Assembly: GCF_030409635.1 (NCBI RefSeq) | Contig: NZ_JAUFQF010000004.1 | Coordinates: 1,026,241-1,090,240, forward strand | From: Vibrio agarivorans | GTDB lineage: Bacteria > Pseudomonadota > Gammaproteobacteria > Enterobacterales > Vibrionaceae | Direction: 5' to 3' | Length of the DNA stretch: 64,000 nucleotides | Shown: piece after piece, positions 1-64,000 of the stretch | Position numbering within the stretch: position 1 is the first letter of the stretch | How the letters are laid out: each line of letters begins with the position of its first letter | Notes under the pieces: generated by a model | Seen by the model: only the letters and a program-made list of their open reading frames with translations | The model's database searches: none | What the model was told of the DNA's origin: nothing | Program-made: the position numbers and the translations under genes

Positions 1-462
1 TGAATCGAGAGTAAAACGAGCTGATACCTCCGAGATACGCTCACCACCTTTGGTGATAACGACGAAGTTGATGATCATCAAGATGATGAACACCACAATA
101 CCGACGAAGTAGTTACCACCAATCACCACATTACCAAAGGCTTGAATGACCTTACCGGCAGCATCACCACCATTGTGGCCTTCAAGCAATACGATACGAG
201 TCGAGGCAACGTTAAGCGTGAGGCGCATGAGTGTCGCCACCAACAAGATGGTTGGGAAGACACTAAAGTCGAGTGGTCGAGTGCTCGATACCGCAACCAG
301 CAATACGATCACCGCCAGAACAATGTTGAAGATAAATAACGTATCTAACAGCACGGGTGGCAGTGGCAGAATGACCATGGCGAGTACAGTCAATAGCAAG
401 ATCGGGATGCCGAAGTAGCTATTTTTAATCGCAGGGAATAATAGATTGAGTCTTTCTTTCAT
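1..462 (-). CDS. flhA: Lateral flagellar export gate protein FlhA (5' part only)
   Basis: The reverse strand reads from an ATG at 462 and stays open to the window edge, giving the first 154 residues of FlhA. FlhA is the large inner-membrane subunit of the flagellar type III export gate and carries a cytoplasmic chaperone/substrate docking domain. Visible are a short basic N-terminus, several hydrophobic segments, and the family-typical stretch LMRLTLNVASTRIVLLEGH followed by a VVTKGGERISEVSARFTLD loop. The C-terminal half lies outside the window. It follows flhB by 50 bases and is the last visible gene of the leftward operon fliMNPQR-flhBA. Lateral rather than polar assignment rests on the context. 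Confidence 0.93.
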   Translation of the reverse strand, partial: MKERLNLLFPAIKNSYFGIPILLLTVLAMVILPLPPVLLDTLFIFNIVLAVIVLLVAVSSTRPLDFSVFPTILLVATLMRLTLNVASTRIVLLEGHNGGDAAGKVIQAFGNVVIGGNYFVGIVVFIILMIINFVVITKGGERISEVSARFTLDS

Positions 463-512
463 AAGGTGTTCTACTCGTATTAGCGATTCAGTCAGTAATG
501 AAATTCGGTAAG

Positions 513-1646
513 TTAGTCATGTTGCAGCGCCTTAGGGATCACCAATGGCGGCAGGGGTGTCGGTTTAGCTGTACGGTCGCGCTTGTACTCTTTTAACTGC
601 ATGACGTAGGTCAGGACATGGGCGATAGCGACAAACAGTGGCCCCGGCACTTCTTGGTCAACTCGGGTATTAAAGTAAACCGCGCGTGTAAGTGGCGGTA
701 GGTTTAAGACCTCAATATAGTTTTGTCTGGCAATGGCTTGAATACGCAGTGCCATTTCATCTTCCCCTTTGGCGACGACAAAAGGTGCCCCAGCACGTTC
801 GAGGTCATACTTGATGGCCACGGCATAGTGCGTTGGGTTAGTGATCACCACATCCGCTGTCGGCACTGAATTGTCGATTCGACGACGCGACATCTGCTGC
901 TGAAGTTGTTTAATCTTCTGCTTAATCTCGGGACGACCTTCGGTGTTTTTATGTTCTTCTTTGACCTCTTGCTTGGTCATCTTGAGCTGCTTGGTGTGGT
1001 TCCAAAGCTGATAAGGCATGTCGATTAAACCAATGAGTAACACGACAAAACCGAAATAGATTAAGGCTTTAATCAGGTGGTTGAGAGTGAGGCCGATCCC
1101 TTGTTCAAGCGGTGCACGTTGCGCAGCAATTAAGTTGGCAAGATTGCTACTGAGCAGCCAATATAGAACGCCGCCAATAAAGACGATCTTGAGAATAGAT
1201 TTAACCAATTCGACGAGAGACTTAAGAGAGAAAAGGCGCTTGAGCCCTTCAATCGGACTGATTTTACTCAGTTTGGGCTTGATGAGCTTGAGTGACATCA
1301 CCCAGCCACCGGGGATCATCGAGCTGAATATCGTGACTAGAATCAGTACCACAGCCATAGGCACAAACAACCCACCAAGCAACATTACGCTCTCGGCAAG
1401 CTTTCTCGCCATCACGTCCGGTTGGCGTAATTCGTCATACGAGAGCTGATAATTAATCACAAACAGCTTTTCCGCTTGCTGACCGAGGAAATGACCATAG
1501 ACCCATAGAAATAAGGCGATAGCGATAAACAGTACACCGACCACAAACTCTTTGGACCTGGCTGCTTGTCCTTCTTGTTTGGCTTTGCGCAGTTTCTGGG
1601 GGCTGGGTTTCTCGCTTTTATCCTGACTGGTTTGATTCTCTGCCAT
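513..1646 (-). CDS. flhB: Lateral flagellar export switch protein FlhB
   Basis: 377 residues. FlhB is the inner-membrane export component that switches specificity from rod/hook to filament substrates by self-cleavage. The sequence has a basic, Lys/Gln-rich N-terminus, about four hydrophobic segments in the first two thirds, a charged linker rich in Lys and Gln, and the autocleavage motif NPTH in the context VVITNPTHYAVAIKYD near residue 267. It starts 2 bases after the fliR stop codon, consistent with translational coupling. Its likely partner for hook-length sensing is FliK, encoded at 29877. Nothing unusual is seen. Confidence 0.96.
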   Translation of the reverse strand: MAENQTSQDKSEKPSPQKLRKAKQEGQAARSKEFVVGVLFIAIALFLWVYGHFLGQQAEKLFVINYQLSYDELRQPDVMARKLAESVMLLGGLFVPMAVVLILVTIFSSMIPGGWVMSLKLIKPKLSKISPIEGLKRLFSLKSLVELVKSILKIVFIGGVLYWLLSSNLANLIAAQRAPLEQGIGLTLNHLIKALIYFGFVVLLIGLIDMPYQLWNHTKQLKMTKQEVKEEHKNTEGRPEIKQKIKQLQQQMSRRRIDNSVPTADVVITNPTHYAVAIKYDLERAGAPFVVAKGEDEMALRIQAIARQNYIEVLNLPPLTRAVYFNTRVDQEVPGPLFVAIAHVLTYVMQLKEYKRDRTAKPTPLPPLVIPKALQHD

Positions 1647-1648
1647 GC

Positions 1649-2422
1649 TTAGTTACCCCCCATCTGACGCATCTGGTATAGGATGTCATGCGACAATTCG
1701 GTGTAGATAGCTGGTAAGCCAGACAGTGAAAGTAAAACAGCACATAAACCCAACATCATCGACATTGGGAAGCCGAGAGCAAATACGTTCAGTGACGGCG
1801 CCGCACGGTTCATCACACCAAAAGTCAGGTTTACGGTGAGCATGGCTGCGATGGTAGGAAGGGCAATCGAAACCGCAGCCACAATCATCCAACTGAAAAG
1901 ACTGATAAGGTTACGAAGAGAGTATTCGCTGATCCCGCCACCGACAGGAAAGCGCTCAAAGCTCTGGACAATAATATCCAGCGCTACCAGATGACCATCA
2001 AGGGAGAGAAACAGCAAAGTGGTGAACATCAAAAAGTAGTTACCAATCAAAGCAATCGAGATCCCATTTGCAGGGTCATTCATCATGGCCATGCCCAAGC
2101 CCATCTGCATTGACATGATTTGGCCAACCATACCCATTACCGCGAACAAAAACTGCAAGCAGAAACCAAGCATGGCGCCGATTGCAACCTGCTCAAGGGC
2201 AATCGCGATAGCTTGAACAGAAACCGGATCGACTTCCGGCATACTTGGCAGCAAAGGGCCAGAGATTATCGCGATAGAGAGAGCGAAGAAGACTCGCAGG
2301 CGCGGGCTAATGTAGGCGTCACCAAAAAAGGGCATGGTAAGAAAGGCGGCAGACAAACGGAAAAACGGCCACCAGACTTGTCCCAACATTGCAGTTATTT
2401 CAGCAAAAGATAACGCGTACAT
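1649..2422 (-). CDS. fliR: Lateral flagellar export gate protein FliR
   Basis: 257 residues, the normal FliR length. FliR forms the export gate channel with FliP and FliQ in the basal-body membrane patch. The protein is almost entirely hydrophobic, with about six membrane segments and the conserved run MQMGLGMAMMNDP in the middle, where family members usually have an MGxxMAxxxDP-type loop. It lies between fliQ (5-base gap) and flhB (2-base gap), so the three are translated from one mRNA. Confidence 0.95.
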   Translation of the reverse strand: MYALSFAEITAMLGQVWWPFFRLSAAFLTMPFFGDAYISPRLRVFFALSIAIISGPLLPSMPEVDPVSVQAIAIALEQVAIGAMLGFCLQFLFAVMGMVGQIMSMQMGLGMAMMNDPANGISIALIGNYFLMFTTLLFLSLDGHLVALDIIVQSFERFPVGGGISEYSLRNLISLFSWMIVAAVSIALPTIAAMLTVNLTFGVMNRAAPSLNVFALGFPMSMMLGLCAVLLSLSGLPAIYTELSHDILYQMRQMGGN

Positions 2423-2427
2423 TAGAC

Positions 2428-2694
2428 CTAACTTACTATGTTTGAGATAGTGAAAAACAGGTCATTGAAGAAGGTACTGATATTGCGCAGCAGCCAGCCG
2501 CCGGCAAAAATCAGCATCAGTAATGTCGTCAGCAGACGAGGTAAAAAACTCATCGTCTGCTCATTGATCTGTGTGGTGGCCTGAAAAATAGCCACGACCA
2601 AGCCGACGAGCAAACTAGGACCAATTAAGACAACCACCATAGTGATAATCATATAGATGGCGTCGGAGTATAGATTTGCTATTGCAGGGTTCAC
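2428..2694 (-). CDS. fliQ: Lateral flagellar export gate protein FliQ
   Basis: 88 residues, typical for FliQ, a two-helix membrane hairpin that packs around FliP/FliR in the export gate. Two hydrophobic segments are visible (about residues 14-36 and 50-70), separated by a polar turn with the family signature IFQATTQINEQTMSFLP. It sits 2 bases from fliP and 5 bases from fliR in the conserved P-Q-R order. Confidence 0.95.
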   Translation of the reverse strand: MNPAIANLYSDAIYMIITMVVVLIGPSLLVGLVVAIFQATTQINEQTMSFLPRLLTTLLMLIFAGGWLLRNISTFFNDLFFTISNIVS

Positions 2695-2696
2695 GG

Positions 2697-3470
2697 CTAG
2701 AGCCCTCCAAAGCTGGCACTTAAGCTGCCAACGGTCATCGCCCAGCCATCGACCATTACAAACACCATTAACTTAAACGGCAGAGATATGATGAGCGGAG
2801 AGAGCATCATCATACCCATGGCCATCAACACACTGGCGACCACAATGTCGATGATCAAGAAGGGGATGAACAGCATGAAACCGATCTGAAAGGCGGTTTT
2901 TAGCTCACTGATCACAAACGCAGGCATCAAGACAGCAAAGCTAATCTCTTCAGGTTCTAGGTCGAGAGGATCGCCAGCGATACGCAGCATCTGTTCTAGT
3001 GAATTCTCATAGGTTTGCGTCAGCATAAATTGACGAACGGGCTGCTCAGCCACTGAGAAGGCTTGTTGCAGCGTAATCTCACCTGCCTCATAAGGCTTGT
3101 AAGCTTCTTCATAAATTGGCGTCCAGACCGGCTTCATCAGTAGCATGGTCATGGTCAGAGCGATACCTATCAAAATTCGGTTTGGTGGACTTTGCTGCAA
3201 GCCGAGTGCTTGACGAAGAATCGCTAGAACAACAATGATTCGCGTGAAGCTGGTCATCATCATCAGCATGGCTGGCAAGAAAGTCAGCGCTGTCATCAGT
3301 ATTAGGATCTGAACTTTGACAGAATACTCTTCGCTGCTCTCACCATCGGTAACGGTGATAAAAGGAATACCTTGATCAGCAAAAGCCAGGTCTGAAAACA
3401 GACCCAGCCCGATAACAGCAAATAATCCAAGGGCTATCTGCTTGAACAAAGAGTTATAGCGAGACTTCAT
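2697..3470 (-). CDS. fliP: Lateral flagellar export gate protein FliP
   Basis: 257 residues. FliP is the pentameric core of the export gate. It has a cleavable-looking N-terminal hydrophobic segment (residues about 10-30, ending near AFA), then the family block TFLPAMLMMMTSFTRIIVVL and a C-terminal pair of hydrophobic segments with the signature FIPFLIIDIVVASVLMAMGM. It overlaps the end of fliN by 17 bases. No fliO gene lies between fliN and fliP, unlike many polar systems. The reading frame leaves no room for one. Confidence 0.96.
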   Translation of the reverse strand: MKSRYNSLFKQIALGLFAVIGLGLFSDLAFADQGIPFITVTDGESSEEYSVKVQILILMTALTFLPAMLMMMTSFTRIIVVLAILRQALGLQQSPPNRILIGIALTMTMLLMKPVWTPIYEEAYKPYEAGEITLQQAFSVAEQPVRQFMLTQTYENSLEQMLRIAGDPLDLEPEEISFAVLMPAFVISELKTAFQIGFMLFIPFLIIDIVVASVLMAMGMMMLSPLIISLPFKLMVFVMVDGWAMTVGSLSASFGGL

Positions 3471-3831
3471 TCAATGCGTCTTCCGCAATGCTAGTAATTC
3501 GTAGACCGTATTTGTCATTCACGACAACCACTTCAGCATGACCCAACAAGTGGCCATTCACTTTCACATCAAGCGGCTCACCGTTAAGTTTGTCGAGTTC
3601 AATGATAGAGTTGGGGCCAACTTGCATTAGCTCTCCTAGCGGCAGTGACGTGCTAGCGACTTCTAGCGTCACAGACACTGGGATTTGACGGAAAAAGCTC
3701 AGTTCGCGTGGAGCATGAGTGGCAGGTGCAGCTTCTTCGGGCGCAGTCGTGGTCTCAGAGAAAATATCCGCAACTTCCGCATCAAAGTTCAGATCCTCTT
3801 CTAAGGACAGATTTAGGGTTTGGTCATTCAT
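3454..3831 (-). CDS. fliN: Lateral flagellar motor switch protein FliN
   Basis: 125 residues. FliN forms the lower C-ring with FliM and binds the export ATPase complex through FliH. The first 45 residues are acidic and low in complexity. The SpoA-type domain follows (about 50-122), with the family block VSVTLEVASTSLPLGELMQV and the closing GLRITSI region. The start overlaps the fliM stop by 4 bases (ATGA), and its end overlaps fliP. Confidence 0.95.
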   Translation of the reverse strand: MNDQTLNLSLEEDLNFDAEVADIFSETTTAPEEAAPATHAPRELSFFRQIPVSVTLEVASTSLPLGELMQVGPNSIIELDKLNGEPLDVKVNGHLLGHAEVVVVNDKYGLRITSIAEDALNEVSL

Positions 3832-4700
3832 GATGAAAAATTCTCGGTTTGATTGATGTGATCAGTAATGTGCAATACCAAGTGATTGTTTTGTTCTGAT
3901 ATGCGAGCAAGGAACAGTTTTTGTTCGCCAGAGCTCACCTCAACAATCTCTTTAATATCTGAAGTTATGATGTCTCCCACACGAAGCTGAGCGACTTGTT
4001 CTAAAGGCATACGCTGCTGTGCAAGCACTGCGTTTAGCTTAACGGGAACTTGGCGTAACTGGTGATTGCGCTTGTCATTAATCTCTTCTGAGGTATAGCT
4101 GGTGGTTTTAGTCGGCTCTCCTAGAGCGATCAGCAGCTCGTCGTCTAACTGTAAACTCAGCTCACCTCTTAGCTCACCGATGACGATATCGAAACGCACA
4201 GACAAGCAAGCCGTATTAAATTCAGGGCTATTGTCGAGAGGGCTCCAGTTCGCATCAATCTGATTCAGAACAACGGAACTCAGGCGTGTTTGAACACGCT
4301 TTTCACTCGCATTTAGTCGTAAGTGAGTCACATTGCTACTGGCGTTAGCTGAAAAGCAGGGTTTGCCACCATAGAAAGCTTCCGCTAATTGAGCAAGCAA
4401 GTGCAGACTCAGTTCTAGGCGGCAAACCCCCTTGTGGGATGAGTGACTAAAAAAACTAGGCGCAGTGTGCAGCGGAACTGAAGGTTTCATATCAATGGTG
4501 ATTGATTTTAGCTCGACTTGACTATCACAACGTCTAGTCATTGAGTTGATCGCCATTGTGAGTGTCTCTTCAATACTCTTTAGCTTAGGGGTTAGGTTTG
4601 CCTTAGCAATATTTAATGGACGACCTAATGTTCTTGGGTCGATATTAAATACATCGAGTTGTTCACTTTCTTTTTGGATGTGCTTGTTATTGCTTTTCAT
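3828..4700 (-). CDS. fliM: Lateral flagellar motor switch protein FliM
   Basis: 290 residues, shorter and more divergent than the usual 320-350-residue polar FliM. FliM links FliG to FliN in the C-ring and normally binds CheY-P through an N-terminal LSQxEIDAL-type peptide. Here the N-terminus (KHIQKESEQLDVFNIDPR) lacks that peptide, so canonical CheY-P binding is doubtful. A middle CheC-like region and a C-terminal SpoA-like domain (about 215-285, PVKLNAVLAQQRMPLEQVAQL) are recognisable. It is the first gene of the leftward operon. Assignment rests on the C-terminal domain and on position directly before fliN. Confidence 0.85.
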   Translation of the reverse strand: MKSNNKHIQKESEQLDVFNIDPRTLGRPLNIAKANLTPKLKSIEETLTMAINSMTRRCDSQVELKSITIDMKPSVPLHTAPSFFSHSSHKGVCRLELSLHLLAQLAEAFYGGKPCFSANASSNVTHLRLNASEKRVQTRLSSVVLNQIDANWSPLDNSPEFNTACLSVRFDIVIGELRGELSLQLDDELLIALGEPTKTTSYTSEEINDKRNHQLRQVPVKLNAVLAQQRMPLEQVAQLRVGDIITSDIKEIVEVSSGEQKLFLARISEQNNHLVLHITDHINQTENFSS

Positions 4701-5356
4701 GCTTGGCCTGAGCTTATCTAAATGTTGTGATTCGATTCGTATATTGTCTGGCTTTTATATTTGACATTGACTGGACAGTGTCAAATTCAAGCACATTAAG
4801 CACTAAGTAAAGTTGGAATAATATTGTTGGTTATATTTTGATGGAGCAAGATCACACTTTTAAATTATTTATAATTTTTATTTAAGAAGTGGGTAAGTGG
4901 TGTTTTTAAGAATGTGTTGATAGGTGTATTTGTCCTTTACAGACAGTTATTTACAGTTTAATGATAGTTTTATTAATAGTGTTTCCACTATTCTGTTATG
5001 GCTAGGTATATATATTTGTTAAGTATTTTTACGCTTGATTAACGCATGGTTTTTGCGGGGAGTGTTTGTTTTAATGTCAATGTGTAAAAGTGTGTTAATG
5101 GCATTGCATCCTGTTGCTGATAAAGTGTGATCTTCGCCCAAGTAGAGAAAATAACCAGTGTCATTACTATGGAAAATATTAATAAGCGCAAATAGCATGT
5201 TCTCGAATTTATTATTTCCTACTATTTAATCTTCTTTTTTAATTGAGTTCTATATTTGTTGCGTGATTATGTCGTATTAAAAATAGAGATAGATAGAAGG
5301 TAAGCGGTGTTCTGACTTACATGTGTAAGTTTTATCGAGTTGCTGAAGGAATAAAC
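4701..5356. promoter_or_regulatory. AT-rich divergent promoter region between fliM and motY
   Basis: 656 bases without a credible gene, clearly more AT-rich than the flanks. It must carry the promoters for the leftward fliM operon and the rightward motY-lafK-fli operon. An inverted repeat with 7-base arms TTTGACA (4760-4766) and TGTCAAA (4779-4785) lies about 60 bases upstream of fliM. I searched both strands for GG-N10-GC sigma-54 spacing and found no acceptable match, so these early operons probably use sigma-70-type promoters. I could not place -10/-35 boxes with confidence in such AT-rich sequence. Confidence 0.6.
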
Positions 5357-6220
5357 ATGACACTTATTAGGTTACTAGTTGTTGGTATGTTCACTATGCC
5401 AACCTTGCTACTCGCACAAACCATTCAAAAACCATTGGACTTGGTGGAATGGCGATTTTCAGGCAACCGATTCCAATGTTTGATGGAGACGCCTCTCAAG
5501 TTTGATGGCCATGCTCGCATTCAAGTTCAATCAGGTAAAGAGCCAGAGTTATTGATTGAAACCTTTCAAAGACCAGCCGCATTCGATTCTGCATGGCTGA
5601 GCGTTAACCAGCAGGTTTGGCGCATCAATGCTCAAGTTGAGCGTTGGTTAGACGGAGATTCAGCAGGAGAGTATGGCGTGCGTTTTTATGATGCTCAGAC
5701 GATTAAGTCTTTGCTGAATCAGATGGAAAAAGGCGCTTGGGCGCAGGTTTCAGTATTGGATAAGCAGACAGGTAAGCCGATCAGTTGGGATATCCCAGCG
5801 GTTAATTTTTCCCACCCAATGCAAGAAATGAAGCTCTGTATGGCGAACTTGTTACCGATGAGCTACTCGCAGGCCAAAGATAACCAATTCTACTTTAACT
5901 CGAACGCGACCGAGCTTGCTAAGAGCGATAAGCGCGTGCTTGATGATTTGGTTCAGTACATCAGCTGGGACTCTTCCCTTACGACTATTTTAATTGATGG
6001 TCATACGGATGATCAGGGGCATGCATTGAGTAATATTGAGCTTTCCCGTCAACGTGCTAATCAAGTGCGCAACTATCTTGTGAGTCAGGGCGTTAATGGC
6101 AAAAAGATTCAAGTTCGAGCTCATGGTCAGCGTTACCCTCAAGTCAACCATAGTGATGCTCAAACACGACATAAAAACCGTCGTGTTCAAGTGCGCTTGG
6201 TTCAAGGAGGTGCATCGTGA
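5357..6220 (+). CDS. motY: Sodium/proton motor T-ring protein MotY (lateral)
   Basis: 287 residues from the ATG at 5357, chosen over the in-frame ATG at 5321 because it has a GAAGGA ribosome site 7 bases upstream and begins a clean signal peptide (MTLIRLLVVGMFTMPTLLLA). MotY is a periplasmic T-ring protein that holds stator units around the flagellar motor. The N-terminal half is the MotY-specific domain. The C-terminal half (about 175-283) is an OmpA-like peptidoglycan-binding domain with ILIDGHTDDQG and the LSRQRANQVRNYL helix. It overlaps lafK by 4 bases, tying motor and regulator expression together. Confidence 0.93.
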   Translation: MTLIRLLVVGMFTMPTLLLAQTIQKPLDLVEWRFSGNRFQCLMETPLKFDGHARIQVQSGKEPELLIETFQRPAAFDSAWLSVNQQVWRINAQVERWLDGDSAGEYGVRFYDAQTIKSLLNQMEKGAWAQVSVLDKQTGKPISWDIPAVNFSHPMQEMKLCMANLLPMSYSQAKDNQFYFNSNATELAKSDKRVLDDLVQYISWDSSLTTILIDGHTDDQGHALSNIELSRQRANQVRNYLVSQGVNGKKIQVRAHGQRYPQVNHSDAQTRHKNRRVQVRLVQGGAS

Positions 6221-7596
6221 ATCGCGATGGACGCACTCAGATTATCTTTGCTCATCCTTGTCTTGAGCACTCATACCGTGTTCAGCAAGATATCGAGCGC
6301 GCAGGTTACTCTTGTGTTTGCTTTACCGCAGGCTTTGATGCCCTGATTCGTTTAAGCGCAGCGCCAGACGCTATTTTAATCGCCTCATCTAAGCTCACAG
6401 ATATGGCGCTGCTAGAAGTGATCGAAAAATCAAAGCATCTTTCCCCGCACTCGACCACCATCGCCATGGTGGATTACACCAGCAACCAGTTGGCAAGTGA
6501 GGCGATGCGTGCCGGAGCTTCGGACTATCTGCTAGAGCCTTATCAACCTCAGCAATTGATTGACTTGATTCAGCGCGTCTCAACCGTGCGCCGAACCTCT
6601 GATGATCTCGTTGCCAGCAGTTGGCGCAGCCAACAAGTACTGCAACTTGCTCACCGCGCAGCACAAACAGATGCCACAGTACTCATCACCGGTGAGTCTG
6701 GGACGGGTAAAGAAGTGCTAGCAAAATATGTACACCAGCATTCATCACGCAAGGACGCGCCTTTTGTTGCGATTAACTGTGCAGCTATTCCGGAGTCAAT
6801 GCTAGAAGCGGTACTGTTTGGCCATGTTAAGGGAGCATTTACGGGAGCGACTTCAGCCCAAGCAGGTAAGTTTGAAGAAGCTGAAGGTGGGACGCTGCTA
6901 TTGGATGAGATTGGTGAAATGCCGATGGCGGTCCAAGCAAAATTGCTGCGTGTCTTGCAAGAGCGTCAAGTTGAGCGTATCGGCAGCCACAAAGCGATCC
7001 AGCTTGATATCCGAATTATCGCCGCTACCAACGTAGACCTTCAGCAAGCAGTCGCTGAGCGTAAATTCAGACAGGACTTGTACTACCGCTTGGATGTGCT
7101 GCCTTTGCAATGGCCACCGCTGCGCGAGCGCAAAGAAGATATCCTGCCGTTAGCTGACCATTTCATTGCCAAATATAATCGAGGCTGTAATGAAACCTGT
7201 CGTTTAACCGCAGAAGCTCAACAAGCCCTTGTGACCTATGACTGGGTTGGCAATATCCGTGAGCTAGAGAACACCATTCAACGCGCATTAGTTATGCGTC
7301 ATAGCACATGGATTACTCCACAAGATCTTATGTTGCCGACACTGCCCTGTGTTGCTGCGGCCGTCGACCGTCCACTGACGCCAGAGATGCAGCCACAGGC
7401 GCGACTAAAGAGCACTAAAAAGCACGCTGAAAATCAGTTCATTCTCGACACGTTGGCTAAATATGACGGGCGCAGAAACTTAACCGCAGAAGCTTTAGGA
7501 ATTACAACGCGAGCTTTGAGATACAAGCTTGCGGCTATGAGAGATCAGGGAATCGATGTCGATACCGTTCGCCAATATGCCCATTCAGCGGCTTAA
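6217..7596 (+). CDS. lafK: LafK, sigma-54-dependent activator of lateral flagellar genes
   Basis: 459 residues with a GTG start overlapping the motY stop. It has three parts. A receiver-like domain spans 1-125. A sigma-54 activator AAA+ domain spans about 130-365, with Walker A GESGTGKE (159-166), the sigma-54 contact loop GAFTGA (206-211) and Walker B LLLDEIG (227-233). A Fis-type helix-turn-helix lies at the C-terminus (GRRNLTAEALGITTRALRYKL). The receiver-like domain lacks the phosphate-accepting Asp (Ala56 in PDAILIA), the acidic pair (Ala12-His13) and the conserved Lys (Glu107 in YLLEP), so it should not be phosphorylated. In Vibrio parahaemolyticus LafK is the master activator of lateral flagella. 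Candidate targets here are the flgB and fliD promoters. Confidence 0.93.
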   Translation: MNRDGRTQIIFAHPCLEHSYRVQQDIERAGYSCVCFTAGFDALIRLSAAPDAILIASSKLTDMALLEVIEKSKHLSPHSTTIAMVDYTSNQLASEAMRAGASDYLLEPYQPQQLIDLIQRVSTVRRTSDDLVASSWRSQQVLQLAHRAAQTDATVLITGESGTGKEVLAKYVHQHSSRKDAPFVAINCAAIPESMLEAVLFGHVKGAFTGATSAQAGKFEEAEGGTLLLDEIGEMPMAVQAKLLRVLQERQVERIGSHKAIQLDIRIIAATNVDLQQAVAERKFRQDLYYRLDVLPLQWPPLRERKEDILPLADHFIAKYNRGCNETCRLTAEAQQALVTYDWVGNIRELENTIQRALVMRHSTWITPQDLMLPTLPCVAAAVDRPLTPEMQPQARLKSTKKHAENQFILDTLAKYDGRRNLTAEALGITTRALRYKLAAMRDQGIDVDTVRQYAHSAA

Positions 7597-7613
7597 TTGA
7601 GAGAGTCATTTTC

Positions 7614-7946
7614 ATGTCAATGCAACAATCTGCGATGCAGCAGAGCATGATCAGTAACATGGGGGCGATGCGAGAGCGCGCTCAAACGGGGATCGAAGTC
7701 CACGCTAATCCACATACTGCTCAAAAAGATAATTTTCATACTGCAATGAAACAGGCGGTGCGCCGAGTTGATGATCATCAGCAGCACGCCAGTCAGCTTA
7801 CTGCTGACGTGGATGCAGGTCGATCTGATGATCTGGTTGGTGCGATGGTCGCAAGCCAAAAGGCCAGCATCTCTTTCCAAGCATTATCTCAAGTCAGAAA
7901 CAAAGTACTGTCAGCGTATGACGATGTACTGAAAATGCCACTTTAG
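7614..7946 (+). CDS. fliE: Lateral flagellar rod/MS-ring junction protein FliE
   Basis: 110 residues, the usual FliE size. FliE connects the MS ring to the proximal rod and is among the first exported substrates. The N-terminus is Gln/Met-rich and disordered-looking. The C-terminal half has the family-typical helix with SFQALSQVRNKVLSAYDDVLKMPL. It lies 17 bases after lafK and 10 bases before fliF, so it belongs to the motY-lafK-fliEFGHIJ transcript. Confidence 0.94.
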   Translation: MSMQQSAMQQSMISNMGAMRERAQTGIEVHANPHTAQKDNFHTAMKQAVRRVDDHQQHASQLTADVDAGRSDDLVGAMVASQKASISFQALSQVRNKVLSAYDDVLKMPL

Positions 7947-7956
7947 TGAGGGTTAA

Positions 7957-9672
7957 ATGAGCGTAACAACTTTAGAAAGCCAGCCAAGCGGCACAGAGCA
8001 ACCTGCTCGTTGGAAACAGTGGCAAAGCAAGGCTCGTGAATTTACCTCGAGCAATCACAAAGCCATGGTTATAGCCGCGTTAACCGCGTTAATTACCGCG
8101 TTTATCGTTGTGATCCTATGGACCAAATCGACACCTTATCGAGCACTCTATGGTGAGGCCGAGCGCTACGACAGCGCAGAAATCCTCGATGTTTTGACTC
8201 AGGTGAAGATTGCTTATCAAATCGATAACCATACAGGGCAAGTGTTGGTACCTGAAAACAAATTGGCTGACGCGAGAATTACTCTGGCTGCACACGGTGT
8301 AAAAGCCCAACTGCCACAGGGTTTGGATATTCTTGATAAGGCGACAGGGTTAGGTACTAGTCAATTTATTGAAAATGCTCGTTACCGTCAGGGCCTTGAG
8401 GGAGAGTTAGCTCGCACAATTCTTGCGATTAATTCTGTGAACTATGCACGCGTGCATTTGGCTATCCCTAATCGAACCCTCTTTGTTGGTATCAATGAGG
8501 AGAAGCCATCTGCGGCGGTCATGGTAGAGCTACTACCTGGGCGCACGCTAGAGTATCAGCAAGTCGAAGCCATTGTGAACTTGGTGAGTGGCAGCATAAC
8601 TGGTATGCCTCAAGAGGGGGTTTCAGTGGTGGACCAGCACGGAAACCTGCTGAGCGCAGACATTCGTGACGGCGCACAAAATCGCTTGAGTGTTCAATTC
8701 CACGAAATGCAGCAGCGCACTGAGAGAGATATTGTGCATCGTGCGACAGATATGCTGACGCCTCTGCTTGGTATGGGTAACTTTCGCGTTCAAGTGTCTG
8801 CAACACTGAATTTTGACCAGATAGAAGAGACACAAGAGTCGCTCGATGGTGACCCAGTGGTGCGCTCGGAGTTCAGCAAGCAAGATAACTCTCAGGGCCA
8901 AATGGCTTTGGGTATTCCAGGAGCACTAAGCAACCAAGCGCCAGTTGATGGTGAAGGGGCCAATAACGAGTCACGCAATGAACGTGCTGAAAGTTCACGT
9001 CAGTATGATTTTGGCCGCAAGGTTCGTCATACCAAGATGGCACAAGGCGGTATTGAGCATCTATCGGTTTCAGTGTTACTCAATGATGCGGTCAACGAAC
9101 AGGGTTGGCAGCAAGCCGAGTTAGAGCAGATTGCACAGATGGTCAAAGATTCTGTGGGGTATATCGATGATCGTGGAGACCAGTTTAGTCTGCATGCATT
9201 CAATTTTGCGAGGGAACCAGAAGTGGTTGCAGAATCAGTGCCTTGGTGGCACCAACAACACAATCTTGCGCTGATCCAATATGGCTTGTATGCCTTGATC
9301 ACCTTAAGTTTTATTTTCTTTGTATTGCGTCCTTTAGTGCGCTCACTGGCTACACCGACAGTGAAAGCCGTATCCGAGTCCACATCAATGGCAGCAGCAC
9401 CAAGCCTTGCCGCGTCAGCCGCGCCGGTTTCGATGCCTACTGGCAAGATTGACAATGACCAAGACCTAGCGGATGCGCTGATTGATTCAATGATGGGCGG
9501 CGGTGGCCTTGCTGAGGATAGTGGTGCCAGTTCAAGTCAAGATATCTATGACTTACCGCCACTAGGTTCAAACTTAGAGGTTCAAGTAGAGCATCTGCAA
9601 AAGTTAACCGATGCAGAATCTGAACGTGTCGCTGATGTAGTGAAAAAGTGGGTGAATTCAAATGAGTCTTAA
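7957..9672 (+). CDS. fliF: Lateral flagellar MS-ring protein FliF
   Basis: 571 residues. FliF builds the MS ring and the base of the export apparatus in the inner membrane. There is a membrane segment near residues 38-57, a YscJ-like ring-building domain with the VNYARVHLAIP block, a Gln/Ser/Asn-rich periplasmic region, a second membrane segment near residues 432-452, and a C-terminal cytoplasmic tail (EVQVEHLQKLTDAESERVADVVKKWV) that binds FliG. It overlaps fliG by 11 bases, suggesting coupled translation of the two ring proteins. Confidence 0.95.
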   Translation: MSVTTLESQPSGTEQPARWKQWQSKAREFTSSNHKAMVIAALTALITAFIVVILWTKSTPYRALYGEAERYDSAEILDVLTQVKIAYQIDNHTGQVLVPENKLADARITLAAHGVKAQLPQGLDILDKATGLGTSQFIENARYRQGLEGELARTILAINSVNYARVHLAIPNRTLFVGINEEKPSAAVMVELLPGRTLEYQQVEAIVNLVSGSITGMPQEGVSVVDQHGNLLSADIRDGAQNRLSVQFHEMQQRTERDIVHRATDMLTPLLGMGNFRVQVSATLNFDQIEETQESLDGDPVVRSEFSKQDNSQGQMALGIPGALSNQAPVDGEGANNESRNERAESSRQYDFGRKVRHTKMAQGGIEHLSVSVLLNDAVNEQGWQQAELEQIAQMVKDSVGYIDDRGDQFSLHAFNFAREPEVVAESVPWWHQQHNLALIQYGLYALITLSFIFFVLRPLVRSLATPTVKAVSESTSMAAAPSLAASAAPVSMPTGKIDNDQDLADALIDSMMGGGGLAEDSGASSSQDIYDLPPLGSNLEVQVEHLQKLTDAESERVADVVKKWVNSNES

Positions 9673-10687
9673 TAATGTATCTCTACCTGATGACGTATTG
9701 CTAAACCCGATTGAGCAAGCGGCAATCCTGTTGCTTAGCATGGGAGAAGATGCAGCAGCTAAAGTCATGGCGCATATGTCTCGTGATGAATTGTTGAAGG
9801 TGAGCCATGCTATGGCTCATCAACCTGCGATCAAAAGTATTGAAGCGCAATTTGTGTTGCAGGGCTTTTTTGATGAATTCCGAGCACAGTCTGGGATCAG
9901 TGGAGCATCGCGCACCTTCCTCCAGCGAACACTGGACAAAGCATTGGGCGGACGCCTAGCACGAAACCTACTTGATAGTATTTACGGTGATGAAGTACGC
10001 ACGGTGATGCAACGCCTACAGTGGATTCAACCAAGCCAGTTAGCGAACTTCCTGAGCTATGAGCACATTCAGATGCGAGCGCTGTTTATTGCTTTTCTGC
10101 CCGCGAATATTGCGTCAGAAACGATAGAAGAATATGACCAAGAGACGCAGAAAGAGCTACTGTTCCGTATCGCTAATTTAAGTGAAGTCACTCGCGAAGT
10201 GGCAGAGGAGCTGCAAGAGCTGGTTGATCGTTGTATTGAATATCTGGCTGACAATGCCAACTCGCTTGTGGAAGGTGAGCAGCAAGCGGCTGACATCATC
10301 AACCGTTATCAAGGTGATCAAGCCGGTCTCATGGAAGCACTGCAAGAGCATGACCAAGAACTGGTAGAGCGCCTGAAGGGTAAAATGTATGAGTTCGGCA
10401 TTCTTACTCGTCAATCAGAAGCGATTCGCACCCAGATTGTCGAGTCAGTGCCAATTGAAACATTGGCGATGGCGATGAAGGGCGCGGATGCTCAGACACG
10501 CAAGTCGATATTCTCTATTCTGCCTAAGCGTATGCGTCAGTCATTTGAGTCTGAAATGGCTGCAATGGGTAAGGTATCAATGAGCCAAGTCAAGCGTGCG
10601 CGTGAGGAGATCATGGAGTACGTTCGTGAGCTAAACGAGTCTGGTGAAATCACCTTACAGCTCTATCAAGAGAAAACGGTGGATTAA
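9662..10687 (+). CDS. fliG: Lateral flagellar motor switch protein FliG
   Basis: 341 residues. FliG couples the MS ring to the C-ring and interacts with the stator. It has the FliF-binding N-terminal domain (NPIEQAAILLLSMGEDAAAKV), the middle domain and the C-terminal torque domain with charged helix RKSIFSILPKRMRQSFESEM, where Lys, Arg and Glu residues face MotA/LafT. Length and layout are normal. It precedes fliH by one base. Confidence 0.96.
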   Translation: MSLNNVSLPDDVLLNPIEQAAILLLSMGEDAAAKVMAHMSRDELLKVSHAMAHQPAIKSIEAQFVLQGFFDEFRAQSGISGASRTFLQRTLDKALGGRLARNLLDSIYGDEVRTVMQRLQWIQPSQLANFLSYEHIQMRALFIAFLPANIASETIEEYDQETQKELLFRIANLSEVTREVAEELQELVDRCIEYLADNANSLVEGEQQAADIINRYQGDQAGLMEALQEHDQELVERLKGKMYEFGILTRQSEAIRTQIVESVPIETLAMAMKGADAQTRKSIFSILPKRMRQSFESEMAAMGKVSMSQVKRAREEIMEYVRELNESGEITLQLYQEKTVD

Positions 10688-10688
10688 C

Positions 10689-11549
10689 ATGTCTCGACGC
10701 AATCGCATAATGCGCCTTGAGCCGCATCAATATCGTAGTTTTCGTTTTCCACCTATTGTTGAGCCCTCTGCTCTCAATGCCACAATGCAGCCTGCTGAAC
10801 CATCACTCGATGACGAGTTTGGTCTTGGTGAATTTACCGGCTTTGATGAGTTCGATGTTCTTGGCAGCAGTGAAGAAAAAGAAGATTTTTCTGATGAGTT
10901 AGAGACATCCGAGAGCATCAGTGGTGATATTCAGCAGCAATACAGTCAGGGCTTTCAACTTGGCATGACCAAAGGCTATGACGAAGGTGTCAAAGAGGGC
11001 CTAGAGAAAGGCCAAGCGCAAGGCTTTGAACAGGGCCTACTTGCGGGTCACGAACAAGGGGTAGAGCAGGGTAAACTTGAAGGAAAGAAAGCCTTTCTTG
11101 AGGCCGCTGTCCCTTTTGTGGCGATGACAGATAAGTTGAAAAGCTTGTTCACAGAGCAAGAGCGTCGCCAACGTGAACAGGTATGCGAGCTGGTAAGAAA
11201 GGTATCTCAGCAAGTGATCCGTTGTGAGCTGACGTTGCAACCTCAGCAGATTTTGGCTTTGGTCGAAGAGACACTCGAAACCTTACCGAGTGAACCAGTA
11301 GGCATTAAAGTGATGATGGCGCAAGAGGAGTTCTCGCAAATCGAACAGGTGGCTGCTGAGAAGATAGAGCAGTGGAACATTGTCTGTGACCCAAGTCTTC
11401 GTCAAGGAGATTGCCGCATTGTCACCAAAACTGCTGAAGCAGATGCAGGCTGTGATCAGCGTTTAGAAACCTGCATGCAGTCAGTACAAAAGCACCTTCT
11501 TGAAGAGCCCGCTAATGAGCAAGCAGAAATGTTAGAGCCAAGTCTATGA
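10689..11549 (+). CDS. fliH: Lateral flagellar export regulator FliH
   Basis: 286 residues from the ATG at 10689, directly after the fliG stop. An in-frame ATG at 10644 lies inside fliG and is less likely. FliH holds the export ATPase FliI and links it to FliN. After an acidic N-terminal region comes a run of Gly every fourth residue (about residues 92-130, for example GYDEGVKEGLEKGQAQGFEQG), the FliH-typical GxxxG helix, then a helical C-terminal domain with VRKVSQQVIRCELTLQPQQI. It overlaps fliI by 4 bases (ATGA). Confidence 0.94.
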   Translation: MSRRNRIMRLEPHQYRSFRFPPIVEPSALNATMQPAEPSLDDEFGLGEFTGFDEFDVLGSSEEKEDFSDELETSESISGDIQQQYSQGFQLGMTKGYDEGVKEGLEKGQAQGFEQGLLAGHEQGVEQGKLEGKKAFLEAAVPFVAMTDKLKSLFTEQERRQREQVCELVRKVSQQVIRCELTLQPQQILALVEETLETLPSEPVGIKVMMAQEEFSQIEQVAAEKIEQWNIVCDPSLRQGDCRIVTKTAEADAGCDQRLETCMQSVQKHLLEEPANEQAEMLEPSL

Positions 11550-12889
11550 GCAATGCCATTGATCAACGTTTAGAAGAAGCAATGGCCTCAATCAATACCG
11601 TACCCGTCGCGAAAGTGACGGGTCGCTTGGTTAAGGTCACAGGGTTAATGCTCGAAGCGGTGGGATGTCGACTTCTTACCGGTCAACGCTGCTTGGTGGA
11701 AACGGGCAGCGGAGACAAGATTGAAGCGCAAACCGTCGGCTTTAATCACGACGTGGCGTATCTGATGCCGATTCGCCCAGCAACGGGCCTCTTCTCTGGT
11801 GCCCGAGTATGGCCAGTTGAGGGGGAGTGTCAGCTTTCGATCAGTGATAGCTGGTTTGGCCGTGTTGTGAATGGTCTCGGTGAGCCTATTGATGATTTGG
11901 GAAAACTTGGTTTAGGTGAGCGGATCAGCTTGCAGGGAAATGCGGTAAACCCAATGAAGCGCCAGCCGATTACTCAGCCGCTCGATGTTGGCGTTAGATC
12001 GATCAACAGTATGCTGACAATGGGCAAAGGTCAGCGTATGGGCTTGTTTGCGGGTAGTGGTGTCGGTAAGAGTGTCTTGCTAGGAATGATTACCCGTGAG
12101 ACTCAAGCCGATGTCGTCGTCGTTGGTCTGATTGGTGAGCGTGGCCGTGAGGTGAAAGAGTTTATTGAGCATGCGCTTGGCGCTGAAGGCTTAGCCAAAG
12201 CCATCGTGATTGCTTCACCTGCCGATGAGTCACCCCTGATGCGTCTTCGTGCCTCTCAGCTTTGTCACCGTGTGGCAGAGCACTATCGTGATAAAGGTAA
12301 AGACGTACTTTTGTTGATGGATTCTTTAACTCGATATGCGATGGCACAACGAGAAATTGGTTTGGCTTTGGGCGAGCCGCCGGCCACCAAAGGCTATCCA
12401 CCTTCAGTGTTTAGTATGCTGCCACAACTTGTTGAGCGAGCAGGTAACAGTAGTAACCCCAAAGGCAGTATGAGCGCTATCTATACCGTTCTGACTGAAG
12501 GGGACGATCAACAAGACCCGATTGCTGACAGTGCCCGTGCGATCTTGGATGGCCATATAGTACTCAGTCGTCAACTGGCGGAATCAGGCCATTATCCGGC
12601 TATCGATATAGCTCAATCCATTTCCCGAACCATGCCGCTAGTGGTAGACAAGCCACAGGTACAAAATGTGATGCAATTTAAGCATCTATATAGTCGCTAT
12701 CAAGAGGTCAAAGAGCTGATCCCATTGGGTGGTTATCAACCTGGTAATGACGAGGTGATGGATACCGCAGTTCGAGTGTATCCTGCTTTAATGAGCTTTT
12801 TACAGCAGGCGCAAGATGAAGCCTCGGCGTTTGAACAGTCACAGCAACAACTCGCGCAGCTAATTGGAGAGATCTCAAATGGCCGCTAA
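11546..12889 (+). CDS. fliI: Lateral flagellar export ATPase FliI
   Basis: 447 residues, F1-beta-like ATPase that energises substrate entry into the export gate. It shows an N-terminal beta-barrel-like region, Walker A GLFAGSGVGKSVLLG at about 165-179, the VVVGLIGERGREVKEF block, Walker B DVLLLMDSLTRYAMAQREIG, and the SGHYPAID-type C-terminal motif. All expected catalytic segments are present. It starts within fliH and overlaps the fliJ start by 11 bases. Confidence 0.97.
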   Translation: MSNAIDQRLEEAMASINTVPVAKVTGRLVKVTGLMLEAVGCRLLTGQRCLVETGSGDKIEAQTVGFNHDVAYLMPIRPATGLFSGARVWPVEGECQLSISDSWFGRVVNGLGEPIDDLGKLGLGERISLQGNAVNPMKRQPITQPLDVGVRSINSMLTMGKGQRMGLFAGSGVGKSVLLGMITRETQADVVVVGLIGERGREVKEFIEHALGAEGLAKAIVIASPADESPLMRLRASQLCHRVAEHYRDKGKDVLLLMDSLTRYAMAQREIGLALGEPPATKGYPPSVFSMLPQLVERAGNSSNPKGSMSAIYTVLTEGDDQQDPIADSARAILDGHIVLSRQLAESGHYPAIDIAQSISRTMPLVVDKPQVQNVMQFKHLYSRYQEVKELIPLGGYQPGNDEVMDTAVRVYPALMSFLQQAQDEASAFEQSQQQLAQLIGEISNGR

Positions 12890-13310
12890 ACAAGGTTTAC
12901 AGCGCTTTCGCGATATCAATCAAGACCGATTGGAAAAATTGGGGCAACAACTGCAGCAGCAACGTAATCAAAGTGAGCGCTTTGAGAACAACCTTCAGCA
13001 GCTAAAAACCATCTATGATGAGTGTCAGGTCAATGATGGTGAAAGTGCCATGGCGTGGCGTAATCGTCATCAATTGCGTGGTAACTTACAGCATCTAGAA
13101 AAGCTACAGCAGCAGCACTTTGCATTAGCGCAAGCAGAGCAACGACGCCTACAGCATCACCTGCAACAGCAAAATATCCGAGTAAAAAGTTTGGATACCG
13201 TGCTTGATAAGCGACATAAAGCCGAGCTTTCTCAAGTATTGAAAGCTGAGCAGAAGCTCAATGATGAAATTGGAGCACAGCGTTATTTCCAGCGTCAGCT
13301 GAATGGATAG
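12879..13310 (+). CDS. fliJ: Lateral flagellar export chaperone escort FliJ
   Basis: 143 residues from the ATG at 12879, preceded by GGAGAG and preferred over an upstream in-frame start at 12864. FliJ is the central stalk of the FliI ATPase ring. The protein is a long, Gln-rich antiparallel coiled coil (QQLQQQRNQSERFENNLQQL and similar) with no globular domain. It is the last gene of the motY-lafK-fliEFGHIJ operon and is followed by a hairpin shared with the convergent flgN gene. Confidence 0.9.
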   Translation: MAAKQGLQRFRDINQDRLEKLGQQLQQQRNQSERFENNLQQLKTIYDECQVNDGESAMAWRNRHQLRGNLQHLEKLQQQHFALAQAEQRRLQHHLQQQNIRVKSLDTVLDKRHKAELSQVLKAEQKLNDEIGAQRYFQRQLNG

Positions 13311-13325
13311 ATGATACAGCGACAG

Positions 13326-13351
13326 TAACCCCAGATGATATTCTGGGGTTA
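13326..13351. terminator. Hairpin between convergent fliJ and flgN
   Basis: Perfect 10-base arms TAACCCCAGA (13326-13335) and TCTGGGGTTA (13342-13351) with a 6-base loop. It overlaps the flgN stop codon and lies just after fliJ, so it could end transcription in both directions. There is only a weak T-rich tail on either side, so it may act as a transcript end/stabiliser rather than a strong intrinsic terminator. Confidence 0.6.
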
Positions 13352-13804
13352 TTCTGCTGGGTAGGTCTCAGGAGAGTAGGTTTGCGGCTCAGATTTATGC
13401 GTCAGCTCTGACAAAATACTGTGCTGCATAGAGAGCAGGTTACCATTGCGTTCATTCTGCGCTTGGCATTCAGACACCACGGCTTGTAGCTTATTCCAAT
13501 TCTTGGTTAAAGGTTGTGCGATGCTGTCCGGTAGAGCGTTAATTAACTTATCAACGCCTTGTGCGTCGGATGACACGCCAATTTTAATCAGCAGCTGGCT
13601 GCGTTTTGCTGCACGATTCTCAAGCTTAGCGAGGAACTGTTGATATTGAGCGGCAGTTTGCTCAAGGCGTTGTGAATCGCGTTGCGCTAGCAAAATATGC
13701 TGAGTACGCAGCACCTTAAGGAGTGCTTGGTAATCTTTTACATCCAAGCTTACTTCTTGAATAAATGCTTTAATCGCGGCGATTTTATCGCTGTTCATAC
13801 TCAT
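13349..13804 (-). CDS. flgN: Lateral flagellar chaperone FlgN
   Basis: 151 residues. FlgN is the export chaperone for the hook-filament junction proteins FlgK and FlgL. The sequence is mostly helical with a heptad-like C-terminal region (NKLQAVVSECQAQNERNGNLLSMQHSIL), the part that in the family binds FlgK/FlgL, followed by a Pro/Glu tail. Its ATG shares one base with the flgM stop (TAATG), so the two are co-translated. Sequence similarity alone is modest; position after flgM supports the call. Confidence 0.88.
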   Translation of the reverse strand: MSMNSDKIAAIKAFIQEVSLDVKDYQALLKVLRTQHILLAQRDSQRLEQTAAQYQQFLAKLENRAAKRSQLLIKIGVSSDAQGVDKLINALPDSIAQPLTKNWNKLQAVVSECQAQNERNGNLLSMQHSILSELTHKSEPQTYSPETYPAE

Positions 13805-14100
13805 TATGAGTCGCGTTGATGGGTGTTAAAGATAGCACCTGCTAGCTCATCTAAATCAATCTTAAAATCACCTTGTTTTAGCTCTGCACGAATTTGGTTT
13901 ACCCGCTCTAGATCAACATCAGGCAAGTCATGAAGCTCTTGTTGTAGAGATTCAAGTTCACGAGCTTGCTGGCTTACTTTCGATAAGTGAGTCACATCAG
14001 CACTTGGTTGTGCGCTGCTCTCTTTTACTTTATCCGTCACCGGCTCTTTGACTACCGGAGTTTTTAGCATGCTTGGATTCGTGTTAGGACCAATTTTCAT
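13804..14100 (-). CDS. flgM: Anti-sigma-28 factor FlgM (lateral)
   Basis: 98 residues. FlgM binds the flagellar sigma-28 until it is exported through the completed hook-basal body. The probable target here is LafS (31434-32165). The N-terminal half is polar and likely disordered (MKIGPNTNPSMLKTPVVKEP), as needed for export. The C-terminal helices (VDLERVNQIRAELKQGDFKID, LDELAGAIF) match the sigma-binding region of the family. It lies between flgA and flgN on the minus strand. Confidence 0.93.
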   Translation of the reverse strand: MKIGPNTNPSMLKTPVVKEPVTDKVKESSAQPSADVTHLSKVSQQARELESLQQELHDLPDVDLERVNQIRAELKQGDFKIDLDELAGAIFNTHQRDS

Positions 14101-14117
14101 TGTCTGTCTCTCTCTAC

Positions 14118-14132
14118 TAAGTGGGTCACTTA
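14118..14132. repeat. Short inverted repeat upstream of flgM
   Basis: TAAGTG and CACTTA arms separated by GGT, lying 18 bases upstream of the flgM start in the 78-base flgA-flgM gap. It could be a regulator site or a small hairpin. No sigma-28 or sigma-54 promoter match was recognised next to it. Confidence 0.35.
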
Positions 14133-14178
14133 CTAATAACGACTCACAAACCTAGCGCCTTAAAATCATTCCAATAAA

Positions 14179-14916
14179 TTAAAACAGCGTTTGTACTTTG
14201 CCAGGCTCGATGATGATGGCGTTAATGATGTTGCCAGAACGGACATTACGAACACGAATTTGTTGGTTGTCATAACCGCTTTCCAGCGCGACTCCAGCTG
14301 TGGATGTAGAAAAGCCATCACCACTCGCCATCATGACCACTTGTTCGCCACGCTGAATGATATAGGGCGCACTGACTCTTTCGGGTGAAATCATCCGTCC
14401 TTGACGGATCTGTCGCTGAGCGCGCTGATTAATCAGACGTGAAGGTAGAGCAACAAAATCACGACTGAGTCGTGAGAGCGGCATAGTGCGCATTTCAATG
14501 TCCTCAACCGAGATTAAACTGTCCTTCGCAATAGTGTGCTTAGCATAGGCGACTTGCACCTGTGCATCAAAGTGCGCTTGAGCCTGAATGCTCCAACCAG
14601 ACACCTCAGAGCAGGTGACTCGATAACGTAAGTTACCTGCAGGAAAGCGGCGCTTATCTCGCCTTTCTACCTCAAGTGGTTGTGAGCATGCGAGCCGATG
14701 GCTGCCTGATGGCAAGGTTGTTGAGATCTCTGGCTGTTCCAATTGCCAGCCATTGTTTTGCTGACTGACTTCAATCTGGCGTGTGATATCCGACTCAATC
14801 GCTGCTGAAATAACGTCATTGAGTCTGCTGTCTGCACCTTCACTGGCCACCGATGTTGCAACCAAGACTAAACCGGTCAGTCCGATTAACGCCTGTCGAC
14901 AAATATTCTTCTTCAT
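14179..14916 (-). CDS. flgA: Lateral flagellar P-ring chaperone FlgA
   Basis: 245 residues with an N-terminal signal segment (KKNICRQALIGLTGLVLVATSVAS). FlgA is a periplasmic chaperone for FlgI in P-ring assembly. The C-terminal SAF-type domain is visible from about residue 120, with DSLISVEDIEMRTMPLSRL, the RQIRQGRMI hinge and the closing VRNVRSGNIINAIIIEPGKV. It is divergent from flgB. The 168-base gap between them holds the flgB sigma-54 promoter and a candidate activator site. Confidence 0.94.
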   Translation of the reverse strand: MKKNICRQALIGLTGLVLVATSVASEGADSRLNDVISAAIESDITRQIEVSQQNNGWQLEQPEISTTLPSGSHRLACSQPLEVERRDKRRFPAGNLRYRVTCSEVSGWSIQAQAHFDAQVQVAYAKHTIAKDSLISVEDIEMRTMPLSRLSRDFVALPSRLINQRAQRQIRQGRMISPERVSAPYIIQRGEQVVMMASGDGFSTSTAGVALESGYDNQQIRVRNVRSGNIINAIIIEPGKVQTLF

Positions 14917-14947
14917 TTTTTGCTCAACCTTTCCCCTTTCCTAGCCA

Positions 14948-14975
14948 CTTCCTATTGGGCGGAAATATTACTTCC
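14948..14975. promoter_or_regulatory. Candidate LafK activator site upstream of flgB
   Basis: Three alternating half sites CTTCC (14948-14952), CGGAA (14960-14964) and CTTCC (14971-14975), centred about 90 bases upstream of the expected flgB transcription start. The same arrangement, with spacing differing by one base, occurs at 27630-27656 upstream of the fliD sigma-54 promoter. A second palindrome CCTAAG/CTTAGG (14974-14987) touches its right end. Function is inferred from shared position and shape; no binding data exist here. Confidence 0.5.
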
Positions 14976-15026
14976 TAAGCACTTAGGTTTTGATTTCAAT
15001 TTATTAAAAATCAATAACTTAAAAAC

Positions 15027-15042
15027 TGGCACGTAACTTGTT
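15027..15042 (+). promoter_or_regulatory. Sigma-54 promoter for flgBCDEFGHIJKL
   Basis: TGGCACGTAACTTGTT matches the sigma-54 consensus TGGCACG-N4-TTGC at 14 of the conserved and spacer positions, with GG and the -12 dinucleotide 10 bases apart. The one weak point is GT rather than GC at -12. It lies 42 bases upstream of the flgB ATG, giving a leader of about 30 bases. Confidence 0.8.
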
Positions 15043-15084
15043 AATACTAGCGCCTAACCTAGAAATTATTGGCAAGGATACTCA

Positions 15085-15450
15085 ATGACAATCAGTTTTG
15101 ATAGTGCTCTTGGCGTTCATCCTCACGCACTCAATCTGCGTGCAGAGCGCTCTAAGGTGATCGCAGGCAACTTAGCAAATGTGGATACCCCAGGGTTTAA
15201 AGCGCGTGATTACGACTTTCAAGCAGCGCTAGCTGAAGTCGAGACTCGTGCTCAATTAGGTCATTCGATAGAGCTGTCTACTGAGCAGCTTAAATATCGC
15301 AATCCATACAACAACTCGGTGGATGGCAATACCGTTGAGCTGGGCGTAGAGCAGGCAGCATTTGCACAAAACTCAATGGACTTTGAAACCAGTTTAACGT
15401 TCCTCAATATGAAGTTTAAAGGGCTGTCGACAGCCATTACAGGTCAGTAA
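15085..15450 (+). CDS. flgB: Lateral flagellar proximal rod protein FlgB
   Basis: 121 residues. FlgB is one of the proximal rod subunits exported through the basal body. The N-terminal rod motif region (RAERSKVIAGNLANVDTPGFKA) and the C-terminal helix (MDFETSLTFLNMKFKGLSTAI) are typical of the flagellar rod family. It is the first gene of the flgB-L operon, with GCAAGGA upstream of the ATG. Confidence 0.96.
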   Translation: MTISFDSALGVHPHALNLRAERSKVIAGNLANVDTPGFKARDYDFQAALAEVETRAQLGHSIELSTEQLKYRNPYNNSVDGNTVELGVEQAAFAQNSMDFETSLTFLNMKFKGLSTAITGQ

Positions 15451-15453
15451 TTT

Positions 15454-15891
15454 ATGTCATTTTCCGATGTTTACCAGATAGCAGGCTCAGCGATGACGGC
15501 GCAAACCACGCGCCTAAATACCATCGCCAGTAACTTAGCCAATGCCAACTCAGGCTCAACCACAGAAGCGGAGACTTATCGTGCACGTAAGCCAGTTTTT
15601 GCAACGGTTTATGAACAACATCAGCAGTCGCTGTTTGGCTCGCAACAAAGTTTCTCGGCAGGTGCTCGTGTGCAGGTGCTTGATGTCGTCAATACCGACG
15701 GTCAGCTAGACAAGCGCTATGAGCCAGGGAATCCGATAGCCGATGCTGATGGTTATGTGTTCTACCCAAATGTGGATGTGGTGCATGAGATGGCAGACAT
15801 GATGTCAGCATCACGCAGTTTTGAAACCAATGTCGACGTGTTAAGTCGTACTCGCAGCATGCAGCAAGGCCTGCTCAAGCTAGGGCAATAG
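15454..15891 (+). CDS. flgC: Lateral flagellar proximal rod protein FlgC
   Basis: 145 residues. Rod subunit with the ANxxS motif helix AGSAMTAQTTRLNTIASNLAN at the N-terminus and the matching C-terminal segment MMSASRSFETNVDVLSRTRS. The middle shows the FlgC-type YEPGNPIADADGYVFYPNVD block. It starts 3 bases after flgB. Confidence 0.96.
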   Translation: MSFSDVYQIAGSAMTAQTTRLNTIASNLANANSGSTTEAETYRARKPVFATVYEQHQQSLFGSQQSFSAGARVQVLDVVNTDGQLDKRYEPGNPIADADGYVFYPNVDVVHEMADMMSASRSFETNVDVLSRTRSMQQGLLKLGQ

Positions 15892-15900
15892 GAGTAAACG

Positions 15901-16608
15901 ATGCTAGCGGTAATGTCAGATGGCTCTAATAGCCAAACCAACAGTGATGGTCAGATTGCCTCAAACGGCGGTCAAGACAATACATTCTTAACCTTGATGA
16001 TCGCACAGATCCAAAACCAAACGCCTCTCGACCCACTTGATACCACACAGTTCATGACGCAGCTCGCGCAGATGACTCAGGTGGAAACGATGCAGAACAT
16101 GAACTCGACAGTCACCAACCAGATGGTACTGCTGGACAACATTCAGGTGTTAACCACGGCAGGCATGGTTGGGCAGGAAGTACGCGTCTCGACCAATGAG
16201 ATCGAGTTTGAAGGTGAAACCCACAACGGCGTGATTGACCTGACTAGCTCGGTTGAAACGCTAAACATCGAGATTCGTGATGATGCGGTTCAACTGGTTA
16301 AGACGATCGAACTTGGCGCAAACAAAGAAGGTGAAGTGGAGTTTGCTCTTGATCCGAAAGCATTAGGTCTTACCGATGGTCATTACGCATTGAAAGTCGT
16401 AACAGACGATTCAGATTACACACCAGAGCTGATGATTGAAGGCGTGATCGACAAGATGCGTATTCCACCAGGTGGCGGCTCACCAGAGTTCTTAATCTCT
16501 GGCGTTGGCTATGTACCGTTCTTCCAAGTGACTCAATATGGCGACCTAGAACCTAGTGATGATGCGCCAACAGTCTCTCCATTTATGAGTCGTCTGGCCC
16601 GTAACTAG
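15901..16608 (+). CDS. flgD: Lateral hook cap protein FlgD
   Basis: 235 residues. FlgD caps the growing hook and guides FlgE assembly. It contains the family block FLTLMIAQIQNQTPLDPLDT followed by FMTQLAQMTQVETMQNMNS, then beta-rich FlgD domains (about 80-200). It is followed by a 54-base gap before flgE, the longest gap inside the operon up to this point. Confidence 0.95.
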   Translation: MLAVMSDGSNSQTNSDGQIASNGGQDNTFLTLMIAQIQNQTPLDPLDTTQFMTQLAQMTQVETMQNMNSTVTNQMVLLDNIQVLTTAGMVGQEVRVSTNEIEFEGETHNGVIDLTSSVETLNIEIRDDAVQLVKTIELGANKEGEVEFALDPKALGLTDGHYALKVVTDDSDYTPELMIEGVIDKMRIPPGGGSPEFLISGVGYVPFFQVTQYGDLEPSDDAPTVSPFMSRLARN

Positions 16609-16662
16609 ACCTTAGGTCTTTGCCAGTGATGACAGCATTTTAGAAATTTAGGAATAATTCAA

Positions 16663-17853
16663 ATGAGCTTTAACATTGCAATGAGTGGCCTGAACTCCAC
16701 TTCACAAGAGCTAAACACCATCAGTAACAACATCGCCAACGTTTCAACGGTTGGTTATAAATCGTCACGCGCCGAATTTGCAGCGGTAATGAACGGCGGC
16801 ATGGGTGGCGGTGTAGAAATGTCATCGGTATCTCAAAGCTTTAATGGTGCCAACATGGTGATGACAGGTCGCTCAATGGATCTGGCGATTGGTGGTAATG
16901 GCTTCTTTATGCTGGAAGGTGCAGACGGTTCAACAACATACACTCGCGCAGGTATGTTCCACCAAGACAAAGACAACTTTATCGTTAACAGCAACGGTGA
17001 CCGCCTGCAAGGCTATAACGTCGACGCTAACGGCAATGTGATGACAGGTTCAGTGGCCGACTTGCAAGTGAAAACGGGCTCAGTACCCGCAAAGGCAACG
17101 GGCAGCGTTGATTTTGCAGCCAACTTAGATGCAGGCGCTTCAGTGATTGATACCGAGGTTAATGAATTCGATCCAGAAGACAACGACAGCTACAACTCGT
17201 CTTACACCACCACCGTTTATGACTCTCTAGGTAATGAGCACACCCTAACGCAGTACTTCGTCAAAACCGACGAAAATGAGTGGGAAGTGCACTACACCAT
17301 GAACGGTGAAGTGCTTGATGAGACCACATCAATGACGTTCGATACCGACGGTAACCTAACGGCACCAACAGGCAATGTAGGCATCAACTTTGACCCAGAA
17401 AATGGCGCGTCAGCGATGTCATTCGATATCAGCATGAGCGGTACAACGCAATACGGTAGTGACTTTGCGGTATCAACCAACCGCTCTGATGGTCATACCG
17501 CAGGCGAACTGACCGGTGTAAGCATTGATGAAGATGGCTTCCTATTTGCCAACTACAGCAATGGTGAACAGATGATGCAGGGGCAAGTAGTGCTAGCGGA
17601 TTTCCCGAACAGCGGTGGTTTAGTTCAAGTGGGCTCTACGGCATGGAGCGCGACACAAGCATCAGGTCAGCCTCTGGTTGGCGCGCCAGGTACGGGCACA
17701 TTAGGCGGACTGAGCGCTGGCTATCTTGAAGAGTCAAACGTTGATCTCACAGGTGAACTTGTAGGCTTGATGACCGCTCAGCGTAACTACCAAGCCAATG
17801 CGCAATCACTATCGACTCAGCAGCAACTGACTCAAGTTCTGTTCAATCTGTAG
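16663..17853 (+). CDS. flgE: Lateral flagellar hook protein FlgE
   Basis: 396 residues. FlgE is the hook subunit. It has the N-terminal rod/hook motif (GLNSTSQELNTISNNIANVS), a beta-rich central region with RLQGYNVDANGNV, and the C-terminal helix with GLMTAQRNYQANAQSLSTQQ. A GNIGGxGFF-type motif appears as AIGGNGFFML. Export and assembly depend on FlgD and on FliK length control. Nothing abnormal is seen. Confidence 0.96.
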   Translation: MSFNIAMSGLNSTSQELNTISNNIANVSTVGYKSSRAEFAAVMNGGMGGGVEMSSVSQSFNGANMVMTGRSMDLAIGGNGFFMLEGADGSTTYTRAGMFHQDKDNFIVNSNGDRLQGYNVDANGNVMTGSVADLQVKTGSVPAKATGSVDFAANLDAGASVIDTEVNEFDPEDNDSYNSSYTTTVYDSLGNEHTLTQYFVKTDENEWEVHYTMNGEVLDETTSMTFDTDGNLTAPTGNVGINFDPENGASAMSFDISMSGTTQYGSDFAVSTNRSDGHTAGELTGVSIDEDGFLFANYSNGEQMMQGQVVLADFPNSGGLVQVGSTAWSATQASGQPLVGAPGTGTLGGLSAGYLEESNVDLTGELVGLMTAQRNYQANAQSLSTQQQLTQVLFNL

Positions 17854-17864
17854 GGCTCATCTAG

Positions 17865-18596
17865 ATGGATAAGATGATTTATACCGCTGCGTCGGGGGCA
17901 TCTCGAGTGTTTACCGCGCAGCAGATCACCACCAATAACCTGGCCAACATCAATACGCACGGCTTTCGTGCTGACATGGAGCGTGCTCAGTCGTATGCGG
18001 TTCAAGGTGCGGCGTATGACACTCGTGCACTTGTGCAGCCTCAAACCAGTGGTACACGTTTTGACCCAGCAGCCCTGCAGCAAACAGACCGAGCGTTAGA
18101 CCTTGCGATTCGTGGAGATGGTTTCTTTGCGGTGCAAACCGATGCCGGAGAGCAGGTTTACACCCGCGCAGGTAATGTTGAACGCAGCCCAGAAGGCGAT
18201 CTATTTATTAACGATATGCCACTGCTTGGCAACGATGATGCACCAATCAATGTCCCGCTCTATAGCTCTATCGAGTTTGGTGATAACGGCACGATTAGCA
18301 TCGTTCCTGAAGGGGAAGAGATCGCCATTGATGTCGGTCAGGTGAAATTAATCAACCCAGACACCACAGAGCTACAAAAGCTTTCAACGGGCTTGTTTGG
18401 TAGCCAAGAGCCCATCGCACCCGCAGAAGATGGTGAAGTGATGATGGTGTCTGGCTATCTCGAGCAGAGCAACGTGGTTGCTGTAGAAGAGATGGTCGCG
18501 TCAATGCAGCTTAGTCGTAACTTTGAGATGCAGCTAAAAATGATGCAAACCGCAGAAAAAATCGCTGAAGCGGGTAACCGCTTAGTTCGAGCGTAG
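17865..18596 (+). CDS. flgF: Lateral distal rod protein FlgF
   Basis: 243 residues. Rod protein next to FlgG, with the N-terminal helix ASGASRVFTAQQITTNNLAN, the LAIRGDGFFAVQT block and the C-terminal SNVVAVEEMVASMQLSRNFEMQ. It begins 11 bases after flgE and ends 11 bases before flgG. It is shorter than FlgG and lacks its complete C-terminal extension, which distinguishes the two. Confidence 0.95.
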   Translation: MDKMIYTAASGASRVFTAQQITTNNLANINTHGFRADMERAQSYAVQGAAYDTRALVQPQTSGTRFDPAALQQTDRALDLAIRGDGFFAVQTDAGEQVYTRAGNVERSPEGDLFINDMPLLGNDDAPINVPLYSSIEFGDNGTISIVPEGEEIAIDVGQVKLINPDTTELQKLSTGLFGSQEPIAPAEDGEVMMVSGYLEQSNVVAVEEMVASMQLSRNFEMQLKMMQTAEKIAEAGNRLVRA

Positions 18597-18607
18597 AGGA
18601 TAAATAG

Positions 18608-19393
18608 ATGAACGCAGCACTATGGATTAGTAAAACCGGTCTAGCCGCTCAAGATGCAAAAATGGCGACCATTTCTAACAACCTAGCTAACGTAAACACG
18701 GTAGGTTACAAGCGCGACCGCGTCGCATTTGAAGACTTGTTCTATCAGATTCAGCGCCAGCCAGGTGCGATGGTTGATGAAGTAAACGAACTGCCTAGCG
18801 GCATTCAGCTTGGCTCGGGTGTACGTGTTGTTGGTACACAGAAAGTGTTCACTGAAGGCATGTATCAAACCACCAATCAAAGCCTTGATGTGGCGATTGA
18901 TGGTCAGGGCTTCTTTGAGCTTGAGACAGCCGATGGTGAGCTAGCTTATACACGCAATGGTCAGTTCCACTTGAACTCGGAAGGCATGATAGTCACCGCT
19001 CAAGGCTTGCCTTTGGCTGCCAACATCCAAGTCCCAGATGATGCAGAAACGATCACGATTGGTAACGATGGCACAGTAACGGCGAAAGTCGCGAACAACG
19101 ACATTCCAGTCGATATTGGCCAAATCAACTTAGCAAACTTTATTAACCCAGCCGGCCTTGAAGCACTTGGTAGCAACATGTATCGCCAAACGGCATCAAG
19201 TGGTGAGCCAATCGATGGTATCGCAGGTGAAGGTGCATTTGGTCAGCTTAAGCAAGGGGTGTTAGAAGGCTCAAACGTGCAAGTGGTGGAAGAGATGGTC
19301 GATATGATCACCACCCAGCGCGGCTATGAGATGAACGCCAAAGCACTCTCTTCATCTGATGAGATGCTGCAATACGTTAACCAAGTTCTTTAA
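18608..19393 (+). CDS. flgG: Lateral distal rod protein FlgG
   Basis: 261 residues, the almost invariant FlgG length. It forms the distal rod that spans the periplasm. The N-terminus WISKTGLAAQDAKMATISNN and the C-terminus EGSNVQVVEEMVDMITTQRG are strongly family-like. It lies between flgF and flgH in the usual order. Confidence 0.97.
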   Translation: MNAALWISKTGLAAQDAKMATISNNLANVNTVGYKRDRVAFEDLFYQIQRQPGAMVDEVNELPSGIQLGSGVRVVGTQKVFTEGMYQTTNQSLDVAIDGQGFFELETADGELAYTRNGQFHLNSEGMIVTAQGLPLAANIQVPDDAETITIGNDGTVTAKVANNDIPVDIGQINLANFINPAGLEALGSNMYRQTASSGEPIDGIAGEGAFGQLKQGVLEGSNVQVVEEMVDMITTQRGYEMNAKALSSSDEMLQYVNQVL

Positions 19394-19413
19394 GCGGTAG
19401 GAAGGTATCACTC

Positions 19414-20091
19414 ATGCTGAGATGGCTAACACTGCTTTGTAGTGTGTGGGTATTAGCAGGCTGTGTTTCGAACAGCACGCCCTTAATCGAAGATAGACCG
19501 GCGCCAGACGATGACGTATATGCGCCGCCAGCACTGGATTATTCATTGCCAGATGCAAGCTCAGGCTCGGTGTATCGCGATGACTATATTTGGACCCTGT
19601 TCCAAGATCGCCGCGCCTATCGCGTGGGGGATATCTTAACCGTGTCGCTGGATGAAGATACGCGCTCGAGTAAGCAAGCCAACACCAACTTTGGTAAAAG
19701 CTCCTCCGCTGGGGTCTCTGGTGGTTACGACACCGGAAGTAGTGCCCGCAGTGGCTCAGGAAGCTTATCTGGCGATCGTGATTTTAATGGCGGCTCAGCC
19801 AGCTCTCAGCGTAACTCGTTGAGTGGTTCTATCACGGTTATGGTGCACGAGGTTCTGCCAAATGGTGTACTTCGCATCAAGGGAGAAAAGTGGCTGCGCC
19901 TAAATCAAGGGGATGAATTCATTCGTCTTAATGGCCTAGTGCGTGTTGATGATATCAACAACGGCAATGAAATTTCATCACAGCGAGTGGGTGATGCGCG
20001 CATTACGTATTCGCAAAGCGGCATTTTAGCTGATGCAAACGAAGCAGGTTGGTTGACCAAGCTGTTTGTGAACCCGCTGTTTCCACTGTAA
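19414..20091 (+). CDS. flgH: Lateral L-ring lipoprotein FlgH
   Basis: 225 residues. FlgH makes the outer-membrane L ring. It has a lipoprotein signal ending in the lipobox LAGC (Cys about residue 17), the family segment RRAYRVGDILTVSLDEDTRSSK, a Ser/Gly-rich stretch (about 85-125) and the C-terminal RVGDARITYSQSG block. It follows flgG by 20 bases. Confidence 0.95.
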   Translation: MLRWLTLLCSVWVLAGCVSNSTPLIEDRPAPDDDVYAPPALDYSLPDASSGSVYRDDYIWTLFQDRRAYRVGDILTVSLDEDTRSSKQANTNFGKSSSAGVSGGYDTGSSARSGSGSLSGDRDFNGGSASSQRNSLSGSITVMVHEVLPNGVLRIKGEKWLRLNQGDEFIRLNGLVRVDDINNGNEISSQRVGDARITYSQSGILADANEAGWLTKLFVNPLFPL

Positions 20092-20100
20092 GAGGCTGCA

Positions 20101-21240
20101 ATGATTAATAAAGTTATGGCTGTCGTCAGCCTCTTTCTCGTCACGGTTTTTATTATTTTCACCCATCAGGTCAAAGCGAATGACTCTTTTTCAGCGAGCG
20201 AACGTCATCTGATTGATTTAGTTGATATTCAAGGTTTGAGAGAGAACCAACTAGTGGGCTATGGCCTAGTAGTTGGCCTTGATGGCACCGGTGACCGCAA
20301 CCAAGTGAAGTTCACCAGCCAGTCGGTGACTAACATGCTGCGTCAATTCGGCTTACAGCTAGATGACAATATTGACCCTAAACTGCGCAACGTCGCGGCG
20401 GTCAGTGTACATGCATCGATTCCTCCGATGTCGGGCAAAGGCCAAACCATTGATATCACCGTATCATCGATTGGTGATGCGAAAAGCTTACGTGGCGGCT
20501 CTCTGCTGATGACACCACTGCGTGCGATTGATGGGCAGGTTTACGCTGTCGCACAAGGCAACTTGGTGGTTGGCGGGATTAAAGCAGAAGGTCGCACTGG
20601 CTCAAGCATTACGGTTAACGTCCCAACCAGTGGCCGTATTCCTTCTGGTGCGATTATCGAGCGTGAAATTCCGTCTGATTTCGTCTCTAAGCCAGTCGTG
20701 ACGCTGAACCTCTTACAACCTAACTTTACTACCGCAAGAAATATCTCGCGCACCGTTGATGAGATGTTTGGCCCAGATACCGCAGTGGCCGTGAGCCACG
20801 CTCGTATTGAACTGCAAGCCCCGGAAGATCTAGAGCAGCGTGTGATATTTATGTCGATGCTAGAAGAGATGAAAGTGGATATCGGTAGGCAGCGTGCTCG
20901 CGTGGTGTTTAATACGCGCACAGGTACGGTGGTTGTTGGTCAAGGGGTACAAATTGGCCGAGCTGCGGTCAGTCACGGCAACCTAACGGTGACGATTGGT
21001 GAATCGTTCAACGTCAGCCAACCCAATGCTTTTGCTGGGGGCAACACCGCAATCGTGCCGGAAACGGACATCGACATTACTCAAGAGGCTAACCCGATGT
21101 TCATCTGGCCGGAAGGTGTAGAGCTCGAAACTATAGTGACAGCGGTAAACAGCCTTGGTGCGTCACCGGATGACTTAATGGCAATTTTGCAGGCATTAAA
21201 TAGTGCAGGTGCACTGAATGCCGAGCTTGTGGTGATATAG
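20101..21240 (+). CDS. flgI: Lateral P-ring protein FlgI
   Basis: 379 residues with an N-terminal signal segment (about 1-26). FlgI forms the periplasmic P ring around the rod and needs the chaperone FlgA. The family signature [17 protein letters not shown] is at about residues 51-67, followed by [19 protein letters not shown] and the long conserved TGRIPSGA region. Length is normal. It follows flgH by 9 bases. Confidence 0.96.
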
Positions 21241-21251
21241 GGAGCGCAGCA

Positions 21252-21812
21252 ATGAGTGTAACAATTATGCCAGTCAACCCGATGGCGCTGCAGGCGATGC
21301 CAGCCAGTGCCATGATGAATCAACCCATTGCTAAAAACAGCCTTAGCAGTGATACAAGTGCGGTGACAGCTTTTGATAGCCGTAGCTTGAATGACCTCAA
21401 GTTAGCCGATGAAAAAGAGGCACTTGAAGGCGTCGCAGAACAGTTTGAGTCGATGTTTTTACAGATGGTGCTCAAGCAGATGCGTCAAGCCAGTGAGGCC
21501 TTAAGCAATGATGAAGATAACCCACTGTTTAGTAGTCGAGAGCTAAAAACCTACCAAGAGTTCTTTGATGGTCAGATCTCAATTGAGATGGCGAAAGGCC
21601 GTTTAGGTCTCGCGGAGTCGATCGTCGAGCAGCTATCAAAAGGCTTATCGGAGTCAGCGCCGGAAATGGCTTCAAATGAATTTAAGGAAACGCCACAGAC
21701 GGTCGCTTTATATTCACAACAGCAGCAGAAACAAACGCTTGCAGAACAACAATCCACGCGAGCATTCCAGCAACCGTTACTGCTTGTGAATGATAAGGAG
21801 TCAACATTATGA
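21252..21812 (+). CDS. flgJ: Lateral rod cap protein FlgJ, without muramidase domain
   Basis: 186 residues. The N-terminal rod-cap domain is present (EGVAEQFESMFLQMVLKQMRQASEAL, about 58-83, and KTYQEFFDGQISIEMAKGRLGLAESIVEQL). Polar and enterobacterial FlgJ proteins of about 310 residues carry a C-terminal peptidoglycan hydrolase; here only a Gln-rich tail follows. Either rod passage through peptidoglycan relies on a separate enzyme, or on one shared with the polar system. It overlaps flgK by 4 bases. Confidence 0.93.
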   Translation: MSVTIMPVNPMALQAMPASAMMNQPIAKNSLSSDTSAVTAFDSRSLNDLKLADEKEALEGVAEQFESMFLQMVLKQMRQASEALSNDEDNPLFSSRELKTYQEFFDGQISIEMAKGRLGLAESIVEQLSKGLSESAPEMASNEFKETPQTVALYSQQQQKQTLAEQQSTRAFQQPLLLVNDKESTL

Positions 21813-23182
21813 GTTTGATGAACATTGGTTTATCCGGTGTGACCGCAAGCCAAATGGGTATGAATGTCACGGCGCAAAACGTTGCCAACATCAATACTCC
21901 TGGCTATAGCCGCCAACAAGCCGTATTTGGCACAGTTGGCCCAAAAGGCATGGGCGAGGCGGGTAATGGCGTGAGCGTCAATAGTATTCGCCGCATCACT
22001 GACCAATACCAAACCAATCAACTGTTCCGTGCTAGCTCAATGATTGGCTCAACGTCGACTTCAGCACAGCAACTGCAACGTCTAGAGAATTTATTGTCTG
22101 CGGACTCGATGGATTTAGATCAAGGCTTTAATAGCTTCTTCTCTGCAATGAACGGTGCGAGCGTGTCGCCTTATGGCTCAGCACATCGCATGCAAATCAT
22201 CAGTGAAGCAGAGGCGTTAGCAAATCGCTTTAATCAGCTGAGCAGCTCGCTAGACGGTCAATATTCCGATCTTAACGAGCAGCGCAGCAGTGCGGTATCA
22301 CAAGCCAATAGCCTGCTTAACAACATCAACAAGCTCAATGAAGAGATCCGTAAGGGCGAAGCCAACGGTGCGAACACTTCTGCACTGCAAGATGAGCGTG
22401 ACGTGTTGATCACTGAGTTGTCTGAGATTGTTGAAGTGCGCGTAACGGATGCAGGCGATGGCACCCTAGATCTCTCACTGCCAAATGGTCAGCCGTTGCT
22501 GAGCGGTAATCAAGTCGCTCAGTTTGGTCTGCAAACCGACCCGAATAACCCGCAAAGTAAAGTGTTGAGCCTGAGCTTCAACGGCCAAGACTTTCCAATC
22601 GGCTCTGATATCGGTGGCAAACTAGGGGCGCTGGATGATTACGAGCACGACGTACTTAAGCCGTCGATGGAAGTGATCAACGATATTGCATTGGAGTTTG
22701 CCACTGCGTTTAACGATCAGCTCGCTGAAGGTTTTGACCTTGAAGGCAATGCAGGTAAGCCACTGTTTACCTTTGACCCAGGCAACCCAGCCGCCACCTT
22801 GTCGATTGACCCTGATTTCAGACCAGAAGATCTCGCTCTTTCGGGTGATGGTACACCAGGCGACAACGGCAACTTACTCAAGCTGATCGAAATCCAAGAG
22901 CGTGAATTTGATATTGGCCATTTAGGCACACAAACACTCGGCGGTGCGTTTAGCTCGTTAGTGGGCGATGTGGCGGTGAAATCTCGCCAGGCACAGTCTG
23001 ATTATCAAGCCGCGGGTAATATTTACGTACAAGCCACAGTCGAAAAATCGGGCACGAGTGGCGTCAATATGGATGAGGAAGCGGTCAATCTGATGAAATA
23101 TCAGCAAGCCTACCAAGCCAACTTGCAGGTGATCAGCACCGCAAACCAAACCTTTGCTTCTGTAATGCAGCTGTTTTACTAA
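21809..23182 (+). CDS. flgK: Lateral hook-associated protein FlgK
   Basis: 457 residues. FlgK (HAP1) is the first hook-filament junction protein. The N-terminus MNIGLSGVTASQMGMNVTAQ and the C-terminus GVNMDEEAVNLMKYQQAYQA are typical, and the middle contains long helical stretches (LNEQRSSAVSQANSLLNNIN). It is likely chaperoned by FlgN. It is followed by flgL after 9 bases. Confidence 0.95.
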   Translation: MSLMNIGLSGVTASQMGMNVTAQNVANINTPGYSRQQAVFGTVGPKGMGEAGNGVSVNSIRRITDQYQTNQLFRASSMIGSTSTSAQQLQRLENLLSADSMDLDQGFNSFFSAMNGASVSPYGSAHRMQIISEAEALANRFNQLSSSLDGQYSDLNEQRSSAVSQANSLLNNINKLNEEIRKGEANGANTSALQDERDVLITELSEIVEVRVTDAGDGTLDLSLPNGQPLLSGNQVAQFGLQTDPNNPQSKVLSLSFNGQDFPIGSDIGGKLGALDDYEHDVLKPSMEVINDIALEFATAFNDQLAEGFDLEGNAGKPLFTFDPGNPAATLSIDPDFRPEDLALSGDGTPGDNGNLLKLIEIQEREFDIGHLGTQTLGGAFSSLVGDVAVKSRQAQSDYQAAGNIYVQATVEKSGTSGVNMDEEAVNLMKYQQAYQANLQVISTANQTFASVMQLFY

Positions 23183-23191
23183 GGAAAACTC

Positions 23192-24097
23192 ATGCGTGTA
23201 AGTACTAATCAATACAGCCAAATGATGTCTTCAAGCCTTAACAACAACTCGTTAGGCTTGAACAAACTGATGCAGCAGATGGCGACGGGTAAGCGTGTGT
23301 TATTGCCGTCGGATGACCCAATGGCTGCGACGCGAGTGATGAGCTTGGGCCGTCAACAAGCAGCGATTAGCCAATACCAAAGCAATATCGATTCTGCTGA
23401 TTTGGCGCTGAAAAGCCAAGAGACGTACCTTTCGAATTCTGTAGATGTAATGCAGCAAATTCGCGACTTGATGTTGTGGGCAGGTAACGACACCAATGGT
23501 GTTGATGAGCGTGAAGCAATCGCAAGTGAACTTGAACAGCTGCAAGACACGCTGGTATCGCTCATCAATGCCAAAGATGAGAATGGCAAATATATCTTCT
23601 CAGGCAACGAAGTGAACACTAAGCCACTTGAGAAAGATGAAGACGGTAATTGGGTCTACAACGGAGACTCAGGCGTACGTGAGGTGGTGATTGGCGATGG
23701 TGTGACAGTGAAGCTAAATGTTAATGCTGGCGATATGTTCTTCTCTGGTGACAGCAACCTATTCAATCAGATTGATGCTTTGGTAGAAGAGTTACGTGAT
23801 CCAGATTTTTCTGCAGGTGATAGCGATATTATCGAGCAGAGCGTAAAAATGCTCGATGATGCATTAGGTAAGGTCACCGGTGAAATCACCAATTTAGGTG
23901 TGCGCCAAAACACTATTATGACGATGTCAGATGGTCACAGTGAAGTGGAGCTATTCAACAATCATCTGATTGGTCAGCTAGAAGATCTAGATTATGCCGA
24001 CGCCATGATTGAGTTCAATAACTATCTGTTGGCACTGCAAGCGACACAAGCGACTTATATGAAAACGGCGAACATGTCGCTGTTTAGCATGATGTAA
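23192..24097 (+). CDS. flgL: Lateral hook-associated protein FlgL
   Basis: 301 residues. FlgL (HAP3) is the second junction protein, between FlgK and the flagellin filament. It has the flagellin-like N-terminus (LNKLMQQMATGKRVLLPSDD), an internal GKYIFSGNEV block and the C-terminal helix ALQATQATYMKTANMSLFSM. It closes the flgB-L operon; lafW begins 53 bases later. Confidence 0.95.
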   Translation: MRVSTNQYSQMMSSSLNNNSLGLNKLMQQMATGKRVLLPSDDPMAATRVMSLGRQQAAISQYQSNIDSADLALKSQETYLSNSVDVMQQIRDLMLWAGNDTNGVDEREAIASELEQLQDTLVSLINAKDENGKYIFSGNEVNTKPLEKDEDGNWVYNGDSGVREVVIGDGVTVKLNVNAGDMFFSGDSNLFNQIDALVEELRDPDFSAGDSDIIEQSVKMLDDALGKVTGEITNLGVRQNTIMTMSDGHSEVELFNNHLIGQLEDLDYADAMIEFNNYLLALQATQATYMKTANMSLFSMM

Positions 24098-24150
24098 CCC
24101 AAGACATTATTCACTAGAAAAACAGCAATAAGATAGGTAGATAAATCACT

Positions 24151-25206
24151 ATGGTTTCTCAAATTAGCGATTTAAGATCAGCATCGGCGGGTAATAATCA
24201 TCAACCGAGTGTGATTGCCAAACGCGCAGAGCAAACAAGCTCGGTTGCAGAGAGTCGCCAACGCGATCCCATTCGCCTATCTCGCACCCTAACGCCGGAG
24301 CACACTCGCCAACAGAGCTTGCTTCAGCGTGCGCAGCAGCAATTGGCTTCAGCGCAAGTTGCCGAGCAAAGCTTGATGGACATAGGTAAAGGGCTGACTG
24401 AGCTTAATAAGCGATTAAGTCATGCCGCGCGTTCTTCTCAGGCTTCGCATCAGCTGCAAACCCATATTGAAAAACTCACGACGAGTTTAGAAAACAGCTA
24501 CGAAAATGCAAAATATCAGGGGCAATCGTTAATAAGCCGCCAGCTCAAGCCTATCTACCATGGTGAAGCCCAAACCACTTTTAAGATGAAGGGCTTGGAT
24601 ACGCAGCGTGTGGTGGGCCGAGATGAAATGTTGGTTTTTAATCTTGGTAAAGGCGGAGCCAGTGCCGTTCCAGTAAAAATCCCGGCTAATGCCAGCCCAG
24701 AAAAGCAAGCGCAGCAGTTTCGTCATGCGTTTAACGAGCATGGTATTGGTGTCGGTTTAGACAGGCAGCGCCAATTGGTCTTTAGTGCCAATGAAGGTGA
24801 CTGGGAGCGCCTGCAGCAGAGCTTAAAGGTGACAGGCCAAGGGGAACGATTCCCTGCCGGTAAAGCCAATCGAGCTCGAGTTGAAACCACTCAGCTGCGT
24901 TTTGAGCCAACCAAACTTAAGACCGATCGCCAAGCGTTGAGCAATAGTCAAAAAGAAACCAAGCAGCTAATTCAACAGGTGAAAGCCAGTGTACAAGAGC
25001 TGCGTGATTATCGCCGCAACATCAATGAGAAGATGTCGAGCATCAGTAACCAGCACGCGATGTTGTCTGATTTGTCTTTAGAATCAGCACAACAAGACCT
25101 TGCTAGCATTCTACCAGTCGAGATGAGCTTTACTCAGGTGTATCGCAATATTCAAATGCAGGCTAATGTGCACCGTCATACTGTCGTGGCATTGCTCTCT
25201 CGCTAA
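24151..25206 (+). CDS. lafW: LafW-like flagellin-related protein of unknown role
   Basis: 351 residues without a recognised enzymatic domain. Residues about 50-135 and 255-345 form long Gln/Ser/Ala-rich coiled-coil-like helices, the layout of flagellin and HAP proteins. They bracket a central globular part (about 145-235) with FKMKGLDTQRVVGRDEMLVF. The C-terminus SFTQVYRNIQMQANVHRHTV resembles the packing helix of filament proteins. Lateral systems of Aeromonas and Escherichia coli Flag-2 carry a similarly placed gene called lafW, annotated as a hook-associated protein. The name is given on position and architecture. It has its own strong terminator and no lipoprotein or Sec signal. Confidence 0.6.
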   Translation: MVSQISDLRSASAGNNHQPSVIAKRAEQTSSVAESRQRDPIRLSRTLTPEHTRQQSLLQRAQQQLASAQVAEQSLMDIGKGLTELNKRLSHAARSSQASHQLQTHIEKLTTSLENSYENAKYQGQSLISRQLKPIYHGEAQTTFKMKGLDTQRVVGRDEMLVFNLGKGGASAVPVKIPANASPEKQAQQFRHAFNEHGIGVGLDRQRQLVFSANEGDWERLQQSLKVTGQGERFPAGKANRARVETTQLRFEPTKLKTDRQALSNSQKETKQLIQQVKASVQELRDYRRNINEKMSSISNQHAMLSDLSLESAQQDLASILPVEMSFTQVYRNIQMQANVHRHTVVALLSR

Positions 25207-25230
25207 CTGGATAACCAAACGAATAATCAT

Positions 25231-25258
25231 AAAAGCCCTCACTATTGAGGGCTTTTTT
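25231..25258 (+). terminator. Intrinsic terminator after lafW
   Basis: Arms AAAAGCCCTC and GAGGGCTTTTTT around a short ACTATT loop, with a T-run at the end, 25 bases after the lafW stop. It is a standard intrinsic terminator that ends the flgB-L-lafW transcript. Confidence 0.88.
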
Positions 25259-25300
25259 AGAGATATTGAACTACCAGAACCAAAGACAGAACTCAAAAAT

Positions 25301-25396
25301 ACCGTCACCCTGAACTTGTTTCAGGGCCTACTCCCAACACGCGAAACAGCCTGAGACTCCCTCAGCAAGATACTGAGCCAAGCTCAGCATGACGGT
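25301..25396. repeat. REP-like palindromic pair upstream of lafZ
   Basis: Two imperfect palindromes in inverted arrangement, with ends ACCGTCA (25301-25307) and TGACGGT (25390-25396). The left unit contains CCCTGAAC...GTTTCAGGG and ends in CTAC (GTAG on the other strand); the right one contains ACTGAGCCAAGCTCAGCATGAC. The same unit family recurs at 27393-27480 and 45084-45176. The element ends 2 bases before an in-frame ATG at 25399. Confidence 0.8.
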
Positions 25397-25464
25397 AGAT
25401 GTCAGAGCTCTCGCTCAGAAGTGATGAGCTTTATCCGCGACTTATTAATATAGCGAGGCAACCC

Positions 25465-26052
25465 ATGCAGTCTCAACTTCCACCCGGCATCGAAAAATTG
25501 GTTCGCATCGAACCACAGCAACTGAAAAGTGAACAGCAACTCTCACAACCTGCACAAAGTGCCACGCACGTGCCAGCTAGGCATGGCCAGCAGCAACTGC
25601 CGCATTTAACCATGCCGCTTGCCCAGTGGCAGGTGGTGAGAATGCTTTATCCGCCACATTCCAACACCGCAACAAGCAAAGATGCCTTGTATCAAGTGCA
25701 GCAAATGGTGTCACCCACGCTGCGTATGCCAACAGAGAGTGGCGTATTGACAGCAAAATTTGAGTTAGAGGGACAGGCTCATCAGGTGCGCTGGCAGATA
25801 ACTCAAGGGGAGACGCAGCTCCTTGCCTCAACGCTGGCCAATGAACAGGTATTGAAGCTTATTCCTTCAATCAGCGGCGGTTGGCATTTAGTGAGTCGCG
25901 GATTGGATATGGTCGAGCCGTTGCAACTGTTATGGGGCGCAAATGATAGAATCTCTATCAACTCTGACCGCGATAACTCTCACCTTTTGTGGTTTAAACG
26001 TGTGTTAGTTGTGGCTTTTGGTGTCACGGCGATTCTTGTTTTGGTTATCTAG
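25465..26052 (+). CDS. lafZ: LafZ-like small protein with C-terminal membrane anchor
   Basis: 196 residues from the ATG at 25465. An earlier in-frame ATG at 25399 abuts the REP-like repeat and adds an unconvincing N-terminus. The sequence is Gln-rich up to about residue 50, then an unassigned globular part with LRMPTESGVLTAKFELEGQA, and ends in one strong membrane helix (LLWFKRVLVVAFGVTAILVL) with the terminus immediately after it. That topology suggests a tail-anchored inner-membrane protein with a cytoplasmic body. Lateral flagellar loci of Aeromonas and E. coli Flag-2 have a membrane protein gene lafZ just before the flagellin. I see no DNA-binding motif. Function is unknown. Confidence 0.5.
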   Translation: MQSQLPPGIEKLVRIEPQQLKSEQQLSQPAQSATHVPARHGQQQLPHLTMPLAQWQVVRMLYPPHSNTATSKDALYQVQQMVSPTLRMPTESGVLTAKFELEGQAHQVRWQITQGETQLLASTLANEQVLKLIPSISGGWHLVSRGLDMVEPLQLLWGANDRISINSDRDNSHLLWFKRVLVVAFGVTAILVLVI

Positions 26053-26068
26053 TTGACGGAACAGATGC

Positions 26069-26087
26069 TCAAATACCCGGTATTTGA
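26069..26087. repeat. Perfect 19-bp palindrome upstream of lafA
   Basis: TCAAATACC and GGTATTTGA arms around a single central C, 17 bases after the lafZ stop and about 145 bases before the flagellin start. No T-run follows on the plus strand, and the single-base loop does not suit an RNA hairpin, so an operator for a dimeric DNA-binding protein is the better reading. Confidence 0.5.
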
Positions 26088-26110
26088 CACAAAAAAGGCA
26101 GAAATAGAAC

Positions 26111-26137
26111 TTAAGATATTTTTTTTCTTGTCGTGGA
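26111..26137 (+). promoter_or_regulatory. Candidate sigma-28 (LafS) promoter for lafA
   Basis: TTAAGATA (26111-26118), an 11-base T-rich spacer, and GTCGTGGA (26130-26137). The spacing equals that of the flagellar sigma-28 consensus TAAAGTTT-N11-GCCGATAA, and about five and four of eight positions match. It leaves a leader of about 90 bases. This is the best candidate in the 180-base gap, but the match is modest. Confidence 0.35.
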
Positions 26138-26232
26138 TGAAAAAAGCAGCGATTTTGAATTTAAGCTCCCGTTTGAGCATGACGTTTTGTAGCTATGTAA
26201 GAGATACAGCATAACCAAAAGAGGACTTAACC

Positions 26233-27294
26233 ATGCTATCTATCCACACTAACTACACGTCACTATTGACGCAAAACAACCTGAATAAGACATCTGCGTC
26301 AATGGACCAAGCGATGCAGCGCATCTCAACAGGTTTCCGTGTAAACTCTGCTTCTGATGATGCAGCAGGTCTACAAATTGCAACTCGCCTACAATCTCAA
26401 GTGAATGGCCTATCTACGGCATCTCGCAACTCTCAAGATGCAGTTTCTATGCTGCAAACAGCGGAAGGTGCTTTTGATGAGATGACTAACATCGGTCACC
26501 GTATGAAAGACCTTGCAACACAAGCTGCCAACGGTACTAACTCAACTGATGAACACACAGCAATGCAAGCTGAGTGGAATCAGTTAGTTGACGAGCTAGA
26601 TAGCATTGTTGCAAATACTCAGTTCGGCTCAGGTAACAACCTGTTTGCTGTTGGTGGTCAGTTTGACGGTCAAATTACTTTCCAAATTGGTGCATCAACA
26701 AATGAAACTCTAACTATTGATGTATCAGAGGGGCTAGGTGATATTCGCGATGCAATTACAGCTCTAAAAGGTATAGATCTTTCTGCAGCTGGTGGTTGGA
26801 CTGACGCTAACGGTGATGTATTCACAGATCACACTGAAGCAGCAGCAGCTGGTTGGGATATTGACGAAGTTACTAGCTTTACTGCTGAGCAAATTGCTCA
26901 ACTAAAAACAGATGGGTTGACGGACGAGGATATCTTTAATCTTGATACTCGTTCAGGCGCAGCGAAGGGTATGGATTCTGTCGATGAGCTACTAAATGGT
27001 GGTGGTATTAAGTTTACTACTGATGATTCTGGTGACATTGACGGTTCACTTGCTACATCTGGTATCGGTGCTCTTCGCTCTGAATTAGGTGCTACTATTA
27101 ACCGTCTAGACCACACAGTAGTTAACCTGGGCAACATGCGTGAAAACACTGAAATGGCGAAAGGCCGTATCATGGATACAGACTACGCTGTTGAATCTTC
27201 AAACATGATGAAAAACCAGATGCTAACGCAAATGTCTATGTCTATGCTTTCTCAAGCAAACGGCATGTCTGGCATGGTAATGAGCCTAATCTAA
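26233..27294 (+). CDS. lafA: Lateral flagellin LafA, enlarged variable domain
   Basis: 353 residues. It is the filament subunit of the swarming flagellum. The N-terminal D0/D1 region (to about 165, with TSASMDQAMQRISTGFRVNS and SASDDAAGLQIATRLQSQVN) and the C-terminal D1/D0 region (from about 275, with MAKGRIMDTDYAVESSNMMK) are typical flagellin. Between them is an acidic insert (about 180-272). Its first part, DANGDVFTDHTE at residues 191-202, fits the EF-hand loop ligand positions 1, 3, 5, 9 and 12. Known lateral flagellins of this type are near 285 residues, so the insert is extra. The gene is monocistronic: its own upstream region, AGAGGA ribosome site and a strong terminator. Confidence 0.95.
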   Translation: MLSIHTNYTSLLTQNNLNKTSASMDQAMQRISTGFRVNSASDDAAGLQIATRLQSQVNGLSTASRNSQDAVSMLQTAEGAFDEMTNIGHRMKDLATQAANGTNSTDEHTAMQAEWNQLVDELDSIVANTQFGSGNNLFAVGGQFDGQITFQIGASTNETLTIDVSEGLGDIRDAITALKGIDLSAAGGWTDANGDVFTDHTEAAAAGWDIDEVTSFTAEQIAQLKTDGLTDEDIFNLDTRSGAAKGMDSVDELLNGGGIKFTTDDSGDIDGSLATSGIGALRSELGATINRLDHTVVNLGNMRENTEMAKGRIMDTDYAVESSNMMKNQMLTQMSMSMLSQANGMSGMVMSLI

Positions 27295-27323
27295 TCGATT
27301 GCTCCTTTCCTTATAGTTTTATG

Positions 27324-27354
27324 AAAACCGCAGTTGCTTGGCTGCGGTTTTTTT
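27324..27354 (+). terminator. Intrinsic terminator of lafA
   Basis: Arms AAAACCGCAG (27324-27333) and CTGCGGTTTT (27342-27351) around an 8-base loop, followed by more T, about 30 bases after the flagellin stop. It is a strong intrinsic terminator, suitable for a highly expressed single gene. Confidence 0.9.
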
Positions 27355-27392
27355 AGTTTGTATCTCTGTCGGTCTTGTCGGCCACTTGCACT

Positions 27393-27480
27393 GTCATGCT
27401 GAATTTATTTCAGCATCTACTCACGATATTTGACCATCTCAACGCGTGGTTGTTAGACCCTGAAATGATTTCAGGGTGAC
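27393..27480. repeat. REP-like palindromic pair downstream of lafA
   Basis: Two palindromic units: GTCATGCTGAA...TTCAGCATCTAC (27393-27420) and AGACCCTGAAATGATTTCAGGGTGAC inverted (27455-27480), separated by 34 bases. It belongs to the same family as 25301-25396 and 45084-45176. It lies in the 551-base lafA-fliD gap, which also holds the lafA terminator, candidate activator sites and the fliD promoter. Confidence 0.8.
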
Positions 27481-27602
27481 GTGTTTTATCGTCATGCTAT
27501 TACGTACAGTTTCTCCTCAATAACCCCCACCAAATCAATTAATAAACACCCACTATTTGTCGTTTTTTATTGTTAGAAACCTGATGGATCTTTATCAGTT
27601 TC

Positions 27603-27660
27603 AAGCGGAATCAAAGGTGAAGTTCGATGCTTCCGTTATGCGGAAGTGGCCCTTCCGCTT
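27603..27660. promoter_or_regulatory. Candidate LafK activator site upstream of fliD
   Basis: Core half sites CTTCC (27630-27634), CGGAA (27641-27645) and CTTCC (27652-27656), like those at 14948-14975 upstream of flgB. Arms extend to CTTCCG/CGGAAG/CTTCCGC here, and an outer copy AAGCGGAA (27603-27610) pairs with TTCCGCTT (27653-27660). The core is centred about 135 bases upstream of the expected fliD start point, a normal enhancer position for a sigma-54 activator. Because it lies upstream of the promoter it is more likely a DNA site than an mRNA attenuator. Confidence 0.5.
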
Positions 27661-27750
27661 AATGTCAAAATGGCGCTGAAAATGCGCAAAAATCACGCCT
27701 TTAGCGATGAAATAGTGCTGAAATGCGTCAAATAGGAACAGGTTTAAGTT

Positions 27751-27766
27751 TGGAACACATCTTGCT
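27751..27766 (+). promoter_or_regulatory. Sigma-54 promoter for fliD-lafU operon
   Basis: TGGAACACATCTTGCT has GG and GC exactly 10 bases apart and matches the TTGCT part of the sigma-54 consensus. It lies 80 bases before the fliD ATG, giving a leader of about 68 bases. Together with the upstream half sites it points to LafK control of the operon that encodes LafS. Confidence 0.75.
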
Positions 27767-27845
27767 CTAAAAGGTGATAGATGTGTGTTAGGCCTGATTG
27801 AATCACTGAGCCGGATAGGCAGCACAAATAAGTAGGAAGAGTGAA

Positions 27846-29180
27846 ATGATCGACCCAGCACAAATGGCGATGCAGATGGTAATGATTCAGCGTCAGCCGT
27901 TTGATATTCAATATGCCAACCAACAAAAAATGTATGAGACTCAGCTCAACGCGTGGAAAGAGATTGATTCTGCGTTTAGTAGCTTTAAATCAGCACTTGA
28001 TGACATTAATAAAGCAGATAACAGCTTTGTAAAGAACTCAGTAACAGTAAGTGAAGATGGATATATCAGTGCATCGGCTGACAGGTATGCTCGAGAGGGG
28101 TCATACGACATTTTTGTCGAGAAATTAGCTCAAGCTCAACAAGGGACTGTCGGCTTTGGTGATGGCACTTTACCAGCACAAGGTTCTATGACGCTGAATA
28201 TACCTGGTGAAGAGGGCGAGGTGGTTATTAACTTTGCTGACTTCGAAGATATTCATCAATTAGCTGATCATGTTAATGAGTTGGAAGGAATGACTGCGAG
28301 TGTTGTTCGTACTGATGGTGAATTGAATTTGCTGTTGAGCTCCGAAGACACTGGAACGGAAAACTCTTTTGAAGTTCGCTTTGACAATTTGAGCGATGGT
28401 AGCGAGCTCGATTACAACGAGTTAAGTGGAGCACAAGACGCGGTTATCTATCTTGGTGGAGAGGATGGCTTACGTGTAACAAGTAGCAATAACACTTTTG
28501 ATGATGTCATTTACGGAGTTTCTTTCGATGTCACGAAAGCTCAAGAGTCAGGTGATGTCCCAATCACGCTGGTTGTTGGCACAGACCAAGAAGCATCAAA
28601 GGAAGCGGTTGAGGAATTTGTTGATGCATACAACACACTGATGCGAGTGCTGCTCAAGCACACTCAAACCGAGTATCAAATCGAAAATGATGATTCAGAT
28701 GATGAAGATAATGACTACGAAAAAATCACTGAAGCTGGCGTTCTAGCTAGTGATTCAACCGCTCGCAGTATCAAAAATACTCTCAACAACACGATGCGTG
28801 GTCTCTACGGCGAAGGCACACTTTACAGCATCGGTATTGAAGCAAACCGCGATGGCACTCTAAAAATCGACGGTGAGCGCTTTGAAAAAGTGCTTGCAGA
28901 AGAGCCAGAAAAAATTGATGCCCTGTTCTTTGGTGAACAAGGTGTGCTGAACAATCTTGAGAAGGTGATTGAACCGTACACCGGCAGCAGCAATAGCGGC
29001 AGCAATCTACTTAAATCTCGCCAAGACACCCTCCAAGGCAACATCGACCGCGTTGACGACAAAAAAGAACGTCTCGATTACCGCATGGAAAAAACCTATG
29101 ACCGATACCTGCGTGAATACACTGCGATGCAGCAAGTGATGTCACAGATGCAGTCTACCGGCTCAATGTTTATGTACTAA
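27846..29180 (+). CDS. fliD: Lateral filament cap protein FliD (LafB)
   Basis: 444 residues. FliD caps the filament and inserts flagellin. The N-terminal coiled-coil region (residues 1-50), FliD-type domains with SYDIFVEKLAQAQQGTVGFG, and a C-terminal helix with RQDTLQGNIDRVDDKKERLD followed by QQVMSQMQSTGSMFMY are as expected. An acidic low-complexity stretch, ENDDSDDEDNDYEK at about residues 280-293, interrupts the fourth region. It is the first gene of the operon fliD-fliS-fliT-fliK-fliL-lafS-lafT-lafU, and fliS follows after 9 bases. Confidence 0.94.
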   Translation: MIDPAQMAMQMVMIQRQPFDIQYANQQKMYETQLNAWKEIDSAFSSFKSALDDINKADNSFVKNSVTVSEDGYISASADRYAREGSYDIFVEKLAQAQQGTVGFGDGTLPAQGSMTLNIPGEEGEVVINFADFEDIHQLADHVNELEGMTASVVRTDGELNLLLSSEDTGTENSFEVRFDNLSDGSELDYNELSGAQDAVIYLGGEDGLRVTSSNNTFDDVIYGVSFDVTKAQESGDVPITLVVGTDQEASKEAVEEFVDAYNTLMRVLLKHTQTEYQIENDDSDDEDNDYEKITEAGVLASDSTARSIKNTLNNTMRGLYGEGTLYSIGIEANRDGTLKIDGERFEKVLAEEPEKIDALFFGEQGVLNNLEKVIEPYTGSSNSGSNLLKSRQDTLQGNIDRVDDKKERLDYRMEKTYDRYLREYTAMQQVMSQMQSTGSMFMY

Positions 29181-29189
29181 GGAACCCTA

Positions 29190-29588
29190 ATGTTTACTGA
29201 AGAGTCTGGTTTTGATGCTTACCAACAAGTTGATGTTGAAGCGCAAGCGGCCGCGGCTAGCCCATACCAGTTGGTATTGATGCTGATTGAGGGCTTTCTT
29301 GACACGCTAACGCGTGCGGAAGGCCACATGGAGTCGCAGCGCCTAAAAGAGAAGGGCGAATCAATCGCTCGCTGTCTCGACATTATTGGTGGCCTTAACA
29401 GTGCACTGGATATGGAGCGTGGCGGTGAAATGGCGGCGCAGATGAATCGTCTGTATGACTTCTGTGCACTGCGTCTTTTTGAAGCAAGTACCAGTAATGA
29501 CATCGCTAAGCTAGGCGAAGTGCGCACCGTGATGAGCAATATCCAAGAGGGATGGAAAAACTTCGGAGAGGCACATGGAAATAACTAG
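29190..29588 (+). CDS. fliS: Lateral flagellin chaperone FliS (LafC)
   Basis: 132 residues. FliS binds the C-terminus of flagellin and prevents premature polymerisation. The family start YQQVDVEAQAAAASPYQLVLMLIEG and the GESIARCLDIIGGLNSALD block are clear. It is positioned directly after fliD, and the next gene begins inside its last codons. Confidence 0.95.
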   Translation: MFTEESGFDAYQQVDVEAQAAAASPYQLVLMLIEGFLDTLTRAEGHMESQRLKEKGESIARCLDIIGGLNSALDMERGGEMAAQMNRLYDFCALRLFEASTSNDIAKLGEVRTVMSNIQEGWKNFGEAHGNN

Positions 29589-29880
29589 CACCGATTTACG
29601 CAAGCTGGCTCTGCATATTAACCACTGCTGCGAGCAAAAAGAGTGGCAAAAGTTGCGCACGCTGGATCTGAAAATTCGCCAAGTGTTAGAGCACCTGCAT
29701 TTGAATCCTGAAAAGGCCAAACGCATGCAGCGCGACATCATTACCTTGCGCACTCAGCACTCTATCGCAGTAGACCGCTGTGAAGTAGAAAAAGAGCGTA
29801 TTGGCCGTACACTCGCCAAGCTGCAGTCTGAACGTGAAGGCCTAGAAGGCTATTACCAAGTGGAAAGGAGCGGGGCATGA
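29575..29880 (+). CDS. fliT: FliT-like chaperone of the lateral system
   Basis: 101 residues, overlapping fliS by 14 bases and fliK by 4. It is helical throughout with a Lys/Arg/Glu-rich C-terminal half (RCEVEKERIGRTLAKLQSER). FliT in polar systems chaperones FliD and binds FlhDC or FliI. Sequence similarity to classical FliT is low, and the name rests mainly on the fliD-fliS-fliT order. Lateral clusters elsewhere use other names for this position. Confidence 0.65.
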   Translation: MEITSTDLRKLALHINHCCEQKEWQKLRTLDLKIRQVLEHLHLNPEKAKRMQRDIITLRTQHSIAVDRCEVEKERIGRTLAKLQSEREGLEGYYQVERSGA

Positions 29881-30935
29881 GTGTGATTGCAGCCATGCCA
29901 ACACCTGTTGCACATCAGATGGGTTTAACAGAGCAGGTGTCTGCTTCTGCTGACCAAGCGCTGAGCTTTGCAGAGCTGCTGGGAATTACCGATGTAACCA
30001 GCGATAGTGAAGCGGGTGAATACTGGTTTGATTTATATGATCAGCTTAAGCATCTGGCCGATCAAGAAGGCTGGCAGTTCGATGCAGATAAGCCCTTTTT
30101 AGCACAGTTACCGCCCGAAGGTCAGTTTCGAGTGATTTCGATGGTGAGCCAGTTTGATGATCAGGTGCAGCAGCAAGTATTGCAAATGATGCGCCGTGCT
30201 GATGGATTACATAGCGTTGATGTGCAGCTTGGTCAGATGCAGCAGTCACTGTCGAATGCCGCTTTAAGCAGTGCTAACAGTGAACAGCATACGCTTAACT
30301 TTTCACAAGCGGTTGAGCGCATGATGGCGAATGCCATGGTGCCAGTAAGACCTGAGCACAATAATCCAGAGCTGCTGCAAGCGGTGAAACCGGGCAGCAT
30401 GGCGAATATCTCTATGCTGATGACCCAATCGGCGAATTTCACTTCTACAGCAATTGACCCTTCAGTTGATGTGCAGCACACGCAAGCGCAAACCACGGCG
30501 CGAGCAGAGTGGGCGCCAATCAAAGTCGATGAAAACAAACAAGCTTGGGGTCAGCAGATGCTGTCGGTATTGAAAGATCGAGTGCGAATGCAGATGAACC
30601 AAGATGTTTCTCAAGCTCGAATTCGTCTCGACCCTCCTCATCTTGGCACACTAGAGCTCGCGGTGAAAGTTGATAACAGCAAGGTCCACGTTCAGCTGTT
30701 TGCCAGTGATCCAACGCTGCGCGAAGTCATCTCTCAGCAAGCAGAACGCCTGCGTATTGATTTGGAATCGAAGCAACTAGCAGGTGCCAGTGTCGATGTG
30801 GATGTGAGTGACCAACCACAAGAAGACGGCGATGAGCCTCGCTTTGAGCAAGAGGTGGTGGCCCAGTCCAACTGGCATGAGTCGACACTCCAATCTTCAG
30901 GTCAAGACGACCATCGAATCACACGTTTAATCTAA
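29877..30935 (+). CDS. fliK: Lateral hook-length control protein FliK (LafE)
   Basis: 352 residues. FliK measures the hook and triggers the FlhB specificity switch. The N-terminal two thirds are Gln/Met-rich and divergent. The C-terminal FliK domain (about 205-305) is clear: QARIRLDPPHLGTLELAVKV followed by HVQLFASDPTLREVISQQAE. The overlap with the upstream gene (ATGA) indicates coupled translation. Confidence 0.92.
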   Translation: MSVIAAMPTPVAHQMGLTEQVSASADQALSFAELLGITDVTSDSEAGEYWFDLYDQLKHLADQEGWQFDADKPFLAQLPPEGQFRVISMVSQFDDQVQQQVLQMMRRADGLHSVDVQLGQMQQSLSNAALSSANSEQHTLNFSQAVERMMANAMVPVRPEHNNPELLQAVKPGSMANISMLMTQSANFTSTAIDPSVDVQHTQAQTTARAEWAPIKVDENKQAWGQQMLSVLKDRVRMQMNQDVSQARIRLDPPHLGTLELAVKVDNSKVHVQLFASDPTLREVISQQAERLRIDLESKQLAGASVDVDVSDQPQEDGDEPRFEQEVVAQSNWHESTLQSSGQDDHRITRLI

Positions 30936-30942
30936 GGAATTC

Positions 30943-31416
30943 TTGATGATTAACTTTAATCACCCAAGCGTGAAACTGATCTTGGCAGGCCTTACGGCTG
31001 CCGCGCTGGTTGTGGGTGCCGCTGGTGGTACCTACTACCTGATCAGCAATAACTTGCCTCAAGGACAAAGCCTGTTTGCAGGTAATGGCCAGTCAGACAA
31101 TCAAGTGCACTTTATGCCACTAGATAAGTTCGTTATTTCACTTAACGGCGAAGAGCGCATGCACTATTTGCTGCTGGAGCTCGACCTCAAAACCTTGAGT
31201 AACCACGCACACGAAGACTTGCTGGCTTATCGCCCTGTGGTCAACAACGTTCTACTCAAGATGTTTAGTCAGATGAGCTATGAAGAGATGCGAGAGATGG
31301 ACGACATTGAAGCGCTACAGCTACAAGTGAAGTCGCAGCTGACCAATACGCTACAGAAAAATGGCTATCAACATGCCATCAGTGATGTGTTGTTTACCAA
31401 GCTGGTACTGCAGTAA
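30943..31416 (+). CDS. fliL: Lateral basal-body protein FliL (LafF)
   Basis: 157 residues. FliL is a membrane protein that surrounds the stator and improves torque in swarmer cells. One membrane segment (about 10-33) follows a short cytoplasmic N-terminus. The periplasmic part contains FMPLDKFVISLNGEERMHYL and the closing VLFTKLVLQ, typical of the family. It lies directly before lafS. Confidence 0.93.
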   Translation: MMINFNHPSVKLILAGLTAAALVVGAAGGTYYLISNNLPQGQSLFAGNGQSDNQVHFMPLDKFVISLNGEERMHYLLLELDLKTLSNHAHEDLLAYRPVVNNVLLKMFSQMSYEEMREMDDIEALQLQVKSQLTNTLQKNGYQHAISDVLFTKLVLQ

Positions 31417-31433
31417 CTAAATAGGAGTGAGTC

Positions 31434-32165
31434 ATGTTAGATGCACAGTGTCGCTTACCAGATGAGTACATGGCGCCTCAAACCGAGCGCCCAGAGCAGA
31501 GTGAAGGTGAGATCCTAAGGCAGTATCTGCCGTTAGTTAAACGTATCGTGAATCAACTGCGTCCGCACTGCACTGCCGCGGTCGGGCTTGATGATATGGA
31601 GCAGCTTGGATTGATGGGGCTGCTTGAGGCATCACGCCGTTATGGCGATCTTGATGATAACTTTCCTCTGTTTGCTTCACGAAGAGTTCGCGGAGCAATT
31701 CTGGATGAGTTGCGTCGTCGAGATTGGCGACCAAGACAGTTGCGTCAGCAGGCTCATGACTTAATGAACAAGATCAAGGTACTCACAAGAAAGCTGGCAA
31801 GAGAGCCAAGTGAGAAGGAGATTTTGGCTGAATTTGGCATTACCAGCGATGAGTATCACCGTGTGTTATCAATTAGCCAAGCGGAAGAACTGCAAAGTCT
31901 CGATACCCTAATTCAAGAAAGCGGTGAAGCCTATTCGCCAGAGGCCTTTGATGAGGGGACTCAACAGGTGATTGATCACAACTTAATTCGCTATGCACTT
32001 GGCCAACTGCCAGAGCGTGAACAGATCATCTTGAGTTTGTATTACCTCAAAGAGCTGAGCTTAAAAGAGATCGCCATGGTGGTCGGGCTGACAGAAGCGC
32101 GAGTTTGTCAGCTACATAAGTCGGCAGTGAAGAATCTGCAAGTGATGATCAAGCAACAGTTTTAA
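31434..32165 (+). CDS. lafS: Lateral flagellar sigma-28 factor LafS
   Basis: 243 residues. Sigma-28 family factor that transcribes late lateral genes, including flagellin. Region 2 (LKRIVNQLRPHCTAAVGLDDMEQLG, then FPLFASRRVRGAILDELRRR) and region 4 (QLPEREQIILSLYYLKELSLKEIAMVVGLTEARVCQ) are clear; this layout lacks a full region 1, as expected for FliA-type factors. FlgM (13804-14100) is the expected anti-sigma. The gene sits within the candidate LafK/sigma-54 operon. Confidence 0.95.
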   Translation: MLDAQCRLPDEYMAPQTERPEQSEGEILRQYLPLVKRIVNQLRPHCTAAVGLDDMEQLGLMGLLEASRRYGDLDDNFPLFASRRVRGAILDELRRRDWRPRQLRQQAHDLMNKIKVLTRKLAREPSEKEILAEFGITSDEYHRVLSISQAEELQSLDTLIQESGEAYSPEAFDEGTQQVIDHNLIRYALGQLPEREQIILSLYYLKELSLKEIAMVVGLTEARVCQLHKSAVKNLQVMIKQQF

Positions 32166-32175
32166 AGGAAAAATC

Positions 32176-33033
32176 ATGCAAAAATTTATCGGTATCATGG
32201 TCATCATCTTTGGTGTCTTTGGTGGCTATGTCGCCGCAGGTGGTTATCTAGGCACTATGTGGCAGCCAGCAGAATTGGCGATTATTCTTGGTGCGGGCAT
32301 TGGCGCACTTATTTTAGGCAACCCTCATCATGTGATTGTTGAGATGTGGCATCAGGCAAAATCGATAGCGGTTAAAAAAGATGAGCGTCGTCTTTATCAA
32401 GAGCTATTGTCTTTGATGCACCACCTTCTAGAGCAAGTGCGAGCGGGCGGTATGCGTGCCTTGGATGAACACATCGAAGAGCCAAATCAAAGCAGCTTGT
32501 TCCTTGCTTATCCAGAAATCATGGAGCACCCAGAGCTGGTGGTTTTCATCTGTGACAACTTCCGCTTATTGGCGATGGGCAAAATCTCAGCGCATGAGCT
32601 TGAGGGCATGCTAGAGCAAGAGATCCTCGCGATAGAAGATGACATGTTAATGCCGTCTCGCAGTATGCACCGTATGGCGGAAGCGATGCCAGGTTTCGGT
32701 ATTTTGGCGGCGGTGATGGGCATTGTGATTACGATGTCGAATATCGATGCAGACATGGCACAGATTGGTGTCAGTGTGGCAGCAGCTTTGGTGGGGACCT
32801 TTCTTGGTATCTTCTTTTGTTACTGCGTGTTCGACCCAATCAGCGCGGCGATGGAGAAGAAGATTAAGCGTGAGATATCCGCATTCGAGTGTGTGCGCGC
32901 CATTTTGGTGGCCTACGCTTCAGGCAAAACCTCGATTGTTGCTGTCGATGCAGGACGTAAGCTGATTCTTCTAGATGTGAAACCCACTTTTGCTGAAATG
33001 GAGAGTTGGGTAACTCAGAGAGTATTCCAATAA
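32176..33033 (+). CDS. lafT: Lateral motor stator protein LafT (MotA)
   Basis: 285 residues, typical of proton-type MotA. Four membrane segments lie at about 2-22, 32-50, 170-190 and 200-222. The cytoplasmic loop contains the charged residues that contact FliG, and the MHRMAEAMPGFGILAAVMGI block with conserved Pro and Gly is present. In Vibrio the lateral flagellum is proton-driven, unlike the Na+-driven polar one. The next gene begins in the stop codon (TAATG). Confidence 0.95.
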   Translation: MQKFIGIMVIIFGVFGGYVAAGGYLGTMWQPAELAIILGAGIGALILGNPHHVIVEMWHQAKSIAVKKDERRLYQELLSLMHHLLEQVRAGGMRALDEHIEEPNQSSLFLAYPEIMEHPELVVFICDNFRLLAMGKISAHELEGMLEQEILAIEDDMLMPSRSMHRMAEAMPGFGILAAVMGIVITMSNIDADMAQIGVSVAAALVGTFLGIFFCYCVFDPISAAMEKKIKREISAFECVRAILVAYASGKTSIVAVDAGRKLILLDVKPTFAEMESWVTQRVFQ

Positions 33034-34013
33034 TGCGTACACCTTCAGAACATATCATTGTTAGAAAGTCCCGCCGTCGTGAGGAAGGGGGGAATCATGG
33101 CGGTGCATGGAAGGTGGCGTTTGCTGATTTTACCTTGGCAATGATGGCTTTTTTCATGGTGATGTGGGTGCTGCAAGTTTCCACTGATGATGAGAAAGAG
33201 CGTATTGTTGGTAAGTTGGCGGGCAGCCCTGATTTAATCGCTGTTGATGAGAGCTTCAACAACAACAGCCTATTTCCGATTGATTTCGGTGGTAGTGCAC
33301 TTCCAGACCAGTTGAGTGCTCAACCCACTAACCCAACGGATATGGGCAATAGCCTGACCATCAGTGTCAAAGATGGGGACAGCAATAACTATGGCGGTGA
33401 GGGTACAGAGAGTCTGTCGTTGATTGCTGGTCGCTATGATACGCAAGAGCAGATGACTATCTTGGGGCAGTTCATTGATGAGTACAGTGAACACTTAAAT
33501 GTCAGTGACCATTTGCACGTTGAGATTGTGCCGCAAGGCTTGCGCGTGTTGGTCAATGATGGGGAAGATAAACCGATGTTTCTGCGCGGCGGTTCGGCGC
33601 TGACGCATTTCTTTGAGGATTTGCTGCTGTCACTTGCGCCGGTGTTTGCGACGATAGAGAACTCATTGATGATATCTGGACATGCAGATTCAACCGGCTT
33701 TAACCAGCGTAGTGCTGGCAATAACTGGTTGTTGTCTGGTCAGCGTGCGCAAATAGCCCGTGAGATTTTGGAATTCGGTGGTATGCCTGCCAATCGCGTT
33801 TCACAAGTGACAGCAATGTCTGACACGATGCTACTTGATGAGCAAAGGCCGCAGAGTGCGATTAACCGTCGGATTGAAATCTTGGTACTCACCGCGCAAA
33901 GTGAAGAGATGCTGAATGCGTTGTTTGGTCATAGTGGATCAACCGAGCACCCTAGTGCGATTGATGATGCTCGGACTGCAGCTCTGCAAAACCAAATGGT
34001 AGACGTTTACTAA
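33033..34013 (+). CDS. lafU: Lateral motor stator protein LafU (MotB)
   Basis: 326 residues from the ATG at 33033, overlapping the lafT stop; an in-frame ATG at 33006 lies inside lafT. The membrane segment AFADFTLAMMAFFMVMWVLQ carries the proton-binding Asp at residue 32, as in E. coli MotB. A periplasmic linker (about 50-170) leads to an OmpA-like peptidoglycan-binding domain (about 190-290) with SLMISGHADSTGF and LSGQRAQIAREIL. It is the last gene of the flagellar locus and is followed by a strong terminator. Confidence 0.95.
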   Translation: MRTPSEHIIVRKSRRREEGGNHGGAWKVAFADFTLAMMAFFMVMWVLQVSTDDEKERIVGKLAGSPDLIAVDESFNNNSLFPIDFGGSALPDQLSAQPTNPTDMGNSLTISVKDGDSNNYGGEGTESLSLIAGRYDTQEQMTILGQFIDEYSEHLNVSDHLHVEIVPQGLRVLVNDGEDKPMFLRGGSALTHFFEDLLLSLAPVFATIENSLMISGHADSTGFNQRSAGNNWLLSGQRAQIAREILEFGGMPANRVSQVTAMSDTMLLDEQRPQSAINRRIEILVLTAQSEEMLNALFGHSGSTEHPSAIDDARTAALQNQMVDVY

Positions 34014-34015
34014 TT

Positions 34016-34048
34016 AAAAATGCCGATGTTTCCAACATCGGCATTTTT
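34016..34048. terminator. Bidirectional terminator between lafU and add
   Basis: Arms AAAAATGCCGATGTT (34016-34030) and AACATCGGCATTTTT (34034-34048) with a 3-base loop and T/A runs on both sides. It lies between two convergent genes, so it serves both, and it marks the right border of the flagellar locus. Confidence 0.93.
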
Positions 34049-34071
34049 GTATTGATTGGCGACAACCGTGT

Positions 34072-35073
34072 TTAGCGCTTGGCTGCGATATCGCGGAGTG
34101 CTTGTTTCTCAGCATCCGACAAGAAGGCTAGCTCAAGACCATTGATCTGCGCCTGACGAATTTGCTCTTGGCTCAAGCCTGCTTTTGGAGCTGCCACTTC
34201 ATATTCAAATGGTAGCTCGATACCTTCAACGGCAGGATCGTCCGTGTTGATACACGCCATTACGCCGTGGTCGAGGAAGGTTTTCAGTGGGTGGTCTGCC
34301 AGAGACTCAACCGTACTGGTTTGAATGTTTGAGGTTAAGCAAGACTCGATACCGATGCGATTCTTCGCAAGATAGTCCATCAATTTAGGGTCGTGAATCG
34401 CCTTTACGCCGTGACCAATACGTGTAGCGCCCAACTCTTGGATCGCCTGCCACATACTCTCTGCACCTGCCGCTTCACCAGCATGTACCGTCACATTAAG
34501 ACCCGCGTCACGCACTTGCTTAAAATGAGACACAAAGCGATCGCCTGGTTGTCCTAGTTCATCACCGGCCAAGTCTACTGCGACGATGTGGTCGCGATGC
34601 GCCAAAATACCATCGAGCTCTTGTTGACAAGCTTCAGTACCAAACGTACGGCTCATGATACCAATAAGGTTGGCTTTGACGCCAAAGTCACGTACACCCG
34701 CTTGCACACCATCAACCACCGCTTCCACCACACCGGCGACAGGTAGGTTGTGCTTCATTGCCATGTAATAAGGCGAGAAACGCAGCTCGGCGTAATCAAT
34801 CTGTGCGTTGAGTGCGTCTTCCACATTCTCATAAGCTACGCGGCGACACGCATCCAAATCACCAAGAACCGCCACACCCCAATCGAGCTTCGAGAGAAAC
34901 GCGACCAATGAAGGCTCCGCTTCTACGATCTGTACATGTGGCGTCAGACTTTCAACATCGTGTCCTGGCAAGTCCATACCAAACTGTTGACCCAGTTCGA
35001 GAATGGTTTGAGTGCGAATGTTGCCATCAAGGTGACGGTGCAAATCGGTAAGGGGAAGGTTTTTGGTGATCAT
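34072..35073 (-). CDS. add: Adenosine deaminase
   Basis: 333 residues. Converts adenosine and deoxyadenosine to inosine forms in purine salvage. Metal-binding HxH is seen in DLHRHLDGN (about residues 10-18), the catalytic segment [10 protein letters not shown], the RIGHG block, and the C-terminal INTDDP metal site. Length is normal. It is convergent with lafU and co-directional with the upstream GGDEF-EAL gene. It marks the start of conserved chromosomal genes after the flagellar locus. Confidence 0.96.
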
Positions 35074-35206
35074 CTATGAGTTTCCCTGCAAATGAGTGTT
35101 ACTTGAGTGTAGTTGAGTTGTTTTCGCAACGTGTATAACAAAATCGACGGGCAAGGGACAGAACAAATTGTCAGCAGTTTCTAAGTAATCGTTTGCCTTA
35201 GCAGAT

Positions 35207-37750
35207 TTACGCTTGAGACCACTCAACCAAGGGTTTTGGCTTACCGAAATAGAAACCTTGGCCGATTGGGCAGCCAAGTTGCTGCAGTTTTTGCATTTGC
35301 TGCTCAGTTTCGATGCCCTCAGCGACCACGCTGACATTGAGCCCACGACTGACTTGAATGATGGCCGCAACCACGGAATTTTCCAGTTGTACCTCATCGA
35401 GTCGGTTGATAAAGGTGCGATCGATCTTGAGGTGGTTGTAGGGCAGTGTATGAAGATACGCCAGAGAACTGTAGCCAGTACCAAAGTCATCAATCGCGAT
35501 ACCGATACCGAGGTCGCGAATGGCCTGTAGGTTTTGCACCACAATTGAACTGCTATCGACAATTTTAGATTCCGTAATTTCAAGGGTTAGCTTGCGGGTA
35601 TCTACGCCGGTTTTTTGGATGATTTGCGTTAAATGTGCAATCAAATGAGGCGATCTGAGCTGAACAACCGATAAATTTACGTGCATCTGAAAGTCCGCTT
35701 GCCATTGACCACGGCGGGTCATCTGCACTAGGTCTTGGCATGCTTGGGTTAAGATATGCTCGCCAATATCGCCGATCATACCTGTATCTTCCGCGATTGG
35801 AATAAACTGAGCTGGAGACACTAAACCATCAACAGGTGATTGCCAGCGCGCCAGTGCTTCAGCCCCAATCGTGGCGCCTGTATTCAGGTCGACCAGAGGC
35901 TGGTAGAAAGGTACAAATTCTTGATTTTCAATGGCCAGTTTCATTTTGGCGATGAGCTGCGTCCGTTGCAGCGAGAGTGTGCCCATCTCTTGTTGGTAGA
36001 AGCTGATGAGGCTCTCTTCTGATTTTGCATTGCTCAGTGCAATACTGCCGCTGCGCAGCCAGTGTGCCATATCATTATTCGCACACTCAGAGGACACAAT
36101 CCCGAGTGAAATACTGGTCACCACCTGCTCTTGCTCGACATTAACTGGGGACGAGAATAGTGACTGCAGGCGATTTGCGCTGGTCAGTACTTCATTGTCA
36201 TTTTTAATATCTGTCAGATAGATAGCAAATTCATCGCCACCAATACGCGCAATCAGTGTCTCATTGCCAAACTGCGCTTTGAGGCGTTGGGCAATATCAA
36301 TCAGTAGTTGGTCGCCACGGTTGTAGCCAAGACTCTCATTGATGCTTCGGAATTGGTTAATGCCAATTAAAACCAGATAACCTGTGAGCGGCGATTGGCT
36401 TTCTGCGCTGCGTATCAGTCCCTCGCGGCTATAGAGCCCGGTTAATGAATCGAATACCAGTTGGTCTCGAAGCGCATTGAATGAGGCTTCGAGGTTGGTT
36501 GCCATTTCGCTGAATGTGGTCACTAGCTGGTTGGTTTCATAGATATTACCCGCTTTCGGTAGGCTGCTAGCCCATTCACCTTGTGCCAGTTTACGTGCTG
36601 CAGTGACCGTTTCAGTTATTGGCGTTGTGACGCGATTGAGTGCTAGAAAACTGAGCAACAGGCCAATGATAAATACCATGCCCCCTATCAGCCAGCTAAT
36701 GACTTGGTGATAGTAGAATTGGCCAGTGAGATCATCCTCTGCCGTGCTCACCACGATATGCCAGTCTAGACCATATCGGTCGTTGAACGGTGTAAGGAAG
36801 GTAAAGTAGCGTTCGCCCTCTATTTCAATATCAAAGCGTTTTGAGTCTGGGCGAGTCGATTGCGAGATCTCGGTTAAGTCTTGGCGATTGAAAAGCGTTG
36901 CAGTTTGGTTCACGACCAAAGATTCACTTTCGCTGGCAAAGATACGTTCATCTTTTTTTGATGCAGCGATTCCGCTTGAGATCATCGGCGTTGAGGTGGA
37001 TTGCGCAACAATGCGCTTGTCTTGGTCGACAATATAGATCAGTGACGATGAGTTTTTCGCTAAGTCGGCCAGAAACTCATTGAATGTATTGATGCGAATA
37101 TCAGTACCGATTACCCCCTGAAACTCCCCTTGTTCAAAGATAGGGGCAAGGGCAGTGAGTGTGATCTCCTCTCGGTCATCGGCATTAGCATAAATCGGTG
37201 ACCACATCGGTATTTGATTTGACTTAATTGGCGTGTACCAAGGGCGTACACGAGGGTCGTAATGCTCAATCGTGGATAGCACTGGGCTGTTGATGTCATC
37301 GCCAGCAAAGATCAGCAAATCACCGTGAGTACGCTCATCTTTGAGCAGCAATGAGAGCTGGTCATCTTGCTCTCTGCGAAAACCAATATAATCCCCGCCT
37401 TCGCCACCAAAGCCAATCACATCCACATGATCAATACGGCTAAACAGCTTTTCGAAGCTGAACCTTAGATAGTCTTCAACGGATGAAGTGTCACCTTGGT
37501 CATAGAGTGATTGATAACCAATGTTGTGGCTGATAGAAAGGCTGACTCGATAGGGCTGCTCTAGAAACTGACTGAGACGACGAACCGTGTGCTCGGTAAT
37601 CGAGTTAAGGTGGCGGTTACTCGCATCAACCAAAATCTTTTCATAGCTGTATTTTTGAATGCCGATTATGGTGCCAATAGTGCACAAAAATATGATGGCA
37701 AATGGCATCATAAGGGCACTTCGTAAAGGCAGTTGGCGAGAGTGGAACAT
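35207..37750 (-). CDS. dCache-GGDEF-EAL membrane sensor for cyclic-di-GMP
   Basis: 847 residues. Two membrane segments (about 12-32 and 350-372) enclose a periplasmic dCache-type sensing domain with the ligand-pocket motif YDPRVRPWYTP. A HAMP-like linker (about 375-425) leads to a GGDEF domain with an intact RIGGDEF site, then an EAL domain with EALARW, NLSVVQLRSP, LEITES, AIDDFGTGYSSL and VVAEGIET. No RxxD inhibitory site is seen before GGDEF. Both catalytic sites look intact, so it may make or degrade cyclic-di-GMP; which dominates cannot be told. In vibrios lower cyclic-di-GMP favours lateral flagella and swarming, so its position next to the locus is notable, though it is separated by add. 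Confidence 0.92.
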   Translation of the reverse strand: MFHSRQLPLRSALMMPFAIIFLCTIGTIIGIQKYSYEKILVDASNRHLNSITEHTVRRLSQFLEQPYRVSLSISHNIGYQSLYDQGDTSSVEDYLRFSFEKLFSRIDHVDVIGFGGEGGDYIGFRREQDDQLSLLLKDERTHGDLLIFAGDDINSPVLSTIEHYDPRVRPWYTPIKSNQIPMWSPIYANADDREEITLTALAPIFEQGEFQGVIGTDIRINTFNEFLADLAKNSSSLIYIVDQDKRIVAQSTSTPMISSGIAASKKDERIFASESESLVVNQTATLFNRQDLTEISQSTRPDSKRFDIEIEGERYFTFLTPFNDRYGLDWHIVVSTAEDDLTGQFYYHQVISWLIGGMVFIIGLLLSFLALNRVTTPITETVTAARKLAQGEWASSLPKAGNIYETNQLVTTFSEMATNLEASFNALRDQLVFDSLTGLYSREGLIRSAESQSPLTGYLVLIGINQFRSINESLGYNRGDQLLIDIAQRLKAQFGNETLIARIGGDEFAIYLTDIKNDNEVLTSANRLQSLFSSPVNVEQEQVVTSISLGIVSSECANNDMAHWLRSGSIALSNAKSEESLISFYQQEMGTLSLQRTQLIAKMKLAIENQEFVPFYQPLVDLNTGATIGAEALARWQSPVDGLVSPAQFIPIAEDTGMIGDIGEHILTQACQDLVQMTRRGQWQADFQMHVNLSVVQLRSPHLIAHLTQIIQKTGVDTRKLTLEITESKIVDSSSIVVQNLQAIRDLGIGIAIDDFGTGYSSLAYLHTLPYNHLKIDRTFINRLDEVQLENSVVAAIIQVSRGLNVSVVAEGIETEQQMQKLQQLGCPIGQGFYFGKPKPLVEWSQA

Positions 37751-37834
37751 GTGGCACGTCAGAATCCAAAAAAAAGGGCTCAGGAGTTTAGCACAGATTG
37801 TTTTTTCGACAATAGTACGAAGTACAGTAAATCA

Positions 37835-37861
37835 GGCAGACAGAGCAATACACTGTCTGCC
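37835..37861 (-). terminator. Hairpin downstream of glnG
   Basis: Arms GGCAGACAG (37835-37843) and CTGTCTGCC (37853-37861), perfect over 9 bases with a 9-base loop, 6 bases after the glnG stop codon on the minus strand. The following sequence is not T-rich, so it may need Rho or act as an mRNA end. Confidence 0.5.
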
Positions 37862-37867
37862 GAGTGA

Positions 37868-39268
37868 TCAGTAGAGCTCTTTGAGTTTGCGTGTCAGGGT
37901 GTTTCGTCCCCAGCCTAATACTTTTGCTGCTTCTTGTTTGTGGCCATTGGTGTGGTCGAGTGCAGCCTCTAGTAGTATGCGCTCAAACTCTGGCAGTGCG
38001 ACAGCAAGAATGTCAGAGTCACCTTGGGCAATGGTGTTTTTCGCCCAGCTAGCAAGTTGATTTTGCCATGAACCTACACCGTCATTAGTGATAGCAGGCT
38101 TCTCATCAATCAATTCACTCGGTAGATCGTTAGGTAAAATCTCACTACCACTTGCCATCACTGTCAGCCAGCGACAGACGTTCTCTAGCTGACGCACGTT
38201 ACCGGGCCAGTCTAGACGGTTGAGAACCTCAATGGTCGAAGGGTGAAGGGTTTTGGTATCGACACCCAATTCGTCAGCCGCACGCTTGAGGAAGTGCAGG
38301 GTCAGTTGCTCGATATCTTGCTTACGTTCTCGCAGTGCCGGGATCTGCACACGAATCACATTGAGGCGGTGGAACAAATCTTCACGGAAGTCGCCTTTGT
38401 GTACCAGCTTCTCAAGGTTTTGGTGGGTTGCCGCGACAATACGTACATCCACTTTGATTGCAGAGTGGCCGCCGACACGATAGAACTGACCGTCCGCCAA
38501 AACACGCAATAGTCGCGTTTGAATATCAAGCGGCATATCACCGATTTCATCAAGGAACAGTGTACCGCCGTTCGCTTGCTCGAAGCGTCCTTGACGTACG
38601 CTATTAGCACCGGTAAACGCCCCTTTTTCATGACCAAACAGCTCTGACTCAATCAAATCTTTAGGGATAGCGGCCATATTGAGGGCAATAAACGGCTTTT
38701 GCGCACGAGGGCTATGGCGGTGCAGGGCGTGAGCCACAAGCTCTTTACCTGTACCAGACTCACCATTAATCAAAACGGAGATCGAAGAGCGAGAGAGGCG
38801 ACCGATCGCGCGGAACACTTCCTGCATCGCAGGCGCTTCACCAATGATTTCTGGCGTGCTGGTGTCGAGCTCTTCCTTCATCGACTCTTGGCGCTGCTCT
38901 TGACGGTGCGCGAGTGCACGCTCAACAAGGTTTAAGGTTTCATCCACATCAAACGGTTTAGGTAGATATTCAAATGCCCCTTTTTGATACGCATTCACCG
39001 CAGCGTCTAAATCAGAGTGCGCGGTCATGATGATGACAGGTAAGTCAGGGCTTTGGGATTGAATCTGTTGTAGTAGTTCAATGCCATCGATACCTGGCAT
39101 ACGAATATCGGAGACCAAAACATCGGGTGTTTCACGCTCAAGTGCGAGCAAGACGCTCTCTGCATCGGCGAAAGTTTCGCAGCGGATGTTCGCTGAGGAG
39201 AGGGTTTTCTCCATTACCCAGCGGATAGAGCTGTCGTCATCGACGACCCATACATATCCTTTACTCAT
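37868..39268 (-). CDS. glnG: Nitrogen regulator NtrC (GlnG)
   Basis: 466 residues. NtrC is the response regulator of the NtrB/NtrC pair that activates sigma-54 promoters in nitrogen limitation. The receiver domain keeps the acceptor Asp in [10 protein letters not shown] (about residue 54) and the Lys in YLPKPF. The AAA+ domain has GESGTGKE, the GAFTGA loop and LFLDEIGD, and the C-terminus has the Fis-type helix ([20 protein letters not shown]). It contrasts with LafK, whose receiver is degenerate. It lies downstream of glnL, 117 bases apart. Confidence 0.96.
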
Positions 39269-39385
39269 AGTTATTATCCTTAAGCTTGCAAACTGACAAA
39301 GTCATAATCATTAATCTGTTTTAGTTGGCATAAATGCCATTGTTTGGGCAAAACCATTGTCTCCGACTTTATATCGGTAAGTCGT

Positions 39386-40432
39386 TTATATCGGTAAATA
39401 GATCGTAAAGATGGTTCTGCCTGGCCAGCTCTCGACATCAATCTTGCCTTGGTGCTGGTCAATTAAATTCTGTGCTATCGATAATCCCAAGCCTGTGCCA
39501 CCTTCTCGGCCACTGACCATGGGGTAAAACAGGGTATCTTGCAGATCGGTCGGGATACCTGGGCCGTTATCAATCACTTCGATACGGGCAGCAAGTTTGT
39601 GACGCTTACCGTGAATATTGGCTTGATGCACTGTTCTGGTGCGAATCGTAATAAGGCCGTGGTCTTGCTTCTTCAATATTTGGCCAGCATTGCTGACGAT
39701 ATTGAGCAGCGCTTGCTCAACTTGGTCGGCGTTCATCAAGATATCAGGCAGGCTAGGGTCATAGTCGCGCTCAATGACCACATCAGAGCCTACTTCTAGC
39801 TCAACCAGTTGACGCACCTTTTCAAGGATCAGGTGGACATTCTCTTCTTGTTTTTTACCGGGCTTTTGCGGGCCAAGCAGGCGGTCAACCAACGCTCTTA
39901 GGCGGTCTGCCTGCTCAATAATGATCTGTGTGTACTCTTTGAGGTCTTCTTCAGGTAAAGCTCGCTCAAGAAGTTGAGCGGCACCGCGTAATCCACCGAG
40001 TGGGTTTTTTATCTCGTGTGCAAGGCCGCGTACTAACAGCTTTGCTGCCTGCTGCTGCGCGTGCTGATTAAGCTCTTGGCTTAAGCGGCGCTGCTGATCG
40101 ATCTTGCGCATCTCAATTAACAGCATCAGCTCTTTGTTCCAAGAGAGCGGGCTTGCTGTGACCTCTAACATCAGTGGTTTACCGTCGACCACAAACGTAA
40201 CGTCACTGTCTGTCATACTTTGACCGGTCTGCAGTGGTTGCGTGAGCAGTGCGAGATCCATTGAGGCGTGTTGGATCAGTTTCGAGAGCGGTTGCTCAGT
40301 CAGGCGCTTGGCACTTTGACCAAAGAGTTGCTCAGTCGCTGGGTTGGCATAACGCACGACAAGCGTCTCATCGAGCATCATTGTCGCGGTAACAACATTG
40401 TTGAGTATGGCGTGACTGAGTTCAGTGTTCAC
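39386..40432 (-). CDS. glnL: Nitrogen regulator kinase NtrB (GlnL)
   Basis: 348 residues from the GTG at 40432, which has AAGGA 7 bases upstream. Another in-frame GTG at 40477 falls inside an NtrC box and is unlikely. NtrB is the histidine kinase/phosphatase for NtrC and is controlled by PII. An N-terminal PAS-like domain is followed by the phosphoacceptor His in GLAHEIKNPLGG, then N-box and glycine boxes (NIVSNAGQIL, IDNGPGIP, GREGGTGLGLSIAQNL). Upstream, the NtrC box at 40473-40489 suggests autoregulation. Confidence 0.9.
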   Translation of the reverse strand: MNTELSHAILNNVVTATMMLDETLVVRYANPATEQLFGQSAKRLTEQPLSKLIQHASMDLALLTQPLQTGQSMTDSDVTFVVDGKPLMLEVTASPLSWNKELMLLIEMRKIDQQRRLSQELNQHAQQQAAKLLVRGLAHEIKNPLGGLRGAAQLLERALPEEDLKEYTQIIIEQADRLRALVDRLLGPQKPGKKQEENVHLILEKVRQLVELEVGSDVVIERDYDPSLPDILMNADQVEQALLNIVSNAGQILKKQDHGLITIRTRTVHQANIHGKRHKLAARIEVIDNGPGIPTDLQDTLFYPMVSGREGGTGLGLSIAQNLIDQHQGKIDVESWPGRTIFTIYLPI

Positions 40433-40472
40433 TTCTGCATCCTTGTACTTGAACCGGTGAGTAAATAACTCA

Positions 40473-40489
40473 TGCACTAAAATGGTGCA
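40473..40489. promoter_or_regulatory. NtrC-type box upstream of glnL
   Basis: TGCACTAAAATGGTGCA fits the 17-base NtrC consensus TGCACCA-W4-GGTGCA, with one mismatch in the left half. It lies 40 bases upstream of the glnL GTG. A single box at this distance fits repression or autoregulation of glnLG more than activation. Confidence 0.75.
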
Positions 40490-40560
40490 TTGCTATCAAG
40501 TATGGCGCATCATGATGGGGAGAGAAAGTAAAATTACAGCAGTTGAAGGCAATAAAAACG

Positions 40561-41121
40561 TTACTTAATGCTCGCTCTGTGAAGATGCACCGTTATAGAG
40601 CTTGATGATGCAATTACCTTGCCGCCTTTCAGTGCTTTGACCGTAAACTCGTGACTGCCTCGGTCAATATTTTTTAGCTCCCACAAAGGCTTATGGGTTG
40701 GTGCACCATAGGGCTTGTTATTCATGAACAATTGAAGGCTTTCGTCAATCGCAAGCCTGCGATTGAGTTGGCTTTGAATCGAAATTAACCCACGATTACT
40801 GCGAATCGTTTGGTCATCAGCAGGAGAGAGAAAATGGATGGTCAGTGGTGCGATCTTTTTTTGGGGTTCTGTTGCTGGGGATCCAGCGGCAGTTTGCTGA
40901 CCTTGTTTTTCTGATTGTTGTTCGGTGCTCAGATCAGGCACATCTACCGGTACTGGCGAGGTAACAGAGTAGCTTGGCAGGGAAAGTGTCTCGGCACTGA
41001 CATCCGTGGGAGTATCACTAAAGTGCAGAACACCTTGAGCATCGACCCAAGTATAAACCGTTTGGTCCGCCATAGAGCATACGCTTATTACGGCGGTGAA
41101 GAGGAATAAAAAGATACGCAT
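40561..41121 (-). CDS. DUF4124 domain periplasmic protein
   Basis: 186 residues with a signal peptide (MRIFLFLFTAVISVCSMA). The DUF4124 motif follows directly (VYTWVDAQGVLHFSDTPT, residues about 22-40), then a Pro/Gln-rich linker (about 58-90) and a beta-rich C-terminal part with ITVHLHRASIK at the end. DUF4124 proteins are secreted or periplasmic and their role is unknown. Vibrios commonly carry one in the glnL-glnA gap. No catalytic motif is visible. Confidence 0.85.
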   Translation of the reverse strand: MRIFLFLFTAVISVCSMADQTVYTWVDAQGVLHFSDTPTDVSAETLSLPSYSVTSPVPVDVPDLSTEQQSEKQGQQTAAGSPATEPQKKIAPLTIHFLSPADDQTIRSNRGLISIQSQLNRRLAIDESLQLFMNNKPYGAPTHKPLWELKNIDRGSHEFTVKALKGGKVIASSSSITVHLHRASIK

Positions 41122-41181
41122 GCTTTCGTCCTATTGAGCGCGGTAGGTTTATGCTAAACCAACAACAAAACAGGGCGACAT

Positions 41182-41210
41182 AAAAAAGGCCCGCCTGCGA
41201 GGCGAGCCTA
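41182..41210 (-). terminator. Intrinsic terminator of glnA
   Basis: On the minus strand a GC-rich stem (AGGCTCGCCT with AGGCGGGCCT, one mismatch) runs into six T, 45 bases after the glnA stop codon. It fits a standard intrinsic terminator. Confidence 0.85.
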
Positions 41211-41254
41211 ATATTCGGTATGAAAACCTATCGGCTTACATTGAAATCCGAGTC

Positions 41255-42664
41255 TTATACAGAGTAGTAAAGTTCAAACTCAAGTGGGTGAGTTGTCATG
41301 TTTACTTTTTCTACGTCTTGAGACTTAAGACCGATGTAAGAATCGATGAAGTCGTCAGAGAATACACCGCCAGAAGTTAGGAACTCACGGTCAGCGTCTA
41401 GACACTCTAGAGCTTCTTTTAGTGAGTAAGCCACTGTTGGGATTTCTGCTGCTTCTTCTGCAGGTAGGTCGTAAAGGTCTTTATCCATTGCTTCACCTGG
41501 GTGGATCTTGTTCTTGATACCGTCAAGACCTGCCATAAGCATTGCAGCGAAACATAGGTATGGGTTCGCAGATGGATCACCGAAGCGTAGTTCGATACGA
41601 CGCGCTTTAGGGCTTGGTACCACAGGGATACGGATAGAAGCAGAACGGTTACGAGCTGAGTAAGCTAGCATAACTGGCGCTTCGAAGCCTGGTACAAGAC
41701 GCTTGTACGAGTTAGTAGACGCGTTAGCAAATGCGTTGATTGCTTTAGCGTGCTTGATGATACCGCCGATGTAGAATAGCGCCATTTCAGATAGGCCGCC
41801 GTACTTGTCACCAGCAAATAGGTTAACACCGTCTTTAGCAAGAGATTGGTGAACGTGCATACCAGAACCGTTATCACCTACAAGTGGCTTAGGCATGAAT
41901 GTTGCCGTTTTACCAAATGCGTGAGCAACGTTGTGTACAACGTACTTGTAAACCTGAATCTCATCCGCTTTAGCTGTTAGCGTGTTGAAGCGAGTTGCGA
42001 TTTCGTTCTGACCAGCTGTTGCTACTTCGTGGTGGTGAGCTTCAACAACTTGACCCATCTCTTCAAGGATTAGACACATTGCAGAGCGGATGTCTTGAGA
42101 AGAGTCAACTGGAGCTACTGGGAAGTAACCGCCTTTAACGCCAGGACGGTGACCTTTGTTACCACCTTCTACGTCAGAACCTGTGTTCCAAGCCGCTTCG
42201 ATGTCGTCAATCTTGAAGAAAGAACCAGACATGTCAGTGTTGAATTTCACATCGTCAAATAGGAAGAACTCTGGCTCAGGACCAACAAGAACGTTGTCTG
42301 CGATACCAGTAGAGCGCATGTACTCTTCAGCACGCTTAGCGATTGAGCGAGGGTCACGGTCGTAACCTTGCATAGTAGAAGGTTCTAGGATGTCACAACG
42401 AATGTTTAGTGTTGCTTCTTCAGTGAACGGGTCAAGAACAGCAGAAGATGCGTCTGGCATCATTACCATGTCTGACTCGTTGATACCTTTCCAACCTGCT
42501 ACAGAAGAACCGTCGAACATTTTGCCTTCTTCGAAGAAGTCTGCGTCAACTTGGTGTGCAGGGATAGAAACGTGTTGCTCTTTACCCTTTGTATCGGTAA
42601 AGCGTAGGTCAACAAATTTAACTTCGTTTTCTTGGATCAGTGATAGAACGTTTTCTACTGACAT
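41255..42664 (-). CDS. glnA: Glutamine synthetase, type I
   Basis: 469 residues. Converts glutamate, ammonia and ATP to glutamine. It contains [20 protein letters not shown] (the GSGMHxHxS glutamate site), the [27 protein letters not shown] block and the adenylylation loop [17 protein letters not shown] with Tyr about residue 397. The latter indicates control by GlnE adenylylation. The upstream region carries three NtrC-type boxes and a sigma-54 promoter, as in enterobacterial glnA. Confidence 0.98.
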
Positions 42665-42769
42665 CTTGGATAACCTCCAGTGTATTTAAAGCGGTAAATG
42701 GCTCGATTCTTTGAATCCAGCATTGAATAGGTTTATTTCAATCGTGCTATTCGATGCTGGTTTATCGTT

Positions 42770-42785
42770 TGCTAAAAGCGTGCCA
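42770..42785 (-). promoter_or_regulatory. Sigma-54 promoter for glnA
   Basis: Read on the minus strand, TGGCACGCTTTTAGCA has the exact TGGCACG -24 element with GC 10 bases from GG; one base of the TTGC box is changed (TAGC). The expected transcript starts near 42759, leaving a leader of about 95 bases before the glnA ATG. Confidence 0.85.
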
Positions 42786-42847
42786 ATTTTTCAATTCCTT
42801 TATTTTCAGTGGTTTACGTATTTTGGTTCTAAGGAGTAAAAGCTCTC

Positions 42848-42925
42848 TGCACCAAAATAGAATCCATCTGCACCAAGATTGTGCACAACAAAAGAGTTTG
42901 CTCTTTTTTGTACCACATTGGTGCA
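42848..42925. promoter_or_regulatory. NtrC box cluster upstream of glnA
   Basis: Two full 17-base boxes, TGCACCAAGATTGTGCA (42869-42885) and TGTACCACATTGGTGCA (42909-42925), plus a half box TGCACCAAAAT at 42848-42858. The half and full boxes are 21 bases apart and the two full boxes 40, close to two and four helical turns, so NtrC dimers would bind on one face. They lie 90-165 bases upstream of the glnA sigma-54 start point, a typical enhancer. The rest of the 512-base glnA-typA gap holds the typA promoter region; no gene is seen in it. Confidence 0.85.
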
Positions 42926-43026
42926 TCCATTCAGCCTTGAAAGAAAAAAGATGTCAATCTGTTGGAACAATAATCACGGCGAAAAAGCGTGGCGTAATCT
43001 ATGATCTTGAATGTAACGGGTGATAG

Positions 43027-43044
43027 ATCACATAATCGTGTGAT
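43027..43044. repeat. Inverted repeat upstream of typA
   Basis: ATCACA (43027-43032) and TGTGAT (43039-43044) with a 6-base spacer, about 130 bases before the typA ATG. The half sites are those of CRP but in inside-out order, so it is not a CRP site of the usual type. It could be a different operator or a hairpin. Confidence 0.35.
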
Positions 43045-43176
43045 TTTTACCAAAATCTGGTACATTAACGGCCGTTTTTTTAATCAAACTCGTGGCCAGC
43101 TACATCATTCCTTAATTTTCGATTGGTAAGGTGTGTTGATAACTGAGCGGCGACTATACCTGAGTGAAGCAAATTC

Positions 43177-45006
43177 ATGGCAACTCCACAGATTGATAAA
43201 TTGAGAAACATCGCGATTATCGCGCACGTTGACCACGGTAAAACGACCCTAGTAGACAAGCTACTTCAGCAGTCTGGCACGCTAGAATCTCGCGGCGAAG
43301 TTGAAGAGCGCGTAATGGACTCGAACGACATCGAGAAAGAGCGTGGTATTACCATTCTGGCGAAAAACACTGCCATTAACTGGAACGACTACCGCATCAA
43401 CATCGTAGATACTCCAGGACACGCGGATTTCGGTGGTGAAGTTGAGCGTATTATGTCGATGGTTGATTGTGTGCTACTTATTGTAGACGCGGTTGATGGC
43501 CCAATGCCTCAAACTCGCTTCGTTACGCAAAAAGCATTCGCTCACGGTCTTAAGCCAATCGTTGTAATCAACAAGATTGACCGCCCTGGTGCTCGCCCTG
43601 AGTGGGTTATGGACCAAGTATTCGATCTATTCGATAACCTAGGTGCGACTGATGAGCAGCTAGACTTCCAAGTGGTTTACGCTTCAGCACTAAACGGTTG
43701 GGCAACTCGCGAAGAAGGCGAAGAAGGCGAGAACATGGAACCACTGTTCCAAACTATCGTTGATGAAGTTGCTGCACCAGACGTTGACCTTGATGGCCCA
43801 CTACAGATGCAAATCTCTCAGCTTGATTACAGCTCATACCTAGGTGTTATCGGTGTTGGTCGCGTAACTCGCGGCACTATCAAGCCAAACCAACAAGTTA
43901 CTGTTGTTGGCGCTGATGGTAAGACGCGCAATGGTAAAGTAGGTACAGTTCAAGGTTACCTTGGCCTAGAGCGTCACGACGTTGACCAAGCAGCTGCGGG
44001 TGACATCATTGCTATCACAGGTCTTGGCGAGCTAAAAATCTCTGACACAGTATGTGCACAGGGTGATGTAGAAGCGCTACCACCATTGTCTGTTGATGAG
44101 CCAACAGTAACGATGACGTTCCAAGTAAACACGTCTCCATTCGCAGGTAAAGAAGGTAAGTACGTAACGTCACGTAACATCCTTGAGCGTCTAGAGAAAG
44201 AACTAGTACACAACGTTGCACTACGTGTTGAACAAACAGACGATCCAGACAAATTCCGCGTATCAGGCCGTGGTGAGCTTCACCTGTCTATCCTGATCGA
44301 AAACATGCGTCGCGAAGGTTTCGAGCTAGCAGTATCTCGTCCAGAAGTTATCATCAAAGAAGTTGATGGCCAGCTAATGGAACCGTTTGAAACGGTAACA
44401 ATTGATGTTCTAGAAGAGCACCAAGGCGGCATCATGGAAAACATCGGTCTACGTAAAGGTGAACTGAAAGACATGGCACCAGATGGTAAAGGCCGTGTGC
44501 GTATGGACTTCATCATGCCATCTCGTGGTCTGATCGGTTTCCAAACTGAGTTCATGACTCTGACTTCTGGTTCTGGTCTTCTTTACCATACATACGACAG
44601 CTACGGTCCACACAAAGGTGGTCAAATCGGTCAACGTATTAACGGCGTACTGATTGCAAACGCTGCAGGTAAAGCACTAACTAACGCACTGTTTAACCTC
44701 CAAGAGCGCGGCCGTCTATTCATCGGTCACGGTGTTGAAGTTTACGAAGGTATGATCATCGGTATTCACAGCCGTGACAACGACCTAACAGTAAACGCAC
44801 TGAAAGGTAAGCAGCTAACCAACGTTCGTGCATCTGGTACAGATGACGCTCAGGTTCTTACTCCACCAATCAAGCACACGCTTGAGCAAGCTCTAGAATT
44901 CATCGATGAAGACGAGCTAGTAGAAGTAACGCCTGAAAGCATCCGTATCCGTAAGAAGTTCCTAACGGAAAGTGATCGTAAGCGTGAAGCGCGTAACGCT
45001 AAGTAA
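43177..45006 (+). CDS. typA: Ribosome-dependent GTPase TypA (BipA)
   Basis: 609 residues. TypA binds ribosomes and supports assembly and translation under stress and cold. The G domain is clear: [10 protein letters not shown] (G1), RGITI (G2), [11 protein letters not shown] (G3), NKIDRPGA (G4) and SALNG (G5). It is followed by an EF-G-like domain II and domains III/V, and the BipA-specific C-terminus ending KRKREARN-type (KREARNAK). It reads divergently from glnA and has its own terminator. Confidence 0.97.
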
Positions 45007-45028
45007 TTGCTGATTACTTGGTAAGATT

Positions 45029-45065
45029 AAAAAGCCCCGAGTAGCGATGCTGCTCGGGGCTTTTT
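45029..45065 (+). terminator. Intrinsic terminator of typA
   Basis: Arms AAAAAGCCCCGAG (45029-45041) and CTCGGGGCTTTTT (45053-45065) around an 11-base loop, 22 bases after the typA stop. It is strong and symmetrical, so it could also stop transcripts coming from the right. Confidence 0.92.
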
Positions 45066-45083
45066 GTATGTACTAATTTCAAA

Positions 45084-45176
45084 GTAGACCCTGAAATAAA
45101 TTCAGGGTGACGCAGTGCTTGGATATGGGTGCGTAGGCCAATATTATCGTCATTCTGAATTCATTTCAGAATCTAG
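45084..45176. repeat. REP-like palindromic pair downstream of typA
   Basis: Unit 1 starts GTAGACCCTGAA and closes TTCAGGGTGAC (45084-45111). Unit 2 is inverted, GTCATTCTGAA...TTCAGAATCTAG (45149-45176). Compared with the copies near lafZ and lafA, the GTAG-type ends point outward here and the GTCA-type ends point inward. It lies between typA and the convergent ATPase gene. Confidence 0.8.
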
Positions 45177-45190
45177 CTGAAGAGGTGGAC

Positions 45191-45715
45191 CTAAAGCCAG
45201 AGCTGGTTTTTCACAAACTCAACCCGCGCTTCAACACTCCCCCAAGGTACATTAATCACCTCAAACCCAAGCTCCATATATACTTCACAAAGTAGTTCAT
45301 GGATTTCCAGTGCTTCTTCATAACTATGGGGACGCACGTCATCTTGTACATAAATCGACGCCTCAGGACGACAAACAAACACTTGTGAATGATAGTCAGC
45401 GCTCTCTAAACGATAAACTTCATCTACCTGACATTGCCCCATCTTGAGATAACCAATAATGTCGGGAATGGCTCGGTCAACAAAAGCGGTCTTATACTGA
45501 TTGGCAAGACGCTTTTGCTCACTCATCAACTCAAGACATAACTTGGCAAAAGCGGGTAGATCCGTCCAAGGCAGAGCACCTTCTTCGATCTGTGATTGCT
45601 GTTCAATAAGCGTGCGAGAGCCTTCGGGAAAGGTAGCAAAGCCGAGAGCGCCAAGCGCATTAAGCAGAGTTGTTTTGCCAGCGCCCGGCCCGCCAGAAAT
45701 AATGATAGGTGCCAT
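45191..45715 (-). CDS. P-loop ATPase/kinase-like protein (AAA_28 type)
   Basis: 174 residues. Walker A is seen as SGGPGAGKTTLLNAL (residues about 7-21). A DRAIPD motif (about 86-91) sits where nucleoside/nucleotide kinase-like proteins have a catalytic Asp, and an arginine-containing VRPHSYEEA lid-like segment follows. Length and layout match the small P-loop NTPase family found widely in vibrios near pckA/typA. Substrate is unknown. Downstream of it are the REP-like pair and typA. Confidence 0.8.
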   Translation of the reverse strand: MAPIIISGGPGAGKTTLLNALGALGFATFPEGSRTLIEQQSQIEEGALPWTDLPAFAKLCLELMSEQKRLANQYKTAFVDRAIPDIIGYLKMGQCQVDEVYRLESADYHSQVFVCRPEASIYVQDDVRPHSYEEALEIHELLCEVYMELGFEVINVPWGSVEARVEFVKNQLWL

Positions 45716-45786
45716 ATTACCGTTCGAGAAAAGGATACAGACTTCAGAATACAGACATTGCGCATCTCAAGCTATCGCAAACACTG

Positions 45787-45863
45787 TTGAACCTTGAACC
45801 TTGAACCTTGAACCTTGAACCTTGAACCTTGAACCTTGAACCTTGAACCTTGAACCTTGAACC
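45787..45863. repeat. Heptanucleotide tandem array, TTGAACC x11
   Basis: Exactly 11 uninterrupted copies of the 7-base unit TTGAACC (77 bases). The array begins 72 bases upstream of the ATPase gene start (45715) and its last base is also the first base of the lipoprotein stop codon at 45863. Because copies are identical, slipped-strand length change is expected, and the period does not preserve a reading frame. Confidence 0.95.
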
Positions 45864-46501
45864 TACTGACTCAACGTCTGCAAAAACTTATCCGACTCAG
45901 CAATCGCGGCATTCATCTGCTCGATCGCCAGTTCAATATCACTCTCTAAGCTCATAAACTCGCCTTGAAGAGAGCCAACAGCACTCGCATTCAGATTGTG
46001 TTTTAGATACAGCGTATTGTCTCGCAGCGTATCGAGGACAGGCGTCATTTTCTGCTCAGCTTTCCACATTGCCGCTAGCATGGTTTGGTAGGAAGCCTTG
46101 GTATCTCGTAGTTTTTGTTCGCTTGAGCGGCGCAATTTGTCGTTGCTATAAAGTTCTAGCTCTTGCTGCCACTCCTCGAACAATGCATCAGAGACATCCT
46201 CAATCGCTTCAATTCGCTCTCTCACATCTTGCGCAGCCGCTTCGCTGGCTTCGTAACGGCTATTGATATCTTTATAGACCGTTTCCAGCTCACCGCCATT
46301 AAAATTGGTTAACGCTGAAAGCGCCTCAAGTGCACTGGTGAACTCTTGTTGAGCCTCTTGCTGAGAATCTTTGGCATCTTCCACTCGGTCAACCATAATG
46401 TCTCGCTTGTGATAGCCCACTTGTTCCATAGCAGCATAGTAGGTGGATGAGCAGCCAGTCAGTGTCATCAATGTGATCACAGCGGCAATGAGATAGCGCA
46501 T
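45863..46501 (-). CDS. DUF2959 lipoprotein
   Basis: 212 residues with a lipoprotein signal ending LTGCSST (Cys about residue 17). The rest is helical and acidic, with heptad-like stretches (SQQEAQQEFTSALEALSALT, QQELELYSNDKLRRSSEQKL), the DUF2959 pattern. It probably lies in the periplasm tethered to a membrane; the role is unknown. The stop codon abuts the TTGAACC array. It is divergent from yihY, with a 126-base shared promoter region. Confidence 0.85.
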   Translation of the reverse strand: MRYLIAAVITLMTLTGCSSTYYAAMEQVGYHKRDIMVDRVEDAKDSQQEAQQEFTSALEALSALTNFNGGELETVYKDINSRYEASEAAAQDVRERIEAIEDVSDALFEEWQQELELYSNDKLRRSSEQKLRDTKASYQTMLAAMWKAEQKMTPVLDTLRDNTLYLKHNLNASAVGSLQGEFMSLESDIELAIEQMNAAIAESDKFLQTLSQ

Positions 46502-46627
46502 ATCGACTTCCTTTCGATTAGAATAAGTATGTTAATAACTATAACTTAATGTGTTACGAAGGAAAATTTTATCTCCGTACACTCAAATTTAAGCCATATT
46601 GCTTAGTATGGTTCATGGATGACTTGA

Positions 46628-47569
46628 ATGAAGAACTACTTAAGCCCGAAGCTTGAAGGGCGGTTGTTACTGGTTTACTACTTTCTGCACTATCTCGGCA
46701 GGCGAATGAACCATGATAGAGTGAATGTGAATGCGGGTTATCTTGCCTATATCACGCTGCTCTCTATCGTGCCGATGCTGACGGTGCTGCTTTCTATTCT
46801 CTCCTCGTTTGCGATCTTCTCAGGAGCTGGTGAAGCGATTCAAGATTTTGTGATTACTCACTTTGTGCCTGCGGCAGGTCAAGCCGTGAAGGGTGCGCTC
46901 GCAGAGTTTGTCGCGAATACGGGTAAGATGACCGCCGTCGGTGGTGCCGCTCTGTTTATTGCTGCCATGATGCTAATTTCAAATATCGACAAGAACCTCA
47001 ATTACATCTGGCGAGTAAAGAAAAAGCGCCGTGCGATCATCTCATTTTCAATGTACTGGATGATCTTAACGCTCGGACCGATTCTCGTCGGGGCAAGTTT
47101 AGCAGCCACCTCCTACATCACCTCACTCACCATATTAAGTCATGAAGTGGCGTCAGGGGCTTATAACCTGTTGTTACGTTGGTTGCCTTTCATTCTCTCA
47201 ACGTCTGCTTTTGTAGTGCTGTATCTTGTCGTACCGAACAAAAAGGTGCGTTTTCACCATGCAGTCATTGGCGGTATGGTTGCAGCGCTGCTGTTCGAGC
47301 TCAGTAAAAAGGCGTTTGCGGCATACATTACTCAGTTTCCCTCCTATCAGCTCATCTATGGTGCATTGGCGGCGATACCTATTTTATTTGTGTGGGTATA
47401 TCTGTGTTGGATGATTGTGCTGCTCGGCGCAGAGGTGACGGCTGCACTGGGTGAGAGAGAACACTGGAGAGATGACTCTCACGTGGTAAACTCTTCGCAA
47501 CAAAAAAGTGTTAAACAACAGAAGAGCTTAGAGGTAGACAGTGATAGCCCTGATCCAGAGAGTAAGTGA
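46628..47569 (+). CDS. yihY: YihY/BrkB family inner-membrane protein
   Basis: 313 residues. About six membrane segments between residues 30 and 265, with family motifs [20 protein letters not shown] and [20 protein letters not shown], followed by a charged cytoplasmic tail of about 45 residues. Once called ribonuclease BN, the family is now regarded as a membrane protein of unknown transport role. It overlaps dtd by 29 bases and so heads the yihY-dtd-fabY group. Confidence 0.92.
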
Positions 47570-47975
47570 GGCCGCAGTTCGAGTTGACGGTGAAGTGGTA
47601 GGTGAAATCGAGAAAGGCTTGTTGGTTTTACTTGGTGTCGAAAAAGGGGACGACGAGGCCAAAGCCAAGCGCTTGATGGAGCGAGTGACCACTTACCGTG
47701 TGTTTGAAGATGACGCAGGTAAGATGAACCTAAACGTTCAGCAAGTGGAAGGCAAAGTGTTAGTGGTCTCGCAATTCACACTGCCTGCAGATACCAAGAA
47801 AGGCACGCGCGCAGGTTTCTCTCGTGGTGCTGATCCAGTGGATGCTGAACGCTTGTACGACTACTTTGCTGACCAATGTGAGTTAGTATTACCGACAGAG
47901 CGCGGTCGATTTGCGCAAGATATGAAAGTGTCGCTGATCAATGATGGTCCGGTGACATTCTGGCTACAGGTGTAG
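47541..47975 (+). CDS. dtd: D-aminoacyl-tRNA deacylase
   Basis: 144 residues, the normal length. Removes D-amino acids from mischarged tRNA. The active-site SQFTLPAD segment (about 76-83) and the C-terminal [11 protein letters not shown] with the conserved Gly-Pro are present. The start lies inside yihY, a common arrangement in gamma-proteobacteria. Confidence 0.96.
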
Positions 47976-48013
47976 CGAGCCCTCAAGGGCTTAATCCATT
48001 CTAAAGGAAGAGC

Positions 48014-48928
48014 ATGTTCAAACTTATTACGCCAAAAACCGAGAATCAGTGGAACAAGTATTATCAGTTCCGTTGGCAAATGCTACGTGAGCCGTGGCGT
48101 ATGCCGGTAGGCTCAGAGCGTGATGAGTTTGATACCATGAGTTATCACCGCATGATCACCGATAGCCGTGGCCGTCCAATGGCGATAGGGCGTTTGTATA
48201 TTACGCCAGATAGCGAGGGCCAGATCCGTTTTATGGCGGTGAAACAGAATCGCCGCAGCAAGGGCTTGGGCTCTTTGGTGCTGGTGGCATTGGAATCATT
48301 AGCTCGCCAAGAGGGCGCAAAACGTTTGGTGTGTAATGCGCGTGAAGATGCGATTGCTTTCTACGAGAAAAACGGTTTTGAATTGCGCGGTGAGCTTAGC
48401 AATGAGCGCGGCCCAGTGCGTCACCAACAGATGGTCAAGCCGCTAGACCCAATGGCGAATGTTCTGCGCAAACCGGAGTGGTGCCAAGAACTGCAACAGC
48501 GCTGGGAGCAACAAATCCCGATCAGCGACAAGATGGGCATTAAAATAAACCAGTATACGGGCTATCAGTTTGAGTGCTGCGCTCAATTAAACCCAAACCT
48601 TAACCCGCATAACACCATGTTTGCTGGCTCGGCATTCACCCTAGCGACGCTAACGGGTTGGGGGATGACTTGGCTACTGATGAAAGAGCGTAACTTGATG
48701 GCGGACATCGTGTTGGCGGATAGCCAAATTCGTTATCGTCATCCAGTGACGGAAAACCCAGTCGCACAAACCTCGCTTGATGGTATTTCGGGAGATTTAG
48801 ACAGGCTCGCCACGGGTCGCAAGGCGCGTATTGTTATCAGCGTGATTATTTATAGTGGCAATACGCCGTCTGTGGAGTTTGTGGGTACTTACATGTTGTT
48901 GCCGAATTATCAGGAGACTTTGGCCTAG
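48014..48928 (+). CDS. fabY: FabY/YiiD: GNAT acetyltransferase fused to hotdog domain
   Basis: 304 residues in two domains. An N-terminal GNAT domain (about 1-145) contains the acetyl-CoA loop QNRRSKGLGSLVL and AIAFYEKNGFE. A C-terminal thioesterase-like hotdog domain (about 160-300) contains NPHNTMFAGSAFTLATLTGW. The E. coli homologue YiiD has been renamed FabY, a probable acyltransferase of fatty-acid initiation; the biochemical role in vibrios is inferred. It follows dtd by 38 bases and ends at a palindromic repeat. Confidence 0.9.
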   Translation: MFKLITPKTENQWNKYYQFRWQMLREPWRMPVGSERDEFDTMSYHRMITDSRGRPMAIGRLYITPDSEGQIRFMAVKQNRRSKGLGSLVLVALESLARQEGAKRLVCNAREDAIAFYEKNGFELRGELSNERGPVRHQQMVKPLDPMANVLRKPEWCQELQQRWEQQIPISDKMGIKINQYTGYQFECCAQLNPNLNPHNTMFAGSAFTLATLTGWGMTWLLMKERNLMADIVLADSQIRYRHPVTENPVAQTSLDGISGDLDRLATGRKARIVISVIIYSGNTPSVEFVGTYMLLPNYQETLA

Positions 48929-48934
48929 GCTTTT

Positions 48935-49047
48935 GTTCCCTCCCCTTATAAAGGGAGGGTTAACACGCGGACTCACAGCGAGCGCAAGACTAGTGATTAT
49001 CGCTGATCTAACCCCCTCCCAGCCTCCCCCTTGATAAGGGGAGGAGC
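48935..49047. repeat. CCCTCCCC/GGGGAGGG palindromic element
   Basis: Left hairpin GTTCCCTCCCC...AAGGGAGGG (48935-48959), a 50-60-base middle, then the CTAACCCCCTCCC block and the right hairpin CCTCCCCCTT...AAGGGGAGGAGC ending at 49047. It belongs to the same family as the duplicated pair at 60226-60528. It lies between convergent fabY and the AsmA-like gene, where the hairpins could help end transcription. Confidence 0.85.
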
Positions 49048-49053
49048 AAGAGC

Positions 49054-50955
49054 TTATTCATCACAGTCACTAAAGTCCCGAGTATCACCACTCAACACAT
49101 CCAACCACCAACTCTCACATTCGCCATTAAACTTAATCCACAACGGCTCATCTTTAGGCTCAACCCAGTCATACTCGCCGCTGAACTCACCATCAAAGTG
49201 AGTGCCTACTAACTCTTTCGTTTTAAATTTAATCACCCCGCGATGAAAGGTGCTGTATAAGCGCGACATTTCAAACGGCTGAACCTTTGTTTGAGTATCG
49301 TCGCCTTGCTCTGCATAATGAATCAAGGTGGCATCACGAAAACCAATATCGAGATGCCCATCCATTGAGTAGCGCAGTATCTCATTAGTTTTACTCAAAC
49401 CTTTGAGATCGCCTTGCATATCTAACAGGCCACTGATCTCAAAAGGTAGCCAGTCAAACTGTTGAAAGGTATTAATAGGCAAGCCATCAATCGTGAAATC
49501 TAATTGCCAAGGTAGGCTGTTACCAGAGAGCTTTCTGAAGCCTTTGGCATCAATGTAGCCTTGCTCTAAAGGAATAAACAGTCGGTTGAGTCGCCATTCA
49601 TCTTTATCAACATGCGTTTCAATAATGCCCTGAGTGGTGATGATGTCATCGTAACTCGCGCTGTTGATAGAAAGTTCAAGGTCGCCTTGCCACATTCCCC
49701 ATTGATCAGCTTGTTTCACAATCAGCTGCTTACCCTTGGCGTTGATACCAGACGCTTGCCAAAAAGGTTCTGTTTCTATTTGCACGATTTGACTACGAGA
49801 AATAGCTAAGTCATCAATGGCTATATTACTGAATGTAGATAACTTTTCTTTGATTAGCCCTGACTGTTCAAGGGTGTCATCAAGTAGCTTGACTCCTGAC
49901 ATGTGCAGCTTTTTGAGCTTTAGGCTTGCTGGTGTCCAAAGCCCTGATACCTGTAAACGCCCCTGCCACAAGTCACTGTCCCACTCTTCAATATTAAATT
50001 GATTCGGGGTGAGAACGACCTTGGCTTTAGGTGCCACAAATGCAAAGTCTTTAAACGAGATAGAGTCAGCATCAAACGAGAAATAGCCCTGTTCTTGTTG
50101 CCAAATGTTTTGATCTAAATGGATCTCTTCGATCGAAAGGTTAAGATTTTCAGTCTGCCAGATCTCGGTAGATATCTGGCTACTAATTAGATCTAAACTA
50201 TTAATATGATTGATTTTAAAATTATCGAGTAGCTCAAAATGGAGCTCATCAATCTGCTGCTGCTCTAAGGCAATATCGAGCTGGTGGATAGTGACATTGA
50301 TCAGTGACCAATAGTCATCAATTAACTCTGCCTGGCCACTAAACTTGGCGTTATTCCACTCAAATGAGGCTCCGTAAACCGTGGTTTTATCAGGTTGATG
50401 AACGATATTCATCAGTGCATCGTTGAGCGCTTCGCCTTCTATATACACTTGATCGGCTTGAAACTGAATGTCGCCATACGGCAGCCGCTGCTCGGGCGTT
50501 TGCCAGCGAGGAGAAGCAATTTGAATACTCGCATCACGCAGAATCCATCCTTCAAAATCCATATCCACATGTTTCAATGCCAACTGGTGAAACTTGATAT
50601 GCTCAAGAAAAGTGGCATTAAACACAGGTAGCGAGCGTAAACGTTGTTGATCGTTGAGCTGTACCCCTTCAATCAGCACGCTGTCGATAATAATTTGGTT
50701 GTCATGGATGATGCCGGGATTGAGCCAAACCGTCGCGGAAGGCAGATATAGGTCATTATCCTCGCTAGACAAACCTTCAACCTGCAACTTGTAGGGCGGT
50801 GTGTAGTCAACACGTTCGACACTCAGTGCATAGGGTTCAAGAAAGGCATTCACTAAGCGCGTCTTATGCTCTATGGGCAACCACCAAAGCAGGGCGATGC
50901 TGGCACCAAAGAGTAACAACAGGGTTATCACGATAATGACTAACCACTTCTTCAT
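49054..50955 (-). CDS. AsmA-like envelope protein
   Basis: 633 residues with one N-terminal membrane segment (about 5-27, LVIIVITLLLLFGASIALLWWL) and a long beta-rich periplasmic part, with repeated DxxL/W segments and a C-terminal block LDMQGDLKGLSKTNEILRYS before an acidic end. AsmA-type proteins are long periplasmic beta proteins linked to lipid transport and outer-membrane integrity. The similarity is at the level of architecture and C-terminal pattern, so it may be another member of the wider AsmA/TamB/YdbH group. It is followed by a palindromic element and is not part of a visible operon. Confidence 0.65.
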   Translation of the reverse strand: MKKWLVIIVITLLLLFGASIALLWWLPIEHKTRLVNAFLEPYALSVERVDYTPPYKLQVEGLSSEDNDLYLPSATVWLNPGIIHDNQIIIDSVLIEGVQLNDQQRLRSLPVFNATFLEHIKFHQLALKHVDMDFEGWILRDASIQIASPRWQTPEQRLPYGDIQFQADQVYIEGEALNDALMNIVHQPDKTTVYGASFEWNNAKFSGQAELIDDYWSLINVTIHQLDIALEQQQIDELHFELLDNFKINHINSLDLISSQISTEIWQTENLNLSIEEIHLDQNIWQQEQGYFSFDADSISFKDFAFVAPKAKVVLTPNQFNIEEWDSDLWQGRLQVSGLWTPASLKLKKLHMSGVKLLDDTLEQSGLIKEKLSTFSNIAIDDLAISRSQIVQIETEPFWQASGINAKGKQLIVKQADQWGMWQGDLELSINSASYDDIITTQGIIETHVDKDEWRLNRLFIPLEQGYIDAKGFRKLSGNSLPWQLDFTIDGLPINTFQQFDWLPFEISGLLDMQGDLKGLSKTNEILRYSMDGHLDIGFRDATLIHYAEQGDDTQTKVQPFEMSRLYSTFHRGVIKFKTKELVGTHFDGEFSGEYDWVEPKDEPLWIKFNGECESWWLDVLSGDTRDFSDCDE

Positions 50956-51035
50956 TCACTGCTTCCTTGTGTGATTTATGACGTTGTTTAGACGGCTTGA
51001 GTCTATAGCTTGGAACAGAATGTGTTTCACAGCAA

Positions 51036-51065
51036 CAAAAAAAGCCCTTCAAAAGAAGGGCTTGT
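51036..51065 (-). terminator. Intrinsic terminator of pckA
   Basis: On the minus strand, AAGCCCTTC and GAAGGGCTT arms around a TTTT loop followed by a T-run, about 27 bases after the pckA stop. It also separates pckA from the AsmA-like gene. Confidence 0.9.
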
Positions 51066-51091
51066 AATCTACTTATCAGTTTTTATTTTAA

Positions 51092-52717
51092 TCAATCAAG
51101 TTGTGGACCAGCCGCAACCAGTGATTTGCCTTCGTCGTTGTCAGTGTATTGAACAAAGTTATTGATAAAGCGCTGCGCGAGATCTTCGGCTTTGCTTTCC
51201 CACTGTAGTGGGTCAACGTAAGTATCGCGTGGATCTAGGATCTCTTTATCAACACCCGGTAGGTCAAGTGGTACTTCTAGATTGAATACCGGGATCTGCT
51301 TGGTTTCTGCCTCATCAATTGAGCCATCGAGGATAGCGTCAATGATGCCGCGTGTATCTTGAATAGAGATACGTTTACCTGTGCCATTCCAACCTGTGTT
51401 TACAAGGTAAGCTTCTGCACCAGCGGCTTCCATACGCTTGACGAGTACTTCTGCATATTGAGTTGGGTGTAGCGTTAGGAACGCTGCGCCAAACGCGGCA
51501 GAGAAGGTTGGTGTTGGCTCGGTAATACCACGCTCTGTACCGGCAAGTTTTGCGGTAAAGCCTGATAGGAAGTGGTATTTAGTTTGCTCAGGCGTCAGTT
51601 TCGCAACCGGCGGCAACACACCGAACGCATCAGCGGTTAGGAAGATGACTTTTTGTGCGTGGCCTGCTTTTGAAACTGGCTTAACAATGTTGTCGATGTG
51701 ATGGATTGGGTACGAAACACGCGTGTTCTCTGTTTTCGAACCATCATCGAAGTTGATAGAGCCGTCATTGCGAACCGTCACGTTCTCAAGCAGTGCGTCA
51801 CGGCGAATCGCATTATAAATGTCTGGCTCAGCTTCTTTAGATAGACGAATGGTCTTCGCATAACAGCCACCTTCAAAGTTGAAGATACCGTCATCGTCCC
51901 AACCATGTTCATCATCACCAATCAGCTGACGCTTTGGATCGGTGGAAAGCGTGGTTTTTCCCGTACCTGACAGGCCGAAGAAGACTGCGACATCGCCCGC
52001 TTCGCCAACGTTTGCAGAACAGTGCATTGATGCGATGCCTTGCAGAGGAAGTAGGTAGTTCATCATTGCGAACATACCTTTTTTCATCTCACCGCCGTAC
52101 CAAGTACCGCCGATAATCTGCATGCGCTCGGTTAAATTGAACGCGACGAAGTTTTCAGAGTTCAGACCATGCTCTTGCCACTTCGGATTGGTTGTCTTCG
52201 CACCATTCATCACCACGAAGTCTGGTTCAAAGTTTTGCAGCTCTGCTTCTGTTGGGCGAATAAACATATTTTTAACAAAGTGAGCCTGCCAAGCCACTTC
52301 TGTGATGATACGTACGCTAAGGCGAGTATCTGGGTTAGCACCACAGTAACCATCGATAACGAACAGGCGTTGGCCTGAAAGTTCTTCTGTTACCAGTTGT
52401 TTTAGATCGCGCCAAACTTCCGTAGAAATTGGCTTATTGTCATTCTTACCTTGATCAGACCACCACATGGTATCGCGCGTTGAGTCGTCTTTGACAATGT
52501 ATTTGTCTTTAGGCGAACGCCCGGTAAAGATACCCGTGTCGACAGCAACAGCGCCTAATTCAGTCACTGTGCCTTTTTCATAACCTTCTAATTCTGGGCG
52601 AGTCTCCTCCTCGAATAGCTGGTCGTAACTGGGATTGCGAACAATCTCTTTTACGCCAACAAGTCCGTATCTGGAAAGATCAAGTGTTGCAGCCTTTGTA
52701 TGTTCCATAACAGTCAT
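51092..52717 (-). CDS. pckA: Phosphoenolpyruvate carboxykinase (ATP)
   Basis: 541 residues. Converts oxaloacetate and ATP to phosphoenolpyruvate in gluconeogenesis. ATP-type features are present: the P-loop [15 protein letters not shown] (about 249-263), the metal-binding block [20 protein letters not shown], and the Arg-containing [11 protein letters not shown]. The start is the ATG at 52717 with AAGGAG upstream. It is monocistronic. A Cra-like site at 52890-52905 suggests control by carbon flux. Confidence 0.97.
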
Positions 52718-52987
52718 AGGTGCTCCTTTTAAGAAGTGTAGGGATTTTGTAAGAGTGTTTTTATTTTAATCTGTCCACCATGCTAGCAACGCGACGGGGT
52801 TAAAACAGGGAGATAGTTCAAAAAATATCCACCAATTTTTTGTGGTTTTAATGCCTACATCACAAGCTGGTTGAAATATTCTATCGTTAACTGAAACGTT
52901 TGCGCTATAGCTCTAATATTAATAAGTTGTAAAAATAAAGTTAAATAAAATTGTGATAAGGGCGGGGTTTTAGAGGAAACCTAGGCA
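52718..52987 (-). promoter_or_regulatory. pckA regulatory region with Cra-like site
   Basis: A 270-base AT-rich gap between the pckA start and the hslO terminator. At 52890-52905 the sequence ACTGAAACGTTTGCGC closely fits the left half and centre of the Cra (FruR) consensus GCTGAAACGATTCAGC. Cra activates pckA in E. coli, so a similar role is plausible. The rest shows A/T-rich tracts and no gene. No good CRP site was recognised. Confidence 0.45.
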
Positions 52988-53015
52988 TAAAAAAGACCAG
53001 CTCGAAGGCTGGTCT
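52988..53015 (-). terminator. Intrinsic terminator of hslO
   Basis: On the minus strand, AGACCAGC and GCTGGTCT arms with a 6-base loop followed by TTTT, 36 bases after the hslO stop. It ends the hslR-hslO unit before the pckA promoter region. Confidence 0.88.
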
Positions 53016-53050
53016 AGTACGAATTTAACGTGCTTTATAATCTAAGCGAA

Positions 53051-53932
53051 TTAATGGATGGTGTTGTTGCCGTTTCCACCTTGCGCATCAGCATAGAGTT
53101 CTGCAACTTGCGCAGAATCGAAAGAGTAATTGCTGCCACAGTAGTCACAGTGTAAAGCAATGCTGCCTTCGGTAGCGATGATGTCATCAACCTCAGCGCG
53201 ATCAAGCGTGATGATAGCGGAAGCACTGCGCTCACGTGAGCAACCACAGAAGAACTCAACAGGTTGAGGTTCGAACAGGCGTACTTTCTCTTGGTTGTAG
53301 AGACGGTAAAGCAGCTCTTGAGATTCAAGAGAGAATAGCTCTTCGTCTTTTACCGTGTTGGTTAGCTGCTCTAGGTGCTCGAAGTCATCTGGTGTGCCCG
53401 TACCATCTGGCATAACTTGAATAAGCATACCTGCTGCGTGTGGTTTACCTTCGTGCTCACCAGTGCGAATCCAAAGACGAGTTTTTAGCTGCTCAGAGTT
53501 GGCGAAGTAGTTTTCGATCACTTCTGTCAGGTTCTCGCCTTCAAGACCAACGACACCTTGGTAACGCTCCCCTTTTTTCGGGTCGATAGTGATGACTAGG
53601 TAGCCCTTACCCATCATGTCGTGCAGGCCAGCATCATCAGCAATATCGCCTTCCCAACGAGCAACACCACGAACTTTTTGGTCGTGATCGCCGTTGATGA
53701 CGGCAAGAGAAACAGGGCCATCACCTTGAAGTTGGATAGTAATAGAGCCTTCAAACTTCAAAGTTGCAGTTAATAGTGTGGTTGAAACCACGAGCTCACC
53801 CAATAGCTTTTTCAGCGCTGCTGGGTATTCCTTGCTGGAGATAATTTGTTGGTATGCATCATCCAATTGTACCAACTCGCCACGTACAGAAAGGTCTTCA
53901 AATAGGTAGCGATTTAAAACATTGTTTGCCAT
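53051..53932 (-). CDS. hslO: Redox-regulated chaperonin Hsp33
   Basis: 293 residues from the ATG at 53932 ([20 protein letters not shown]), the family's standard N-terminus; 45 further upstream residues in frame look non-native. Hsp33 is a holdase chaperone activated by oxidation and heat. The zinc/disulfide switch is complete: [10 protein letters not shown] and, 29 residues later, [11 protein letters not shown], the CxC and CxxC pairs. It lies 16 bases after hslR in the conserved hslR-hslO order. Confidence 0.96.
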
Positions 53933-53948
53933 AGAAGGAAGCTCCAGC

Positions 53949-54356
53949 TTATTGGTGTTTAAACTTAATAATATCGCGACGCTGCTTTTTGTCAGGGCGT
54001 CGGTCAGGGCTCGGGTTGTGGGCGTGTAGCTTACGTTGCATCGCATTGCTTTCACGCTTTTGGACACTTTCCGAGGTTTCGCTATATAGCGTTTGCGCTT
54101 CAGGCGCGCCGCGACGTTGGTCAGAGATACGCTCGATCACGACAGTTTTCTCTTCGTGACCTTGACGCAAGGCAACAGTGGCTCCCACTTCAACAACCTT
54201 ACTTGGTTTGCTGCGTTGACCATTATAATGCACTTTACCGCCATCGATCATATTGCGAGCAATAGAGCGTGTCTTGTAAAAACGCGCTGCCCATAGCCAT
54301 TTATCGAGACGTACTGCTTGATCACCTTGGTCGTTGCGTGTGTTGTTGGAACCCAT
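53949..54356 (-). CDS. hslR: Ribosome-associated heat-shock protein HslR (Hsp15)
   Basis: 135 residues from the ATG at 54356; 21 upstream in-frame residues are not family-like. HslR recycles stalled 50S subunits carrying peptidyl-tRNA. An S4 RNA-binding domain is visible ([20 protein letters not shown], then [20 protein letters not shown]), followed by a basic tail ([12 protein letters not shown]). It forms a two-gene unit with hslO and reads divergently from gspC. Confidence 0.95.
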
Positions 54357-54532
54357 ACTGACTTGGTTTCTCCTACCATTAATTAACGAATCACACACAC
54401 AATGGTAGCGCGGTCTCACTTTTTCAAGGTGTAATGCTTTGTAAAGAACAAAAAAGCGTGTCTACTTTGCGTGTATGATATAGTGAAATATTTATTATCT
54501 ATAATAGCGCACCAATTTATTTCAATAAGGAC

Positions 54533-55456
54533 ATGGGTTTGGCTACAACTGCCTTCAACTTGGCTCGTTTTGACGGACAGTCATTATTAAACCTACTAAA
54601 ACAGCACCAACGACGTATCAGCACTCTGCTTGTTATTGTATTGCTGTCATCTTCCGCTTGGCTTCTTGGCAAGATGGTATGGATGCTCCTTGAGCCTGAA
54701 ACCGAGATCACGCCTTGGCGAGCGGGGCAAGTTTCTGCAAGTGGCGACTCAAGCCGCTCTTCTATTGATCTATCTGATGTTCATAATGCGCACTGGTTCG
54801 GCCGTTATCAGGCTGATGCTGCGCCAGTTGAGCGCCAACAACCAGTAGTGACTGACGCGCCAAAAACCAAATTGAACCTCACGCTGGTAGGCGTTGTGGC
54901 AAGCACCAGTGCGAATAAGAGCCTCGCTGTTATTGCCAATCGCGGCCAACAGGCTACGTATGGCCTTGATGAAACGATTGAAGGCACTCGAGCTAAGTTA
55001 AAAGCTGTGCTTGTCGACCGCGTGATCATTGAAAATTCTGGTCGAGACGAGACCTTGATGCTCGACGGCATCGATTACACCAAACGTTCACAATCTCCTG
55101 CTGCAAATCCTGTACAATCACGCCAAGCTGCTGCTCCAGAGCCGGACAGTGACCGCTTGGAGCAAATTCAACAGGAAATTTCGCAAGATCCGCAACAACT
55201 CTTCCAATATGTTCGCATGTCGCAAGTCAAACGCGATGGCGATGTCGTGGGTTATCGCTTGAGTCCAGGTAAGGACCGAGAACTATTTGAGTCGATTGGT
55301 TTGCAAAATGGCGATATCGCCACGCAACTCAATGGACAAGACCTAACCGATCCAGCGGCAATGGGTCAGATTTTTCAAGATATCGGCAACTTAACCGAGT
55401 TGAGCCTCACGGTAGAACGTGACGGTCAACCGTACGATGTCTATATACAGTTTTAA
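54533..55456 (+). CDS. gspC: Type II secretion protein GspC (EpsC)
   Basis: 307 residues from the ATG at 54533 with AAGGAC upstream. GspC links the inner-membrane platform to the outer-membrane secretin GspD and is a substrate-recognition element. It has one membrane segment (about 31-53, ISTLLVIVLLSSSAWLLGKM), a periplasmic homology region (about 110-170, LNLTLVGVVASTSANKSLAVIA) and a C-terminal PDZ-like domain (about 225-305). It is the first gene of the gsp operon, in a 113-base gap from hslR that includes a TATAAT at 54500-54505. Confidence 0.92.
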   Translation: MGLATTAFNLARFDGQSLLNLLKQHQRRISTLLVIVLLSSSAWLLGKMVWMLLEPETEITPWRAGQVSASGDSSRSSIDLSDVHNAHWFGRYQADAAPVERQQPVVTDAPKTKLNLTLVGVVASTSANKSLAVIANRGQQATYGLDETIEGTRAKLKAVLVDRVIIENSGRDETLMLDGIDYTKRSQSPAANPVQSRQAAAPEPDSDRLEQIQQEISQDPQQLFQYVRMSQVKRDGDVVGYRLSPGKDRELFESIGLQNGDIATQLNGQDLTDPAAMGQIFQDIGNLTELSLTVERDGQPYDVYIQF

Positions 55457-55495
55457 ACCCTGAGTCAGAAAACCGCTCAGTTTTAGGAGTACACC

Positions 55496-57520
55496 GTGAA
55501 GCATTGGCTTAAGAAAAGTGCTTGGCTACTGGCAGGAAGCTTGTTAACAACAACGCCCGTTCTAGCTGAAGACTTTAGTGCAAGTTTTAAAGGCACTGAT
55601 ATACAAGAGTTCATCAACATTGTTGGCCGCAACCTCGAGAAAACCATTATTGTCGATCCTTCTGTTCGAGGTAAGGTGGATGTAAGAAGCTACGATATGC
55701 TGACAGAAGAGCAGTATTACAGCTTCTTCCTCAACGTATTGGAAGTGTATGGTTTCGCTGTAGTTGAGATGGACAACGGTATCCTCAAAGTCATCAAGGC
55801 GAAAGACGCAAAAACCTCTGCGATTCCAGTTGTCGGCGATGACAGCGCAGCAGGCGATAGTGTCGTGACACGCGTTGTCGCGGTGCGTAATGTATCAGTG
55901 CGTGAACTGTCTCCGCTTTTACGCCAGCTAAATGATAACGCAGGTGCCGGTAACGTGGTTCACTACGACCCTGCCAACATCATTTTGATCACGGGTCGCG
56001 CTGCAGTAGTTAATCGCCTAGCTGAAATCATCAAGCGTGTTGACCAAGCTGGTGATAAAGAGATTGAAATTGTTGACCTGAAAAATGCGTCAGCAGCCGA
56101 AATGGTGCGTATCGTTGAAGCCCTTAATAAGACAACCGATGCGAAGAACACGCCACCGAACATGCAGCCTAAATTAGTTGCCGATGACCGCACTAACTCA
56201 ATTCTTATCTCAGGCGATCCAAAAGTTCGCGCGCAGCTAAAGCGTCTTATTAAGCAGCTTGATGTTGAAATGGCAAGCAAGGGTAATAACCGAGTGGTTT
56301 ACCTAAAGTATGCGAAAGCGGAAGAGCTTGTAGATGTGCTGCGCGGTGTTTCTGAAAACCTGCAAGCTGAAAAATCAGCTGGGCAAGGCAGCAGCTCATC
56401 AAATGTACGTGGTGAGGTGACGATTGCGGCTCACCCACACACCAATGCGCTAGTAATGACAGCTCCGCCAGATATTATGAATGCCCTGCAAGAGATCGTC
56501 TCTCAACTTGATATTCGCCGTGCTCAGGTATTGATTGAAGCCCTTATCGTTGAGATGTCAGAGGGTGATGGTATCAACCTTGGTGTTCAATGGGGTAACC
56601 TAGAAACGGGTGCCATGATTCAGTACGGCAACACAGGCGCATCGATTGGTAGTGTGATGGTTGGTCTTGAGGAAGCTCAGGATACAACGACTACAACAGC
56701 AGTGTACGATACAGATGGTAACTTCCTGCGTAATGAAACTACGACTGAAGCTGGTGATTACTCAACACTAGCAGCGGCACTATCAGGCGTTAACGGTGCT
56801 GCAATGAGTGTAGTGATGGGAGACTGGACAGCTCTAATTAGTGCGGTATCAACAGATTCTCACTCTAACATCCTATCTTCTCCAAGCATCACGGTGATGG
56901 ATAACGGTGAAGCTTCGTTTATCGTCGGTGAAGAAGTTCCGGTTGTAACTGGCTCTACTGCTGGTTCGAATAACGATAATCCATTCCAAACCGTTGATCG
57001 TAAAGAGGTCGGCATCAAGTTGAAAGTTGTCCCTCAAATCAACGAAGGCAACTCGGTTCAGCTTAATATTGAACAAGAAGTATCTAACGTGTTAGGTGCC
57101 AATGGGGCAGTGGATGTACGTTTTGCCAAGCGTCAAATTAATACCTCAGTCATGGTTGATGATGGCCAAATGATTGTATTAGGTGGCTTGATTGATGAGC
57201 GAGCACTAGAGAGTGAATCAAAAGTACCACTACTTGGTGATATTCCTTACCTTGGCCAGCTATTTAAATCGACCAGCACGCAGACTGAAAAGCGTAATCT
57301 GATGGTATTCATTAAGCCAACCATTATTCGTGATGGCATGTCAGCGGATGGTATTTCTCAGCGTAAGTACAACTACATACGTGCAGAGCAGCTATTGAAA
57401 GCAGAGCAAGGCTTGAGACTGATGGATGATGAACATATTCCAGTACTGCCTGAATTTGGTCAGTCGCGTGAATATGCTCCAGAGCTACAAGCATTGATTG
57501 ATCAAATGGAAGCGAAGTAA
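55496..57520 (+). CDS. gspD: Type II secretion secretin GspD (EpsD)
   Basis: 674 residues with a GTG start and a signal peptide ending ...TPVLAED. GspD forms the outer-membrane channel. The N0 domain is visible ([20 protein letters not shown]), followed by three N1-N3 ring domains and the secretin core with [30 protein letters not shown] and the VLGGLIDE block. The C-terminal S-domain-like tail follows. It lies 40 bases after gspC and overlaps gspE by one base (TAATG). Confidence 0.96.
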
Positions 57521-59004
57521 TGGAAGCAGAGGTTATTCATCACCGTCTGCCTTTTAGCTTTGCTAACCGTTTTCAAATGGTATTGGAGCATGGTGACGAG
57601 GGCAGTGTTCTCTATCATTTAGAGCCTATCTCTATGAAAGCGCTGCTGGAAGTGCAGCGCGTGTCACCGCGTGCATTCACTTTGCACTCTATGAGTAAAG
57701 AAGCGTTCGATACAAAACTCACTGAGGTGTATCAACGTGATTCGAGCGAAGCGCGTCAGTTGATGGAAGATATTGGCGCTGACAGTGATGACTTCTTCTC
57801 GTTAGCTGAAGAGTTGCCGCAAGATGAAGACTTGCTCGAATCAGAAGACGATGCCCCGATCATTAAACTGATCAACGCGATGCTCAGTGAAGCCATCAAA
57901 GAAGGCGCATCGGATATCCATATCGAGACCTTTGAAAAATCTCTGTCGATTCGTTTCCGTGTCGATGGTGTATTGCGTGATATTCTAGCGCCAAGCCGCA
58001 AGCTTGCCCCGCTGCTTGTTTCGCGTGTCAAGGTAATGGCAAAACTGGATATTGCCGAGAAACGCGTGCCGCAAGATGGCCGTATCTCGCTGCGTATCGG
58101 TGGCCGTGCGGTCGATGTACGTGTATCAACCATGCCGTCTTCACACGGTGAGCGTGTGGTAATGCGTCTTCTTGATAAAAACGCGACGCGTCTAGACCTG
58201 CATAGCTTAGGCATGACGCCTGCAACCCATGAAAACTTCCGCAATATCATCGCTCGTCCACATGGGATTATCTTAGTTACTGGCCCAACCGGTTCTGGTA
58301 AATCAACAACCTTGTACGCGGGCCTGCAAGAGCTCGACAGCAGCGAAAGCAATATCTTAACCGTTGAAGACCCGATTGAATTTGATATCGATGGTATCGG
58401 TCAAACGCAAGTGAACCCAAAGGTAGATATGACGTTTGCTCGTGGTTTGCGTGCAATTCTGCGTCAAGACCCAGATGTCGTCATGGTGGGTGAGATCCGT
58501 GACTTAGAAACAGCGCAAATTGGCGTACAAGCCTCTTTGACGGGTCACTTGGTGATGTCGACGCTGCACACCAATACCGCTGTTGGCGCGATCACACGTC
58601 TGCGTGATATGGGAATTGAACCGTTCCTTATCTCTTCATCTTTGCTTGGCGTACTTGCGCAGCGCCTAGTACGTACTCTGTGTAATGACTGTAAAACGCC
58701 TTATCAAGCAGATAACGAGCAGAAAAAGTGGTTTGGTGTGCCAGCAGAGCAAGAGTTAACGCTTTACCGTCCAAACGGCTGTGAACATTGTAATAACAAA
58801 GGTTATCGTGGCCGTACCGGTATTCATGAGCTGTTGCTGGTGGATGAGCAGGTTCAAGAGCTGATTCATAGTGAGGCCGGTGAGCAGGCGATTGAAAAGA
58901 GTGTACGTGAGCACACCCCAAGCATTCGTCAAGATGGCTTGAGTAAAGTTCTGCAAGGGAAGACCTCTCTTGAAGAGGTGTTACGAGTCACTAAGGAAGG
59001 CTAA
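57520..59004 (+). CDS. gspE: Type II secretion ATPase GspE (EpsE)
   Basis: 494 residues. Cytoplasmic ATPase that powers pseudopilus assembly. Walker [21 protein letters not shown], the Asp box ([20 protein letters not shown]), the Walker [20 protein letters not shown], the His box [13 protein letters not shown] and the tetracysteine zinc site (CNDC and CEHC, about 30 residues apart) are all present. It starts within the gspD stop and its stop overlaps the gspF start. Confidence 0.97.
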
Positions 59005-60227
59005 TGGCGGCGTTTGAATACAAGGCACTGGATGCAAAAGGCAAGCAAAAGAAAGGCGTTATCGAGGGTGATAACGCCAGACAAGTGCGTGCCCGTCTTA
59101 AAGAGCAGGGCTTAATTCCGGTTGAAGTGACGGAGACTCGCGCAAAATCGAGCAAGGCCTCTTCGGCTAAGAAAGTCGCTTTTCAACGTGGTATCAGTAC
59201 TCCTGATCTGGCTCTGATCACTCGCCAGCTGTCGACACTAGTACAATCGGGTATGCCACTCGAAGAGTGTTTGAAAGCGGTGTCTGAGCAATCAGAAAAA
59301 CCACGTATTCGAAACATGTTGGCTGCAGTGCGATCAAAAGTGACCGAAGGTTATACCTTGGCAGATAGTCTGGCTGATTACCCGCATATCTTTGATGAAC
59401 TCTTTCGTTCAATGGTGGCGGCAGGGGAAAAGTCAGGGCACCTTGATGCGGTACTTGAGCGTCTCGCTGATTACGCAGAAAACCGTCAGAAGATGCGCTC
59501 TAAGCTGCAACAAGCTCTGATTTATCCAGTCGTACTTGTAGTATTCGCTGTTGGTATCGTCGCGTTTCTGCTTGCTGCAGTGGTACCAGAAATTGTCGGC
59601 CAGTTTATTCAGATGGGGCAAGACCTGCCAGCATCAACCGAGTTCTTGCTTTCCTCGAGTGACTTTGTCAAAGAGTGGGGCGTCGCGATTCTTATTTCCG
59701 TCATTGTCTTGGTCTATCTTGCTAAGTTTGCTTTGTCTAAACCCAATATCCGTCTGGCTTGGGACAAAAAAATCGTTGCTATGCCAATGATGGGACGCAT
59801 CAGTAAAGGGCTGAATACGGCTCGCTTTGCGCGTACACTTTCGATTTGTACATCTAGTGCGATCCCGATTCTTGAAGGGATGAAAGTGGCGGTGGATGTT
59901 ATGTCTAACCACTTTATCAAGCAGCAAGTGACCGTCGCTTCGGACAATGTCCGTGAAGGTGCGAGTTTGCGTAAAGCGCTCGATCAGACCAAATTGTTCC
60001 CGCCAATGATGCTGCATATGATTGCCAGTGGTGAGCAAAGTGGTCAATTGGAATCGATGCTTACTCGCGCGGCAGACACACAAGACGCTAACTTTGAATC
60101 CACGGTGAACATTGCTTTGGGTATTTTTACTCCGGTCTTGATTGCATTGATGGCTGGCTTGGTTTTGTTCATTGTCATGGCGACCATGATGCCGATCCTA
60201 GAAATGAATAACTTAATGAGCGGCTAG
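59004..60227 (+). CDS. gspF: Type II secretion inner-membrane protein GspF (EpsF)
   Basis: 407 residues. Polytopic membrane platform of the system. Two homologous GspF domains are seen, with LALITRQLSTLVQSGMPLEE and the repeat ARTLSICTSSAIPILEGMKV, and three membrane segments (about 172-195, 222-241, 372-398). The start overlaps gspE by one base. Unlike the rest of the operon, the next gene is 356 bases away, because of two palindromic repeats. Confidence 0.95.
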   Translation: MAAFEYKALDAKGKQKKGVIEGDNARQVRARLKEQGLIPVEVTETRAKSSKASSAKKVAFQRGISTPDLALITRQLSTLVQSGMPLEECLKAVSEQSEKPRIRNMLAAVRSKVTEGYTLADSLADYPHIFDELFRSMVAAGEKSGHLDAVLERLADYAENRQKMRSKLQQALIYPVVLVVFAVGIVAFLLAAVVPEIVGQFIQMGQDLPASTEFLLSSSDFVKEWGVAILISVIVLVYLAKFALSKPNIRLAWDKKIVAMPMMGRISKGLNTARFARTLSICTSSAIPILEGMKVAVDVMSNHFIKQQVTVASDNVREGASLRKALDQTKLFPPMMLHMIASGEQSGQLESMLTRAADTQDANFESTVNIALGIFTPVLIALMAGLVLFIVMATMMPILEMNNLMSG

Positions 60228-60359
60228 AACAGTTCCCTCCCCTTTTGAAGGGGAGGGTTAGGGTGGGGTTAATGCGGCCTTTCAACAAATGCAGAGTTTT
60301 GTGATTGAGTGAGTATGGGCTAACCCCCTCCCGGCCTCCCCCTTGATAAGGGGGAGGAG
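60226..60359 (+). repeat. Palindromic element copy 1 between gspF and gspG
   Basis: A 134-base unit beginning two bases inside the gspF stop codon. It has an outer hairpin CCCTCCCC/GGGGAGGG, the block TTAGGGTGGGGTTAATGCGGCC, a middle of about 45 bases, and a right hairpin CCTCCCCCTT/AAGGGGGAGG. The matching copy at 60395-60528 is offset by exactly 169 bases with about eight differences. A third member is at 48935-49047. Confidence 0.92.
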
Positions 60360-60394
60360 CAAAACAACTCCCTCCGTTTTTTAAGAGGAGGGGA

Positions 60395-60528
60395 AGAACA
60401 GTTCCCTCCCCTTTTGAAGGGGAGGGTTAGGGTGGGGTTAATGCGGCCTGTCAACAAATGCAGAATTTTGCGATTGAGTTGAGGATGGTTAACCCCCTCC
60501 CGGCCTCCCCCTTGATAAGGGGGAGGAG
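60395..60528 (+). repeat. Palindromic element copy 2 between gspF and gspG
   Basis: Direct repeat of the 60226-60359 element, 134 bases, same orientation and without indels. The 35-base gap between the copies (60360-60394) contains a weaker CTCCCTCC...GAGGAGGG palindrome, perhaps a decayed unit. The copy ends 55 bases before the gspG ATG. It probably causes or changes RNA processing between gspF and gspG rather than full termination, since gspGHIJKL continue in the same direction. Confidence 0.92.
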
Positions 60529-60583
60529 AATTAGATTCCATGGCCTATCTCAGGCCTTGATAGTGTTGTTTTTGGAGAAGAAA

Positions 60584-61027
60584 ATGAGAAACAAACTAAA
60601 GAAACAATCAGGTTTTACCCTGCTAGAGGTAATGGTGGTTGTGGTTATTTTGGGTATTTTGGCGAGCTTTGTTGTGCCAAACCTATTGGGTAACAAAGAG
60701 AAAGCGGACCAACAGAAAGCGATCACCGATATTGTTGCTTTAGAAAATGCCTTAGATATGTACAAGTTAGATAACAGCGTGTACCCAACAACAGACCAAG
60801 GCCTTGAAGCGCTTGTGACTAAGCCAAGCAATCCAGAGCCACGTAATTACCGTGACAATGGTTATATCCGTCGCCTACCAAAAGACCCTTGGGGTAACGA
60901 TTACCAATACCTAAGCCCTGGTGATAACGGCACAATTGATATCTTCACCCTAGGTGCGGATGGTCAAGAAGGTGGCGAAGGCGCTGCTGCTGATATCGGT
61001 AACTGGAATCTGCAAGACTTCCAGTAA
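60584..61027 (+). CDS. gspG: Type II secretion major pseudopilin GspG (EpsG)
   Basis: 147 residues from the ATG at 60584, which gives the standard N-terminus; an in-frame ATG at 60458 runs through the repeat and is rejected. GspG is the major subunit of the pseudopilus piston. Prepilin site KKQSG^FTLLEVMVVVVILG with Glu at +5 is clear, and the C-terminal block DGTIDIFTLGADGQEGGEGA-type matches the calcium-binding loop region of the family. Promoter for the second part of the operon may lie in the repeats or read through. Confidence 0.95.
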   Translation: MRNKLKKQSGFTLLEVMVVVVILGILASFVVPNLLGNKEKADQQKAITDIVALENALDMYKLDNSVYPTTDQGLEALVTKPSNPEPRNYRDNGYIRRLPKDPWGNDYQYLSPGDNGTIDIFTLGADGQEGGEGAAADIGNWNLQDFQ

Positions 61028-61072
61028 TAGTATTGATTGGGGTAAGCCCTTGCTTACCCCATATCTTAGAGT

Positions 61073-61693
61073 GTGATTGTGTTTTTTGTCTCAAACCCGA
61101 GTAAGTTAAGTCGAAGCAATGGCTTTACGCTTTTAGAGCTGCTGTTGGTGTTAGTGCTGGTTTCGGTCAGTGCGGTTGCCGTGATTTCAACATTTGTGAA
61201 CTCGACAGAAGATCAGGCGAAAGAAGAGAGCCAGCGACTGTTCTTACAGCTGCAGCTGCTTAATGATGAAGCCCTGTTGAGTGGACATAACTACGGCTTA
61301 CGAATAGACGAAAAACAGAATCGTATTCATCTAATGTCCCTTGGTGATGAAGGTTGGCAAGCGATGGAGCTAGAAGGCATGGCCAATGAAATCGCACTGC
61401 CTGACAGCTTAATGATGAGCATGGCTTTGGGTGGCGACGTTTGGTCAAATAATGAAAGTCTGTTTAACCCAGGCTCTCTGTTTGATGAGGACATGTTTGC
61501 AGATGTTGAGAACGACAGTAAACCTCGACCACCACAGATTTTTATTCTCTCAAGTGGTGAGATCACGCCCTTTAGTTTGAATATTTTGGCCAATGATGAA
61601 CAAGTGAATGACGATAACTGGCGTATTGTCGTCGCAGAAAATGGCGTGATTCATCGCCTTGCTCCGGGCGAACCGGCTCCGGGGGAAGAGTAG
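61073..61693 (+). CDS. gspH: Type II secretion minor pseudopilin GspH (EpsH)
   Basis: 206 residues. The prepilin cleavage site SNG^FTLLELLLVLVLVS is near residue 17. The start is uncertain: the GTG at 61073 is used, but a GTG at 61079 is equally possible and no strong ribosome site is seen. The rest is a typical minor pseudopilin with a beta-rich C-terminal region and a proline-rich end (RLAPGEPAPGEE). It is followed closely by gspI. Confidence 0.88.
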   Translation: MIVFFVSNPSKLSRSNGFTLLELLLVLVLVSVSAVAVISTFVNSTEDQAKEESQRLFLQLQLLNDEALLSGHNYGLRIDEKQNRIHLMSLGDEGWQAMELEGMANEIALPDSLMMSMALGGDVWSNNESLFNPGSLFDEDMFADVENDSKPRPPQIFILSSGEITPFSLNILANDEQVNDDNWRIVVAENGVIHRLAPGEPAPGEE

Positions 61694-61695
61694 TG

Positions 61696-62049
61696 ATGAG
61701 ACGCAAAACATCGGGTATGACATTGCTTGAGGTATTAGTCGCTTTAGCGATTTTTGCCACGGCTGCTATAGCGGTGATCCGCTCGGTGAGCCAGCATATT
61801 AATACTCTAAGTTATCTTGAAGAGAAGACGTTCGCCGCCATGGTGGTGGATAACCAGATGGCAAAGGTGATGTTGGAGCCAAACAGACTGCGAGCACAGA
61901 AGGGCACTGAAGAGTTGGCGGGTCGAACTTGGTATTGGCAAGTCGCGCCAGTAAAAACCTCGGACAACTTGCTCAAAGCATTTGATGTGAGTGTCGCTAC
62001 AACCAAAGAGGGTTCGCCTTCTGTTACGGTGAGAAGTTATGTCCCGTAG
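61696..62049 (+). CDS. gspI: Type II secretion minor pseudopilin GspI (EpsI)
   Basis: 117 residues from the ATG at 61696; a GTG three bases earlier overlaps the gspH stop. The prepilin site is KTSG^MTLLEVLVALAIFA with Met in place of Phe at +1, common in GspI, followed by a short pilin body. It forms the pseudopilus tip with GspJ and GspK. It overlaps gspJ by 11 bases. Confidence 0.93.
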   Translation: MRRKTSGMTLLEVLVALAIFATAAIAVIRSVSQHINTLSYLEEKTFAAMVVDNQMAKVMLEPNRLRAQKGTEELAGRTWYWQVAPVKTSDNLLKAFDVSVATTKEGSPSVTVRSYVP

Positions 62050-62701
62050 AGTTAGCTCATTGCCTGTAAATAAAACTCAACGCGGTTTCACTTTAATTGA
62101 AGTGCTGGTGGCTATCGCTATTTTTGCCAGTTTAAGTGTTGGCGCATACCAAGTGCTTAATCAGGTGCAACAGAGTAATGAGCTGTCGATGCAGCGTAGT
62201 GAGCGACTGAAAGAAATTCAGCGTGCGCTGGTTATGATGGACAATGATTTTCGTCAGATGGCAACGCGTACGATGCGCACCAATGGTGAAGAGCCAAGTT
62301 CTGCTCTGCTTTTTTGGCAAGACTACCTACTTGATTCTGATACCAAAGGTCTCGTATTTACGCGTTTGGGTTGGCATAACCCAGAGCAGCAGTTCCCTCG
62401 CGGAGAGGTGACAAAGGTCGGATATCGCACACAAGAGCAAGTGCTTGAGCGTGCTTGGTGGCGCTACCCTGATACGCCGGTAGGGCAAGAGCCCATCGTT
62501 GCCCCACTGCTTAGTGGTGTTGAGAGTTTTGAAGTGACCTTTTACAACGGCTCTGAATGGCTTAAAGAGTGGACGGTCTCCAACCGACTGCCTCGCGCAG
62601 TGTCGGTCACTTTGGAGTTAGAAGATTATGGTGAAATAGAGCGAATCTACCTCACCTCTGGTGGCCAATTGACAAATTCGGGCGGTGAGACGGATGGTTA
62701 A
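62039..62701 (+). CDS. gspJ: Type II secretion minor pseudopilin GspJ (EpsJ)
   Basis: 220 residues. Prepilin site TQRG^[14 protein letters not shown] (about residue 17), then [20 protein letters not shown] and the C-terminal block [20 protein letters not shown], both as in the family. It is part of the tip complex with GspI and GspK. It overlaps the start of gspK by 8 bases. Confidence 0.94.
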
Positions 62702-63728
62702 ATCTCGTAAAGCCTCTTTTGCTCGTAAACAACGAGGCGTAGCCATCATCGTCGTGTTAATGATACTGGCAGTGATGGCGTCGATAGCGGCGAGCATGTC
62801 TGGGCGCTTGTTTACCCAGTTTAAACGCGCGACCAATCAGATTAATTACCAGCAAGCGTATTGGTATAGCTTGGGGGTTGAAGCTCTTGCTGTTGTTGGT
62901 ATCGAGCAGAGCTACAAAGACAGTGACACGATTAATACCTCTCAGGCTTGGGCCCTAGAGGAGCAGACTTATCCTCTGGATTATGGCGTGGCGCGCGGGC
63001 GAATTTGGGATCGCCAAGCCTGTTTGAATTTGAATGCGATTGGCTCTGCAACGATTCCAACTAACTCAAACCAACGTCCCTATATTATGCGTGTATGGCA
63101 GTATCTTCTAGAGGCGATGGATGTCGATAACTACCTTGCGGAAACCATTACCGACTCGACCTATGAGTTTATCGACCCTGATAACAGTACACAGACCATT
63201 AGTGGTGTTGAAGATAGCTACTACGAGAGTGTGCAGCCGGCATATTTAACCGCAAACAGCTGGATTGCCGACAGCAGCGAGCTGCGAGCGATTAATGGTG
63301 TGACCGGTGAGATAATGCAGAAAGTGGCGCCGATGGTGTGTGCATTGCCAACAGACCAGTGGGTGTTAAATGTCAATACTATCGAGCCGCATCAAGCGCC
63401 ATTGTTAGAGGCTATGTTTCATCCACACCTCTCTGACAGTGATGCGAAAAACCTGATTGAGGGACGCCCTTATGATGGATGGGATTCAGTTGATGATTTC
63501 CTTGCCGAGTCTGAAATGTCCAGTGTTGAGGCTGGTGTTCGTGACGAAGCTAAAGCCTTTTTAGGTGTGGATAGCCAGTATTTTGAGTTAGACGCTCAGG
63601 TTTGGGTTGAGCAGTCTAGAGTAAGAATTAGAAGCCTATTGTATAGTGACAATAGGGAAACAGCGTCGGTAGTACGCCGTCGTTTTGGAGGGATCAGTGA
63701 GCGAGTTTCTGACCGTTCGACTAACTAG
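62694..63728 (+). CDS. gspK: Type II secretion minor pseudopilin GspK (EpsK)
   Basis: 344 residues from the ATG at 62694; a GTG at 62685 is an alternative. The largest minor pseudopilin, it caps the tip. The prepilin region is KQRG^[15 protein letters not shown], without the +5 Glu that other pseudopilins carry, as is normal for GspK. A long globular domain (about 60-310) follows, with the conserved LNxN-type [11 protein letters not shown] and [10 protein letters not shown] segments. Overlaps gspL by 32 bases. Confidence 0.92.
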
Positions 63729-64000
63729 CCAACCGAACTCTCCCGTTCCATGGTTGGTGTGGTCTACACAGAATAATGAAGTAATTGCTAGTGGTGAGCT
63801 AGCGAATGCATCAGAACTAGAGACGCTACAGGGTTATGCTCAGCAGCGTAGCGTTATTTTATTGCTATCAGCCACCGATGTGGCATTGAATCGCGTAGAG
63901 ATACCAAAGGGCGCCAGTCGCCAATTTGAGTCAATGCTGCCATTTCTACTTGAAGATGAATTGGCGCAAGATGTCGATGACTTGCACTGTACCATTCTGA
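63697..64000 (+). CDS. gspL: Type II secretion protein GspL (5' part only)
   Basis: The GTG at 63697, preceded by GGAGG, starts an open frame to the window edge (about 101 residues). GspL is the actin-like cytoplasmic/inner-membrane partner that recruits GspE. The N-terminus reads [13 protein letters not shown], with [18 protein letters not shown] at the end, the family's typical early block. It starts within gspK. The membrane segment and the periplasmic part lie beyond the window. Confidence 0.93.

Follow-up and report, generated by a model that had tools for sequence, protein, structure and literature searches.

In this work, two nearly identical three-part arrays were observed upstream of two sigma-54 promoters in a lateral flagellar gene cluster of Vibrio agarivorans, which raises the question of what protein reads them and to what effect. 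The window, by which we mean the whole stretch of 64,000 nucleotides that was analysed, contains flgB and fliD together with relatives of motY, lafK, flgA, flgM, lafA, a sigma-28-type factor and motAB (Table 1). Curated cut-offs were passed by flgB, flgA and flgM, and the assignments of fliD, motY, lafA and motB are best matches below cut-off. The fliD gene heads a cluster with fliS, fliL, fliA and motAB, in which fliS, fliL, a sigma-70-type factor and motA were recognised by Pfam and a motB-like gene by NCBIfam. The product of 6217..7596 is presumably LafK, a name that we assign from its position and from known relatives. A reading frame of 217 aa between flgL and lafA (25399-26052) gave no NCBIfam match.

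Table 1. Features of the window around the two arrays
Feature	Position	Strand	Basis or remark
Three-part array before lateral flgB	14948..14975	+	Read directly; one of the two matches in the genome
Three-part array before lateral fliD	27630..27656	+	Read directly; the other of the two matches in the genome
Sigma-54 -24/-12 promoter of flgB, TGGCACGTAACTTGT	15027..15041	+	Recurs in this position in lateral relatives
Sigma-54 -24/-12 promoter of fliD, TGGAACACATCTTGC	27751..27765	+	Sequence match
IHF consensus WATCAANNNNTTR, exact match, between flgB array and promoter	15009..15021	+	
IHF-like AATCACGCCTTTA, fliD side	27691..27703	+	One mismatch, weak
lafK, sigma-54 activator, AAA+ domain and Fis-type HTH	6217..7596	+	Pfam Sigma54_activat 2.6e-73, HTH_8 2.4e-06
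flgA, divergent from flgB	14179..14916	-	NCBIfam flgA_cterm above cut-off
flgB, first gene of the lateral rod-hook operon	15085..15450	+	NCBIfam FlgB equivalogs above cut-off
fliD (lafB; filament cap)	27846..29180	+	Best NCBIfam matches FliD, all below cut-offs

The flgB copy reads CTTCC-N7-CGGAA-N6-CTTCC, with half-sites at 14948-14952, 14960-14964 and 14971-14975 and a core dyad, GGAA-N6-CTTCC, at 14961-14975. It sits in the intergenic region shared by flgA and flgB, 31 bases before the flgA start. The fliD copy reads CTTCC-N6-CGGAA-N6-CTTCC with the core dyad at 27642-27656. Both copies were re-read and proved to be exactly as the original prediction had described them, each upstream of a -24/-12 promoter in an arrangement that is kept in relatives, and the gap between array end and -24 box is 51 bases for flgB and 94 for fliD. 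The array pattern with spacers of 6-7 bases has two matches in the window (none in 100 shuffles) and exactly two in the whole genome of 4,907,847 bases, namely the flgB and fliD copies, where 0.02 would be expected from base composition; the pattern was derived from these same two sites, so these counts alone are circular, and its conservation elsewhere is the independent test. The core dyad is likewise confined in the window to these two sites (the fliD dyad, being nearly symmetric, was listed once on the minus strand as well). Neither array nor dyad was found in the window before the other laf promoters, those of motY, fliM, lafA and flgM, which agrees with the absence reported earlier.

Conservation was followed in a sample of 196 genomes of the genus, 56 of which contain a lateral flgB (E 6.2e-34 or better). 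The exact array was matched 25 times, in 23 genomes, and the reversed control pattern 12 times. Of the 25 array matches, 20 precede lateral flgB, another 3 precede lateral fliD and 2 fall within motY. All 23 genomes belong to the 56 with lateral flgB, and none to the 140 without. By a relaxed score, defined as the number of matched half-site bases (maximum 15), all 53 fetched lateral flgB upstreams reached 12-15, a single one standing at 12, whereas 424 shuffled upstreams scored 8-12, with three at 12 and 421 below it. Two further lateral flgB promoters (L038, L054) are exact, and the one left over, in G063, scores 8 and lacks the array, so that the array is kept at 55 of the 56 lateral flgB promoters of the genus. 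The flgB arrays of V. aestivus and V. mexicanus are identical to those in two of the genus genomes. No array was found at 15 polar flgB upstreams (relaxed scores 9-11) or at 15 flgB upstreams of a second type (8-11), both of which score like shuffles. Neither outcome that would have spoken against the original prediction, absence from orthologous promoters or equal frequency at unrelated sites, was observed. The second-type flgB genes (L163-L177), 45-51% identical, show neither array nor a scripted sigma-54 match, and this set is another flagellar system with other control.

At lateral fliD, the upstream regions of 55 genomes were examined. The dyad GGAA-N6-CTTCC precedes the sigma-54 element in 54 of them, exactly in 51 and with one mismatch in 3, the sole absence being L153; 1100 shuffles of the 130 bases before each promoter gave no exact dyad and 21 within one mismatch. 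Most fliD promoters of the genus keep only the right-hand pair; its distance to -24 ranges from 40 to 61 bases and is 51-53 in most. The three-part fliD array is limited to the window species' own clade, at 94-95 bases. Many of these promoters have AGG, CGG or GGG at -24 in place of TGG. Since mostly only the right-hand pair is kept at fliD, the third half-site is an addition to a minimal unit, the dyad. The original prediction of a three-part motif therefore stands for both promoters of the window, but the minimal conserved unit is the dyad. The comparison that it had proposed, in the laf loci of other vibrios, has thus been borne out at the orthologous promoters of both flgB, with the array, and fliD, with the dyad.

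An alignment of 48 distinct lateral flgB promoters, anchored on the -24/-12 element, revealed the anatomy of the site. Half-site columns mostly carry 1.5-1.9 bits, which is nearly the level of the promoter itself, and most spacer columns stay below 0.8; the outer half-sites are less strict at their first base, which is C or T. By these half-site bits and by the comparisons with shuffles at flgB and fliD, the element is a sequence-specific conserved site. Nearly all genomes of the genus have 41 bases from the array end to TGG, a few have 40 or 42, and the clade of the window species has 51. In many flgB promoters an additional TTTCC precedes the first half-site by about 20 bases. A second highly conserved block lies between the flgB array and -24. 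It fits the IHF consensus, WATCAANNNNTTR, to which the window has an exact match at 15009..15021. Of 53 lateral flgB promoters, 25 match this consensus exactly, compared with 7 of 1060 shuffles. The distances from dyad to -24 fall at 40-42, 50-54, 61-65, 75, 83-85 and 94-95 bases, near helical-turn steps. A Rayleigh test at 10.5 bases gave about 0.001 for 12 chosen classes and 0.0001 for 18 distinct values, although the hand-picked values are not independent of each other. The clustering suggests that the sites may lie on one face of the DNA, and we use it as supporting evidence only.

The combination of dyad and sigma-54 element was also searched for without regard to gene. It gave 118 hits in 75 of the 196 genomes against 28 for the reversed control. 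Lateral flgB accounts for 36 of the 118 and lateral fliD for 44; of the 38 that lie elsewhere, 11 are in lateral genomes. In the own clade (4 genomes), the version with 70-100 bases found one site each, at fliD only. With a looser short version, run on 7 genomes, flgB was recovered every time and fliD in three of them, and G000 and G007 each added a single off-target. Among the sites elsewhere, two genomes without a detected lateral flgB (G110 and G155; loci L215 and L216) have a GGAA..TTCC dyad, an IHF-like block and a sigma-54 promoter before a flagellar gene, whose start looks like FlgK by eye and which has a Pfam basal-body rod hit. The same type of pattern occurs in G084, G131, G067 and G195, and the gene was read in 2 of the 6 genomes. 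Possibly it is the site of a related activator at a polar promoter.

The exact arrays inside motY (L044, L045) belong to a wider pattern, in which two GGAA-N6-C/TTTCC dyads lie about 245 bases apart within the motY coding sequence in 15 of the 32 loci examined (lafK loci among L228-L257, and L044 and L045). The first encodes the conserved residues GKFYFR, as judged by eye, and is therefore ascribed to constraint on the coding sequence. In the second, GGA and TCC codons are retained on either side of variable ones, and this dyad is harder to explain by coding. A third target at motY-lafK was considered and put down to coding constraint, and a sigma-54-like match follows the dyad in one lafK locus (L257) only.

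Outside the genus, 26 lateral flgB loci of the order were compared. A GGAA-N5-7-TTCC dyad was found by script in 23, and the remaining three, all in family f16 (L267, L272, L281), show by eye a dyad with one extra base between its halves. Dyad and sigma-54 element were both scripted in 15 of the 26, at a distance of 53-65 bases, and eight more have the dyad with no sigma-54 match by script. Dyads occur at lateral flgB in six further families (f2, f6, f7, f16, f19 and f25). The three-part array with gaps of 5-7 bases scored at least 12 in 19 of 29 non-genus flgB loci versus 2 of 150 shuffles. The first half-site is often two bases nearer there, as seen by eye, which weakens the idea of one helical turn per step outside the genus. 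Ten order-level flgB stretches were fetched, of which L328, L329, L333 and L334 were dropped for want of a placeable flgB start, and two polar-type copies with sigma-54 elements (L331, L332) have no dyad. In family f19, which perhaps represents Flag-2-bearing enterobacteria, the dyad stands at 53 bases in L283 and L326 and with one mismatch in L327. Two Mangrovibacter contigs carry it at flgB and at fliD, and no dyad was found on a Moraxellaceae contig with a LafK relative (L008).

At fliD outside the genus, presence of the dyad follows the promoter class. With a strict sigma-54 element (TGGCAY-N5-TTGC, a cut-off set after the data had been seen), the dyad was found in 8 of 9 loci, versus 1 of 21 without (30 loci; Fisher 1.3e-5). 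In the strict loci it lies 40, 75, 83 or 85 bases before -24, and the sole strict promoter without it is L369, in G205. Of the 30 loci (L344-L373), a few of which may be polar copies, 21 lack a strict element, and 20 of these are also without a dyad. It therefore seems that the control of the fliD operon belongs to different regulatory classes in different families and has changed between them.

By comparing the distribution of the array with that of the regulator, a close association was observed. LafK orthologues (E 2e-149 or better, scored among only the 8 best first-look candidates per genome) were found in 53 of the 196 genus genomes, and all 53 have the array, which thus co-occurs with LafK and the lateral cluster. 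Two genomes with the array are without an intact LafK: in G009 the gene is split over two overlapping frames (C2:2307594-2308842), and in G099 none was found. In G096 (C169; one of the 53) the LafK frame breaks off before the HTH; its fliD is likewise split in two, a sign of sequencing errors or decay. Together, G009 and G096 suggest decay or assembly error of lafK with the enhancers kept. The LafK relatives of family f19 (G328, G352, G399, G436, G390) have short open frames, 345-374 residues long, in which the match starts only at about residue 124, and they seem, from sequence, to be without the N-terminal domain.

The original prediction read the array as a LafK enhancer, and the conservation, the absence at polar and second-type flgB and the array in every genome with a LafK orthologue support this reading. 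We consider it very probable that the array is the enhancer where LafK docks to activate the flgB and fliD operons. In published work, flgB promoter activity in Aeromonas falls significantly in a lafK mutant (PMC5013049), and fliM of V. parahaemolyticus is LafK-independent (PMC3930126). Both fit the presence and absence of the site, as fliM has no dyad in the window. Other published results count against it. The lafA and fliM promoters of Aeromonas fall too in the lafK mutant (PMC5013049). In V. parahaemolyticus, EMSA found RpoN bound to the flgB2 and lafA promoters and not to that of lafB (= fliD), though lafA has no dyad in the window (PMC9817140), and LafK can substitute for FlaK at polar promoters, despite which polar flgB has no array (PMC4481668). 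The -24 variants at many fliD promoters, the genomes with an array but a split, broken or missing lafK, the flgB dyad kept in G205 and the Moraxellaceae contig without a dyad weigh on the same side.

As to the binder itself, the lateral sigma-54 enhancer might be bound by the polar master regulator FlaK/FlrA or another activator, alone or with LafK. FlaK and LafK have the Fis-type HTH in common, and Plesiomonas is without LafK, yet its lateral genes are reported to be lowered on loss of FlaK (PMC11242183). Similarly, G205 has no recognised LafK (best match 6.7e-89, weak, with a FlaK-type HTH) and still keeps a single GGAA-TTCC dyad at flgB (L262), with no clear first half-site, beside a fliD with sigma-54 element and no dyad. 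However, polar flgB promoters, some with sigma-54 matches, are without the array, and exact arrays in the genus are confined to genomes with lateral flgB. The HTH stretch also differs. Among 73 aligned proteins it reads RALRY in 60, all LafK-type, and RTLRY in 12, all FlaK-type (L231 breaks off before it). Binding by FlaK or another activator is therefore judged improbable.

A repressor or nucleoid protein of the lateral system, in place of an activator, would be compatible with the upstream position, from which it could block looping, and lateral genes do have repressive inputs in OpaR and CalR. Nevertheless, the array tracks sigma-54 promoters and not lateral genes as such, as in the 20 of 21 non-genus fliD loci that lack both strict element and dyad, and it keeps an almost constant distance from -24, close to helical steps, so that we regard this explanation as very unlikely. 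Least credible of all is the reading that the array arose by chance or that an RNA hairpin or terminator has been taken for an operator. The sequence CTTCCG-N5-CGGAAG at fliD can indeed fold (-8.3 kcal/mol), but the flgB copy folds weakly (-3.0), and both elements are upstream of their promoters and hence outside those transcripts. The hairpin was rejected because only the fliD copy folds well, and chance is ruled out by conservation at fixed spacing across genomes.

Returning to LafK as the binder, we infer a course of events from the observed sequence, its conservation and spacing and its co-occurrence with sigma-54 promoters and LafK. LafK, encoded in the same cluster, would dock at the array and switch on two class-II operons, that of flgB for rod and hook and that of fliD for cap, export helpers, sigma-28 and stators. 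A LafK dimer would occupy the inverted pair GGAA-N6-CTTCC and place its HTHs in two adjacent major grooves. The CTTCC further upstream, and the TTTCC in many flgB promoters, may act as added half-sites that help more dimers to form the AAA+ hexamer. At flgB, IHF would bend the intervening DNA so that the hexamer could reach the sigma-54 polymerase at -24/-12, and this contact would drive open-complex formation.

The proposed LafK site can be set beside the enhancers of other activators. NtrC-type upstream activating sequences at sigma-54 promoters such as glnA are, like the element proposed here, inverted repeats that lie upstream of -24/-12 and are read by an activator with a Fis-type HTH; an IHF site often stands between. 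Their half-sites are TGCAC/GTGCA, whereas those here are TTCC/GGAA, and the flgB array has three alternating half-sites. The NorR triple enhancer likewise offers several equally spaced sites that may nucleate a hexamer, but it consists of three separate dyads and not of three half-sites about one helical turn apart. The FleQ boxes of Pseudomonas (GTCaNTAAAtTGAC) serve a flagellar sigma-54 activator that is homologous, and the promoters concerned carry IHF and sigma-54 sites as well (PMC6120874). Their sequence is unrelated to the array, in which the FleQ box was not found when the letters were compared by eye. Moreover, in the same study a robust FleQ consensus could not be defined genome-wide in P. 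fluorescens (PMC6120874), whereas the dyad is highly specific in the genomes examined. FlrC also acts at flagellar sigma-54 enhancers, those of the polar class III promoters of Vibrio cholerae; its sites are reported to lie typically downstream of the transcription start (PMC6504787), in contrast to the arrays and dyads here, 40-95 bases upstream of -24. No described LafK site was found in the open literature, and a description may exist in subscription papers.

A wider proposal may be added, which we regard as rather doubtful. The odd enhancer of three half-sites (CTTCC, CGGAA, CTTCC), alternating in direction with about one helical turn per step in the genus, might be an asymmetric seed for the hexamer, and array and dyad together might form a complete, helically phased two-promoter regulon code that lateral and Flag-2-like flagella would share in several families of the order.

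LafK turns on the swarming flagella in vibrios and their relatives. With a sharp consensus and known spacing, the direct LafK regulon would become predictable in each genome, with two promoters in the present one. The consensus would also help to separate direct from indirect targets in mutant data, and the array may provide a clean system for studying the assembly of an AAA+ activator.
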